A stretch of 45,839 nucleotides of DNA, taken from the NCBI GenBank assembly GCA_031278395.1, contig JAITKM010000014.1:1-45839 (forward strand), in the 5' to 3' direction. Numbering within the stretch: the first letter of the stretch is position 1; each line of letters opens with the position of its first letter. This document shows, one piece after another, positions 1-45,839 of this stretch. The DNA comes from Deltaproteobacteria bacterium (GTDB taxonomy: Bacteria > Bdellovibrionota_C > UBA2361 > SZUA-149 > JAITKM01). The position numbers and the translations under genes were made by a program. Below the pieces are notes generated by a model. The model made no database searches and was not told the DNA's origin. It saw only the letters and a program-made list of their open reading frames with translations.

Positions 1-32
1 CTGAATTTATTTTTCATTTAAAGGAAAAAATC

Positions 33-215
33 ATGGCTGAAAAATTATTAATCGCCTTACGTAACAGAAAACAATCCGGCGCTTCCATGCTTGAGTATGC
101 CCTGTTGGCAGCTCTAATCACCGTAGTTTGTATAGTAAGTATTCGAACAATAGGAAATCAAGCAAATATTGCTTTCAATAGTGTAGGAAGCATAATGGGA
201 GCTGCTAATAGTTAA
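33..215 (+). CDS. flp: Flp/Fap-type type IVb pilin
   Basis: A 60-residue prepilin of the Flp/Fap family, the major subunit of Tad (tight adherence) pili. A charged leader of about 16 residues (several Lys/Arg) ends in Gly16 and is followed by ASMLEYALLAALITVV. This is the class IVb prepilin signature, with Glu at +5 and Tyr at +6 after the predicted TadV cleavage site, then one hydrophobic helix that would pack in the pilus core. The tail is short and polar, as usual for the family. An AAAGGA Shine-Dalgarno sequence lies about 8 bases before the ATG. The genes before it are outside the window, so I cannot see whether tad assembly genes adjoin. The following gene is an unrelated membrane protein 83 bases on. 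The family call is firm; the symbol is generic. Confidence 0.9.
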   Translation: MAEKLLIALRNRKQSGASMLEYALLAALITVVCIVSIRTIGNQANIAFNSVGSIMGAANS

Positions 216-298
216 TACATAAATTTCAACTTATTTTTGTTATTAAACTTTTGAAAATAACTTTGATCTATTTATTTTGTGTGTTGAGAATCTGAAAT

Positions 299-3049
299 AT
301 GAAAATAAGATTGCTGTTCGTCTATCTAGTGTGTTTTTTTGCTATATTATTCTCATATTTCAGACTAGGTGTTTATCCATTTGGTAATTTATCTGTTTTG
401 TTCGCAGATCAAGAGATTACATTTTATCCTTTTATCCAAGAATTTAATACTCGATTGAGTGACGTCAAAAACTTTTACTTCTCATTTAACGGGGGATTCG
501 GTTATGATTTCTATTTCAATTTGATTTTTATGATGGTTGATCCATTCATAATTATCCATCAATTATTTGGATTAAAGGGAATAACTGAAACAGCAGCAGT
601 AACACTGCTTTTAAAAGCGCCGTTGATTGCCGTTACATTTGCATATTTTTTATTAAAAAGATTCAATTGCAAAAATATCGTAATATTAGCACTATCAATT
701 ACTTATTGTTTCTCGTCATTATTTATATGCTTCAGATGGTGTGACGCTTTTTGGTTATCATGGGCAATGATACCACTTGTCGCAGTAGGTATTAATAACA
801 TTATAAATTATAATAAATTTAAATTGTATGTAATAGCTTTAAGTTTTGCTATCATCTTTAGTGTTAACATTGGTATTTTTGTATGCCTTTTTTCGATACT
901 CTATTATATATCGGAAATCATAGGAGATAATAAATTATTTTTTAATAAAAATTATCTTTTTACATATGCCATATCTTCGTTTGCCGCACTGCTGTTAGCT
1001 GGTTTTATATTAATCCCTGGCGTTATTCTAGTAAACTATTCAGTATATAGTCATTTAGGTCAGAATATTCCTACTTTTTCATATTTTCACTCTCTGCCTA
1101 GAATGTTGTCTGGCATGTTATATGGAGTAAATGACTTCAGGACTATTTATAGCAATAGTTCGCCTTCTATATACATTGGCATTTTACCAATATTATTTTC
1201 CTTATTATTTTTTATAAATAAAAATATTTCTCGTAAACGAAAAATCTGTCTGGGTCTTATCCAGTTATTTTTATTATTGTCATGCTCTATCAGCATCTTA
1301 AGCTGGGGAATAAATCTTGGACGTTTCCCAAATGGTTTGCCACACCGCTACATGTTTATATTTAATTTCTTCATTATAATGATGGCGGCTGAAACATTTA
1401 TAAATTTTAATTATTTAAAAACAAAAGTAATAACGATTATCTCATCAATTTTAACAGGCGTAATATTTTTGCTGTTATTGCTTGCACAAAACATTAATCC
1501 TGAACTTGTAAATACCATAATTGCGGTTAATCTAGCACTTATCATTTCATATACTATAATATTAAGAATAATTTCTTCTCCAGAAAGAACAAGTGATCGC
1601 GAATACAAATGCGTATTTTTTTTATTATGCGGTTTAATGATATTGGAAATTTACAAATCGGCATTTCCTTTCTTTAGCGGGTTTAATCGCGCTAGTTATG
1701 TAGTTAACGATTATTCTGAGATGAAGTTAATATCAGAACATTTAAATACAGCTGACGGTACAGATTTTTATCGTGCCGACTCGGTATTAAAAAACAAAAT
1801 TTTCACAGGTAGATTATATAATTATAAGACAATCAGTACTTTTCAAATTACATATTCTTCATTAACTAATACATTGCAAAAAATGGGAGAAGTAGCGAGT
1901 ATAAATATTATTTCTTATTCAGCCACTAATCCACTTTTAAACGCTCTATTTGCTGTTAAATATATAATAAAAAAAAATGACGCATCGAATCCCAATGTTC
2001 TACCGCAATATTTTGATGAATATCTGAAATTACACAATTACAGTCTGCTAAAAAATGAAAAAGTATTACCAGTTGGGTTTATGCTGCACAAAATGGCGAG
2101 CGATTTCAGCGTAACAAATTATTCTTTGAGTAATACAACGCATTATTTAAATGATTTGGTTAAATACTCAACAAATATAGAAAAACAGATGTTTAGTGAT
2201 TTGATTTTCCCGTCTAAAATTAAAGATCAATATCTTTTAACAGCTAAATTCGAAGAAACAAATGGTTATATTAGTGTTACTCCTGAAAATAAAAACAAAC
2301 TCGTTTGTGATGCCTCGAAAATTAAGTTTGAATTTGTAGCCAAAGAAGCAAATCCCGCAACGATTATTTTAAATTTGCCAAATTATCAAATAATAGCATT
2401 GGTAACCCAAATTAATAATCGTGTATTCAGATATTTTCCAAATTTAAGTAGCATAGCCCCAGTTGTTGCAAATCTCAAAGATGTTAAAAAAGGCGATGTC
2501 ATTTCGGTAGAAGCATTTATTAATGATGATCTGGTTAATAACGGATCGATTGTTTCTGACAAATATAAAACAAGTATCCTCTATTTTCTAGGCGTTTATG
2601 ATGTTCTAGCAAAATTTTCTAAAAAATATCGACAGCCAAAGGAAGACACACTTTATGCTTATATGTATCAAACAGACTATAAGATATTTGAAGAAGTGTA
2701 TGATAAATTAAATCAGCAAACATTAACCAATATAAGTTATGACGACACGCGGATAAATGGCGATATTGCAGTGAAAGAAGACGGCGTCCTATTCTTTTCT
2801 ATTCCTTTTGATAAGCGTTGGCATTTGTATGCAAATGGAGAAAAAATTTCAACGTTTGCTGTGCTAGATACTTTTATTGGCGCACAACTCAAAGAGGGAA
2901 ATTATAAAATAAATTTAGTCTATAACCAAAGCATCTCTGTCTATATTGGCATTGCAGTAAGTATTTTTACTTTAATCGCAATATTTGTAGCGGATAGATA
3001 TTTAAAGAAACGGAATTTCTATAGAAACGAAGGTGGAGGTGCTATCTAA
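299..3049 (+). CDS. YfhO-family membrane protein (putative GT-C glycosyltransferase)
   Basis: A 916-residue polytopic membrane protein of the YfhO family. About a dozen hydrophobic helices occupy the first ~470 residues. A large, mostly soluble region of ~400 residues follows, and a last transmembrane helix lies at about 882-903. Family signs are the N-terminal acidic loop ADQEITFYPF after the first helix, the following GGFGYDFYFN segment, and the C-terminal block with INGDIAVKEDGVLFFSIPFD then a Trp-His motif and an EGNYKINLVY strand. Known family role (B. subtilis and Listeria YfhO with CsbB/GtcA-type partners): moves a sugar from polyprenyl phosphate to a polymer on the outer face of the membrane. 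A matching GT2 and small putative flippases lie downstream, which supports that role here; the acceptor is unknown. It overlaps the next start by one base (TAATG), so translation is likely coupled. Confidence 0.8.
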   Translation: MKIRLLFVYLVCFFAILFSYFRLGVYPFGNLSVLFADQEITFYPFIQEFNTRLSDVKNFYFSFNGGFGYDFYFNLIFMMVDPFIIIHQLFGLKGITETAAVTLLLKAPLIAVTFAYFLLKRFNCKNIVILALSITYCFSSLFICFRWCDAFWLSWAMIPLVAVGINNIINYNKFKLYVIALSFAIIFSVNIGIFVCLFSILYYISEIIGDNKLFFNKNYLFTYAISSFAALLLAGFILIPGVILVNYSVYSHLGQNIPTFSYFHSLPRMLSGMLYGVNDFRTIYSNSSPSIYIGILPILFSLLFFINKNISRKRKICLGLIQLFLLLSCSISILSWGINLGRFPNGLPHRYMFIFNFFIIMMAAETFINFNYLKTKVITIISSILTGVIFLLLLLAQNINPELVNTIIAVNLALIISYTIILRIISSPERTSDREYKCVFFLLCGLMILEIYKSAFPFFSGFNRASYVVNDYSEMKLISEHLNTADGTDFYRADSVLKNKIFTGRLYNYKTISTFQITYSSLTNTLQKMGEVASINIISYSATNPLLNALFAVKYIIKKNDASNPNVLPQYFDEYLKLHNYSLLKNEKVLPVGFMLHKMASDFSVTNYSLSNTTHYLNDLVKYSTNIEKQMFSDLIFPSKIKDQYLLTAKFEETNGYISVTPENKNKLVCDASKIKFEFVAKEANPATIILNLPNYQIIALVTQINNRVFRYFPNLSSIAPVVANLKDVKKGDVISVEAFINDDLVNNGSIVSDKYKTSILYFLGVYDVLAKFSKKYRQPKEDTLYAYMYQTDYKIFEEVYDKLNQQTLTNISYDDTRINGDIAVKEDGVLFFSIPFDKRWHLYANGEKISTFAVLDTFIGAQLKEGNYKINLVYNQSISVYIGIAVSIFTLIAIFVADRYLKKRNFYRNEGGGAI

Positions 3050-4101
3050 TGTTACGAGTATTACAAATCGGATATGGCTATTGGGGAGCAAATGTTGCCA
3101 GAAATGTTTTAGCATCCAGCGAATTTGATTTAATCGCCGTTTGTGAAAATAACGACGAGAGATTGCAACGGGCAATTGATGTTTTACCTAAAAATGTTAA
3201 AAAAATTTCCTCAGTTGAAGATATATTTCAAACCAAAGAGATAGATGCTGTCATTATTGCTACACAAACAGAAAACAGTTTTGCTATTGCAATGACAGCA
3301 ATGAACGCAGGCAAACATATTTTTATTGAAAAACCGATTGCCACAACTGTCCAACGAGCAGAAGAATTAAAATTAAAAGCGACAGAGAAAAAGTTGATCC
3401 TCCATTGCGATCATATCATGATTTACAATCCAGTTATTAGATATATTAAACAGATGATTGATACTGGTGAACTGGGAGAACTACTTTATTATGACGTTTC
3501 TCGCCTTAATTTAGGACCAATTAAAAAAGATATAAATGCAATGCTTGACTTGGCAGTTCATGATCTGGCGGTGTTGGATTTTTTTACTGATGGTGCAACG
3601 CCCATTAAATTAACTGCATTTGGTGAAAAACATTATGGTTGTCTTCAAGAAACACTTACTTATTTAACTTTAAAATATGACAACTTTATTGCTCACATTA
3701 AATCAAGTTTGGTTTCTCCATTAAAGGAACGGCGTTTAATGCTGGCTGGCTCAAAAAAAATGCTGATCTTTGATGATATGAAGAGCGAAAAATTAACCAT
3801 TTACGATTGTGGGATAAATATAAAGCAAGGCAAAGAATATGGCGAGTATGAATTCTTAACGCGAACTGGTGATATTTATATTCCATATATTCCCTTTGAG
3901 GACTCTTTAAAAAATAGTTTGGAACATTTCGCTAAATGTGTTGCAAAAAATAAACCATCGCTTTCTGGTCCTAATCAAGCACTGAGAGTTATGAAGATTT
4001 TGGATGAAGCATTGATTGCCCTAAAAACAATAGAACCTCTAAAAATATCCCACTACCGAGGCGAGGAAAACGGAAGAAATGGGGTAATTCAACATATATG
4101 A
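3049..4101 (+). CDS. Gfo/Idh/MocA-family sugar-nucleotide oxidoreductase (WbpB/WlbA-like)
   Basis: NAD(P)-dependent dehydrogenase of 350 residues. The Rossmann fold opens with IGYGYWGANVARN (GxGxxG at residues 8-13). The family EKP motif, with the Lys that contacts cofactor and substrate, is at 94-96. A D-L-A-V-H segment follows in the catalytic half. The closest well-known relatives are WbpB/WlbA enzymes, which oxidise the 3-position of a UDP-sugar acid before transamination; two DegT aminotransferases and a hexapeptide acetyltransferase in this block fit that pathway, by inference. A good GGTGGAGG ribosome site lies ~9 bases before the ATG, inside the end of the preceding gene. Odd point: the last ~21 residues, from PLKISHYRG to the stop, are encoded by the palindromic element at 4036-4148. 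The native C-terminus has therefore probably been replaced, with the TGA supplied by the element. Confidence 0.87.
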   Translation: MLRVLQIGYGYWGANVARNVLASSEFDLIAVCENNDERLQRAIDVLPKNVKKISSVEDIFQTKEIDAVIIATQTENSFAIAMTAMNAGKHIFIEKPIATTVQRAEELKLKATEKKLILHCDHIMIYNPVIRYIKQMIDTGELGELLYYDVSRLNLGPIKKDINAMLDLAVHDLAVLDFFTDGATPIKLTAFGEKHYGCLQETLTYLTLKYDNFIAHIKSSLVSPLKERRLMLAGSKKMLIFDDMKSEKLTIYDCGINIKQGKEYGEYEFLTRTGDIYIPYIPFEDSLKNSLEHFAKCVAKNKPSLSGPNQALRVMKILDEALIALKTIEPLKISHYRGEENGRNGVIQHI

Positions 4102-4148
4102 GCATTTTTCCGTTTTTGCCCAACGAAGAGAGTGAGATTTTTTAGAGG
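4036..4148. repeat. Palindromic element, copy A
   Basis: A 113-base imperfect palindrome with ends CCTCTAAAAA and TTTTTTAGAGG. Further paired blocks are AAAACGGAAGAAATG on the left against GCATTTTTCCGTTTTT on the right. It shares its ends, these internal blocks and its layout with the element at 6380-6504. Read in the frame of the upstream dehydrogenase, its left arm encodes PLKISHYRG plus about 12 residues and a stop. Short direct or inverted echoes of the end sequence (TTAGAGGT) continue to about 4170. The size and hairpin form resemble MITE-like or Rickettsia-type palindromic elements. No transposase is nearby. Confidence 0.8.
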
Positions 4149-4187
4149 TTCCAGAAATTGTTAGAGGTAGTCATAAATTAAAAAATT

Positions 4188-5417
4188 ATGAAAAAGTTTC
4201 CTATTATTATTCCATATTTTACTGACGCTGAAAATAATGCAGTTAAAGAAGTTCTAAGTTCTGGTTGGGTTGCAGAAGGCGCGAAAGTTGAAAAATTTGA
4301 AGAGCTAATATCTCAGCATGAAGGAATAAAATATGGTGTCGCCACAACTTCTTGCACTACTGCCCTACACTTAGCATTAGTTGCATCTGGGTTAAGTGCT
4401 GGCATGGATGTTATTATACCTGCTTTCACTTTTATTGCTACCGCTAATTCTGTTATTCAAGCAGGCGCAACACCAATATTCGTTGATATTTACCAAAATA
4501 CATTTACAATTAATCCGCAGTTATTAGAAAAAAAGATAAATGAGGATTATGAAGAACGAAATGATATTTATGTAAATAAAGTAAATAAACATATTTTGTG
4601 GGGTATTATTCCTGTGCATTTATTTGGACTATGCGCAAATATGTTAGAAATTAATGCTATAGCAAAAAAATATGGTTTAAAAATTATAGAAGATGCTGCC
4701 TGTGCTTTGGGTGCAAAAATATCAAATATACATCAAGGGGCGTTTGGTAATGTTTCGTGTTTGAGTTTTCATCCTAGAAAATCCATCACTACAGGGGAAG
4801 GTGGTATGATATTAACTAATGATTTAGAATTCTCAAATAAATTAAAATCTCTTCGCAGCCATGGTTGTTCAATTTCTGCTAATAAAAGACATTTAGGTAA
4901 CGGCTTCTTATTGCCTGAATTTAATGAAATTGGATTTAATTATAGGATAACTGATTTACAGGCAGCCGTTGGAATTGCGCAATTTAAAAAATTGGATTTT
5001 ATTATTGAGGAACGTAGAAAGAAAGCGAAATTTTATGAAAAGCTAATAAAAGATAATTTGCCAGAATTTATTTCACCCTTCGTTCCAGAAAGTTATTTTC
5101 ATACTTTTCAATCATTTGTATGTATGCTCGATTTTAAGAAGTTGGGTTTTACCTCTATTGAAGAAGCAGGGATGTTTAGAAATAAATTAATGGGTTTGTT
5201 AGAAGAAAATGGCATTTCAACAAGGCAAGGGACACATGCCGTGCATCTGTTGGGATATTATAAAAAAGTGTTTGGCTTTAATAATGATGATTTTCCCAAT
5301 GCTTTTGCTTGCGATAAATTATCTATAACTTTGCCGTTATATGTTCAAATGATAGATGACGACCAAATTTTTATAATTGAAAAAATTAGAGATATAAAAA
5401 ATTATGCCTTCAATTGA
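4188..5417 (+). CDS. DegT/DnrJ/EryC1/StrS-family PLP aminotransferase
   Basis: PLP-dependent sugar aminotransferase of 409 residues that would place an amino group on a keto-sugar nucleotide, using glutamate as usual donor. The family fold shows throughout: TTSCTTALHLAL near residue 54 (phosphate binding), IIEDAAC with the PLP-contacting Asp169, and SFHPRKSITTGEGG with the Schiff-base Lys198. It is slightly longer than typical (360-390 residues), with an insertion near 117-137. The start follows the palindromic element by ~40 bases and has no clear Shine-Dalgarno sequence. Its last 14 bases overlap the next gene, so the two are probably co-translated. It is one of two DegT enzymes in the block; the other (12543-13631) is only distantly similar, so this looks like two steps or two sugars rather than a recent duplication. 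Confidence 0.88.
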   Translation: MKKFPIIIPYFTDAENNAVKEVLSSGWVAEGAKVEKFEELISQHEGIKYGVATTSCTTALHLALVASGLSAGMDVIIPAFTFIATANSVIQAGATPIFVDIYQNTFTINPQLLEKKINEDYEERNDIYVNKVNKHILWGIIPVHLFGLCANMLEINAIAKKYGLKIIEDAACALGAKISNIHQGAFGNVSCLSFHPRKSITTGEGGMILTNDLEFSNKLKSLRSHGCSISANKRHLGNGFLLPEFNEIGFNYRITDLQAAVGIAQFKKLDFIIEERRKKAKFYEKLIKDNLPEFISPFVPESYFHTFQSFVCMLDFKKLGFTSIEEAGMFRNKLMGLLEENGISTRQGTHAVHLLGYYKKVFGFNNDDFPNAFACDKLSITLPLYVQMIDDDQIFIIEKIRDIKNYAFN

Positions 5418-6372
5418 AAATAAAAATGTTTTAGTAACTGGCGGCGCAGGCTTTATTGGAAGCCATTTGTGCGACGAATTACTACAACGTAATGCTAATA
5501 AAGTTGTTTGTGTTGATAATTTCTTTTTGGGTAAAAACGAGAATCTTAATAATGCTTCAAAGCATGAAAATTTCATTTTATACCGTGATGATGCGCGATC
5601 TTATAATTTAATGCAGTTAATAATAGAAAATGAGAAAATAGAAGTTGTGTTTAATCTTGCAACCATACCTTTAAATTACTCTTTTTTTAATCCATCTGAT
5701 GCTTATTTAGTTAATATTGAAATTGCGCATAATTTACTCGCTTTATTAAAAAATAATTCTTTCAAAACATTGATACATGTTTCGTCATCTGAAGCATTTG
5801 GAACAGCAAAATATTCGCCAATGGACGAAAATCATCCCATTGATCCAACTACCCCATATGCTGCGGGGAAAGTTTCTGCTGATTTAATGATTCAAAGTTT
5901 TTGGAAACTTTTCGATTTGGATATTTCAATTTTGCGGCCTTTTAATAATTTTGGTCCTAGACAAAATGCTGAAGGCGTACTGGCAGCAATTATTCCAGCT
6001 TCTATAAGAAAAATCTTGAATGGAGAAAAACCTATTTTAGAAGGCGATGGTTTGCAAAGTAGAGATTTTATTTATGTTGCAGATACTGTGCGAGGAATAA
6101 TTTTAGGTTATGAAAATGAAAATTCAAGAAAAAAAATAATAAATCTTGGCACAGGTATAGCAATCACAATCAAGGACTTGCTAGATGGAATAAGCCAAAT
6201 AATGAATTATACTGGTGGCTATGAAATTAAACCAGAAAGAAAAAGCGACGTTAAAAAATTGTGTGCAAATATTAATTTAGCCAAAGAGTTATTAAATTTT
6301 AAGCCAGAGTTTTCTATAATTGACGGCTTAAAATTAACCCTTGATTGGTATCTTAATAATAAGAACCTCTAA
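5404..6372 (+). CDS. NAD-dependent epimerase/dehydratase (extended SDR)
   Basis: Extended short-chain dehydrogenase of 322 residues acting on a nucleotide sugar. The NAD-binding motif TGGAGFIG is at residues 12-19 and VDNF follows the second strand. The active site has SSSEAFG near 127-133 and the YxxxK pair Tyr152/Lys156 within PYAAGK. The C-terminal substrate lobe has the usual RPFNNFGPRQ segment and the RDFIYVADTVRGI stretch. It resembles UDP-glucuronate decarboxylase or GDP/dTDP-sugar dehydratase relatives; which reaction it performs cannot be told. It overlaps the preceding aminotransferase gene by 14 bases. Its stop codon lies inside an outer CCTCTAA copy of the repeat-end sequence, just before palindromic element B, so its last residues may have been altered by the insertion. 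Confidence 0.87.
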   Translation: MPSIENKNVLVTGGAGFIGSHLCDELLQRNANKVVCVDNFFLGKNENLNNASKHENFILYRDDARSYNLMQLIIENEKIEVVFNLATIPLNYSFFNPSDAYLVNIEIAHNLLALLKNNSFKTLIHVSSSEAFGTAKYSPMDENHPIDPTTPYAAGKVSADLMIQSFWKLFDLDISILRPFNNFGPRQNAEGVLAAIIPASIRKILNGEKPILEGDGLQSRDFIYVADTVRGIILGYENENSRKKIINLGTGIAITIKDLLDGISQIMNYTGGYEIKPERKSDVKKLCANINLAKELLNFKPEFSIIDGLKLTLDWYLNNKNL

Positions 6373-6379
6373 TAATCCA

Positions 6380-6504
6380 GGAGACCTCTAAAAATCTCCC
6401 ATTATCGAGGCAGTCAAAAACGGAAAAAGCGGAGTGTATTGGATATACACGAGCATTTTTCTATTTTTGCCCACCGAAAAGAACGGGAAATTTTAGAGGT
6501 CTCC
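6380..6504. repeat. Palindromic element, copy B
   Basis: A 125-base imperfect palindrome with inverted ends GGAGACCTCTAAAA and TTTTAGAGGTCTCC. Its centre is a small hairpin, GTGTAT-TGG-ATATACAC. Inner arms pair AAAAACGGAAAAAGC with GCATTTTTCTATTTTTG. It matches copy A (4036-4148) in ends, arms and centre. The frame that reads PLKISHYRG in copy A also reads PLKISHYRG here, stays open right through the element, and runs in frame into the next glycosyltransferase. Confidence 0.82.
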
Positions 6505-6519
6505 TTAAATAGTATTTTT

Positions 6520-7455
6520 ATGGCAACTGGCATATCATTAATCATCCCGTTTCTAAATGAAGGCGAAAGCATTTATAAATGTTGCGAAGAATTGGAACAT
6601 TTTAAAACCAAGCTAAATTTTCCACTTGAGGTTGTATTTGTCGATGATGGCTCAACTGATAATACTTCTAATTTTATAAAAGAATTCAATTTTAAAAATT
6701 TAGAAATAGTAAAGCTAATATCGTTATCTAAAAATTTTGGAGCGCATGCTGCTATTCGTGCTGGGATATTAAATTCAGCTTATGAGGTTTGTACTTGGAT
6801 AGGCAGTGATTTGCAAGAGCCGTTAGAATTTATAGCTGAGGGTTATAAAAAGATAGCTGAAGGTTTTGACGCGGTTTATATCGCAAAAGAGTCTATTGAC
6901 GTAGCGTTAATTAGTCGAGTTTTTTCAAAATGCTACTCTGCACTAATAAAACTATTTGTAATACATAATTATGACGCTTGTGGAGTTAATAATATTATTT
7001 TTAATAAAAAAGTTAAGGATTATATTAATACACACATTGAGGTTAATTCATCATTAATGCTACAAATTATTGATGCTGGATTTAAAAATATGATATTGCG
7101 TCTGCCATTTAAATCAAGGGATATTGGAAAATCGAAATGGACACTATCTAAAAAATTGAAACTTTTTACTGATACGTTTGTAGTATTTTCGCATGCGCCA
7201 CTACGATTTGTTAGTTTAACAGGATTTATATTATTTTTTGCTGGTACTCTGTATGCAATTTATATTATTGCAAATAAAATACTTAATCCTGAAAATTCAA
7301 TGCTGGGATATGCTTCGCTAGCAAGTATTTTAGCAATTGGTTTTGGTATAACTAATATTTCTCTCGGTATAATCGCAGAATATTTATGGAGAACATTTGA
7401 CGCTGCTAGGCAACGGCAGGCATTTATTGTTTCTGAGATAAGTAAGGTTAGATAG
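6520..7455 (+). CDS. GtrB/CsbB/DPM1-type GT2 polyprenyl-phosphate glycosyltransferase
   Basis: Family 2 glycosyltransferase (311 residues from the ATG at 6520) that would transfer a sugar from a nucleotide donor to polyprenyl phosphate on the cytoplasmic side. The GT-A domain shows ISLIIPFLNEGES, FVDDGSTDNT, the metal-binding segment GSDLQEP (compare DLQDP in GtrB/DPM1), and GKSKWTLSKKLKL. Two C-terminal transmembrane helices follow, as in GtrB, CsbB and ArnC. The frame is open further upstream to a TTG at 6439, but those 27 extra residues are encoded by palindromic element B and precede the conserved start. I therefore place the start at the ATG 16 bases after the element. It is directly followed by two small transporter-like genes, and with YfhO suggests a three-part glycosylation route. 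Confidence 0.87.
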   Translation: MATGISLIIPFLNEGESIYKCCEELEHFKTKLNFPLEVVFVDDGSTDNTSNFIKEFNFKNLEIVKLISLSKNFGAHAAIRAGILNSAYEVCTWIGSDLQEPLEFIAEGYKKIAEGFDAVYIAKESIDVALISRVFSKCYSALIKLFVIHNYDACGVNNIIFNKKVKDYINTHIEVNSSLMLQIIDAGFKNMILRLPFKSRDIGKSKWTLSKKLKLFTDTFVVFSHAPLRFVSLTGFILFFAGTLYAIYIIANKILNPENSMLGYASLASILAIGFGITNISLGIIAEYLWRTFDAARQRQAFIVSEISKVR

Positions 7456-7463
7456 TTAAAATT

Positions 7464-7817
7464 ATGAACATGATAACAATACATCATTTTAAAAATTATT
7501 CTCTACTGTTTTTCACTTTTGTAATTTATTCTATGATTGCTGTTTGTGCTAAAAAGGCAGCTTCATTTCCATATCTTAGCAATGATTTCTTTGTTTATTT
7601 TGCTGTTGAATTATCTCTTTTAGGGCTTTATGCTTTTCTTTGGCAACAGGTATTAAAACATTTCGATCTTGTTGTCGCAGTATCAAATAAAAGCATGGTT
7701 GTTATTTTAAATTTGTGTTGGGCTTTCTTTTTATTTCAAGAAAAAATTACAATATATAATGTGGCAGGTGCAATAATTATTATTTTTGGTATGTTGATGG
7801 TGACTTCAGATGCTTAA
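7464..7817 (+). CDS. Small EmrE/ArnE-ArnF-like membrane protein, first of a pair
   Basis: A 117-residue protein with four predicted transmembrane helices and no large soluble region, in the EamA/small multidrug resistance fold. Recognisable stretches are VIYSMIAVCAKKAA in helix 1, an LWQQVLKHFDLVVAVSN segment in the middle, and the last helix GAIIIIFGMLMV. Proteins of this size beside a GT2 polyprenyl-phosphate transferase usually act like ArnE/ArnF, flipping the lipid-linked sugar across the inner membrane. Drug export is the alternative, but the context argues against it. It starts 8 bases after the GT2 stop and overlaps the next, similarly built gene by 8 bases, so a heterodimer is likely. 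Confidence 0.77.
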   Translation: MNMITIHHFKNYSLLFFTFVIYSMIAVCAKKAASFPYLSNDFFVYFAVELSLLGLYAFLWQQVLKHFDLVVAVSNKSMVVILNLCWAFFLFQEKITIYNVAGAIIIIFGMLMVTSDA

Positions 7818-8151
7818 TGGAATTTGTCTAATGTTGATTTCTGGTCTTTTATCGTCTTGTGCGCAGATTTTGCTAAAAAAAAGTTCACAGCAAAAAAGAG
7901 CGCATATAATATATGAATTTCTAAATTTGAAAGTTATTGTGGCATACCTTATTATTTTCGCCTGTATGTTACTAGTTATAGTAGCGTTTAAAAGTTTGTC
8001 CTATAAACTAGGGACAATCTTGGAATCAATATCTTACTTATACATTTTATTGTTAAGCAGGATTTTTCTTAATGAAAAGATAACGCGAAAAAAATTGTTG
8101 GGGAATTTTTTAATAATTTTTGGAATTTTAGTTTTTAATTTGAAATTTTAG
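7810..8151 (+). CDS. Small EmrE/ArnE-ArnF-like membrane protein, second of a pair
   Basis: A 113-residue protein with four predicted transmembrane helices, the partner of the preceding gene. Typical SMR/EamA features are SGLLSSCAQILLKKSS in helix 1, AFKSLSYKLGTILESISYLYILLLS in the middle, a short basic/acidic link LNEKITRKKLLG, and a closing helix IIFGILVF. Two unequal halves encoded in tandem with overlapping ends are the hallmark of paired SMR transporters such as ArnE/ArnF and EbrA/EbrB. Together they would supply the flippase step between the GT2 and the YfhO transferase. Substrate is unknown. Confidence 0.77.
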   Translation: MLNGICLMLISGLLSSCAQILLKKSSQQKRAHIIYEFLNLKVIVAYLIIFACMLLVIVAFKSLSYKLGTILESISYLYILLLSRIFLNEKITRKKLLGNFLIIFGILVFNLKF

Positions 8152-8156
8152 AACAA

Positions 8157-9011
8157 ATGGTCAAGTCGAAAAATGTGCTTATTACTGGAACTAGTGGTTT
8201 AATTGGCGGATATATCCTTAAATTACTTGAGGACGCACAGTATATTAATGTTATACCCATAGACAGAAGTATTATTCCTGATTTGAGTAATTCAGCTTCA
8301 GTAAACACACTCCATAAATTTAATAAAATTGATTTTATTGTTCACACAGCTGCCCTGATACCAGGTAATAATACTACAGATGAATCCGCTGCCCATACGA
8401 ATTTTAAAATTGATAATAATATTTTTGAATATGCTAAAACTATTGGGACGAAAATTTTATATATGTCTAGTATGAGCGTATATAAAAATTATGGTGAAGA
8501 TATTTTAATAACCGAAACAATGCCTGTAGTAAAAGATGCTACACTAAAATATGTAACAGAAAAATTATACGCGGAAGAAATGTTTAGACAAATTAATGGG
8601 TCAACGATTTTCAGAATTAGTTCACCCTTTGGAATAGGACAAAAAAATAGAAATGTTTTAAAGATATTTTTTGATTACGTCAAAGCAAACAAAGATATTG
8701 TTATTTTTGGTGATGGCAGTAGAACACAGGATTTTATTAATGGTTCCGATATTGCAAAGGCAGTATTATCCGTATTAGAACGTGAAATTTCTGGAATTTT
8801 CAATATTGTTTCAGGGAAATCTATTAGTATGTTAAATTTAGCAGGATTATTTATTAAATTATATCCTAATTATACCGGTAAAATTCACGTAAATACCATT
8901 CCAGATAATCAGGGGTACTTTAGAGCAAATTTTAGTAATGCAAAGGCAAGGAATATTCTAAATTGGTCGCCTACTATTTCTTTGCAACATGGGTTATCTG
9001 AATTATTATGA
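8157..9011 (+). CDS. NAD-dependent epimerase/dehydratase (extended SDR), second copy
   Basis: Extended SDR of 284 residues. It has the dinucleotide motif TGTSGLIG at residues 10-17, an MSSMSVYKNYG segment carrying the active-site Ser, and YVTEK (YxxxK) after it. The late RISSPFGIGQ and GDGSRTQDFINGSDIAKA blocks are typical of nucleotide-sugar epimerases and reductases. It is shorter than the SDR at 5404-6372 and not closely similar to it. The start lies 5 bases after the preceding stop and its end overlaps the phosphoesterase start as ATGA, so it belongs to a tight transcription unit with the GT2 and transporter genes. The exact sugar reaction cannot be assigned. Confidence 0.83.
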   Translation: MVKSKNVLITGTSGLIGGYILKLLEDAQYINVIPIDRSIIPDLSNSASVNTLHKFNKIDFIVHTAALIPGNNTTDESAAHTNFKIDNNIFEYAKTIGTKILYMSSMSVYKNYGEDILITETMPVVKDATLKYVTEKLYAEEMFRQINGSTIFRISSPFGIGQKNRNVLKIFFDYVKANKDIVIFGDGSRTQDFINGSDIAKAVLSVLEREISGIFNIVSGKSISMLNLAGLFIKLYPNYTGKIHVNTIPDNQGYFRANFSNAKARNILNWSPTISLQHGLSELL

Positions 9012-9682
9012 GAATTGCTATTTTTGCTGATATACATGGTAACATTGAATTTTTTACTGCTTGTTTAAATAAAATGCGTGAATTGGAAGCAGATGCTTAT
9101 TATTTTTTAGGCGATGCTATTGGTTATATGCCATCTGGATTAGAAGTTTTGTCAAAATTAAAACAAATAAATGCGAAATGTCTCATGGGAAATCATGAAG
9201 CAATGTTTTGTAATTTTTTGGAATATAATTGTAAGCAAGAAAAAGTATATCAATTTAGCAAATTGCTACAACATAAACTAAATATTGTTGAAGAAATAAA
9301 AAATTGGTTACCCTTCAGAATAGAAACAATGAATGAATTAAATATACTTTTTGTTCATGGCAGCCCATATAATCCGCTTCAGGGATACATATATCTTGAT
9401 TCACCAGAACGTTATTGTGATTTCTATCAGTATGATTTTGTCTTTTGTGCCCATTCTCATCAACCATTTATTTCAATAAATAAACATACAACATTAGTTA
9501 ATGTTGGCTCTTGCGGATTGCCAAGAGATATTGGGAATTCTCCTGCTTTTGTTTTATTAGATACTATAACTAGGGAAATTAGAATTATTCGCTTAAATTT
9601 AAATATAGACACTCTGCTTTTAGATCTTAAATCGAAAGGAGTGCATCAGGAAGTTATAAATTGTTTTTTACGAAAAGGGTAA
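9008..9682 (+). CDS. Calcineurin-like metallophosphoesterase (YfcE/MJ0936-like)
   Basis: A 224-residue phosphoesterase with the full two-metal ligand set: DIHGN near the N-terminus (Asp8, His10), FLGDAIGY, MGNHEA, FVHGSP, and CAHSHQPF in place of the usual GHTH. It ends in VNVGSCGLPRD, which is typical of YfcE/MJ0936-type enzymes. It would hydrolyse a small phosphate ester or diester in the cytoplasm. Its place between an epimerase and an ATP-grasp ligase, with a 4-base overlap with the former, suggests it removes a phosphate from a pathway intermediate; this is inference. No signal peptide is seen. Confidence 0.85.
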   Translation: MRIAIFADIHGNIEFFTACLNKMRELEADAYYFLGDAIGYMPSGLEVLSKLKQINAKCLMGNHEAMFCNFLEYNCKQEKVYQFSKLLQHKLNIVEEIKNWLPFRIETMNELNILFVHGSPYNPLQGYIYLDSPERYCDFYQYDFVFCAHSHQPFISINKHTTLVNVGSCGLPRDIGNSPAFVLLDTITREIRIIRLNLNIDTLLLDLKSKGVHQEVINCFLRKG

Positions 9683-9686
9683 TGTA

Positions 9687-10754
9687 ATGAGCAAACTAAC
9701 TAAAATTATGGTTACAGCTGTTGGTGGTGGTGGAGTTGGAGAACAGATTATTAAGGCACTTAAATTGTCTCAAAAAAATTATTTTATCATAGGCTCTGAT
9801 ATGAATAAAATAAGTAAAGGGTTTTATGAGGTTGATAAATCTACTATTTTGCCGCCTGCAAATCATCCTGATTATATAGATAACTTGTTAAATATTTGTT
9901 TAAGTGAGAACGTTAAAATATTATTTTGTGGTTCAGAGGCAGAAATTAAAAGAATAAGCTTAGAAAAAAAACGTTTTGGAAATGCAGGTATTATATTTCC
10001 ATATAATAATAAAGAGATTTTAGATTTGTGCTTTAATAAATTTAAAACTTTTGAATGGCTTACTTCAAATGGCTTTTCAGCCCCAAAGACACAATTAATT
10101 TCTTCGTTTAAGGAATTACAATTAATAACTGAATTTCCAATAATTCTTAAACCGCATCTAGCGTCAGGAGGTTCAACCAATGTTTTTATAATTCAAAATG
10201 AAAAAGAATTAATTTTGTTTGGAACATATTTGTTTTCAATTTATGATTCCTTTATCGCTCAAGAATATGTTGGAAATATTGATAATGAATATACTGTTGG
10301 CATATTACTAGATTTAGAGGGAAACTTAATCAATTCAATAGCAGTAAAGAAGAATATCTTAAGCGGATTAAGTAATAAAATAAAAATTCCTAATTATACT
10401 TTAAGAAAGGACTTAGGAAGCATGCTGGCAGTTTCAAGTGGTATTTCGCAAGGCGAAATTGGTCATTTCGAGTGTGTGACGAAACAGTGTGAAAAAATCG
10501 CTCTAAAGATGCATTGCGTTAGTGCCATCAATATTCAATGTCGTTTAGTAAATGATAAAGTTTATGTTTTTGAAATAAATCCCAGATTTTCTGGGACGAC
10601 TTCTCTGCGTGCATTAGTTGGCTATAATGAGCCAGATATTCTTATTCAAAAATATCTATTTTGCATTGAACCTAAACTGCATTTTACTTACAAAGAAGGA
10701 ATAATTATGCGCGGTCTTTCTGAATTATTTGTGGAACATAAAATATATTATTGA
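9687..10754 (+). CDS. ATP-grasp ligase, carbamoyl-phosphate-synthase-like
   Basis: A 355-residue ATP-grasp protein. The N-terminal pre-ATP-grasp domain starts IMVTAVGGGGVGEQIIKAL. The ATP-binding part has FPIILKPHLASGGS, which carries the nucleotide-contacting Lys and glycine loop, then AQEYVGNIDNEYTV. The metal-binding end is FEINPRFSGTTS. Proteins of this kind inside polysaccharide clusters couple an amino acid or other carboxylate to an amine on a sugar, or act as yet unassigned ligases; the substrate cannot be deduced. It starts 4 bases after the phosphoesterase stop. TGA ends the gene, followed by a 45-base gap. Confidence 0.83.
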   Translation: MSKLTKIMVTAVGGGGVGEQIIKALKLSQKNYFIIGSDMNKISKGFYEVDKSTILPPANHPDYIDNLLNICLSENVKILFCGSEAEIKRISLEKKRFGNAGIIFPYNNKEILDLCFNKFKTFEWLTSNGFSAPKTQLISSFKELQLITEFPIILKPHLASGGSTNVFIIQNEKELILFGTYLFSIYDSFIAQEYVGNIDNEYTVGILLDLEGNLINSIAVKKNILSGLSNKIKIPNYTLRKDLGSMLAVSSGISQGEIGHFECVTKQCEKIALKMHCVSAINIQCRLVNDKVYVFEINPRFSGTTSLRALVGYNEPDILIQKYLFCIEPKLHFTYKEGIIMRGLSELFVEHKIYY

Positions 10755-10799
10755 TATGTTAGCCTGTATGGTAAGCGTAAAACAAAGGATAAATTTAAA

Positions 10800-11894
10800 A
10801 TGAAAACAAAACGTCTAAGTGCATTAGATGGTATGAGAGGTTTTGCAGCAATAATAGTTGCTTTTTTTTGGCATTACCAATTATTTTTTAAACAACAACC
10901 TTTTAGTATTCTAGGAAATTGGTTCTATAATTTTGGCTGGATAATGGTTGATTTATTTTTTGTTCTTTCAGGTTTTATTTTTTATATATTTTTTTGGAAA
11001 AAAATATATACCCATACCATGTCTCTAAAAGACTTTGTTATCAGAAGATTGAGTAGATTATACCCCCTTCATGTATTAACTCTATTTATTGTTTTTTGTT
11101 TTGTAACTGCTAAAAAGTATAACAGTAGTATCGAAATTTTTGAAGGATTTGATTATAGTTTATCCTGTCTTGGTTTAAGTATTTTTATGTTACAAAACGG
11201 TTGGGTAACAACTAAAGAATCATTTAATGCTGTAGCGTGGTCAATTTCCATTGAGTTTATGATGTATCTTATCTTTTTCTGCATTTGCTGGTATTCGACA
11301 AACAAAAAATACTTAATTTATTCTATAATTTTAATTTATTTCGGATTATTGGTATATTTTTCTGGTATTAATACCTTACTGTTAAATGCACAAACAGCCA
11401 GAGGTTTAATATTTTTTTTTGGAGGAATGATTACGGGTGAAATTTATAAACACTTAAACTATCTTAAAAAATGTAATCTGGTTAAAAAACGAAAACATAT
11501 TATTAGGTTATGTTTTTTAGGGATTATAGGAAACGCAATCCCATCTGCGATTTGGAGTTATGGTGTTTTTAAAAATTGGAAATTAGTAATTCTTTTTTTA
11601 TTTTTTCCATTATTACCTATTATAATATTAGATAATAAAGTTATTTCTAATTTATTCTCTCTAAAGCATTTTTTATATTTAGGTGAATTATCTTATTCAA
11701 TATATCTAATTCACTATCCTGTTTTTTTAATTATTAAAAATATTGATAATTACATACATCTACAATTTGACTATTCGAGTATTATATTTTGTTTTTATTA
11801 TATAATAATTGTCGTAGCTTTATCGCATCTATCGCATTTTTACTTTGAAAAACCACTACAGAAGTTTATTAGAAGAAAAAATAATATATGCTAA
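10800..11894 (+). CDS. Acyltransferase family 3 (OafA/NodX-like) membrane protein
   Basis: A 364-residue integral membrane O-acyltransferase with about ten hydrophobic helices. The N-terminal signature RLSALDGMRGFAA with His25 in FFWHYQ is the family's essential motif. It is followed by MVDLFFVLSGFIFY and a basic loop VIRRLSRLYPLH, both strongly conserved in OafA-type proteins. It would move an acetyl (or similar) group from a cytoplasmic donor to a surface sugar across the inner membrane. There is no fused SGNH domain. Codon use is very AT-rich like its neighbours. It is separated by 45 and 100 bases from flanking genes, so it may have been added to the cluster separately. Confidence 0.87.
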   Translation: MKTKRLSALDGMRGFAAIIVAFFWHYQLFFKQQPFSILGNWFYNFGWIMVDLFFVLSGFIFYIFFWKKIYTHTMSLKDFVIRRLSRLYPLHVLTLFIVFCFVTAKKYNSSIEIFEGFDYSLSCLGLSIFMLQNGWVTTKESFNAVAWSISIEFMMYLIFFCICWYSTNKKYLIYSIILIYFGLLVYFSGINTLLLNAQTARGLIFFFGGMITGEIYKHLNYLKKCNLVKKRKHIIRLCFLGIIGNAIPSAIWSYGVFKNWKLVILFLFFPLLPIIILDNKVISNLFSLKHFLYLGELSYSIYLIHYPVFLIIKNIDNYIHLQFDYSSIIFCFYYIIIVVALSHLSHFYFEKPLQKFIRRKNNIC

Positions 11895-11994
11895 TTAATT
11901 TTTTAAGTGATTGGAGTAGTGTCAGGAAGATATACATAGCTGATTTGTCTCCAAAAGTAGTATATTTATTAAATTTAACTTTAAACTAAAAAAT

Positions 11995-12546
11995 ATGTCA
12001 TCATTTATTCATAATACAGCGCATATCGCAGATAATGTTCAAATTGGCGAAGATACAAAAATATGGATTAATACTCAGGTTCGTGAAAATGTAAAAATTG
12101 GTCGGAATTGTAACATTGGTAAGGACTGCTACATTGATCATGGTGTCATTATTGGCGATAATGTGAAAATACAAAACGGCGTTTCAGTATATAATGGTGT
12201 AACAATTGAGAATGATGTTTTTGTAGGTCCTAATGTTGTCTTTACAAATGATTATTATCCACGTGCAACTAATAGCGACTGGGAAATAAAAAAGACGTTA
12301 ATTAAAAGAGGTGCATCATTGGGGGCTAACTCAACAATTGTATGCAGTCACATAATTGGTAAATACGCTATGGTTGGAGCGGGAAGTGTTATAACGCATG
12401 ATGTGTCTCCATATTCTATGGTTGTAGGAAATCCCGCAAAACAAATCGGAAACGTCTGTACTTGCGGTCATCCTATAAAAAATAATCTATGCACCAAATG
12501 CGGTAAATTTTTTAACATAAATAGTATTAAGGATATAAATGAATGA
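11995..12546 (+). CDS. Left-handed beta-helix (hexapeptide) N-acetyltransferase, WbpD/WlbB-like
   Basis: A 183-residue acyltransferase built from hexapeptide repeats ([LIV]-G-x4), visible from HIADNVQIGEDTKIW through GAGSVITHDV. The catalytic/CoA loop VFTNDYYPRA interrupts the coils, and VVGNPAKQIG closes the helix. A short C-terminal zinc-ribbon-like tail follows, with CTCGH then CTKCGK (four cysteines). WbpD/WlbB enzymes, which acetylate the 3-amino group of UDP-2-acetamido-3-amino sugar acids, have this plan. The gene ends by overlapping the next DegT aminotransferase (ATGA), and such an aminotransferase makes exactly the amine this enzyme would acetylate. The pairing makes the assignment likely; the precise sugar remains inferred. 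Confidence 0.83.
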   Translation: MSSFIHNTAHIADNVQIGEDTKIWINTQVRENVKIGRNCNIGKDCYIDHGVIIGDNVKIQNGVSVYNGVTIENDVFVGPNVVFTNDYYPRATNSDWEIKKTLIKRGASLGANSTIVCSHIIGKYAMVGAGSVITHDVSPYSMVVGNPAKQIGNVCTCGHPIKNNLCTKCGKFFNINSIKDINE

Positions 12547-13631
12547 TACCAATAGCTAAACCATTCATTTGCGATGAAGAAAAAAATGCTGTTCTGGATG
12601 TGTTAAATTCTGGAATGCTTGCTTCTGGAAAAATTGTTACTAAATTTGAACAAAATTTTGCGGACTATCTTGGCATAAAATATGGCATAACTACAAGTTC
12701 AGGCACAACTGCGTTAGAAGTCGCTCTGCGGGGACTTGGTATTGGCGGAAATGACAAGGTCATCACTACCCCATTCTCGTTTATCGCTTCTACAAATGCG
12801 ATTTTATATGTTGGTGCGATTCCCATTTTTGCAGACATTGATAGCTCAACATTTAATATTACTGCAGAATCAATTGCTAAATCCTTAGACGAAAATCCAG
12901 ATGCAAAAGCAATTCTAATCGTCCATCTATTTGGACAATCATGCGATATGACTGCTATTACTAAATTAGCAAAAGAAAAAGAATTATTGCTAATAGAGGA
13001 TTGCTCACAAGCACATGGTGCGAAATGGTGCGAAGAAAAAGTTGGAAGTTTTGGTGATGTTGCCACATTCAGTTTTTATCCAACAAAGAATATGACTACG
13101 AGCGAAGGCGGAATTGTAGTTACTAATAATTTAGAACTTGCAGACAAATTGCGTCTCCTGATTAATCATGGAATGAAAGAGCGCTATAGGCATGGTGTGA
13201 TTGGTTATAATTATCGTATGACAAATATTGCGGCGGCTATTGGGATTGAACAATTAAAAAAATTAGATGAATTTAATAAAAAACGTCAGACAAATGCACA
13301 ATTCTTCGATAAAAACATTAAAAATCCACGAATAACACTACCCAGTGTTGAGCCAAAAGCATTTCATGTATTTCACCAATATTGTATTAAAGTAAACAAT
13401 AATAAACGTGAACAATTAATGGAACTGCTGAAACAAAAGGAAATAGGATACAGCATATTTTATCCTACAACGATTCCTGAACAACCATGTTACGATACCT
13501 TAGAATTCAAAGGGAATTGGAGTATTGCGGATGAGGTTAAAAAACAAATTTTATCAATCCCTGTCCATCCATCATTAACGGAAAAAGATTTATACGCTAT
13601 CGTAGATGCAATCAATTCATTTATTTTATAA
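12543..13631 (+). CDS. DegT-family PLP aminotransferase, WbpE-like
   Basis: A 362-residue sugar aminotransferase. It opens with IPIAKPFICDEEKNAVLDVL, has TSSGTTALEVALRGLG near residue 51, LIEDCSQAHGA (Asp152, pyridine nitrogen contact) and SFYPTKNMTTSEGG with the PLP Lys182. Length and motifs are normal for WbpE/ArnB/PseC relatives. Coupled by 4-base overlap to the acetyltransferase, it would provide the amino sugar for it, and the MocA dehydrogenase at 3049-4101 could provide its 3-keto substrate. It is the last gene of the plus-strand surface block and converges on dnaE with only 53 bases between; no hairpin terminator is evident there. Confidence 0.88.
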   Translation: MIPIAKPFICDEEKNAVLDVLNSGMLASGKIVTKFEQNFADYLGIKYGITTSSGTTALEVALRGLGIGGNDKVITTPFSFIASTNAILYVGAIPIFADIDSSTFNITAESIAKSLDENPDAKAILIVHLFGQSCDMTAITKLAKEKELLLIEDCSQAHGAKWCEEKVGSFGDVATFSFYPTKNMTTSEGGIVVTNNLELADKLRLLINHGMKERYRHGVIGYNYRMTNIAAAIGIEQLKKLDEFNKKRQTNAQFFDKNIKNPRITLPSVEPKAFHVFHQYCIKVNNNKREQLMELLKQKEIGYSIFYPTTIPEQPCYDTLEFKGNWSIADEVKKQILSIPVHPSLTEKDLYAIVDAINSFIL

Positions 13632-13684
13632 GATTTCAATCATCACCCTAACAATTCTTTACATTATACATCCACCAATTTCGT

Positions 13685-16600
13685 CTACCTAAAAACTACT
13701 GCATGCTCACCAAGTAAATGCTCAACTGCGTTACTAAATTCTTGACTTGCTGAAACTTTTATTTCCGCACCAAGAGCAATCAAAATTTCACTATGTTCCG
13801 CACAACGATATAACAACTTAACTGGCAAATCTCCTTGATACTGCGCAAGAATTCTTTGCAACTCTGGTAAATGCTTACACCTGCGTGAATCAAGCACAAT
13901 CTCAACCTCACGCAACACCTTATTACGACTAGTAATTACCGATTCAATCGTGTTCGCTGTCAACTGCACTCGCTCATCGCTAACATCCAACCTTCCAGTA
14001 ACAATCACCGGCTCATCACTAGTAAAAATGCTAAAATACTCTTTATATGTCCTTGACCAAACATTGACTTTTATCGTCCCTTCCAAATCTTCCAACATAA
14101 ACGTCGCATAACGCTCGCCCTTCTTATTGTTCTTTTCCACCAACATCGAAACCACACCTGCCACTGTTACAATTCCTGTCCCATACTCTTTAACATCGTT
14201 AATAGATTTAGCCCCAATCCGATCTAATTGTTCCTTAAATCTCTCCAACGGATGCCCCGATAAATAAAACCCTAACACCTCCTTTTCATATCCCAATTTA
14301 ATATTAGAGGTCCATTCTGCTAAAAGCTTCTTATTTGGTCTATAATTTTTATCATCATCTACCTTTAACTCACCATCAAATAAGCCAAATTGCGACGATA
14401 TTAAATCTTTCTTAACGGTCTGCCCCAACTTAAGCGCCTCTTCCACCCGACTGTTTAACTCTGCTCGCGATAAATTAGTCCAATCAAAAGCGCCTGCCTT
14501 AATAAAATTTTCCAGTTGTCTGGTATTCAATGTATCCGGCAAACGTTTACAAAAATCAAGCAACCCCTTAAACTCTCCATTTCGTGAACGCTCAACCACT
14601 ATTTCCCTGACCGCTTTATGTCCAATACCCTTTATCCCAGCCAAACCAAACAAAATTCTATCTCGATTACCAACAGGCTCTACAGTAAAATCAGCAAACT
14701 GCGTGTTGATATTAGGCGACATAATAGTTATGCCCAATCGATTACATTCATTAAAATTTTTCAAAGTTTTATCTGTATCCCCCATTTCATGGGACATCAA
14801 CGCCGCCATAAAATAAGCTGGATAAAAAGTTTTTAAATAAGCCGTCTGATAGGTAATTAGCGCATATGCCGCCGAATGGCTTTTATTAAAACCATAATCA
14901 GCAAAACTTTCCATATCAGCAAAAACCTTTTTAGCAATTTCTAGCTTAATACCTTTCTTAACTGCACCTTCTAAGAACTTACTCCGCTCTTTAATCATCT
15001 CCTCTTTCTTTTTCTTACCCATTGCCCGACGCAATAAATCAGCGCCACCTAAGGTATAGCCAGCCATAATTTGAGCAATCTGTATAATCTGTTCTTGATA
15101 AATCATACCACCAAAAGTGTTCTTCAAAATAGGTTCCAGACATGGATGATCATATTCAACTTTTTCTTCACCGTGTTTACGCAAGATATAACGATCATCC
15201 ATGTTTTTATTTAAGGGACCTGGTCGATACAACGCCAGAATAGCAATCAAGTCATCAAAACAGTCAGGCTTCATCCGCATAACCATCTCAGTAATTCCAG
15301 CAGACTCAAGTTGAAACACCCCCACTGTTTTACCACTAGCGATTAAACTATAAACCTTATCTATCTCTTGATTAGCTTTTGCGTTTTGCCCTTTACTTAA
15401 AAGCAAGGCATTTAAATCTAGATTTTTACCAGTTTTTTCGGCAATCATTCGCACCGCATCATCTATAACTGTAAGTGTCTTTAATCCCAAAAAATCGAAC
15501 TTCACTAAGCCCGCTGCTTCAACTGCCGCCATTGGATATTGAGTGGCAATCTTTTCTGTGCCATCTGTATCGCGAACCATTAACAACGGTGCAATATCCA
15601 TAATTGTTTCATCCGCCAGCACTACGCCAGCTGCATGAGTTCCAACATTACGAACTAATGTTTCAAGTTTCAATGCTAACTCAATTAACCGCTTATACTC
15701 TCCGTTTGCATACTCCTTTAATCTAGGCTCTTTTTCTAAAGCGTCAGTTAGCGGACAATCCTTACCATTCTGCGGAGTAGGAATTAATTTTGCAATCTTG
15801 TCAGTTTCAGCATAACTAATACCTAAGACACGCCCCACATCTTTAATAGCGGCTTTGGCTTTGAGCGTTCCAAAAGTGCAAATTTGCGTTACTTTGTCTT
15901 TACCATATTTTTCACAAACATACTTGATAACGTCGTCGCGTCCTCGAATACAGAAATCAACATCAAAATCTGGCAGGCTAACACGTTCTGGATTTAAAAA
16001 ACGCTCAAATAACAAATCATAATCTATAGGGTTAATTTCGGTTATACGCATCGCGTAAGCCACTAACGAACCTGCACCACTACCCCGTCCAGGACCAACT
16101 GGAATATGATGTTCTTTTGCCCAATTAATAAAATCTGAAACCACTAAAAAGTATCCTGGAAATTTCATTTGCTTAATGACCGCAATTTCAGTTTCTAATC
16201 GAGCTTTGTAAGTTTCTATCTCTGCCGGAGTTAATGGGCGTCTCCGCTCGGCAAACTGTTTAATTCTAAACTCTAAACCTTTACGAGCAGCTTCAACAAA
16301 ATAATCATCTACAGCCATTCCAGCTGGCGGAGTATATTGCGGCATATAATAGGGTTTCTTCTTTTTCACCTCTAGCTCACAACGCTCAGCAATTTTTACA
16401 GTATTTTCTAAAGCTACTTCCAAGCCCGGCAAGCCTTCCAGCATTTCTTCCGCGCTTTTTAAATGTAGCTCAAACCCATCATGCTTAATTCTATTCTCGT
16501 CAGTTAAAAGCTTTTTCATTGAAACGCACATCAAGACTTCTTGTGCAAATTTATCCTCTTGATCAAGATAGTGGCAATCGTTAGTTGCAACCAACGGAAC

Positions 16601-17248
16601 ACCAAATTCTTTCGAAAGCTCAAGCGCCATCTGGTTCGCACGCTGTTGTTCTTGGGCAACATGCGGTTGAATTTCTAAATAATATCTATCACCAAACTTT
16701 ATAACGTATTTTTTAACTAATTCACGAGCTCGCTCGATATCCCCAGCTAACGCATAACTTGACAGTTCACTGGATAAACAGCCGCTTAAACAAATAATGC
16801 CTTCACTCAACTCGCTTAATAATTCAAAATCAATGCGCGGTTTAAAATAAAACCCTTCGATATAAGCTCGGCTTGAAAGATGAGATAGGTTTTTGAAACC
16901 AATTTCATTTTGGGCAAGTAAAGTTAGATGATAAGCAGATTTTTTCCCTTTAGAAAATTGTTTGTCAAAGCGACTTCCCTGAGCCACATAAACTTCGCAA
17001 CCAATAATTGGGTGAATTCCACATTTTTTCGCGGTTTCAGTGAATTCAATAACTCCAGACATAACACCATGATCTGTCATCGCAACCGCTTTCTGTCCTA
17101 AGTCCTTAACACGAGACATCAAGCCTTTAGCTTTTACTTCATATTTAGTTTCGTCGCCGATTTGTTTAGCAACAGTAGTATCTTTAATTTTGATCGCTCC
17201 GTCCAAGACGCTGTATTGAGTGTGTAAATGTAAGTGAACAAAATCCAT
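13685..17248 (-). CDS. dnaE: DNA polymerase III alpha subunit
   Basis: Replicative polymerase of 1187 residues, normal for DnaE. The N-terminal PHP domain starts DFVHLHLHTQYSVLDG and continues with MTDHGVMSG. The palm has PDFDVDFC with two catalytic aspartates, and the third lies in KFDFLGLKTLTVID. The GPGRGSGAGSLVAY fingers/NTP segment precedes them. Helix-hairpin-helix (FGLAGIKGIGHKAV) and a C-terminal OB-fold (GIVTVAGVVSML, then NVWSRTYKEYF) complete the plan. The frame extends three codons upstream to a TTG, but the ATG giving MDFVHLHLH is the usual family start and I use it. Monocistronic as far as seen; the gene ahead of it on this strand is flagellin, 253 bases upstream. Confidence 0.97.
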   Translation of the reverse strand: MDFVHLHLHTQYSVLDGAIKIKDTTVAKQIGDETKYEVKAKGLMSRVKDLGQKAVAMTDHGVMSGVIEFTETAKKCGIHPIIGCEVYVAQGSRFDKQFSKGKKSAYHLTLLAQNEIGFKNLSHLSSRAYIEGFYFKPRIDFELLSELSEGIICLSGCLSSELSSYALAGDIERARELVKKYVIKFGDRYYLEIQPHVAQEQQRANQMALELSKEFGVPLVATNDCHYLDQEDKFAQEVLMCVSMKKLLTDENRIKHDGFELHLKSAEEMLEGLPGLEVALENTVKIAERCELEVKKKKPYYMPQYTPPAGMAVDDYFVEAARKGLEFRIKQFAERRRPLTPAEIETYKARLETEIAVIKQMKFPGYFLVVSDFINWAKEHHIPVGPGRGSGAGSLVAYAMRITEINPIDYDLLFERFLNPERVSLPDFDVDFCIRGRDDVIKYVCEKYGKDKVTQICTFGTLKAKAAIKDVGRVLGISYAETDKIAKLIPTPQNGKDCPLTDALEKEPRLKEYANGEYKRLIELALKLETLVRNVGTHAAGVVLADETIMDIAPLLMVRDTDGTEKIATQYPMAAVEAAGLVKFDFLGLKTLTVIDDAVRMIAEKTGKNLDLNALLLSKGQNAKANQEIDKVYSLIASGKTVGVFQLESAGITEMVMRMKPDCFDDLIAILALYRPGPLNKNMDDRYILRKHGEEKVEYDHPCLEPILKNTFGGMIYQEQIIQIAQIMAGYTLGGADLLRRAMGKKKKEEMIKERSKFLEGAVKKGIKLEIAKKVFADMESFADYGFNKSHSAAYALITYQTAYLKTFYPAYFMAALMSHEMGDTDKTLKNFNECNRLGITIMSPNINTQFADFTVEPVGNRDRILFGLAGIKGIGHKAVREIVVERSRNGEFKGLLDFCKRLPDTLNTRQLENFIKAGAFDWTNLSRAELNSRVEEALKLGQTVKKDLISSQFGLFDGELKVDDDKNYRPNKKLLAEWTSNIKLGYEKEVLGFYLSGHPLERFKEQLDRIGAKSINDVKEYGTGIVTVAGVVSMLVEKNNKKGERYATFMLEDLEGTIKVNVWSRTYKEYFSIFTSDEPVIVTGRLDVSDERVQLTANTIESVITSRNKVLREVEIVLDSRRCKHLPELQRILAQYQGDLPVKLLYRCAEHSEILIALGAEIKVSASQEFSNAVEHLLGEHAVVFR

Positions 17249-17459
17249 ATAGTTCAATTAATAAGTTGCAAGTCGCAATTATTATGTAGTTTTGAGTATC
17301 TTAAGCGTTCACTTTATTAATTAATAACTTTGGATTAGCAAGAGGTCTTTTGAACTAGGTTATTAAGCCTTTGGAAATATAAAGATAAAAAATTATAACA
17401 TATAATATGTATCGGGAAATTTTTAGCAACGGTTCAGCACTTTGTGGATCAAGGTATAT

Positions 17460-17496
17460 GAGGGCTGCGCTCGCTAATAGCCCCCACAATTTTTTT
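17460..17496 (+). terminator. Hairpin with T-run on the plus strand
   Basis: GAGGGCT and AGCCCCC pair (one G-T wobble) around a 12-base loop and are followed on the plus strand by ACAATTTTTTT. This is the form of an intrinsic terminator, but it faces the 3' end of the minus-strand flagellin gene and no plus-strand gene feeds it. It could end antisense transcripts, or the hairpin may protect the flagellin mRNA end. Confidence 0.4.
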
Positions 17497-17501
17497 ACGC
17501 A

Positions 17502-18374
17502 TTACTGTTTTAACAACTGTAATGCCATAGCTGGTTGCTGGTTAGCTTGAGTAAGCATAGCAGCGGCAGCTTGCTGTAAAATAGATAATCTTGATAATTC
17601 AGCAGATTCAGCCGCTACATCAACATCTCGAATACGACTTTCTGCAGCAGTGAAATTTTCTTTGGACACAGCTAAATTACTAATAGCAACATTTAGACGA
17701 CTTTCGGCAGAACCAATTTGACCTCTTAACCCTGTCATTATATTAATGGCTGACTTGAAAGCGTCTAATGCCGAACGAGAATTGGATTGCGCAACTTCGG
17801 TACTTGAAGAGTCAGTCAGGCTATACTTTAACTTATAACCACTACCATCAACCTCAGCTAAACCTAATTTAATTAAGCCAACCTGTATTCCAGACAATGT
17901 AATCCTAGAATCAATCTGTCCGTCATAACCAACTTGGAAGTCAAGATTTCCTTGGTGATCGAGTAAGTCTAAACCATTGAACTGGGTTGTATTAACTATT
18001 CTTTGTAATTCGTCGGCTAAATTTTTATATTCAGATTCTAGCGCCGAACGTTGTTCAAGACTATAAACACCGTTAGCGGATTGTTCCGCTAATTCAGCCA
18101 AACGAGTTAAGGTACTAGTCATTTCATCAACTGCGCCATTGATAATACTAATTGCAGAAACGCCATCATTAGCGTTTCTAATTGCAACCGTGGCAATTTT
18201 TGAATCTGCTTTTAACTGTTCAGCAATTGAAAGACCTGCTGCATCATCAGAGGCTTTGACAATTCTTAAACCAGATGACAATCTTGAATAACTTGCAGAT
18301 AATGCATCTGTTGAACTATTCAAATACCTTTGAGTGTTCATTGAAGATATATTTGTTCTAATATTAATACCCAT
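17502..18374 (-). CDS. fliC: Flagellin
   Basis: Filament subunit of 290 residues. The N-terminal D0/D1 part carries IRTNISSMNTQRYLN and LSSGLRIVKASDDAAGLSIAEQL, and the C-terminal part ends in SAELSRLSILQQAAAAMLTQANQQPAMALQLLKQ, both highly conserved coiled-coil halves. Only about 60 residues lie between them (~138-195), so the variable surface domains D2/D3 are nearly absent, giving a compact flagellin. A sigma-54 promoter lies ~88 bases before the ATG, and AAGGGG is the ribosome site 5 bases before it. Just upstream is a lytic transglycosylase gene. No other flagellar genes are in the window, so this filament gene is separated from the basal-body operons. Confidence 0.96.
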   Translation of the reverse strand: MGINIRTNISSMNTQRYLNSSTDALSASYSRLSSGLRIVKASDDAAGLSIAEQLKADSKIATVAIRNANDGVSAISIINGAVDEMTSTLTRLAELAEQSANGVYSLEQRSALESEYKNLADELQRIVNTTQFNGLDLLDHQGNLDFQVGYDGQIDSRITLSGIQVGLIKLGLAEVDGSGYKLKYSLTDSSSTEVAQSNSRSALDAFKSAINIMTGLRGQIGSAESRLNVAISNLAVSKENFTAAESRIRDVDVAAESAELSRLSILQQAAAAMLTQANQQPAMALQLLKQ

Positions 18375-18461
18375 CTTGACCCCTTATTGTTATTTTTGGG
18401 AATTGCATTTAAATAGCGCTCCCTACAAAATATTACCTTTTTTAAAAACCAAACTGTTTAA

Positions 18462-18477
18462 AGCAAAAGATATGCCA
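18462..18477 (-). promoter_or_regulatory. Sigma-54 (RpoN) promoter of the flagellin gene
   Basis: On the minus strand the 16 bases TGGCAT-ATCTT-TTGCT match the sigma-54 consensus TGGCAC-N5-TTGCW, with exact -24/-12 spacing and both invariant GG and GC pairs. Transcription should start about 12 bases downstream of the GC, giving a leader near 75 bases. The element begins 4 bases after the stop of the preceding gene. Flagellin control by sigma-54 and an enhancer-binding protein of the FlrC/FleQ class is expected but not visible here. Confidence 0.85.
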
Positions 18478-18480
18478 GCC

Positions 18481-19620
18481 TTAACCATTCATGGCTAAAT
18501 CCTTTCTATGAGCCGCTACTTTATCAACATAACTTCTAGTAATTTCTGGTAAAAATTTTCTAATATCTTCAAAATTACCAGGATTTAAACCTTTAGCTTT
18601 GGCTTTCTCTTGAGCTTGAATTACCTTTCCTTCTCCTGCATTATAGGCTGCTAAGGCAAATTTTTCTAAATCTGCCTGTGAGTTTGCTGAATATGTTACC
18701 ATTTTGCTGTTAATCTTGGTGCGAGAACTAAATATATCATGGAGATAGCGTAAATATCCTACTCCAAGATACGAATTCATTTTGTGATCAAATGGTTGAT
18801 ATTCCTTCTGTATCTTCAGCCGTTTCATCATATCATTAGCTGTGCTGTCTAAGAGTTGAAATAATCCTTTGGATTCAAATCCATCTTTACTAATTACATC
18901 TGGTCTAAAAGATGATTCTGTTCGTGCCACAGCTAAAGCTAAATGCGGGTCTAATCCGTGATATTGTCCAGCAACTCTAATAATCTTTTTTATCTCACTA
19001 GACTTATCATCAACAGTTTGTTTTTTAGATAACTCATCGAAATTTACCGGCGTTGCGTCGTTTCCTAAGCCGTTTAAGGTTTCATTAACTTTTTTAAAAT
19101 CTTCTTTAACCAGACTGGATAAATATTTTCGTATTGCGGCTGAATGTTCTTTGAGCGCCGCTTCTGAATAAGCCTGAAGATTAGATTTCTCTGTCAAATT
19201 ATTGACGATTGCTGGCGTATTTGGCAATGAATTTGGCGTGGCACCAAGCATATGATTACCGCGTAAATATAAACCTTCTTTCTTAAGATTTTGTATTTCG
19301 GCTAATATATCCTCTTCGGGAATATTTCTTTGAAGTAGCGTATTTTCTGTTTCTGCTAAATTCGGCTGCAGTTTTTGAGTTAAATTTTCTCTTTTGGTGA
19401 TTTGGGGTTGAGAAACTTGTCCATTATCTACTGTTCTCGATTGTGATTTAAGCTTTGCATTATTTATTTTTTGCCTTTTTTCAAGACCTGCTAAAATATT
19501 TTCAAAGTCTTTTTTAGTGCTGGTTTCCCCATGATCTGGCTTATTTTTTATAGGCGTAACATTGGCATTTACCCGCTCCAAGCTTTCAGCAAACGTCATA
19601 TTTGTAAAAATTTTCGCCAT
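18481..19620 (-). CDS. SLT-domain lytic transglycosylase without signal peptide
   Basis: A 379-residue protein whose C-terminal ~165 residues form a lysozyme-like SLT domain: VARTESSFRPD with the catalytic Glu235, SKGLFQLLDSTA, a YLGVGYLRYL helix, and LAAYNAGEGKV. It would cleave peptidoglycan between MurNAc and GlcNAc, leaving the 1,6-anhydro end. The first ~200 residues are hydrophilic, Lys/Gln/Asn-rich and low in complexity, with no signal peptide and no membrane helix. That, plus its place directly ahead of flagellin, suggests export by the flagellar type III apparatus to open the wall for the rod, as FlgJ/SltF-type enzymes do. The link to flagella is inference; a general wall-remodelling role is the alternative. 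The flagellin sigma-54 promoter starts 4 bases past its stop. Confidence 0.85.
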   Translation of the reverse strand: MAKIFTNMTFAESLERVNANVTPIKNKPDHGETSTKKDFENILAGLEKRQKINNAKLKSQSRTVDNGQVSQPQITKRENLTQKLQPNLAETENTLLQRNIPEEDILAEIQNLKKEGLYLRGNHMLGATPNSLPNTPAIVNNLTEKSNLQAYSEAALKEHSAAIRKYLSSLVKEDFKKVNETLNGLGNDATPVNFDELSKKQTVDDKSSEIKKIIRVAGQYHGLDPHLALAVARTESSFRPDVISKDGFESKGLFQLLDSTANDMMKRLKIQKEYQPFDHKMNSYLGVGYLRYLHDIFSSRTKINSKMVTYSANSQADLEKFALAAYNAGEGKVIQAQEKAKAKGLNPGNFEDIRKFLPEITRSYVDKVAAHRKDLAMNG

Positions 19621-19654
19621 AATAACCTACAGCTAGCAGATTCTATGCCAAAAA

Positions 19655-20296
19655 TTACCCTTTAAATCCTATCCCAACAAAATAAATCTCCTTTGATGTG
19701 GTACGAGTTGCTTTTAGAGCGACTCTTGATAGTTTTGTCCAACGTTGCTGCATGGATTTAAAAATTTCGTCTGCCTCATTACTAGGAAAAATCTTGGTTA
19801 CAATCGCACCGCCCGGCTTTAACACAACCTGAGCCAACTGAAAAACAATCTCGACTAATTCAGCAGAATTTACCGAATCTTTAAAATATACTCCTGATAA
19901 ATCTGGGCTCATATCTGATAAAAGAAGATCAACTTTACCATGGGCAAGACCAATTAACTGCGCTTGAATTTGAGAATCTAAAATATCCCCTACTAAAATA
20001 ATTGGGACACTGACTATCTTATGTCCACAGCGCGCTGAACAAGCACGCATCTCGACCAGAGAAAACGGCTTAGTTGCTAATCTATCTACGCCAATTACAA
20101 GACCTTCAGCGCTAACTTTTTCAGTAGTCACTTGCAACCAACTACCAGGCGCACAACCTAAATCTATAACTTTTGATGAATTTTTAAATAAACGAAACTT
20201 CTCATCAATTTCTATTAATTTATATGCCGCCCGACTACGATAGCCTTCATCTTTAGCTTGATTATATAAATGGTCTTTGCGTTTATAATTCGACAC
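19655..20296 (-). CDS. rlmE: 23S rRNA 2'-O-methyltransferase RlmE (FtsJ/RrmJ)
   Basis: SAM-dependent methyltransferase of 213 residues that would methylate the 2'-hydroxyl of U2552 (E. coli numbering) in 23S rRNA. It has KRKDHLYNQAKDEGYRSRAAYKL, then the SAM motif DLGCAPGSWLQV. The K-D-K-E catalytic tetrad is visible in AAYK, SDMSPD, VTKIF and SKEIYFVG. The frame is open 18 codons further upstream to a TTG, but those residues are unlike the family. The GTG giving MSNYKRKDH fits RlmE starts best, and AGGA lies ~12 bases ahead of it. It is preceded on this strand by the M42 peptidase gene after a 96-base gap. Confidence 0.9.
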   Translation of the reverse strand: MSNYKRKDHLYNQAKDEGYRSRAAYKLIEIDEKFRLFKNSSKVIDLGCAPGSWLQVTTEKVSAEGLVIGVDRLATKPFSLVEMRACSARCGHKIVSVPIILVGDILDSQIQAQLIGLAHGKVDLLLSDMSPDLSGVYFKDSVNSAELVEIVFQLAQVVLKPGGAIVTKIFPSNEADEIFKSMQQRWTKLSRVALKATRTTSKEIYFVGIGFKG

Positions 20297-20392
20297 TGTT
20301 AAAAAAAATCCTAAAACTTCCCTCCTAGAATAGGTTTCAACACCACCCAAGCGGCGTTGAAATAAAAATGCAGCGGTAGATAATTAAAAAAT

Positions 20393-21466
20393 TTATGGAA
20401 TAAAACTTGTTTCGGCTTTAATACTTACCACAGCTTCGGCAACTAATTTAGCGGCATTCTCTAAATCCCCCAACTCAACAGTTTCAACCTGAGTGTGCAT
20501 ATAACGATTCGGAATACTAACTAAAGCCGCCGCTACACCAGCTTGAGTAATTTGAATTGCATTCGCATCAGTCCCAGTTGCTCCTGGCGCCGCTTCAAGT
20601 TGATACTTAATCCCCTTTTCTTCTGCTGTCGCAGTTAGAATTTTCTCTAAAACTGGATTAATATTTGAACCACGCGAAATAACAGGACCATCGCCTAAGT
20701 TAACAGTACCAACTTCTTTAGCGTCTACTCCCGGATCATCAGAGGCAAAAGTTACGTCAACAGCTATACCAGCCGCTGGATTAATTCCATAGCAAGAAGT
20801 TCTTGCGCCACGCAAACCAACTTCTTCTTGAACTGTGCTTACGGCATAGAGCGCCACGTCATGCCCGCCTAGAGGCTGAATAAATTCGCTAAATAATTTT
20901 AGCGCGTTCATCACAACAAAGACGCCAGTTTTATCATCGCAAGCAACAGCAGAAATCCTATTGTTAGCTAACTCAGTTACACCCAAACGATATGTTATGG
21001 GATCGCCAATTCGAACAATTTTTTTAGCTTCATCGCCATTCTTCGCTCCTATATCTATCCAAAGCTTACTCAGTTCTAGCTTTTTACCTCGCTCTTCAGA
21101 TTTAATCAGATGAACTGGTTTAAAACCAATCACTCCCTGGACTGGACAGTCCGCCGTATGAATAATTAAATTTGTGCCTGGCACGACAGTTGGATCAATT
21201 CCGCCAATCTGTTTAAAATAAATAAATCCCTTATCATCAATATAAGTTACCATCATGCCGATTTGATCACAGTGTCCCGCCAACATAATTTTGATTTTAC
21301 CGTTTGGATTCTTAACAGCGATTAAATTTCCATGCACGTCAAGCTTAACTTCATCAGCAAAATCCTTAACATAATCACGCACGACCCTTTGAATTGCCTG
21401 CTCAAATCCAGAAGGAGACGGCGTAGTAAATAATCTATATAAAAAATCCTTTTCCTTTTGTTCCAT
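20393..21466 (-). CDS. M42-family metallo-aminopeptidase (glutamyl aminopeptidase/PepA-like)
   Basis: A 357-residue cytoplasmic aminopeptidase of peptidase family M42 (co-catalytic di-zinc enzymes forming dodecameric TET particles). All metal/catalytic segments are present: AGHCDQIG (His-x-Asp), ACDDKTG (bridging Asp), STVQEEVGLRGA (general-base Glu and metal Glu), AVDVTFASD and the last His in YMHTQVE. Length is normal for the family. The ribosome site AAAGGAGC is 12 bases before the ATG and lies inside the 85-bp repeat copy at 21471-21555, which probably also carries the promoter. The same leader is duplicated upstream of the DUF4160 gene. Confidence 0.9.
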   Translation of the reverse strand: MEQKEKDFLYRLFTTPSPSGFEQAIQRVVRDYVKDFADEVKLDVHGNLIAVKNPNGKIKIMLAGHCDQIGMMVTYIDDKGFIYFKQIGGIDPTVVPGTNLIIHTADCPVQGVIGFKPVHLIKSEERGKKLELSKLWIDIGAKNGDEAKKIVRIGDPITYRLGVTELANNRISAVACDDKTGVFVVMNALKLFSEFIQPLGGHDVALYAVSTVQEEVGLRGARTSCYGINPAAGIAVDVTFASDDPGVDAKEVGTVNLGDGPVISRGSNINPVLEKILTATAEEKGIKYQLEAAPGATGTDANAIQITQAGVAAALVSIPNRYMHTQVETVELGDLENAAKLVAEAVVSIKAETSFIP

Positions 21467-21470
21467 ATTT

Positions 21471-21555
21471 ATTTCAAAGCTCCTTTAATAATTTTATTTT
21501 ACTTACAAAAATGTTTGCCTCATAACATCTTTTAAAACTTCAAACAATAACTTGA
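21471..21555. repeat. 85-bp direct repeat, copy 1
   Basis: Base for base identical, over 85 positions, to 22090-22174 in the same orientation; the two copies are 619 bases apart. It holds the 5' leader of the M42 peptidase gene, including its AAAGGAGC ribosome site. The copies bracket the DUF4160-DUF2442 cassette, as expected for a duplication that accompanied its insertion. Confidence 0.95.
21519..21547 (-). promoter_or_regulatory. Candidate sigma-70 promoter in repeat copy 1
   Basis: On the minus strand TTGTTT, a 17-base spacer and TATGAG (with TG one base before it, an extended -10) precede the M42 peptidase gene. The match is moderate. The same pair is present in repeat copy 2. Confidence 0.4.
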
Positions 21556-21569
21556 ACCATGTTTAAAAT

Positions 21570-21803
21570 TTATAAAAACTCTGTGTCTTCATACACACAC
21601 TCTGGACATAAATCAGCGCCGTTTATCCATTCGATTGTTGCGTCAGATATTTTTACGCTTTTGAACGTTTTAATATTTTTTAGTTCTTTAAATATTCCTT
21701 TATTTAAATATGGCTTAACATCAAAAATACCACTCCTGCCGTCTGAAAATTTTAAGCTCAAGGTATAATTTTCATTTGGTCTTACTTCAATAATTCTAAT
21801 CAT
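21570..21803 (-). CDS. DUF2442 protein
   Basis: A 77-residue DUF2442 protein. Family landmarks are LKFSDGRSGIFDVKPYL, an FKELKNIKTFKSVKI stretch, and EWINGADLCPECVYE. Function is unknown; DUF2442 genes commonly stand next to DUF4160 genes, as here, and such pairs are suspected toxin-antitoxin-like modules, which is not proven. It starts 12 bases after the end of the DUF4160 frame, in the same unit. The cassette lies between two identical 85-bp repeats, so both genes probably arrived together. Its own frame is intact, unlike that of its partner. Confidence 0.83.
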   Translation of the reverse strand: MIRIIEVRPNENYTLSLKFSDGRSGIFDVKPYLNKGIFKELKNIKTFKSVKISDATIEWINGADLCPECVYEDTEFL

Positions 21804-21815
21804 ATACTTATTGTT

Positions 21816-22091
21816 TTATCTTAGCGGTTCAATGTTATAGTTATATGGTCTCTCACCATTAACAGCCAAATCCCAATCTGCCAACAATTCTTCTTGGCGT
21901 AATAAAATTCAAGTCTTTACAAATTGAGCTTGCTTAGACGGCATCGTACCTTCTATTAACTCACCAGTATTCAAATTAAATACAGAAAACTCACTGGCAT
22001 ATTTAGCATGGATATGCGGCAATTTATGTTTCTTATTATCCTGACCATACATGTAAATTATAATACCATAAAACATTGATATAGACGGCAT
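21816..22091 (-). pseudogene. DUF4160 gene interrupted by an in-frame TGA
   Basis: The first 60 codons encode a DUF4160 N-terminus (MPSISMFYGIIIYMYGQD, LPHIHAKYASEFSVFNL, GELIEGTMP). A TGA at 21909-21911 follows FVKT. The same frame then continues without break for 30 codons with LLRQEELLADWDLAVNGE and closes at TAA after NIEPLR. That is the usual DUF4160 C-terminal helix, so the full frame would be 91 residues. The TGA sits where relatives commonly have Trp (compare LEWAEL followed by an REELLANW-like stretch), so TGG to TGA is the simplest explanation. Either the gene is inactivated or a 60-residue short form is made. The start ATG abuts the 85-bp repeat copy 2, which supplies ribosome site AAAGGAGC. 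Confidence 0.75.
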
Positions 22092-22174
22092 TTCAAAGCT
22101 CCTTTAATAATTTTATTTTACTTACAAAAATGTTTGCCTCATAACATCTTTTAAAACTTCAAACAATAACTTGA
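22090..22174. repeat. 85-bp direct repeat, copy 2
   Basis: Identical to 21471-21555. It ends inside the ATG of the DUF4160 gene, so that gene is driven by a copy of the leader that serves the M42 peptidase. Sequence beyond this copy (from 22175) was probably the original upstream flank of the peptidase gene. Confidence 0.95.
22138..22166 (-). promoter_or_regulatory. Candidate sigma-70 promoter in repeat copy 2
   Basis: The same TTGTTT-17-TATGAG arrangement as in copy 1, here ahead of the DUF4160-DUF2442 pair. Moderate match only. Confidence 0.4.
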
Positions 22175-22216
22175 TTTTACTCATAAAAAATAACCATTCA
22201 AACTCTCCAATCCTGA

Positions 22217-22284
22217 TTTCTTAAACCATAGATAGTGCAAAGGTTTTTGTTACTCTTCTTCTGTGCTCTCTGTGGTTTAAGAAA
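22217..22284. repeat. Palindromic repeat of the CTCTGTGGTTTAA type
   Basis: TTTCTTAAACCA and TGGTTTAAGAAA form a perfect 12-base inverted repeat around 44 bases. The right part (CTGTGCTCTCTGTGGTTTAA) nearly repeats the right arm of the hairpin at 39055-39097. It lies in the leader of the helicase gene and creates a false upstream extension of its reading frame. Confidence 0.7.
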
Positions 22285-22348
22285 TTCAAGATGCTTGACA
22301 GACAATTTCCTTTTCTATAAGAACAATCCCCCCAAAATTGAATTGGTC

Positions 22349-24382
22349 ATGAAGAATTTTAAAATGTTATCAGCTGAAATACAAACTTTAATTAACGAAG
22401 AAGTCGCAGCTTTTGATGAAGTGATGACTTCACTTCTTAATCAACGTGGGAAGCTCTATGCTCGCTTGCAAGTTGCAAACCACAATACCGCTGAACTACA
22501 AAATGAAATTGCTACTATTCTTAAAGAAGAAGATAAAATTCAATATAGCTCTGATGAATCAGTCAATAAAAGTTTAAATAAAAAATTTCAGAAAGACCTA
22601 GTAATTCTTAATAAAATTCTTAAAAACCCCTATTTTGCCAGAATCATAGTTGAGGAAAATCTGCCTAATGGTAAAACCAAACAAATTGAGTATAAGATGG
22701 GACAGTTTGGCAATCCAGACTGTAGTATTGTGGACTGGAAGCATGGACCAATTGCCAAACTTTACTATGAATACCAAGAAGGCGAAGAATATTGCGAAGA
22801 AATTCAAGGACGAGAACGTGAAGGCACGGTTATTTTACGAAACAAAATTGAAATTAAAGATGGAAAATTAGCAAAAATTTCCTGCCATTATGGAACTTTT
22901 GTTTTTGAAAATAATGAATGGCAAGAATATAGGCGTAAAATCGGCGAGAACGGTCCAAATGGTTTGCCGAATATTTTATCGCTGATTACACCAGAACAAT
23001 TTAAGCTCATCACAGAAGATGCGGACTCAGCTGTGCTAATTGACGGTATTGCTGGTTCGGGTAAAACTACGATTGCCCTGCATCGTTTAGCTTGGCTCAT
23101 GGAAAAGGGTAACAAAGGTATTGAGGCAAACAAATCCATTGTTTTTGTGCATAATAAAATCATTAAGACATATATCAAAGATTATTTGCCATCTATTGGA
23201 GCAGAGAATCCAAATATTACAACCTTTATGGAGTGGAAGGAAAAGCGTTTGAAGGCAATTGTCTTTGGCGATAAAGATTATATCATTCAGCGTCCAAGTG
23301 GGGCTTTGCCGCCTGGAGTTAGACGAGTCAAGTCATCTATGGCAATGTTGCGAGCCATTGACGTATATGTTGCCAATAACAAGCTAACGACTAACTTTAA
23401 GGATGACATTCTTAATATCCTTCAAGACCAGGAAACACTTCTGGGTTATGACGACACCAAGCTACTGAATCGTGAAACAATTCAGAATGTTTTAGAATAT
23501 ACCAAAAAGAATTTTGAAAATGACATCTTAGATTATTTTGACGACTCTATTGCCTTGCGTCTGATTCAATTAAAGACTGGTTCAATTGTTCCGCAACTCG
23601 GCGCAGAGGGCAGGGACAACTATTATCACCACATAGTAGTTGACGAGGTTCAAGATTATTCAGCTTTAAATTTGGCTATTATTATTAGTTCGGTTAAAAA
23701 GACTTCAGATTTAACTTTAGTGGGAGACATCAAACAACAAAGTAATGTAGAAAACGTATTTCCAGGTTGGGATAAATTAATGGAATATTGGAAGTTTGCT
23801 CCAACTGATTCGCGTTATGCCAAACTTTCTGTGAGCCATAGATCGACATTCCCAATTATGCGCTTAGCTGACTATGTTAGTGGAAACCAACGCACAACAT
23901 CTGGCAGAAATGGTAAAAAGCCGTTGTGGGTTAAGTGTATAGATGAAAATGATGGTATAGGGCAGCTGCTAAAATGGCTTAACAGAGGGTTAGAAAAATA
24001 TCCAACTTCAATTATTGCGATTATTTGTAATAAACCGCAAGATGCTTATTATGCTGAATCTCTTTTATCTCCGACTTTTGGTTCGGCAGTGCGTTTGTTT
24101 TCTGACAATTTCTTCTCATTTGAGGAGGGGATTATTGTTAGCACAGCCAATAATGTTAAAGGCTTAGAATTTCCAATTGTATCGTTGTGGAATCCATCTC
24201 TAAAACATTATCCAGAAAATAAAAATTCGCAACATGCTTTATATATTGCGATCACGCGTGCCCAAGATATTCTTTCGATTTTCAGTTGGGGTAACCCCTG
24301 TGTCTTTATGCCAAGCCTAAACTCAAAATTAATCTACGGCATTGATAGACGTGAACTGTTAAGAGAAAATAAAGATAAATAA
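22349..24382 (+). CDS. Superfamily 1 (UvrD/HelD-like) helicase
   Basis: A 677-residue SF1 ATPase/helicase. The N-terminal ~220 residues are family-unassigned: an acidic, probably coiled stretch (~1-100) then a beta-rich part. The motor follows: Walker A GIAGSGKTTIALHRLAWL, DEx-box VVDEVQDYSALNLA, motif III LVGDIKQQSN, SHRST (motif IV region), a VKGLEFPIVSLWNP segment, and motif VI LYIAITRAQD. The DGIAGSGKT-ALHR arrangement resembles HelD/DNA helicase IV relatives, some of which act on stalled RNA polymerase; whether this one acts on DNA or polymerase is open. I use the ATG at 22349. A longer frame from a GTG at 22235 runs through a palindromic repeat and gives an implausible hydrophobic N-terminus. 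No Shine-Dalgarno sequence is seen. It stands alone, divergent from the cassette. Confidence 0.85.
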   Translation: MKNFKMLSAEIQTLINEEVAAFDEVMTSLLNQRGKLYARLQVANHNTAELQNEIATILKEEDKIQYSSDESVNKSLNKKFQKDLVILNKILKNPYFARIIVEENLPNGKTKQIEYKMGQFGNPDCSIVDWKHGPIAKLYYEYQEGEEYCEEIQGREREGTVILRNKIEIKDGKLAKISCHYGTFVFENNEWQEYRRKIGENGPNGLPNILSLITPEQFKLITEDADSAVLIDGIAGSGKTTIALHRLAWLMEKGNKGIEANKSIVFVHNKIIKTYIKDYLPSIGAENPNITTFMEWKEKRLKAIVFGDKDYIIQRPSGALPPGVRRVKSSMAMLRAIDVYVANNKLTTNFKDDILNILQDQETLLGYDDTKLLNRETIQNVLEYTKKNFENDILDYFDDSIALRLIQLKTGSIVPQLGAEGRDNYYHHIVVDEVQDYSALNLAIIISSVKKTSDLTLVGDIKQQSNVENVFPGWDKLMEYWKFAPTDSRYAKLSVSHRSTFPIMRLADYVSGNQRTTSGRNGKKPLWVKCIDENDGIGQLLKWLNRGLEKYPTSIIAIICNKPQDAYYAESLLSPTFGSAVRLFSDNFFSFEEGIIVSTANNVKGLEFPIVSLWNPSLKHYPENKNSQHALYIAITRAQDILSIFSWGNPCVFMPSLNSKLIYGIDRRELLRENKDK

Positions 24383-24819
24383 GCTTCCCTCTATTTTTTT
24401 GTCCGTCCTACGTAATGTAGCGGTTTAATGGTTGCGCAAAAAATCATTAAAGGTTTTGGTGAGTGAGCGAGGTCAAACTTTTTGGTTTTATTATTCTCCT
24501 TTTAGATCCTATTACCTAGAAAGAAAGTCTTGATGTTTTTTCTAATTTTCCTGCTAAGTTTTTCTTTTTTCTAATTGCAAGTTGCCTTTCATGCAAAACG
24601 TTTCTTTTGGGACAACCACAAAGGGTTACTGATGAGCTTTTGATTACAATAATACTTTTAATTGCTTAATTTTTTGGGAATTACACGTAATTTAAATAAT
24701 TACAATTTAGTACAAATAGACCACCGACCACCCAATTTAGTGCCTGTGCTACATTAGGGTATCTTCCCCTACAAAGAAGTTAGTTGTTATTTATATTTTG
24801 TTAGAAAATTATCTGATAT
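24383..24819. other. 437-base intergenic region between convergent helicase and mrp genes
   Basis: No coding frame or RNA gene recognised. It holds AT-rich sequence with degraded fragments of intergenic repeats: CTACGTAATGTAG near 24410, a GGGACAACCACAAAGGGTTAC piece near 24610, and GCCTGTGCTACATTAG near 24742, which echoes the repeat at 37474-37495. No clear hairpin plus T-run terminator was found. Confidence 0.6.
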
Positions 24820-25617
24820 TTAATTCTCAATCTTAATCGCCTTAGTTTGTAACATATCTAGTTGGCGGATAACTTTGTCAGCAAGATTACGATACATTAC
24901 TGTTATTTCATGATTCTTATCCAACACTAGCGGTCGTCCATTGTCGCCAGATTCTCGAATTGCAATGTTAAGCGGAATAGAACCTAAAAAATTTAGATCA
25001 TACTGCGCGGCTAATACTTTCCCGCCACCAGCGCCAAAAATATCAACTACCGAACCATCCGGCAGCTTAAAACCTGCCATATTCTCAATCACTCCCAACA
25101 CTGGCACATTCACTTTAGTAAACATATTCACCGCACGACGCACGTCGCTAAGTGAAATTTCCTGCGGCGTAGTTACTAAGATAACCCCATCTAAATTAAC
25201 CACTTGGGTCAACGACAACTGCGCATCACCTGTGCCCGGCGGTAAATCAACCACCGCAATATCAATTTCACCCCACTCAACATCATTAAATAATTGCTCC
25301 ATGGCTTTACCAAATCTAGGTCCGCGCCAAATTACCGGGTCATCATTATTCTTTAAAAAAAATGCAATTGAAATATATTTAACCAGATGAGCTTCGGCTG
25401 GAATAATTAGATTGTTCTCCGGATTAACCGCAATCTCACCATCCCCCATTATGACAGGAATACTCGGACCATAAAAATCAACGTCAATTAACGCCACTTT
25501 CAACGGTTGTTCTTTTTCACCGCCTCCATAATTCGCTAACACGACGGCTAAATTAGCCGCTACCGTTGACTTACCAACACCGCCCTTACCACTAGCTACA
25601 GCAATAATCTTACGCAT
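24820..25617 (-). CDS. mrp: Mrp/ApbC-family P-loop ATPase lacking cysteines
   Basis: A 265-residue ATPase of the Mrp/NBP35 family, which normally carries and delivers iron-sulfur clusters. It has the deviant Walker A GKGGVGKST at residues 10-18, DVDFYGPSIP (switch I), VIWRGPR, VDLPPGTGDAQLSL (switch II/Walker B) and LGSIPLNIAIRESGD. There is no N-terminal DUF59 domain. Oddly, the cluster-binding CPxC, expected after ENMAGF and before DIFGAGGG, is replaced by KLPDGSVV, and the whole protein has no cysteine. A classical bridging cluster therefore cannot form, and a different role (perhaps MinD-like) is possible. It starts 5 bases after the ftsZ stop, so it is almost certainly co-transcribed with division genes. 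Confidence 0.88.
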   Translation of the reverse strand: MRKIIAVASGKGGVGKSTVAANLAVVLANYGGGEKEQPLKVALIDVDFYGPSIPVIMGDGEIAVNPENNLIIPAEAHLVKYISIAFFLKNNDDPVIWRGPRFGKAMEQLFNDVEWGEIDIAVVDLPPGTGDAQLSLTQVVNLDGVILVTTPQEISLSDVRRAVNMFTKVNVPVLGVIENMAGFKLPDGSVVDIFGAGGGKVLAAQYDLNFLGSIPLNIAIRESGDNGRPLVLDKNHEITVMYRNLADKVIRQLDMLQTKAIKIEN

Positions 25618-25622
25618 CTTTA

Positions 25623-27053
25623 TTATTTATCACTATGACGTCTTAAAAATGTTGGAATTTCATACTTTCCCTCATCTTCAACTAGAAACGGCGTAATTTG
25701 AACTGAGTTTTCACTAGCAATTTTTCTTAACTTATCATCTTCTTCTTTTTGAGTTCTTAGAATCGTAGGAATATCTAACTTTTTCTCAATGGTCTTTTGT
25801 TGAGCGCTGCTAACTGAACTAGCAGAAATAGTTTTATTAAACACCGGCGAAACATCATCTGTATTAGGCGCAATAACTTCTGCTGGTTTAGCCGAAATAG
25901 GCAAATTAACTACTGGCGCTACTAATGCATTACACACGGCATCCGGAAAAGATGTCATCTTATTCATGCCATCACCAAACCCAGTAGCAATCACAGTAAC
26001 CTGAACTGTATCTTGTAGATTTGGATCAATAACCATTCCCCAAATAATATTAGCATCTTCATGCGCTTCTGAATGAATCAGCTCGGCAGCTTCACTGATT
26101 TCCTGTAAAGTTACATCGCGTCCAGCTGTAACATTTAATAAAATTCCTCTTGCACCCTTAATCGAAACATCTTCAAGCAGTGGACTAGAAATAGCTTTTT
26201 GAGCCGCGTCAATCGCCCGATTTTCGCCATGACCTTCAGCCACACCCATCATCGCCAACCCCATCTCGCTCATCACAGCTTTAACATCGGCAAAGTCAAC
26301 GTTAATTAAGCCTTCATTTAAAATTAAATCGCTAATACCACGCACAGCTTGATGCAAAACATCATCAGCTTTTTTAAAGGTATCTAACAAACCTGTGTTT
26401 TTCCCAGAAATAGATAAGAGTTTTTGATTTGGAATAGTAATTAACGTATCAACTTCTTTAGCTAATAAACCAATTCCCGCTTCGGCATTACTCATCCTGC
26501 GTTTACCCTCAAACACAAACGGCTTAGTAACTACGCCGACAGTTAAAGCCCCAAGTTCTTTGGCTGCCGCCGCAATAATCGGTGCACCACCGCTGCCGGT
26601 TCCGCCACCCATACCAGCTGTTACAAACACCATATCTGCGCCAGTCAAAGCTTTCTTAAGCTCTTCAATACTTTCCTTAGCCGCTTCTTCGCCGACAATT
26701 GGGTTAGCTCCCGCGCCTAGACCTTTGGTAATTTTATTACCCAGCTGCACTTTAATATCAGCTAACGAAGATTTTAAAGCCTGAGCATCTGTATTAGCAG
26801 TGATAAACTCCACACCCGTTAAGCCAGAGTTGACCATATTATTAATGGCGTTATTGCCACCACCACCAACACCAATCACCTTAATCCTTGCTCCAATAGG
26901 TTCAAAATCAGCACTGATTCTATTTTCATCTTCTGCGCCAAACGTCTCTATTTTATCCGTCAAGCTCAACACTTTATCATCATTAATCTCAACTGGGACA
27001 TTAACAACTGTTGAACCTACTACTTTTGAGCTAAATGAATCTTTAAAGGACAT
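25623..27053 (-). CDS. ftsZ: Cell division GTPase FtsZ
   Basis: Tubulin-like division protein of 476 residues that builds the Z-ring at midcell. The core begins near residue 56 ([17 protein letters not shown]), with the tubulin signature [12 protein letters not shown], the T7 loop region [11 protein letters not shown] with the catalytic aspartates, and [10 protein letters not shown] at the end of the C-terminal domain. A linker of ~90 residues leads to the conserved tail [12 protein letters not shown], the docking peptide for FtsA and other partners. An N-terminal extension of ~50 acidic residues before the core is longer than in E. coli. Ribosome site GGAGAA is close before the ATG. The gene lies 62 bases after ftsA and 5 bases before mrp. 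Confidence 0.97.
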
Positions 27054-27115
27054 ATCTTGTTTTCTCCTAAAAAATAATTTGTTAAAAATCTAATGATAAT
27101 TTGAAAATACGTATC

Positions 27116-28360
27116 TCAGGCACGCATAAAACCCAACCATTCAGCGATTCTATTTTTTATTTTCTCAAACAAACTTTCCTCGTTGATAGAATCATTTAAA
27201 TTATATGCTGCCGCTAAACCTGTTTTAGCGCCAAAAATAACTAAGCCAACGCCAGTTGCATACTCTGGGGAATTAACAATATCAATCAACCCACCTATTC
27301 CGGTAGGATATCCAATGCGCACTGGTAAATTTAATTTTTGCTCTGCAACTTCAGCTATACCGTCCAATAAAATACTGCCTCCTGTTAACACAACACCAGC
27401 AGTTAAATAACCTTCAGTTATCGCCTTTTGTAGTTCTGACTGAATAAAGTTTAACAGCTCGTCAACTCTAGGTTGAATAATCTCAGCTAAATTTTTTCTA
27501 CGAATTTTTTTAGGTTCACGCCCACCAGTTGACGGGACTTCAATTTCTTCGTTATCTTTAACATTCTTAACTAAAGAAGTTCCATAACGCTTTTTTAACT
27601 CTTCGGCTGTATTAGTTGGGATTCTCAAACACGTAGCAATATCGTTAGTAATATTATTACCACCAAGCGGAATTACCGCCGTATGCACAACTGCGCCATT
27701 TTGAAAAATTGTAATATCTGTAGTCCCACCACCGATGTCAATTAGGGCTACGCCTAATTCCTTTTCTTCCGGCGACAAGACAGCCTCGGCAGAGGCAATT
27801 GGCTCTAAAACTATATCCAAAACATTTAAGCCTAAACGGTTAGCGCTCTTGACTATATTCTGACAGCTAGAAATTGCAGCTGTTACAATGTGGACTTTCG
27901 CTTCAAGTCTAACGCCAGACATCCCCAACGGTTCTTTAATCCCATCTTGATCATCTAAGGCATACTCTTGCGGAAAAATATGAATTATTTCTCTATCGTT
28001 TGGAATTGCAATTGCGCGAGCAGCATCAATAACTCTTTCAACATCTAAATGAGAAACCTCTTTATCCTTAACTGCAATAATTCCCAAACTGTTCATGCTA
28101 TTAATGTGGGAGCCGGCAACTCCAGCAAAAACATTTGCAATATGGCAATCGGAAATTATTTCTGCGTCTTCGACAGCTTTACGAATTGACTCGACGGTCG
28201 CCTCAATGTTGACAACTACTCCTTTGCGCAATCCTTTTGATGGATGTGTTCCAACTCCGATAATATCTATTTGACCATCTGCCGTTTTCTGCCCAACGAC
28301 AGCGGCAATTTTTGTTGTTCCAATATCTAGCCCAACGATAAATTCTGATTTTTTAACCAC
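27116..28360 (-). CDS. ftsA: Cell division actin-like protein FtsA
   Basis: Actin-fold membrane tether for FtsZ, 414 residues. It has the ATPase phosphate-1 motif GLDIGTTKIAAVVG, the 1C-domain region following it, phosphate-2 ALIDIGGGTTDITIF and the adenosine motif GVVLTGGSILLDGI. The C-terminal amphipathic helix LFEKIKNRIAEWLGFM is the membrane-targeting sequence. The start is GTG (MVKKSEFIVG), with GGAGAAG ~12 bases before it. A 337-base gap separates it from ftsQ, so ftsA-ftsZ-mrp probably has its own promoter. Confidence 0.97.
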   Translation of the reverse strand: MVKKSEFIVGLDIGTTKIAAVVGQKTADGQIDIIGVGTHPSKGLRKGVVVNIEATVESIRKAVEDAEIISDCHIANVFAGVAGSHINSMNSLGIIAVKDKEVSHLDVERVIDAARAIAIPNDREIIHIFPQEYALDDQDGIKEPLGMSGVRLEAKVHIVTAAISSCQNIVKSANRLGLNVLDIVLEPIASAEAVLSPEEKELGVALIDIGGGTTDITIFQNGAVVHTAVIPLGGNNITNDIATCLRIPTNTAEELKKRYGTSLVKNVKDNEEIEVPSTGGREPKKIRRKNLAEIIQPRVDELLNFIQSELQKAITEGYLTAGVVLTGGSILLDGIAEVAEQKLNLPVRIGYPTGIGGLIDIVNSPEYATGVGLVIFGAKTGLAAAYNLNDSINEESLFEKIKNRIAEWLGFMRA

Positions 28361-28697
28361 CTCTAACTTCTCCTTAATAATTGTGAATTACGCCTAATTT
28401 AAACCTGTTACTTTAAACGGGTTTAAACAAAAAAGTAACTTCAACTATCTTAAATGAATTAGTTTGGCTAGATAAAAAATAGATGTTGTTAAAAATAATT
28501 TATATAATAAAATAAATTGGTTAGCAGATAGAACAAAATCTACTAACTCCAAATACAAAGAAAAACACAAGTCATTTGTAATTTCTATAAAACATAAAAA
28601 CTACAATTATTTCGCAAATTATTGGCACGCTCAGAACTTAACTGCCCCGAGGTAGGGACAAGGGATAATTTTAAATCTTACAAACTAGCTACTACAC
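28361..28697. other. 337-base gap between ftsQ and ftsA
   Basis: No coding frame recognised. It must hold the leader of the ftsA-ftsZ-mrp unit. TTTAAACC (28398-28405) and GGTTTAAA (28420-28427) form an 8-base dyad about 38 bases before the ftsA start, a possible operator or weak hairpin. A GC-richer patch lies near 28640-28670. Many -10-like AT stretches exist and no single promoter stands out. Confidence 0.5.
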
Positions 28698-29510
28698 TTA
28701 AAACGCAGCAATAGCGTAATTAAATCTGAGATCGATTTTAGTTAGTTTTTTATTATTGTCCTGCGCATCTTGAATAATGGCATTTATTTTCTTAATTGCA
28801 ACTAACATATTGTCCTTGACCGAATAGGGAAAAATTATTTTAGGATATTTTTTAATTTCAACTGGAATAACTAAAAACGAGCCATCCTCAAGTAACGCAA
28901 TACTTTCAATCGAAAAAGGTAATTGTTTAACTCCTTGCAAAGCTTTCAAAAAAGCTAAAGCATATTTTAATCTATTACCAGCGCTAGCATATGTAGTGAA
29001 CCGATTTTTAAGCTCGTCAATACCAGTCATTCTAGGAAGTTGACTAGCTGACACAATGACTTGTGGATTAATGACGCTAGCTAACGATTCTATCATTTCT
29101 CCTGTTTGCGCAACTAACCAAGACTCATTATAAAACTCAACTACAGCATATGGAACTTGTTCTTTAATTACTAACTCAACTCCCAATGGAAAAATCTGCC
29201 ACTTGAATTTAACATCTTGCAGCCATGGATCACGCAACAACTGCTGTTTAACGCTGTCTCTAGCTAGCTCCCAAACATAAAAAAATTGTTGCGAATCTAA
29301 AAGTTCAAAAATCTGCTCTGGCTTTACATATCTATTGCCTGTAATAGATATTTTAGATTTATCAATAATAAACAAGTTTTTAAGGATTGCTTTAAAATCA
29401 CTACTTTCCACACTCGCCGAAACTTCCACTTCCTGTGCCAACACACAATTAATTAACAGAAAGTAAGCAATAATTATAACTTTCAAAAATTTTAGAAATC
29501 TATAACTCAT
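28698..29510 (-). CDS. ftsQ: Cell division protein FtsQ/DivIB (POTRA domain)
   Basis: A 270-residue divisome protein. After the hydrophobic N-terminus comes a POTRA domain (IDKSKISITGNRYVKPEQIFELLD and WLQDVKFKWQIFPLGVELVIKEQVPYA), followed by the FtsQ beta-domain with LLEDGSFLVI and KKLTKIDLRFNYAIA at the end. It would link early cytoplasmic and late periplasmic division proteins. The N-terminus is unusual: only ~10 residues precede the hydrophobic stretch, which ends NCVLAQE and looks like a cleavable signal peptide rather than a membrane anchor. It starts 11 bases after the murB stop, an order (murB-ftsQ) common in dcw clusters, but murC and ddl are missing here. Confidence 0.87.
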   Translation of the reverse strand: MSYRFLKFLKVIIIAYFLLINCVLAQEVEVSASVESSDFKAILKNLFIIDKSKISITGNRYVKPEQIFELLDSQQFFYVWELARDSVKQQLLRDPWLQDVKFKWQIFPLGVELVIKEQVPYAVVEFYNESWLVAQTGEMIESLASVINPQVIVSASQLPRMTGIDELKNRFTTYASAGNRLKYALAFLKALQGVKQLPFSIESIALLEDGSFLVIPVEIKKYPKIIFPYSVKDNMLVAIKKINAIIQDAQDNNKKLTKIDLRFNYAIAAF

Positions 29511-29521
29511 ATATTGAATAG

Positions 29522-30571
29522 TTATAAAATTTTGACTTCACTTTGTAATTCAATTCCAGATTGTTCTTTAACTTTCTCGCGTACAACTCGCATAATTTCC
29601 AATAAATCACTAGTCTTCGCACTGTCGTCAACTTTGACAATCCAATTAGCATTTAAACTCGACACTTCACAACCACCTACCCGAAAGCCTTTTAATCCAG
29701 CCAGATCAATTAATTTTCCAGCTGGCGGTAAAACAGTCTGCTCTTGAGCATTATTAGTTGTTCCACTAGGATTTTTAAAAATTGAACCAGCTGATGGTAA
29801 ATTAATCGGTTGATGGGCTTTTCGATAATCCAAGCCATGCTTGCGCCTGGCTTGAACCTGCTCTGGATCATCCTTAGTAAATTTTAAAAGCACCGCCAAC
29901 ACCACCGCATCAGTCGGTATATTAGAATTACGATAGGAAAAAACTAAGTCTTCTTTTTTCAAGATTTTTAACACGCCCTCGTGATCTAAAATCCAGACTG
30001 CCTCAGTAATAGAACCGATAGCCCAACCATGCGCCCCAGCATTAATTAAAACCGCGCCGCCAATTGTGCTTGGGATGCCGTTACCATACTCCAAGCCGGC
30101 TAAAGCGTTAGCACACATTTTGTTCGCAAAAGCCACTAACATTGTTCTAGCAAAAACTAAAGCATAGACTGTTTCCCCAACTGCAATATTCGCCTGCAAT
30201 GGCGTTTCTAAATTTAGAAAATGTTCTAAGCTTTCTAAAATATTGTCTTGTTCGTATAAGCTACTAACATCTGTATTCCAAAAACAAGCTTTGTTAAATC
30301 TTTTCCCTAGTCTAATAACTACCTTTTGCAATGGCTCATCAGGAAAAACCGTATTTGAACCACAGCCTAAGATATACCAAGCAATTTTATTTTCTTTTAG
30401 AAAAGCCAAGAGCTGAGTTAAAGCCTGGACACTCTGCGGTTCCACCAATAATGGTAAAGCTGTCCCTAATCCAAAGGTTGTAACTTTTTTAGTTTCAACA
30501 TCTTCTAAGACAAGCACTTCGTCAGCAAATTTACTAATAATATTTTTTTTACACTCTGCCAGATTCATCAT
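29522..30571 (-). CDS. murB: UDP-N-acetylenolpyruvoylglucosamine reductase MurB
   Basis: FAD enzyme of 349 residues that reduces UDP-GlcNAc-enolpyruvate to UDP-MurNAc in peptidoglycan precursor synthesis. It has FGLGTALPLLVEPQS, the FAD loop LGCGSNTVFPDE, GLEYGNGIPSTIGGAVLINAGAHG, FSYRNS, the proton-donor Ser in PSAGSIFKNPSG, and the last Glu in ELQSEVKIL. An insertion of about 30 residues (~95-128) separates FAD-domain strands. Two ATGs are adjacent at the start (MM). The 5' leader holds a small hairpin at 30598-30621. It is directly upstream of ftsQ in the same unit. Confidence 0.95.
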   Translation of the reverse strand: MMNLAECKKNIISKFADEVLVLEDVETKKVTTFGLGTALPLLVEPQSVQALTQLLAFLKENKIAWYILGCGSNTVFPDEPLQKVVIRLGKRFNKACFWNTDVSSLYEQDNILESLEHFLNLETPLQANIAVGETVYALVFARTMLVAFANKMCANALAGLEYGNGIPSTIGGAVLINAGAHGWAIGSITEAVWILDHEGVLKILKKEDLVFSYRNSNIPTDAVVLAVLLKFTKDDPEQVQARRKHGLDYRKAHQPINLPSAGSIFKNPSGTTNNAQEQTVLPPAGKLIDLAGLKGFRVGGCEVSSLNANWIVKVDDSAKTSDLLEIMRVVREKVKEQSGIELQSEVKIL

Positions 30572-30597
30572 GTTCTGTTATTGTTTGTTCTTTGAGA

Positions 30598-30621
30598 TTG
30601 AAGCTCATCCTTTAGCTTCAA
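30598..30621. other. Hairpin in the murB leader
   Basis: TTGAAGCT and AGCTTCAA pair perfectly around an 8-base loop, 26 bases before the murB start on the minus strand. It may be a regulatory hairpin or part of the terminator region of the preceding gene. Confidence 0.4.
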
Positions 30622-30651
30622 ATCCCTATAATTTTGAAAGAACTCATCTAG

Positions 30652-30691
30652 GAAAACTCTTTTTCATGCTTTTGGATGAAAAAGAGTTTTC
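30652..30691. terminator. Long perfect hairpin between the BPL_N gene and murB
   Basis: Two perfect 16-base arms (GAAAACTCTTTTTCAT and its complement) with an 8-base loop, 11 bases past the stop of the BPL_N-like gene. The stem is AT-rich and lacks a separate T-run; the TTTTC in the 3' arm is the only U-like tract. A terminator or transcript-end hairpin for the BPL_N gene is the likely role. Confidence 0.5.
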
Positions 30692-30702
30692 TCTAACTCC
30701 AA

Positions 30703-31518
30703 TTATTCGAAAAGTTTATTCAAAAGGAACCTAAAATAGTTACGTCCCTTTTCTTGATTCTTAATATTGGAGAGTTGTTCAAACATCCTTTGGAGATGTT
30801 CGAGCAACTCAAAGTTCTGCTGATTGAGGAATTTACTAATCTGGTCTTTCAAAAAAAATCCAGAATATAATTCTGGATGTATCCCAACCAGGACAGCGCA
30901 TCCCAAACCATATGGAACTTTTACTGCCGCTATATCTTCCAAACAATCCGCGTATTTCCCCAAAATTTCAAACGGCTGTATTCCATTAGGCAAAAATTTT
31001 GGTCCTCCATGATAATAGGATTTTACCTCTCTGGAATTTACATCCGTATTTTTACTTGTATTTAAAAGATAACCAATACGAACCACATTAGCAGTGTCGT
31101 ATTCATCCGTAAAATACAAGCCTCTGGTTAATTCAGGCAAAGACCCAATAGCCTCTCCCTGGAACAAAGCCAGATTCCCAGATCTTTTGGGAAATTCTAA
31201 CTCCTTACCAGTAAACTCTATTTCGGAAGCAGCGTAATACGCGCCGCCACAAATTCCGAAATAACGTCCACCATTACGAACAAATTCGCGAATTCTTTCA
31301 TTTCCAGCGCTACCTAAATGTTGCTGAAAAAAACGCGAATGTCCGCCAGGAAAAACAATAGCTACGGTATCTTTCGCTAAAGCCTCTCCTGAAATAATAG
31401 CCTCAGCATCTACTGAGACTACGTCTACCGATACTAAAAACCTCTTCAAACGTCCATGCAACCACCGCATAGACATGTTTGAAACGCCTTTGCCGTTGTA
31501 GACTATCACCCGTTTCAT
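30703..31518 (-). CDS. BPL_N (biotin-protein-ligase N-terminal) glutamine-amidotransferase-like protein
   Basis: A 271-residue protein of the class I glutamine amidotransferase-like fold, BPL_N type. It has VIVYNGKGVSNMS at the N-terminus, AIVFPGGHSRFF, then the nucleophile elbow FGICGGAYYA with Cys90, and IHPELY later as candidate His-Glu partners. Substrate is unknown; such proteins occur free-standing in many genomes and as the N-terminal part of some biotin ligases. The reading frame is open 58 codons further upstream, but the ATG used here has a perfect AAGGAGG 6 bases before it and begins at the conserved strand. A 16-base dyad sits against that ribosome site (31531-31546). The C-terminal ~40 residues are Lys/Asn/Gln-rich and lie beyond the domain. 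Confidence 0.8.
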   Translation of the reverse strand: MKRVIVYNGKGVSNMSMRWLHGRLKRFLVSVDVVSVDAEAIISGEALAKDTVAIVFPGGHSRFFQQHLGSAGNERIREFVRNGGRYFGICGGAYYAASEIEFTGKELEFPKRSGNLALFQGEAIGSLPELTRGLYFTDEYDTANVVRIGYLLNTSKNTDVNSREVKSYYHGGPKFLPNGIQPFEILGKYADCLEDIAAVKVPYGLGCAVLVGIHPELYSGFFLKDQISKFLNQQNFELLEHLQRMFEQLSNIKNQEKGRNYFRFLLNKLFE

Positions 31519-31530
31519 GAAAAACCTCCT

Positions 31531-31546
31531 TAGGTTTAAAAACCTA
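31531..31546. promoter_or_regulatory. 16-base dyad touching the BPL_N ribosome site
   Basis: TAGGTTT-AA-AAACCTA is a perfect inverted repeat that overlaps the AAGGAGG Shine-Dalgarno by one base on the minus strand. It could be an operator or a short RNA hairpin that limits ribosome access. Inference only. Confidence 0.4.
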
Positions 31547-31678
31547 GTAACACCAAACCCAAAAAACACACCAAAGAAACACTTCAATCTCAAAAAACAA
31601 ACTCTTTTTTGCGGCAAGGCTTTTAAACTATTTTGGCAAAAAATAAAACATTTAATTTTTTCCTGTAAAATCAAGAAG

Positions 31679-31708
31679 GTAGCAACAGACAAGATTGCCT
31701 GTTGCTAC
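31679..31708. repeat. Small palindromic repeat with GTAGCAACAG arms
   Basis: GTAGCAACAG and CTGTTGCTAC form perfect 10-base arms around ACAAGATTGC. The GATTGCCTG...CTAC core recurs at 37474-37495 (GGATTGCCTGCGCTACATT), which suggests a dispersed family. No T-run follows on either strand, so it is not a typical terminator. Confidence 0.6.
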
Positions 31709-31932
31709 GTATAAATACGATTTGTTGAAACATATGGAAACAAGCAGAGTGAGCACAGCCCTCATGCAAAAAAATTTTGGATTATCCTGTAATTTCGTGA
31801 TAACCCACAGACCCACACGTGAGGATTGCGTTAGCTCTATGGTCTTCTGTGGTTTTATTTCCTAAGGATGGGATTTGAGTTGGTATGCCTGTGCAGATTC
31901 AAACATAGCTATATGTAATTTTTAACAAAAAC

Positions 31933-33114
31933 ATGAAAGCAACTTATTATCTCGTATTACCTTTAAACCTAGCGAAAAGAACCTTGATGTTTATTGTCGG
32001 AGTGTTTGAATCTTTAAATTTAACTAATTTTCGTTCACAAAAAAAATATTCACAATGTATTGTGCGTCCTAACAGTGTGCTGGTAGTTGAAACATTTTCT
32101 ACACACGGCGAAACATTATCAGGGGTTATTAAATATTTTCAAGACCTAGGTTACAATGTTGACATTTTTATACGTCACTTTCACCGCAGGTTAGGTTTAG
32201 CTTGGGTGGATAATATAAGAAGCTACGCGCTTTCTACCTGGTCTATGAAAAAATTTCTTTTATCTTCAAAATGCAATAATTATGAGTTTGTATTTTTTAA
32301 CACGTTTGACAGTCAACAAACTTTTGGACTGCCAACCACGCTGACCGTCTTAGACTGGTTAGGTAAAACTCCGCCAGCTAAATATGGCGTTTTGGGGATT
32401 TATCATAATCTAAAAACTTTAAATCAAGACCCGCTCAAACAACTATTGGAGAGCCATAGATTATTTGCTTTAAATGAATACACAAACCAAATTCCTCTAT
32501 TGAACTCTAATGATTTTAGTGTCAGCTCGCCCACTGTTAAATTTTCTAATCCTCGTCTGTTAAACCGCAAAATCAAATTTTTACTTTCGGGACGCATCAT
32601 TCCAAAAGTTCGCGAATTTCCTATGTTACTCGAAACAGTTTCTGAACTCATTCAGCACAATTATACTAACTTTGAGATCAACATTGTGGGTAGTAAATCG
32701 CCGAGTATTCCTTCTATTTTGCGAAAGCGCATTAAGTTTTTAGGCTGGCTGAAATTTGACTCTTTTCAGAAAGAAGTGGAAAATTCAGATTTTCTTATCA
32801 CTCTCTTAAATTCAAGCAATAAATATCATCAAGGTTACATGCAATATAAAACAACCGGCACTAAGCAACTAGCCTTAGGCTTTTTAAAGCCTCTAATTAT
32901 AGAAAAACCATTTGCAGATATTTATGGTTTTGATGCGCAGAATGCTGTGGTTTATACTAACAATCTGACTTTAGCTTTTGAAAGAGTCTTAAATATGTCA
33001 ACCGAAGAATATTCAACTATGCAATCAAATTTAAAAAAATTCCGCGATACTGTCCGTGCCAAATCGTTGAATAATTTACAAGACGTTATAAAAAACATCG
33101 TAACTATTCAGTAG
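31933..33114 (+). CDS. GT-B fold (GT4-like) glycosyltransferase, putative
   Basis: A 393-residue protein that looks like a two-domain GT-B glycosyltransferase. The N-terminal half (SVLVVETFSTHGETLSGVIK, LGYNVDIFI) resembles an acceptor domain that scans for a partner sugar or lipid. The C-terminal half has KIKFLLSGRIIPKVREFPMLLE, FEINIVGSK, IKFLGWLKFDSFQKEVENSDFLITLL and a TTGTKQLALGFLKPLII region where GT4 enzymes bind the nucleotide. The usual E-x7-E is not obvious, so the family is inferred from layout, and the donor is unknown. It stands alone, away from the surface-glycan block, convergent with tsaD. No signal peptide or clear membrane helix is present. Confidence 0.55.
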   Translation: MKATYYLVLPLNLAKRTLMFIVGVFESLNLTNFRSQKKYSQCIVRPNSVLVVETFSTHGETLSGVIKYFQDLGYNVDIFIRHFHRRLGLAWVDNIRSYALSTWSMKKFLLSSKCNNYEFVFFNTFDSQQTFGLPTTLTVLDWLGKTPPAKYGVLGIYHNLKTLNQDPLKQLLESHRLFALNEYTNQIPLLNSNDFSVSSPTVKFSNPRLLNRKIKFLLSGRIIPKVREFPMLLETVSELIQHNYTNFEINIVGSKSPSIPSILRKRIKFLGWLKFDSFQKEVENSDFLITLLNSSNKYHQGYMQYKTTGTKQLALGFLKPLIIEKPFADIYGFDAQNAVVYTNNLTLAFERVLNMSTEEYSTMQSNLKKFRDTVRAKSLNNLQDVIKNIVTIQ

Positions 33115-33255
33115 TAATTATTAAGTAAGTATCTCCCGCCCTGTAAGTCCTTCAGGAATAATTTTCTCCACCTAACGCACGGATAACTATTCAGCCTAGT
33201 ATAAATCATTATCTACAATTCTCACCCAACCACCCCTTGGAAAATTTAACCACAT

Positions 33256-34305
33256 TTAAATATCCAAAATACTCCACTGCGGTAAAGCTGAAATATAAAA
33301 ATCAGAAATACCGGCTTGACCTTCAAGCAAAACTCGCGCTGCCAGACTGGCAATCATTGAGGCATTATCTGTGCACCAACGACGTTCGGGAACAATAAAT
33401 TCAACCTTTTGTTCACGGGCTTCGTTCTCTAACCAAATGCGTAAATATTGATTAGCAGCCACACCACCAACTAAAATTAAATTTCTAGGACGCACTCTAC
33501 GCATCGCTGCTACCGTCTTATCCACTAAAGCTTTAATTATAGCCTGCTGCACTGCGGCTGCTACATCGTTGATAATTTGCTCAGACAAATTCTCTTTACT
33601 CTGCGCCAGACTGTTAACTAATCTTCCAACAGCCGTCTTTAATCCACTAAAACTAAAAGCCTCATTAACTCCTGCTAGCCCGACTGGTAACTTATAAGCC
33701 AAGGCATTACCCAATGCTGCCCTTTGGGAAAGAATTGCGCCACCAGGATAACCTAGCCCTAATAAATTTGCTGACTTGTCAAAAGCTTCTCCTGCCGCAT
33801 CGTCTCTAGTTTTAGCGATAATTTCGTAGCGCCTGAAACTTTTCATAAAAACTAACATGGTATGCCCACCTGAAACCACTAGCGCTAGGGCGGGATATTG
33901 CAGCGGTTTACCCATCAGTTCAGCAGAAAAAATATGACCTTCAACATGATTTAAAGCTAAGAGTTGAAGTTTACGCATTGCAGCAAAAGCTTTTGCAAAA
34001 CAAAGCCCAACTAATAAACAACCATTTAGACCAGGTCCGCGTGTTACTGCAACTGTAGAAATATCGTCTTTTTTAATTTTAGCTTGAGATAAAATGTTTT
34101 CAAACAGAATCGGTAAATTATTAAAATGCTCACGAGCTGCAAGTTCTGGTACAACACCGCCATATGGTTCGTGTAATTTTATTTGAGAAGAAACAACCTC
34201 TGAGACAAGCAATTTTTCTGATAAAACTTCGCCCGCTAAAACTTTTTTTATATCTAAGATAGCCAAGGCTGTCTCGTCACAACTTGTATCGATAGCTAAC
34301 AACAT
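33256..34305 (-). CDS. tsaD: tRNA N6-adenosine threonylcarbamoyltransferase TsaD
   Basis: Kae1/Gcp-family enzyme, 349 residues, which transfers the threonylcarbamoyl group to A37 of ANN-decoding tRNAs together with TsaB and TsaE. It opens LLAIDTSCDETALAILD, has TRGPGLNGCLLVGL, the iron-binding HVEGH (His120, His124), VVSGGHTMLV, SFSGLKTAV and GGVAANQYLR, with the late metal Asp in CTDNASMIA. Length is normal. Its start lies 2 bases after the DUF1844 stop, so the two are co-transcribed. Confidence 0.96.
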   Translation of the reverse strand: MLLAIDTSCDETALAILDIKKVLAGEVLSEKLLVSEVVSSQIKLHEPYGGVVPELAAREHFNNLPILFENILSQAKIKKDDISTVAVTRGPGLNGCLLVGLCFAKAFAAMRKLQLLALNHVEGHIFSAELMGKPLQYPALALVVSGGHTMLVFMKSFRRYEIIAKTRDDAAGEAFDKSANLLGLGYPGGAILSQRAALGNALAYKLPVGLAGVNEAFSFSGLKTAVGRLVNSLAQSKENLSEQIINDVAAAVQQAIIKALVDKTVAAMRRVRPRNLILVGGVAANQYLRIWLENEAREQKVEFIVPERRWCTDNASMIASLAARVLLEGQAGISDFYISALPQWSILDI

Positions 34306-34307
34306 TG

Positions 34308-34616
34308 CTAATTCTTAATTGCTTTAACATATGCTAATTTTAAGCTGCTTAAGATTTCTGTGAATAAGGTAGTTTCATCTGACGTTAAATTACTTTTGGT
34401 TTTCTCTTCTAAAAGAGATAACACGTCAATTGTTTGGCGAGCAATCGGCAGATTCTTAGCTTTTTGATTAGTTGTTGGATCTGGAATTTCACCTAAACAA
34501 ACCATGGTTTGTGTGGCTAGCCCCATTAAAAAAGCTGAAAAGGTAAGTTGAGGCTCATCCTTATTTATATTATTCTGATCACTCTCTTGTTTTGTTTTAT
34601 TTTCTTGCTCGCTCAT
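34308..34616 (-). CDS. DUF1844 protein
   Basis: A 102-residue DUF1844 protein. An N-terminal charged, Gln/Asn/Lys-rich stretch (~1-22) precedes the conserved core LTFSAFLMGLATQTMVCLGEIPDP, then LPIARQTIDVLSLLEEKTKSNLT and a helix LFTEILSSLKLAYVKAIK. Function is unknown. The family is common in Deltaproteobacteria, Acidobacteria and Planctomycetes. It is directly upstream of tsaD on the same strand and divergent from the carD operon. TTTAAAGGA before the start provides a plausible ribosome site. Confidence 0.87.
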   Translation of the reverse strand: MSEQENKTKQESDQNNINKDEPQLTFSAFLMGLATQTMVCLGEIPDPTTNQKAKNLPIARQTIDVLSLLEEKTKSNLTSDETTLFTEILSSLKLAYVKAIKN

Positions 34617-34680
34617 AAATCAACTATCCTTTAAAAATTTTTTGAACGACTACCAATTTTAAATCAGTAATGCAATATAG

Positions 34681-34707
34681 AAAGCCTCTCTCTTCGAGGG
34701 AGGCTTT
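34681..34707. other. GC-rich hairpin in the DUF1844/carD divergent region
   Basis: AAAGCCTCTCTC and GAGGGAGGCTTT pair almost fully (one G-T pair) around a three-base loop. It has the form of a terminator stem, but neither strand has a following T-run and no gene ends here. It may be a relic terminator or a regulatory structure. Confidence 0.5.
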
Positions 34708-34790
34708 ACTATGGTTAAATTTCCTACTTAATTCCAAAAAGCTAGTGTTTATAATTAATTATAAAAAAGTTATTTATTTTGTGCGCAAAA

Positions 34791-34819
34791 TAGACATCAG
34801 AACAATTTTTTGCTATACT
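34791..34819 (+). promoter_or_regulatory. Sigma-70 type promoter of the carD-pyrR unit
   Basis: TAGACA (-35, five of six consensus), a 17-base spacer and TATACT (-10, five of six) preceded by TG at the extended -10 position. Transcription would start near 34826, giving a ~55-base leader before carD. This is the best housekeeping promoter seen in the window. Confidence 0.75.
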
Positions 34820-34880
34820 CTGCCCGTTTTTTGTGTATTCAAAATCCTTTTTATAAATTTAAAAATAAAATTGAGAGAGT

Positions 34881-35387
34881 ATGGTCGCTATGTCTGAATT
34901 TAATATAGGTGAAAAGATTGTATATCCCGGACAGGGGGTTTGTATTGTTGATGATATTCAAACTTTAAAAATTTCTAATGAATCGCAACAGTTTCTATTT
35001 TTGTCTGTACTTGAAACCAATCCACTTAAAAAGATAAAAGTTCCGTTAACCCAAGTTAAAAAAGTTGGATTAAGGCGGATTATTGACCAAAAGACAGCCA
35101 ATAAAGTTTATGAAGTTTTACGAGACCGCGATGTCGTCATTGATAATCAAACTTGGAATCGCAGATTAAGAGAATATACTCAAAAAATCAAAACTGGTTC
35201 GGTTTTTGAAATTGCTAAAGTTATTCGTGACTTATCAGTTATCAAATCTGATAAAGAGCTTTCCTCAAGTGAAAAACAAATGTTTGACACAGCACAAGGA
35301 TTGTTAGTCAAAGAAATCTCTATCGCTAAGTCAAGTCCAGAGGATGCGGTCAAAGCTGAATTGGATGTGCTTTGCCATAACATCTGA
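34881..35387 (+). CDS. CarD/CdnL-family RNA-polymerase-binding regulator
   Basis: A 168-residue CarD/CdnL protein, which binds the RNA polymerase beta subunit and stabilises open promoter complexes at rRNA and housekeeping genes. The N-terminal Tudor-like RID is FNIGEKIVYPGQGVCIVDDI through LSVLETNPLKKIKVPLTQVKKVGLRRI. The helical C-terminal DNA-binding part has the Trp in TWNRRLREYTQKIKTGSVFEIAKVIRDL and a SSSEKQMFDTAQGLLVKEISIA helix. The start could be the ATG used here or the one 9 bases later, which yields MSEFNIGE. It is followed after 17 bases by pyrR and probably co-transcribed with it. Confidence 0.9.
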   Translation: MVAMSEFNIGEKIVYPGQGVCIVDDIQTLKISNESQQFLFLSVLETNPLKKIKVPLTQVKKVGLRRIIDQKTANKVYEVLRDRDVVIDNQTWNRRLREYTQKIKTGSVFEIAKVIRDLSVIKSDKELSSSEKQMFDTAQGLLVKEISIAKSSPEDAVKAELDVLCHNI

Positions 35388-35404
35388 GTAATGGAAAATT
35401 TGAA

Positions 35405-35953
35405 ATGGAAAGTAAAAAATCTTCTGTCTCAACTATTATAAAAGATTCCGCTCAACTAGATAGAATTATCACACGTATCACATATCAAATTTTAGATAAC
35501 CACAATGGCGCTGAGCATTTGGCAATTGTAGGCATAAAGGACCGTGGCGAAATTTTTGCGCAGCGGATTGTTAAGAAAATCAAAGAAATTGAAAAGCTTG
35601 ATATCCCTTTAGGGGTGGTTGACCCAACCTTATATCGGGATGATTTTATTCATACTCCAGAATTGCCACTCAGTAGATATACGCAACTGTCCTTTAATAT
35701 AGAAGCTGTAACCATTATCTTAGTGGACGATATTCTTGGCACTGGCAGAACTATTCGGGCGGCTATTGATTGTATTCTTGATTTTGGCAGACCAATTAAT
35801 ATTGAAGTTGCCGTTTTGTGTGATAGAAAAGCTAATGAGTTTCCAATTGTTGCTAAATATGTTGGTCGTAAAACTTATATTGAGCCGAATAAAAAACTAA
35901 TAGTTCATGTCAAAGAACGCGACGGCGAAGATAAAATCTATTGTACTTCCTAA
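35405..35953 (+). CDS. pyrR: PyrR-like phosphoribosyltransferase/pyr regulator
   Basis: A 182-residue type I phosphoribosyltransferase of the PyrR family (UPRTase activity and/or RNA-binding attenuation of pyr genes). It has IVGIKDRGEIFAQRI, PLGVVDPTLYRDD, the PRPP loop LVDDILGTGRTIRAA (residues 106-120), FGRPINIEVAVLCDRKANEFPIVAKYVG. These are PyrR blocks, with DPTLYRDD for the usual DITLYRDD. No pyrimidine genes adjoin, so whether it still regulates is unclear; a salvage enzyme is the alternative. It lies between carD and a DUF6178 gene on the same strand. Confidence 0.87.
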   Translation: MESKKSSVSTIIKDSAQLDRIITRITYQILDNHNGAEHLAIVGIKDRGEIFAQRIVKKIKEIEKLDIPLGVVDPTLYRDDFIHTPELPLSRYTQLSFNIEAVTIILVDDILGTGRTIRAAIDCILDFGRPINIEVAVLCDRKANEFPIVAKYVGRKTYIEPNKKLIVHVKERDGEDKIYCTS

Positions 35954-35995
35954 TTTTTCCATCCTGCCGCTGGGTGGCGGACATATACTAAATTT

Positions 35996-37282
35996 ATGAA
36001 TCATGAATTAAATCTCATCAGTTTATCTAATTCGCAACTGGCGAAAAAACTATATCACGGCGAGTTAACAGAACAAGAAATTAAACAATTACCAGCACAG
36101 GTTGTGTATTTGGCGCTCAAAACTATTGGGCTAGATTCAGCGCAGGAAATTATTACTGCTTTAAGTCCGCACCAGTATCAGCTCGCCTTGGATTTCGAGT
36201 TCTGGTCAGATGACAGAATTAATGAGAATCAGGTTTGGAACTGGCTAACTGTGATTGATGAGAACACTGATTTTGAAGCCTTAGATAATTTTTTAAAACA
36301 AGTTGACCAGAACATTCTAATTTTTTTTATTTGCAAATATGTTCAAGTTGAAGTTCATGAAGAACCAACTGAAATGCCACCGACAGCGCAAGCTTATACT
36401 CCAGACTTAGGCTATACTTGGTTGACTATTGAAACTGGTAATGTCGAAAATGACCGCAAGTTAGGTAAAATTTTAGCTTATATTTTTGAACAGAACCCTG
36501 ATTATTTTTATCGTCTGATGTATATGCCTCATAGTTGTACGCCAAGTTTTTTGGAAGAAACATCCTTCTTAGCCAAAGAAACTCGAATCAGTACTGAAGG
36601 CATTCCAGAGTTAAAGTTAGCTTGGCAAATGAATAGTGCGTTAGAGATAAAGGCAATTTTACCGTTATTAAAAAACGCTACTAAAACAGATTATAATTTT
36701 TTTAAAAAATCTAATTATCCTTTGCCTAAGGGAGTGTATTCTATTGAGCCGCTAAGGACTTTTATCCAAACTATAATTCAAGATAACCAGAATTTAATTT
36801 TTGATATTGAATATGATTTTGCAGGTTTATTAAATGCTGCTATTGTTTTTTGTAAAATAGATTTTTCAGATTTTGAGCAAATTCAAAAACTAGCTGAGAA
36901 GGTTAAGGGGGCGGTTAATCTGGGGCTTGAAAAGTTATCTAACGAGTTGTCAGATGAGTCGATTACTAATTATGCTCTAATCTATAAACAGGTTGGGATT
37001 CAGAATTTATATCGTTTGGGATTAACTGAGCTCAAAAATTTAAAATTGTTTGCACAAAAAATAATCCGTGAACTGCCGCCTGATACAAATTTAGAACCAG
37101 CTTTAACAGTTGTGTTAGAAACTCTAACTTCTCTTTTCCCGGAGTATCCGGTTTTGATTGATGAATTAAAACAAAACAGCGCTATTTTAAATCTTTTACC
37201 TACGACTAAAGCTTTTGAAAAACTTTCAGAATTAGAAGAAGCTAAAGCATTTTTGCAGCCTGTAATCACAATGAACTTGTAG
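35996..37282 (+). CDS. DUF6178 protein
   Basis: A 428-residue cytoplasmic protein that I match to DUF6178, known mostly from deltaproteobacterial genomes and of unknown function. Landmarks are LSPHQYQLALDFEFWSDDRI near residue 61-80, VWNWLTVIDE, ILIFFICKYVQVEVHEE, a DLGYTWLTIE segment, and AKETRISTEGIPEL in the middle. The rest is alpha-helical and Leu-rich, with no membrane helix, signal peptide or catalytic motif visible. It follows pyrR by 42 bases in the same orientation and ends convergent with the DUF4340 gene. Confidence 0.65.
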   Translation: MNHELNLISLSNSQLAKKLYHGELTEQEIKQLPAQVVYLALKTIGLDSAQEIITALSPHQYQLALDFEFWSDDRINENQVWNWLTVIDENTDFEALDNFLKQVDQNILIFFICKYVQVEVHEEPTEMPPTAQAYTPDLGYTWLTIETGNVENDRKLGKILAYIFEQNPDYFYRLMYMPHSCTPSFLEETSFLAKETRISTEGIPELKLAWQMNSALEIKAILPLLKNATKTDYNFFKKSNYPLPKGVYSIEPLRTFIQTIIQDNQNLIFDIEYDFAGLLNAAIVFCKIDFSDFEQIQKLAEKVKGAVNLGLEKLSNELSDESITNYALIYKQVGIQNLYRLGLTELKNLKLFAQKIIRELPPDTNLEPALTVVLETLTSLFPEYPVLIDELKQNSAILNLLPTTKAFEKLSELEEAKAFLQPVITMNL

Positions 37283-37473
37283 GGGCGTGCCAAAATTCGC
37301 TACGATTAATTTCGCATTGCCATCACCCGTTTCCGTCTAAATTGTTTATTGTAAGTTTCCCTTTGGGGTCAGCTAGCGTTTCTTGCTTTCCCTTTGTTGT
37401 TTTTGGGGAACAGGTTATTGTATCGGACTTTCCGTCACATCTACGATAATTTTTTCCTAAATTTCATACACAA

Positions 37474-37495
37474 GCAGGATTGCCTGCGCTACATT
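37474..37495. repeat. Small palindromic repeat at the end of the DUF4340 gene
   Basis: GCAGG-ATTG-CCTGC forms a five-pair hairpin followed by GCTACATT. The latter (AATGTAGC on the other strand) supplies the last Met codon and stop of the DUF4340 gene. The motif echoes 31679-31708 and 24741-24756, pointing to a dispersed intergenic repeat. Confidence 0.55.
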
Positions 37496-39030
37496 AACAT
37501 CTCCTTTAACTCTTGGACAACAACAGAGCTAATGATAGCCATAGTTTCCTTACCATCTTGAACTCGAATAGTTGCAAAGCACGGAGGTTTATCCGCTTGA
37601 GCTTTAGAAGTTTTTGTTTTGACGTCTTTGTTTTTTAAAACCTCACCCCTAATCACAAGACTTGAAATTTGACCAGAATTTTCGATAATTTTAATTTCTA
37701 AACTAGCCGAGTCCTTATTTTGAGCTGGAGAAGTCCCAAGACTATTATAGGCAATAACTTGGAGGTTTAAAATTTTACTAAGATCAGAATCAAAACTTCC
37801 ATTTTGCTTAGTCAAAATTTTCTCCTGCCCCAGACTAACTAACTTCACAGAATCAATCTTTGATACATCCAATTTTCTAAAAGGCTTGCGATCCTTAAAA
37901 TAATCCGCCGCACCAAGAAAAGACTGATAAATTGCCCCAGACAATTTATAAACAAAAGGCGAAGTTTCTAATTTTGAAAAATAAACTTTTTGCAAATCCT
38001 CTTCCTTTTTACCAAACTCTGGTTGCCAAATTTCCATTTCATCACCATAATTTGCCACCACCGTTTGCCCAAAAAGTATTTTAGGCAGCTTGATATTTTT
38101 AGCTCGCCCCTGACCTGTCGTCACTTCTTTCCCACCTTCTCCCTGAATTGCTCCTTTAATTGCTCCCTTAATTGTTAGCTCCACAACTAATTCAGCCGGC
38201 GCAAGTCCTAAGAATCTAAGCTCTGTCATACCTTTGTCTAAAAATCTTTCCACTGTCCAATTCAAAATAGTATTGAAATTTTTCTCAACAAGTTCTTTAT
38301 CAGCTAAAAACTTGCCACCCTCTGCAAAAACAAACCATTCATCATCTTCAGCTTTTACAAACTGTAATGCTGGCTTGCCAAACGGCTGAATTAAGACTTC
38401 ACTTAGCTGCTCTAAATCTATCTCATATGGCTTAGAACTTCGCACCTGCCCTGCCACTAAATCCAAATCATTAAACACAAAGTTATCTACTAAATAAACA
38501 TTACTATCACCTTTAATGCGCAGGTAACGATGTCCACTAAGAAAATTTAAATCGCCAAATTCAAGAGATCTTTCTTTGCCATCGCTAATATTAAAAACTA
38601 AATGTGGTTGAGCTAGCCCATAATCTGCCAAATCTGCGGCTTGTTCGTTTTGATGAATTACACCTCGAATCCGCAGCTCACCAAGTAAATTAATTATTTT
38701 ATTAACCTGCTGCACGTTGACTACCGCACCTGCTGGCGACATTAACACCCACTTAGGTTGAATAGTATTAAATATTCCTACCTTATCGAAACTATCTGGA
38801 ATTTGCTGGTCAGCGCCTTTTTCAAAATTTAGTTCAATAGCAAAGCTTTCGTTTTTATTTTTAAAACCTAAAAAAAACACTTTCTCTGAATTAATCTGAA
38901 GCGGATTAATTTCTGGCAATTCTGTCCCTGCGATTTTTATTTGTTTCTGATTTTTAAATTCAGTCTGATAAATGTAGCCTCCGCAGACTAACAGAATAAT
39001 TAACAAGAGTAGTATTCTATAAATTTTCAT
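37489..39030 (-). CDS. DUF4340 membrane-anchored protein
   Basis: A 513-residue protein with one N-terminal membrane helix (MKIYRILLLLIILLVCGGYIY) and a long periplasmic part containing DUF4340-type repeats: ADLADYGLAQPHLVFNI followed by SLEFGDLNFLSGHRYLRIKGDSNVYLVD. DUF4340 proteins often accompany Gld/ABC-type auxiliary transport genes; here none are adjacent, so the role is open. The reading frame extends 13 codons upstream to a GTG, but that stretch lies in the palindromic repeat at 39055-39097, so I start at the ATG that begins the signal anchor. Its stop is formed by another small repeat (37474-37495). It is divergent from metG. Confidence 0.77.
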   Translation of the reverse strand: MKIYRILLLLIILLVCGGYIYQTEFKNQKQIKIAGTELPEINPLQINSEKVFFLGFKNKNESFAIELNFEKGADQQIPDSFDKVGIFNTIQPKWVLMSPAGAVVNVQQVNKIINLLGELRIRGVIHQNEQAADLADYGLAQPHLVFNISDGKERSLEFGDLNFLSGHRYLRIKGDSNVYLVDNFVFNDLDLVAGQVRSSKPYEIDLEQLSEVLIQPFGKPALQFVKAEDDEWFVFAEGGKFLADKELVEKNFNTILNWTVERFLDKGMTELRFLGLAPAELVVELTIKGAIKGAIQGEGGKEVTTGQGRAKNIKLPKILFGQTVVANYGDEMEIWQPEFGKKEEDLQKVYFSKLETSPFVYKLSGAIYQSFLGAADYFKDRKPFRKLDVSKIDSVKLVSLGQEKILTKQNGSFDSDLSKILNLQVIAYNSLGTSPAQNKDSASLEIKIIENSGQISSLVIRGEVLKNKDVKTKTSKAQADKPPCFATIRVQDGKETMAIISSVVVQELKEMLM

Positions 39031-39054
39031 AACCAACCAGGCATTAATCTTTAT

Positions 39055-39097
39055 AACCACAGAGGACACAGAGTTTTTTTCTGCGCTCTCTGTGGTT
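39055..39097. repeat. Palindromic repeat, AACCACAGAG...CTCTGTGGTT
   Basis: Perfect 10-base arms around a 23-base loop that itself contains GACACAGAG against CTGCGCTCTC. It lies between the divergent DUF4340 and metG genes. The right arm CTCTCTGTGGTTTAA is shared with 22217-22284, and a worn copy is near 31803-31857. Repeats of this CCACAGAG type are, to my recollection, scattered in many environmental bacterial genomes, with unknown role. Confidence 0.75.
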
Positions 39098-39199
39098 TAA
39101 TAAATAAATTTTATAACTATGTATTGCAAAAAAAACAAAATTTACTTATACATTATTTTCGATTTAAAATCATCTATAATCATCACTTTTTTTATTAGC

Positions 39200-40879
39200 A
39201 TGAACTCACATAATAAACATTTCCAAAAACGTTATTTAATAACTGCTGCTCTACCCTATTCCAACGGAAAACTACATGTAGGTCATATTGCAGGCTCATA
39301 TTTACCTTCTGATATTTTTGTCCGTTATTTAAAACTAAACCAAGCTAACGCTATGTTTATTTGCGGTTCTGATGATCATGGCGTTGCGATTACAATTACT
39401 GCTGAAAAAGAAAACAAAACACCTCGCGAAACCGCTGAGTTTTACAACCAAAAGCAAAAAGAAAATTTTGTTAGCCTAGGCATTAATTTTGATATTTATA
39501 GTTCCACTTGCGGCAATCCTTTTCATACTAAAACTAGCCAAGACCTTTTTTTAGAGCTTTATAATAAAGGCTATTTTGACAAAATTGAAACTGACCAATT
39601 CTACGATACTGTTAAAAATAAATTTCTAGCTGATCGCTATGTTAAAGGCGAGTGTAGTTACTGTGGCGCCAAAAATCAAAATAGTGATCAGTGTGAGGAG
39701 TGTGGTAAAGCGCTAGATACTGAAACTCTTAAAAATCCAATCAGCATGCTTTCACAAACTCCCGCTATTTTAAAGAAGACCACTCACTGGTTTTTAGATT
39801 TATCAAAATCAGAGTCGATTGTTGCCGAATGGCTTGAAGCGGCTGAAATCAAAGAAAATACCAAAAATTTTGTCAAAGGCTTGTTATCCACTGGTTTAGT
39901 AAAACGTTCGATGACCCGCGACTTGACTTGGGGTATTCCTGTCCCGCTGGCTGACCCAGAAGCCAAAGATAAAGTTTTATATGTTTGGTTTGATGCGCCT
40001 ATTGGCTATATTTCAAATACCAAAGAATTGTGTCAGCGGAAATTTGGCTCTGCCGACAAATACCAAGAATGGTGGAAAGATAAAGATTGCAAAATTTATC
40101 ATTTCATTGGCGAAGATAACACAATTTTCCACGCCGTGATTTGGATCGCGATGTTGCATGCTGAAGGGTCATTTAATTTGCCAACTGGTGTGGCTGTAAA
40201 TAATTTTCTGAATATTAAATTTTCTAATACTGAGGCTGCTGAAAAAATTTCTAAATCTAGGGGCAGTGCAATTTGGATTGATGATTTTATTGCGCAGGGT
40301 GGCGACCCCGATGGTTTGCGTTATTACTTAACTATGATTGCCCCAGAGCAAGCTCGGACTGTCTATAATCCACTAGACTATGTTACTAGATATAACAGTG
40401 AATTAGGGAATGTCTTAGGTAATTTAGTGAGTCGAGTCGTCGCTATGGTGAATAAAAATTTTAATGGTATTATTTTAAATCTAGATCCTGCTAAGCTAGA
40501 CGAAAGCAGCAAAAGAATTTTTGGTTTATTAAAAAACACGCAACAGGTTGTAGGCGAAAACATCGAAAACTATTATTTTAAAAGCGCCTTAGAGGATGTC
40601 ATGAATTTTTGTCGACAATGTAATCGTTATCTGGATGAGCAAGCCCCATGGAAACTACTTAAAACCGATCAAGAAAAAGCGCAGTTTATTTTATCTTGGA
40701 CTATTAATTTAATTAAAGATATTTCAATTTTAATTCAGCCATTTTTGCCATTTACCTCTGCAAAAATACACAAAATATTAAAAATCAATTCATATGCCCT
40801 ACACTGGAATAATATTGGAGAAACACTACCTGAAATGCAAATTGGTCAAGCTGAAATATTATTTCCTAAGATTGAATAA
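39200..40879 (+). CDS. metG: Methionyl-tRNA synthetase
   Basis: Class I aminoacyl-tRNA synthetase of 559 residues charging tRNA-Met. It has ITAALPYSNGKLHVGHIAGSY with HVGH as the HIGH motif (residues 26-29), four zinc-type cysteines in CSYCGAKN and CEECGKALD, VWFDAPIGYI, and KISKS (for KMSKS) near residue 327. The anticodon-binding helical domain ends at the C-terminus without the dimerisation OB-fold found in longer MetRS. The open frame goes back 27 codons to an ATG at 39119, but those residues are hydrophobic and unlike the family; the ATG used gives the normal N-terminus. mltB follows 5 bases after its stop. Confidence 0.95.
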   Translation: MNSHNKHFQKRYLITAALPYSNGKLHVGHIAGSYLPSDIFVRYLKLNQANAMFICGSDDHGVAITITAEKENKTPRETAEFYNQKQKENFVSLGINFDIYSSTCGNPFHTKTSQDLFLELYNKGYFDKIETDQFYDTVKNKFLADRYVKGECSYCGAKNQNSDQCEECGKALDTETLKNPISMLSQTPAILKKTTHWFLDLSKSESIVAEWLEAAEIKENTKNFVKGLLSTGLVKRSMTRDLTWGIPVPLADPEAKDKVLYVWFDAPIGYISNTKELCQRKFGSADKYQEWWKDKDCKIYHFIGEDNTIFHAVIWIAMLHAEGSFNLPTGVAVNNFLNIKFSNTEAAEKISKSRGSAIWIDDFIAQGGDPDGLRYYLTMIAPEQARTVYNPLDYVTRYNSELGNVLGNLVSRVVAMVNKNFNGIILNLDPAKLDESSKRIFGLLKNTQQVVGENIENYYFKSALEDVMNFCRQCNRYLDEQAPWKLLKTDQEKAQFILSWTINLIKDISILIQPFLPFTSAKIHKILKINSYALHWNNIGETLPEMQIGQAEILFPKIE

Positions 40880-40884
40880 AAAAT

Positions 40885-41862
40885 ATGACTATACCACAAA
40901 AAATTAAATTACTTTTTTTATTAAGAATAAGTTTTTTTCTTGAATTTTTTTTTATTTTTAATGTGTTCGCTCAAGCCAGTACTTCATTAGAAGCGCCACC
41001 CCAAGGCAGCAATCCACAAATTAAGGGGTGGGATTATGTTTATTTCCTTCTGCAAGAAAAAGGCATTGCCGAAGAAGTTTTATTGCCAATTTTTTCGGAT
41101 GCAAGAATGTCCGAATATTCGCCTTTAACTTTTAAAATTAAACCTAGCGAAAGTCATATTAATTATGCTCGTAGAAATTCTGCTCAAGAGCAACAGAATG
41201 CTTTTAAGTTTTACCTACAATATAAAAAGGAATTTCAAACTGCTGAAAAAAAATATTCTGTCCCAGCCAGTATTATTGCGGCGATTTTACAGATTGAAAC
41301 CCAATGTGGAAAATTCACAGGTAAAGAGTTGATTTTCTATAAATTAGCTTATCTGTCCTCTGCAACTTCTCCAGAAAGTATAGAAGCCAGTTATCGTCAG
41401 AATTTATCAGATGATCCTGAAATTGACTTTGATACTCTCTTAAAGAGAGCTAAAAAATTAGAAAATATCTTTTTGCCGCAATTAATTGCGACTCTAAAAC
41501 TTGCTAAATTAAACAAAGTTCATCCTTTGGAGTTAAAAGGTTCATATGCTGGGGCAATTGGTTTTCCTCAATTTTTACCTAACAATGTTTTTCTCTATGG
41601 CGTTGACGGTAACCGAGATGGCAAGATTGACCTGTATAATCCAATTGACGCTATTCATTCGGTTGGTAATTTTCTTAACAAGCATGGCTGGAAAAAAGCC
41701 AAATATACCAAAGAACAAAAAGAAAAATTAATTTTACACTACAACAAATCTACACCATATGCTCAGACTGTTATAGCTATGGCAGATGCTTTGAGATTAA
41801 AAATGTCAAAACTAACAAAGAAATCAACACATCCTGCCAAAAAGAAAAATAAGAAAAAATAA
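40885..41862 (+). CDS. mltB: Membrane-bound lytic murein transglycosylase B-like (SLT_2)
   Basis: A 325-residue periplasmic lytic transglycosylase of the MltB family. A signal peptide (LLRISFFLEFFFIFNVFAQ) probably ends after Ala29; no lipobox Cys is present, so it is likely soluble rather than a lipoprotein. The catalytic Glu138 is in PASIIAAILQIETQCGKFTG, followed by SYAGAIGFPQFLPNN and DGNRDGKIDLYNPIDAIHSVGNFL, the latter with the calcium-binding-like loop seen in Slt35. A Lys-rich tail closes the protein. It would cleave peptidoglycan to 1,6-anhydro products. Coupled by 5-base spacing to metG. Confidence 0.9.
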   Translation: MTIPQKIKLLFLLRISFFLEFFFIFNVFAQASTSLEAPPQGSNPQIKGWDYVYFLLQEKGIAEEVLLPIFSDARMSEYSPLTFKIKPSESHINYARRNSAQEQQNAFKFYLQYKKEFQTAEKKYSVPASIIAAILQIETQCGKFTGKELIFYKLAYLSSATSPESIEASYRQNLSDDPEIDFDTLLKRAKKLENIFLPQLIATLKLAKLNKVHPLELKGSYAGAIGFPQFLPNNVFLYGVDGNRDGKIDLYNPIDAIHSVGNFLNKHGWKKAKYTKEQKEKLILHYNKSTPYAQTVIAMADALRLKMSKLTKKSTHPAKKKNKKK

Positions 41863-42185
41863 CTTTCTCAAAAAAGGGAGCTAAATGGTTAATTGTTGAT
41901 TCACCTAATTCACAATTTTCATTAGTTAGATGAAATAAGTTTGTTTTTCTAGTTTGGGGTTATTTTTTTTATAATTGTTCAACTATCCTAAATTAAATAG
42001 TTATCAATTTTCATTTTAAACTTTTAACTTGCTAATTTTAAAGCTAATTTTTTAAATTTCTATTTAAATTAATAACAAATAAAGAACTCCATGAAAAAAA
42101 ATTTATTTTGTGTATTGTCCGAAATATCGTATATAGCCAAGCTTAATTTTTACGAAATACCAATAAAATTACATTTAAATTTAAT
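41863..42185. other. 323-base intergenic region before lpxD-bamD
   Basis: Very AT-rich and without a coding frame or RNA gene that I recognise. It should contain the promoter of the lpxD-bamD frame; several -10-like stretches are present and I cannot choose among them. No repeat family from elsewhere in the window was seen here. Confidence 0.5.
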
Positions 42186-43958
42186 ATGATCTACAAATTA
42201 CAAGATATTGCCAATAAATTAAACGCTGAGCTAATTGGTGACGGGAACCTAACAATTACTGGAATTAATCCACTCCAGAGTGCTAGCGAGCAGGATTTAT
42301 CTTTCTTCTCACCCAAAACAGAAAAAAACACCAAAGACTTGCTCAAGATAGCAACTACTAAAACTATCGGAGCAGTTCTAGTTAAAAAATATATTCCTGA
42401 AATTAAATCACCACAAATTATTACAGCTAACCCACTACACGCTATCATTGGTCTGGCTAGTTTATTTCATAAAAAACCCCCTCAACCAACTGGCATACAT
42501 CCTTCAGCTATTATCCACGCAACAGCTAAACTTGGCACCAATGTTTCCGTCGGGGCCTTAGCGGTGATTGGCGAAAAGGTAGTGATTGGAGATAACACCA
42601 CAATTCACCCACACGTTGTGATTTACCCATTTGCCCAAATTGGTAATAACTGCGTTTTACATGCCTCATCTGTGATTCGCGAATATGTAAAACTTGGCAA
42701 CAATTGCCTAATTCAAAACGGCACTGTCATTGGTAGCGATGGCTTTGGTTATGTCCCAGATACACAAACTGGACACAAAAGATTAGTCCATATCGGAACA
42801 GTGGAACTTGAAGATTATGTTGACGTTGGCGCAAATACCACTATTGATAACGGCATGATTGGTAAAACTAAAATCGGCTTTGGTTCAAAGCTAGATAATT
42901 TAGTGCAGGTTGGACATAATGTGCAAATTGGCAAAGCTTGCCTCCTGTGTGCGCAAGTTGGTATTTCGGGCAGCTCTGTTATTGGAAATAATGTAGTTCT
43001 AGCTGGGCAAGTTGGAGTAGCTGATCATACAACAATTGGGGATAATACACGAGCTGGAGCGCAATCTGGTATCCCTAGCGATATTCCAGCTAATCTGGAT
43101 GTTATGGGTTATCCTGCAATCCCTGCCTCAAATTGGCGCCGAGTTCAAGTCATAATCAAAAAACTTCCAGAACTATTAAAGAGATTACATGAATTAGAAA
43201 AAAAGGTTTTGAAAACGCCTCTGATTATTTTTCTTATCGGACTAACAATTCTAACCGCTTGCTCTGGCAATACAGCTCAAAAAAAAGGGATTTTCACCAA
43301 ATCAATTTATACTGATGAACAAATCTTTGAATATGCCCAAAAGAGTTATGCTGATGAAGATTATAATATTGCTATCAATAACTATAACGAACTTTTAGAC
43401 AGTTACCCAACCAGCAAATTTGCTATTACTGCCGAGCTTAAAATTGCGGATGCTTATTTTCTTGATGAAAACTACTTAGAAGCTCAGTATGCTTACGAAC
43501 AATTTATTGCTAATCACCCTTGGAACTCAAACTTACCATATGTTCGTCATCGATTAGGCTTATGTTTTTTAAAACAATACAATGATGAATTGCGCGAACA
43601 ATTACCAATTCTCACGGCGTTAAAACATTTTCAAGAAGTTATCACTTTACATCCTGAATCCGAATATGCAGCTCAAAGCAGTATTGAGATTGAACATTGC
43701 CGCAACATGCTGGCAGACTATGAGCTGCAGGTGGCAAAGTTTTATCTCAAGCAAAACGAACGCACAGCGGCTTTAAAACGCTTATCTTATATTCAAAATT
43801 TTTATTCTGATACTCAAACGGTTTTGCTAGCTAAGCAACTTTTAGAGAAAAAGTTTACTCCTGAAGAAATAGAGGCAAGCCGGCAAGTATCAAATAAAAT
43901 TGTAAGAGATAAACTTCAAACCTTAATTCCAGCCGTCCCGACAGTTATTCAACAGTAG
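42186..43958 (+). CDS. Fused LpxD (lipid A acyltransferase) and BamD (outer-membrane assembly lipoprotein)
   Basis: One uninterrupted frame of 590 codons. Residues 1-341 are a complete LpxD: UDP-3-O-acyl-GlcN N-acyltransferase N-domain (LQDIANKLNAELIGDGN, DLSFFSP), a hexapeptide beta-helix with catalytic His in DNLVQVGHNVQIGK, and the closing helix RRVQVIIKKLPELLKRLHELEKKV. From residue 342 a lipoprotein follows: KTPLIIFLIGLTILTAC with lipobox Cys359, then BamD TPR repeats (DEQIFEYAQKSYADEDYNIAINNYNELL, NPYVRHRLGLCF-like segment, ITLHPESEYA). LpxD acts in the cytoplasm and BamD at the outer membrane, so a single product is hard to place. A TTG at 43209 could start BamD separately, but AAGG lies only 2 bases before it. 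Fusion, internal start, or a lost stop by mutation or assembly error are all possible. Confidence 0.87.
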   Translation: MIYKLQDIANKLNAELIGDGNLTITGINPLQSASEQDLSFFSPKTEKNTKDLLKIATTKTIGAVLVKKYIPEIKSPQIITANPLHAIIGLASLFHKKPPQPTGIHPSAIIHATAKLGTNVSVGALAVIGEKVVIGDNTTIHPHVVIYPFAQIGNNCVLHASSVIREYVKLGNNCLIQNGTVIGSDGFGYVPDTQTGHKRLVHIGTVELEDYVDVGANTTIDNGMIGKTKIGFGSKLDNLVQVGHNVQIGKACLLCAQVGISGSSVIGNNVVLAGQVGVADHTTIGDNTRAGAQSGIPSDIPANLDVMGYPAIPASNWRRVQVIIKKLPELLKRLHELEKKVLKTPLIIFLIGLTILTACSGNTAQKKGIFTKSIYTDEQIFEYAQKSYADEDYNIAINNYNELLDSYPTSKFAITAELKIADAYFLDENYLEAQYAYEQFIANHPWNSNLPYVRHRLGLCFLKQYNDELREQLPILTALKHFQEVITLHPESEYAAQSSIEIEHCRNMLADYELQVAKFYLKQNERTAALKRLSYIQNFYSDTQTVLLAKQLLEKKFTPEEIEASRQVSNKIVRDKLQTLIPAVPTVIQQ

Positions 43959-43994
43959 TGGCAAACTATTTTTATTTAAATCAATTCAAATAAT

Positions 43995-44807
43995 ATGGAA
44001 ATAAAATATACAACTTTACTTTTTTTAAGAAAAGGCGACCAAATTCTTTTAGCTATGAAAAAGCGTGGTTTTGGAGTTGGAAAATATAATGGCGTTGGTG
44101 GAAAATTTATGCCTAATGAGACTCCTCACGAAGCTATGATTAGAGAGTGTCAAGAAGAAATTTTAGTAACACCAACTAAATACTGCCGCGTAGCGCTTAT
44201 CAGATTTAACGAATTATTTGATAACAACCAAAAACAAAAAATAATAATGCATGTATTTCTCGCCGATGAATGGGCTGGCGAGCCAACAGAATCTGAGGAG
44301 ATGTCCCCAAAGTGGTTCAAAATTAGTGATATTCCATATAATAAGATGTTTGCCGACGATATTTTTTGGTTACCACTAATCTTAGAAGAAAAATATATTT
44401 TGGCTGATTTTGATTTTAATAAAGATTGGACGCTGGCTTCTTCAAATATAATTGAAATTAAAAAAGAAGATTTGGCTGAAGATTTATTTAAAGGAATTGT
44501 GGTTGTAGAGAGTTTAGCGAATCGAGAGATCTTAGATAAAATGTTGGTCGTCGATATAAAAAGAAGTGTATCTTTAAACCGGACTCTTTGGACAGGGTAT
44601 TTAAGAAAAGAGTTTATTTATTCATTAGCTAGTAATCTTAATGACCAATTTTATACCTATTTTTGGAAGGGGAAAAATATTATTGTGGTTTTTCAAAACA
44701 AGATTTTTGAATTTAATTACGCTGACCGCGTAAAATTAGAGCAAACAATTGCTTACGGTGAGACTCTTAAAATCCCCAAAGAGCAATTAGACTTTACAAT
44801 TGATTAA
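43995..44807 (+). CDS. MTH1-like Nudix hydrolase with extra C-terminal domain
   Basis: A 270-residue protein. Residues 1-~145 form a Nudix domain with the box G36-x5-E42-x7-R50-E51-CQ-E54-E55; the last Gly of the consensus is Leu. The segment MKKRGFGVGKYNGVGGKF is strikingly like eukaryotic MTH1/NUDT1, which removes 8-oxo-dGTP and other oxidised purine nucleotides, and the MSPKWFKISDIPYNKMFADD stretch also matches that group. So sanitation of oxidised nucleotides is the likely job. The last ~115 residues (from about DFDFNKDWTL) are unfamiliar to me, mixed alpha/beta, with IVVVESLANREILDKM and FWKGKNIIVVFQNKIFEFNY; I assign no function. The gene starts 36 bases after lpxD-bamD and converges on the NlpE-like gene. 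Confidence 0.85.
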   Translation: MEIKYTTLLFLRKGDQILLAMKKRGFGVGKYNGVGGKFMPNETPHEAMIRECQEEILVTPTKYCRVALIRFNELFDNNQKQKIIMHVFLADEWAGEPTESEEMSPKWFKISDIPYNKMFADDIFWLPLILEEKYILADFDFNKDWTLASSNIIEIKKEDLAEDLFKGIVVVESLANREILDKMLVVDIKRSVSLNRTLWTGYLRKEFIYSLASNLNDQFYTYFWKGKNIIVVFQNKIFEFNYADRVKLEQTIAYGETLKIPKEQLDFTID

Positions 44808-44815
44808 AATCAGCT

Positions 44816-45199
44816 TTATTTTGTTAGGCGATAATTTAAAGTTGAATTAATACGATTACCTTCCAGATCGAGAAGTTCAAGAGTATTATGATCTACAATA
44901 AAATATCTTATTTGTGAATTTACTAACTCTAAGGTTGTTAAATCTTCTGAGATTTCCCAAATTCCAGAATTGGTATTTACAAAATCTCTATCTAAATAAC
45001 TTTCAGTTAGATGATATGTTTCGTCTAAATCTAGCTTTAATATTGTTTCAATCCCTGAACAATCTGCACACGGCAAAGTTCCTTTAAAGGTTCCAACTAA
45101 CCTAATTACTAAGCCTGTTTTTGGATCTTCTTGGTCAAAAATGACATATGATACCCCAACTAATAGAAGCAAACTAATCACAAAAGCTAACAACTTCAT
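44816..45199 (-). CDS. NlpE-N-like envelope protein
   Basis: A 127-residue exported protein with an N-terminal hydrophobic segment (LLAFVISLLLLVGVSYVIF) and an NlpE N-terminal-type domain: GTFKGTLPCADCSGIETILKLDLDETYHLTESYL, then GIWEISEDLTTLELV and LELLDLEGNRI. The PCADC (CxxC) is the family's copper/redox site. E. coli NlpE is a surface-sensing and copper-stress lipoprotein; this one has no lipobox Cys and would be held by an uncleaved or signal-peptidase-I-type segment. AAAGGAGG stands 6 bases before the ATG. Convergent with the Nudix gene, 8 bases apart. Confidence 0.85.
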   Translation of the reverse strand: MKLLAFVISLLLLVGVSYVIFDQEDPKTGLVIRLVGTFKGTLPCADCSGIETILKLDLDETYHLTESYLDRDFVNTNSGIWEISEDLTTLELVNSQIRYFIVDHNTLELLDLEGNRINSTLNYRLTK

Positions 45200-45295
45200 A
45201 AATCCTCCTTTGATAATTAATATAATATTAGTAGCAAAAAATAGACTTTTTTGTCGAAACTATGACTATAACATAAAAAGCAAATTTTGATAACT

Positions 45296-45524
45296 GTTGC
45301 TTGATTTTGGACTTAATTTTGGTATGGGGTTTTGGTGGTAATTTTAATTTTGGTATGAGGTTACTTTATTTATTACAAATTTAAATGGTAATTTTGGTAT
45401 GGGGTTGCTTGATTTTGGACTTAATTTTGGTAATTTTGGTATGGGGTTAATTGGTTAATTTTGGTATGGGGTTTAATTTTGGTATGGGGTTACTTTATTT
45501 ATTACAAATTTAAATGGTAATTTT
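45296..45524. repeat. AATTTTGGTATGGGG minisatellite
   Basis: Six full copies of AATTTTGGTATGGGG (one with GAGG) begin at 45315, 45346, 45390, 45432, 45457 and 45475. Two longer units are also repeated exactly: GTTGCTTGATTTTGGACTTA... (near 45296 and 45404) and a 37-base stretch starting GGTTACTTTATTTATTACAA (45359-45395 and 45488-45524). Spacing is irregular, as in slippage or recombination-grown arrays. Confidence 0.9.
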
Positions 45525-45588
45525 AAAAATTAACTTAAAAACTAATAAGTTAAGAGTTTTAAATTATAAACCAAAAGTAACCCCATAC
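45482..45588. repeat. Inverted repeat GTATGGGGTTACTTT / AAAGTAACCCCATAC
   Basis: Perfect 15-base arms at 45482-45496 and 45574-45588. Further variants are GGGGTTACTTTG at 45619-45630, GTAACCCTC at 45661-45669 and AAAGTAACCCTGTACC near 45708-45723. The motif therefore occurs in both directions across the region and could fold into several alternative hairpins. Confidence 0.8.
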
Positions 45589-45839
45589 TAAGAACCAGAA
45601 TTACTAACCACTAAATAAGGGGTTACTTTGTTTATTAGTTTTTTCATGCCTTAAATAAATGTAACCCTCTAAATTATTTTATAATTTCTAAAAAAGTATA
45701 AAAAATAAAAGTAACCCTGTACCAGAAAAACCAGAACCAGAAAGCCACCAGAAAAAAGCCAGACCAGAAAAAAAACAGAAAAAAGCTCTTGAAAAAATAT
45801 CTAGACAAGAAAATATAATTAATTTAATCACAGTTTCCC

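Follow-up and report, generated by a model that had tools for sequence, protein, structure and literature searches.

LpxD and BamD are encoded in one continuous reading frame, possibly as a single precursor with an internal lipoprotein signal

In Bradyrhizobium, cytochrome b and cytochrome c1 are produced from one FbcH chain, with cleavage at an internal signal peptide. Escherichia coli requires both LpxD and BamD for viability, and the maturation of lipoproteins proceeds through the Lgt, LspA and Lol steps. The GeneTack study (PMC3711429) dealt with reading-frame transitions in gene pairs that overlap and are translationally coupled. Open-access papers (most subscription journals were outside this search) contained no described LpxD-BamD fusion, in agreement with the initial annotation, which knew of none, and no described case of an internal lipoprotein signal or of a natural BamD fusion.

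The window, which is the whole 45,839-nt stretch of DNA that was analyzed, corresponds to the entire contig C27 of a draft genome (1.71 Mb, 92% complete, 63 contigs, 34% G+C). The initial annotation had described a complete LpxD, ending with its usual C-terminal helix, that continues in frame into a complete BamD with its own signal and lipobox. Our results confirmed this description: the frame extends over 590 codons at 42186–43958 with no internal stop, TIGR01853 was matched from profile position 1 to 324 of 325, and the BamD part scored above the TIGR03302 cut-off and contained the lipobox LTAC with Cys359. In the ORF scan of the window, the fused gene was held by a single open frame of 603 codons from stop to stop. 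The features of the locus are as follows.

42186–43958, + strand: fused lpxD-bamD frame of 590 codons, from an ATG start to a TAG stop (0 internal stops)
42186–43208, + strand: LpxD part, residues 1–341, UDP-3-O-acylglucosamine N-acyltransferase (TIGR01853, 339.7 bits; NF002060, 357.3 bits)
43198–43204, + strand: seven-A run in the tail of LpxD (read from the sequence)
43209–43217, + strand: TTGAAAACG, putative scar of a 5-bp deletion (by comparison with the G003 junction GGGAAATGAAAACT)
43209–43259, + strand: internal BamD lipoprotein signal peptide, residues 342–358, LKTPLIIFLIGLTILTA (from sequence and hydrophobicity)
43260–43262, + strand: lipobox Cys359 (LTAC followed by SG, Ser at +2), predicted from sequence as the first residue of mature BamD
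43260–43955, + strand: mature BamD, TPR outer-membrane assembly lipoprotein (TIGR03302, 166.1 bits; PF13525 (YfiO), 112.9 bits)

The LpxD part was complete, with the N-terminal domain, the hexapeptide repeats and the C-terminal helix. Its TIGR01853 score of 339.7 bits, against a cut-off of 242.5, covered residues 7–333, and the NF002060 match covered residues 3–341 (profile positions 4–342 of 345). The catalytic-type histidine residues were retained as H244 in VGHNVQIG and H281 in ADH, both of which were invariant in alignment A1, and VGHNVQIG lined up with the same motif in the LpxD crystal structures 2iu8 and 6uec. The closest solved relatives were 2iu8, 3eh0 and 4ihf for LpxD and 2yhc, 3qky and 5d0o for BamD. 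Similar to other members of the LpxD family (TIGR01853/PRK00892), the LpxD of the window thus possessed the whole profile, the catalytic-type histidines and the usual C-terminal helix. Different from them, it had no stop past the helix, and the chain ran into a lipoprotein signal. The conserved IDR(G/A) motif of LpxD was also changed, from IDRG to IDNG (R to N at 222); this motif is found at 42846–42854 (LpxD residues 221–223), and the Arg was kept in all other members of the order in alignment A1.

The BamD part scored 166.1 bits against the TIGR03302 cut-off of 81.4, with residues 346–571 matched to profile positions 4–227 of 239. Similar to the BamD/YfiO family (TIGR03302), it possessed the whole profile, the TPR domain and a lipobox with Ser at +2. 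However, its signal peptide was internal, behind 341 LpxD residues, while that of the family is N-terminal; the signal and the LTAC lipobox of the window would be N-terminal only if TTG 43209 starts translation. The order across the join was ...LLKRLHELEKKV, then LKTPLIIFLIGLTILTA and then CSGN, and the window DNA around it (within 43150–43260) carried TTAGAAAAAAAGGTTTTGAAAACG. Codon 342 was TTG (43209–43211), the only in-frame ATG, GTG or TTG from codon 307 to the lipobox in the window, and codon 359 encoded the lipobox Cys. The internal signal had a clear hydrophobic core (Kyte-Doolittle mean of 2.85 for the best 12-residue stretch), a Lys ahead of the core and a standard lipobox. Given that two curated families were matched full-length in one frame and that lpxD was followed directly by bamD in 11 of the 15 genomes of the order, the frame is not a chance one. 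It is thus confirmed that the window carries full-length LpxD and BamD in one continuous frame.

No second LpxD was found in the genome of the window, where the next match to the fused protein was a weak hexapeptide-repeat one with 46% identity over 57 residues. One BamD over the cut-off was found in this genome, as in every genome of the order. Given that the sole LpxD and the sole over-cut-off BamD of a 92% complete genome are both in the fused gene, this gene must supply both functions if the cell needs them. Two proteins of different compartments must then come from one chain or be separated in some unusual way.

The sample of the order comprised 15 genomes from ten families, all multi-contig draft assemblies, in which the window was the sole member of its own family and genus. 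In the nine unfused adjacent pairs, bamD started at −14, −8, −4, −1, −1, −1, +12, +13 and +59 nt from the lpxD stop, i.e., within −14 to +13 nt in eight of them, and the start codon was always ATG. Such a layout suggests translationally coupled genes. In G012, lpxD and bamD were in the same frame with a TAG in between; in G003, the nearest relative of the window, they were separate with an ATGA overlap. Similar to the GeneTack pairs (PMC3711429), the relatives in the order had a stop and a start within about 14 nt, a distance at which the frames can be joined by a small indel. In contrast to the GeneTack pairs, the join here was in the genomic sequence, occurred in two lineages and affected genes with no further copies. 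The initial annotation had held that the fusion would be refuted by close relatives in which a stop separates the two genes. Such genes were found in G003 and eight other genomes, all from other families and with LpxD 43–54% identical to that of the window, which identifies the fusion as derived, not as false.

Outside the order, no other fused LpxD-BamD frame was found in the remaining 31 genomes of the class or among the matches listed for the wider sample of 388 genomes (three score-ranked candidates per genome). A scan of genome contigs with P0001 gave no match. At 80 LpxD loci of other phyla, found in a search with alignment A1, BamD was absent from the flanks examined and from the same frame. 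The long frames of G170 and G206 (1324 and 1399 codons, respectively) were considered as LpxD fusions and rejected as spurious, as they extended upstream of LpxD in DNA of 71–74% G+C. In the window, the fused gene was preceded by an A+T-rich intergenic region of 323 nt (41863–42185) and followed by a NUDIX-like gene. At the loci L002, L003, L007, L032, L035 and L037, bamD was followed by a same-strand gene starting MAVKLSREEQYGIMALVDLAYNL, which looks like an Rrf2-type regulator and is common at this position in genomes of the order, although not in the window. BamD of L003 (G006), L005 (G001) and L002 (G012) had a C-terminal extension of about 100–250 residues with no Pfam match, whereas BamD of the window had none.

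Comparison with G003 suggests how the fusion of the window may have arisen. The G003 junction, ...AAGTTTGGGAAATGAAAACT, ends LpxD as ...LEHKFGK and starts BamD as MKTL... with an ATGA overlap, and its counterpart in the window is ...AAGGTTTTGAAAACG. Addition of a second TGAAA unit in silico ended LpxD as ...LEKKVLK at 343 residues, a tail length equal to those of G003 and G012, and started BamD as MKTPLIIFLIGLTILTAC / MKTPLIIF..., the two again overlapping by ATGA. Loss of one 5-bp TGAAA unit from a putative TGAAATGAAA tandem would therefore have fused the genes, as it would remove the lpxD stop and the bamD ATG in one step and place both in one frame. The ancestral junction is here deduced from one relative, G003, whose LpxD is 54% identical. 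If this is correct, TTG 43209 would be an ordinary Leu codon of LpxD. An alternative single step would be the gain of one A in the seven-A run, in the absence of which LpxD would end as ...ELEKRF with a TGA overlapping the TTG. Such a step, however, would leave LpxD with a shorter tail, and bamD would have to start at a TTG, as it does in no relative. Loss of a short tandem unit would be a simple way for two translationally coupled genes to become fused.

The initial annotation had also suggested that related genomes be searched for the same fusion. It was found in G006, from another family of the order, as a frame of 754 codons (P0002; LpxD, 294 bits; BamD, 171 bits) that holds the sole LpxD and the sole over-cut-off BamD of that genome. 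In G006, the stretch between codon 307 (an ATG well inside LpxD) and the lipobox contained a single ATG, GTG or TTG, namely a TTG four residues ahead of the Cys. As a start at this position cannot make a signal peptide, BamD of G006 apparently lacks a normal start codon of its own. The lipobox was kept in both fusions, as LTAC in the window and TSAC in G006, and an LspA gene was found in both genomes. In the RpoB and GyrB tree, the window was sister to the unfused G003 (UFBoot 100), and G006 grouped with the unfused G002, G009 and G012 (support 98). One ancestral fusion for the window and G006 was considered and rejected, since the tree would then require several independent re-separations. 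Two separate events are thus the simpler reading, under which the G006 fusion evolved independently. Such a repeated origin suggests that the order tolerates or favours the joining of lpxD and bamD.

The best explanation for the locus, to which we assign a probability of about one half, is a derived in-frame fusion of formerly overlapping lpxD and bamD genes that gives rise to one precursor cut at Cys359. Most likely, one precursor would be translated and its LpxD part would fold and trimerise in the cytoplasm. The internal BamD signal peptide would then enter the Sec translocon, with LpxD staying on the cytoplasmic side. Cys359 would be lipidated by Lgt, and signal peptidase II (LspA) would cut before it. 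BamD would be released to the Lol pathway and reach the outer membrane, while LpxD would be left at the inner membrane with a short hydrophobic C-terminal tail. What was observed is the continuous frame with its two complete parts, the intact internal signal and lipobox, the sole copies, the LspA gene and a second independent fusion; the single translation product, its targeting, its cleavage, the fate of both products and the 5-bp deletion are deduced. Given that the G006 fusion has no usable internal start, the precursor route is favoured, and both fusions would be explained most economically by one precursor cut at the lipobox. A folded cytoplasmic domain of 341 residues ahead of a lipoprotein signal is, however, unusual and counts against such a precursor.

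The next explanation is internal initiation at TTG 43209 (MKTPLIIFLIGLTILTAC...), which would yield a normal BamD and an LpxD that is always attached to BamD, the attached copy being tolerated or degraded. TTG is an accepted start codon, and translation from it would give a signal peptide of normal length with Lys at position 2, KTP... being a normal-looking lipoprotein start. An AAAAAGG stretch is also found just upstream, but this Shine-Dalgarno-like (SD-like) sequence ends 1–2 nt before the TTG, which is too close. Several accepted genes of the window, the fused gene included, had no SD match, so the poor SD at TTG 43209 is not decisive. ATG, never TTG, starts bamD in all nine unfused relatives, and G006 has no corresponding start codon. 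Although the 1–14 nt overlaps of relatives suggest coupling, no stop is left in the window for reinitiation; as no ribosome stops at the join, the fusion removes the coupling, if bamD was normally started by it. LpxD would, moreover, still bear a membrane-targeted extension. Internal initiation is thus unlikely, although it retains some weight. Cleavage at Cys359 and a start at TTG 43209 were the two routes of expression named in the initial annotation; they remain the main options, of which cleavage is favoured by G006 and the TTG start is weak in its SD spacing and in the ATG starts of relatives. Two consequences that the initial annotation drew from cleavage, equal amounts of both proteins and a tie between lipid A synthesis and BAM assembly, are speculative.

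An error of sequencing or assembly, or a minority strain variant, would mean that the true genome has a stop and a start at the join, and this also has a low probability. Six A instead of seven at 43198–43204 (LpxD ending ...ELEKRF, TGA overlapping the TTG) or an unlost 5-bp unit would separate the genes, and either small change gives a 4-nt overlap as in G003. The genome is a draft assembly of 63 contigs, and many singleton frame transitions in genomes reflect errors of sequencing or recent indels (PMC3711429). However, the coding sequences of the window contained 48 A/T runs of at least seven, and the ORFs with other such runs were read through at gene-like length; by this measure, which judges ORFs by length, not family, a general homopolymer problem was not seen. 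The loss of 5 bp is not a typical error of short reads. Moreover, the same junction was fused in the independently assembled G006, where no usable start codon is present.

Recoding, either as RNA polymerase slippage on the seven-A run or as ribosomal frameshifting at A AAA AAG, would yield some LpxD ending near the join and is quite improbable. In the LpxD frame, A AAA AAG at 43198–43204 is a dnaX-type −1 heptamer, the seven-A run can slip in an A+T-rich genome (34% G+C), and a stop follows at once if one A is missing. A −1 ribosomal frameshift, however, was set aside, since it meets no nearby stop and adds about 30 foreign residues. No strong hairpin was found downstream of the seven-A run in the window, A/T runs are so common here (48 in 45.8 kb) that this run is not special, and the G006 join has no comparable run. 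Finally, LpxD and BamD could work as an uncut bifunctional protein, a single membrane-spanning chain that an uncleaved signal anchors in the inner membrane. Both parts are complete, but this reading is hardly credible: BamA, on which BamD acts, is at the outer membrane and beyond the reach of such an anchor, both fusions have kept the lipobox, and both genomes encode LspA.

If both proteins come from a single chain, a lipoprotein signal that follows a folded cytoplasmic enzyme of 341 residues must be acceptable to signal peptidase II, which, if true, bears directly on how late in a chain a lipoprotein signal can appear. More tentatively, and at somewhat less than even odds, a cytoplasmic lipid-A enzyme and an outer-membrane assembly lipoprotein would have been brought twice into one chain that is split by signal peptidase II at an internal lipobox, with LpxD tethered to the inner membrane and LPS synthesis and BAM assembly held at a fixed ratio. 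Similar to FbcH, the window has two proteins of one pathway in one chain with an internal signal peptide, at which cleavage occurs in FbcH and is proposed here. In FbcH, however, a membrane protein comes first and signal peptidase I makes the cut, whereas the first part in the window is a soluble cytoplasmic enzyme, and cleavage by signal peptidase II at a lipobox is predicted. This comparison implies no homology. By analogy with FbcH, the fusion is most likely a variant of the precursor with an internal signal peptide.
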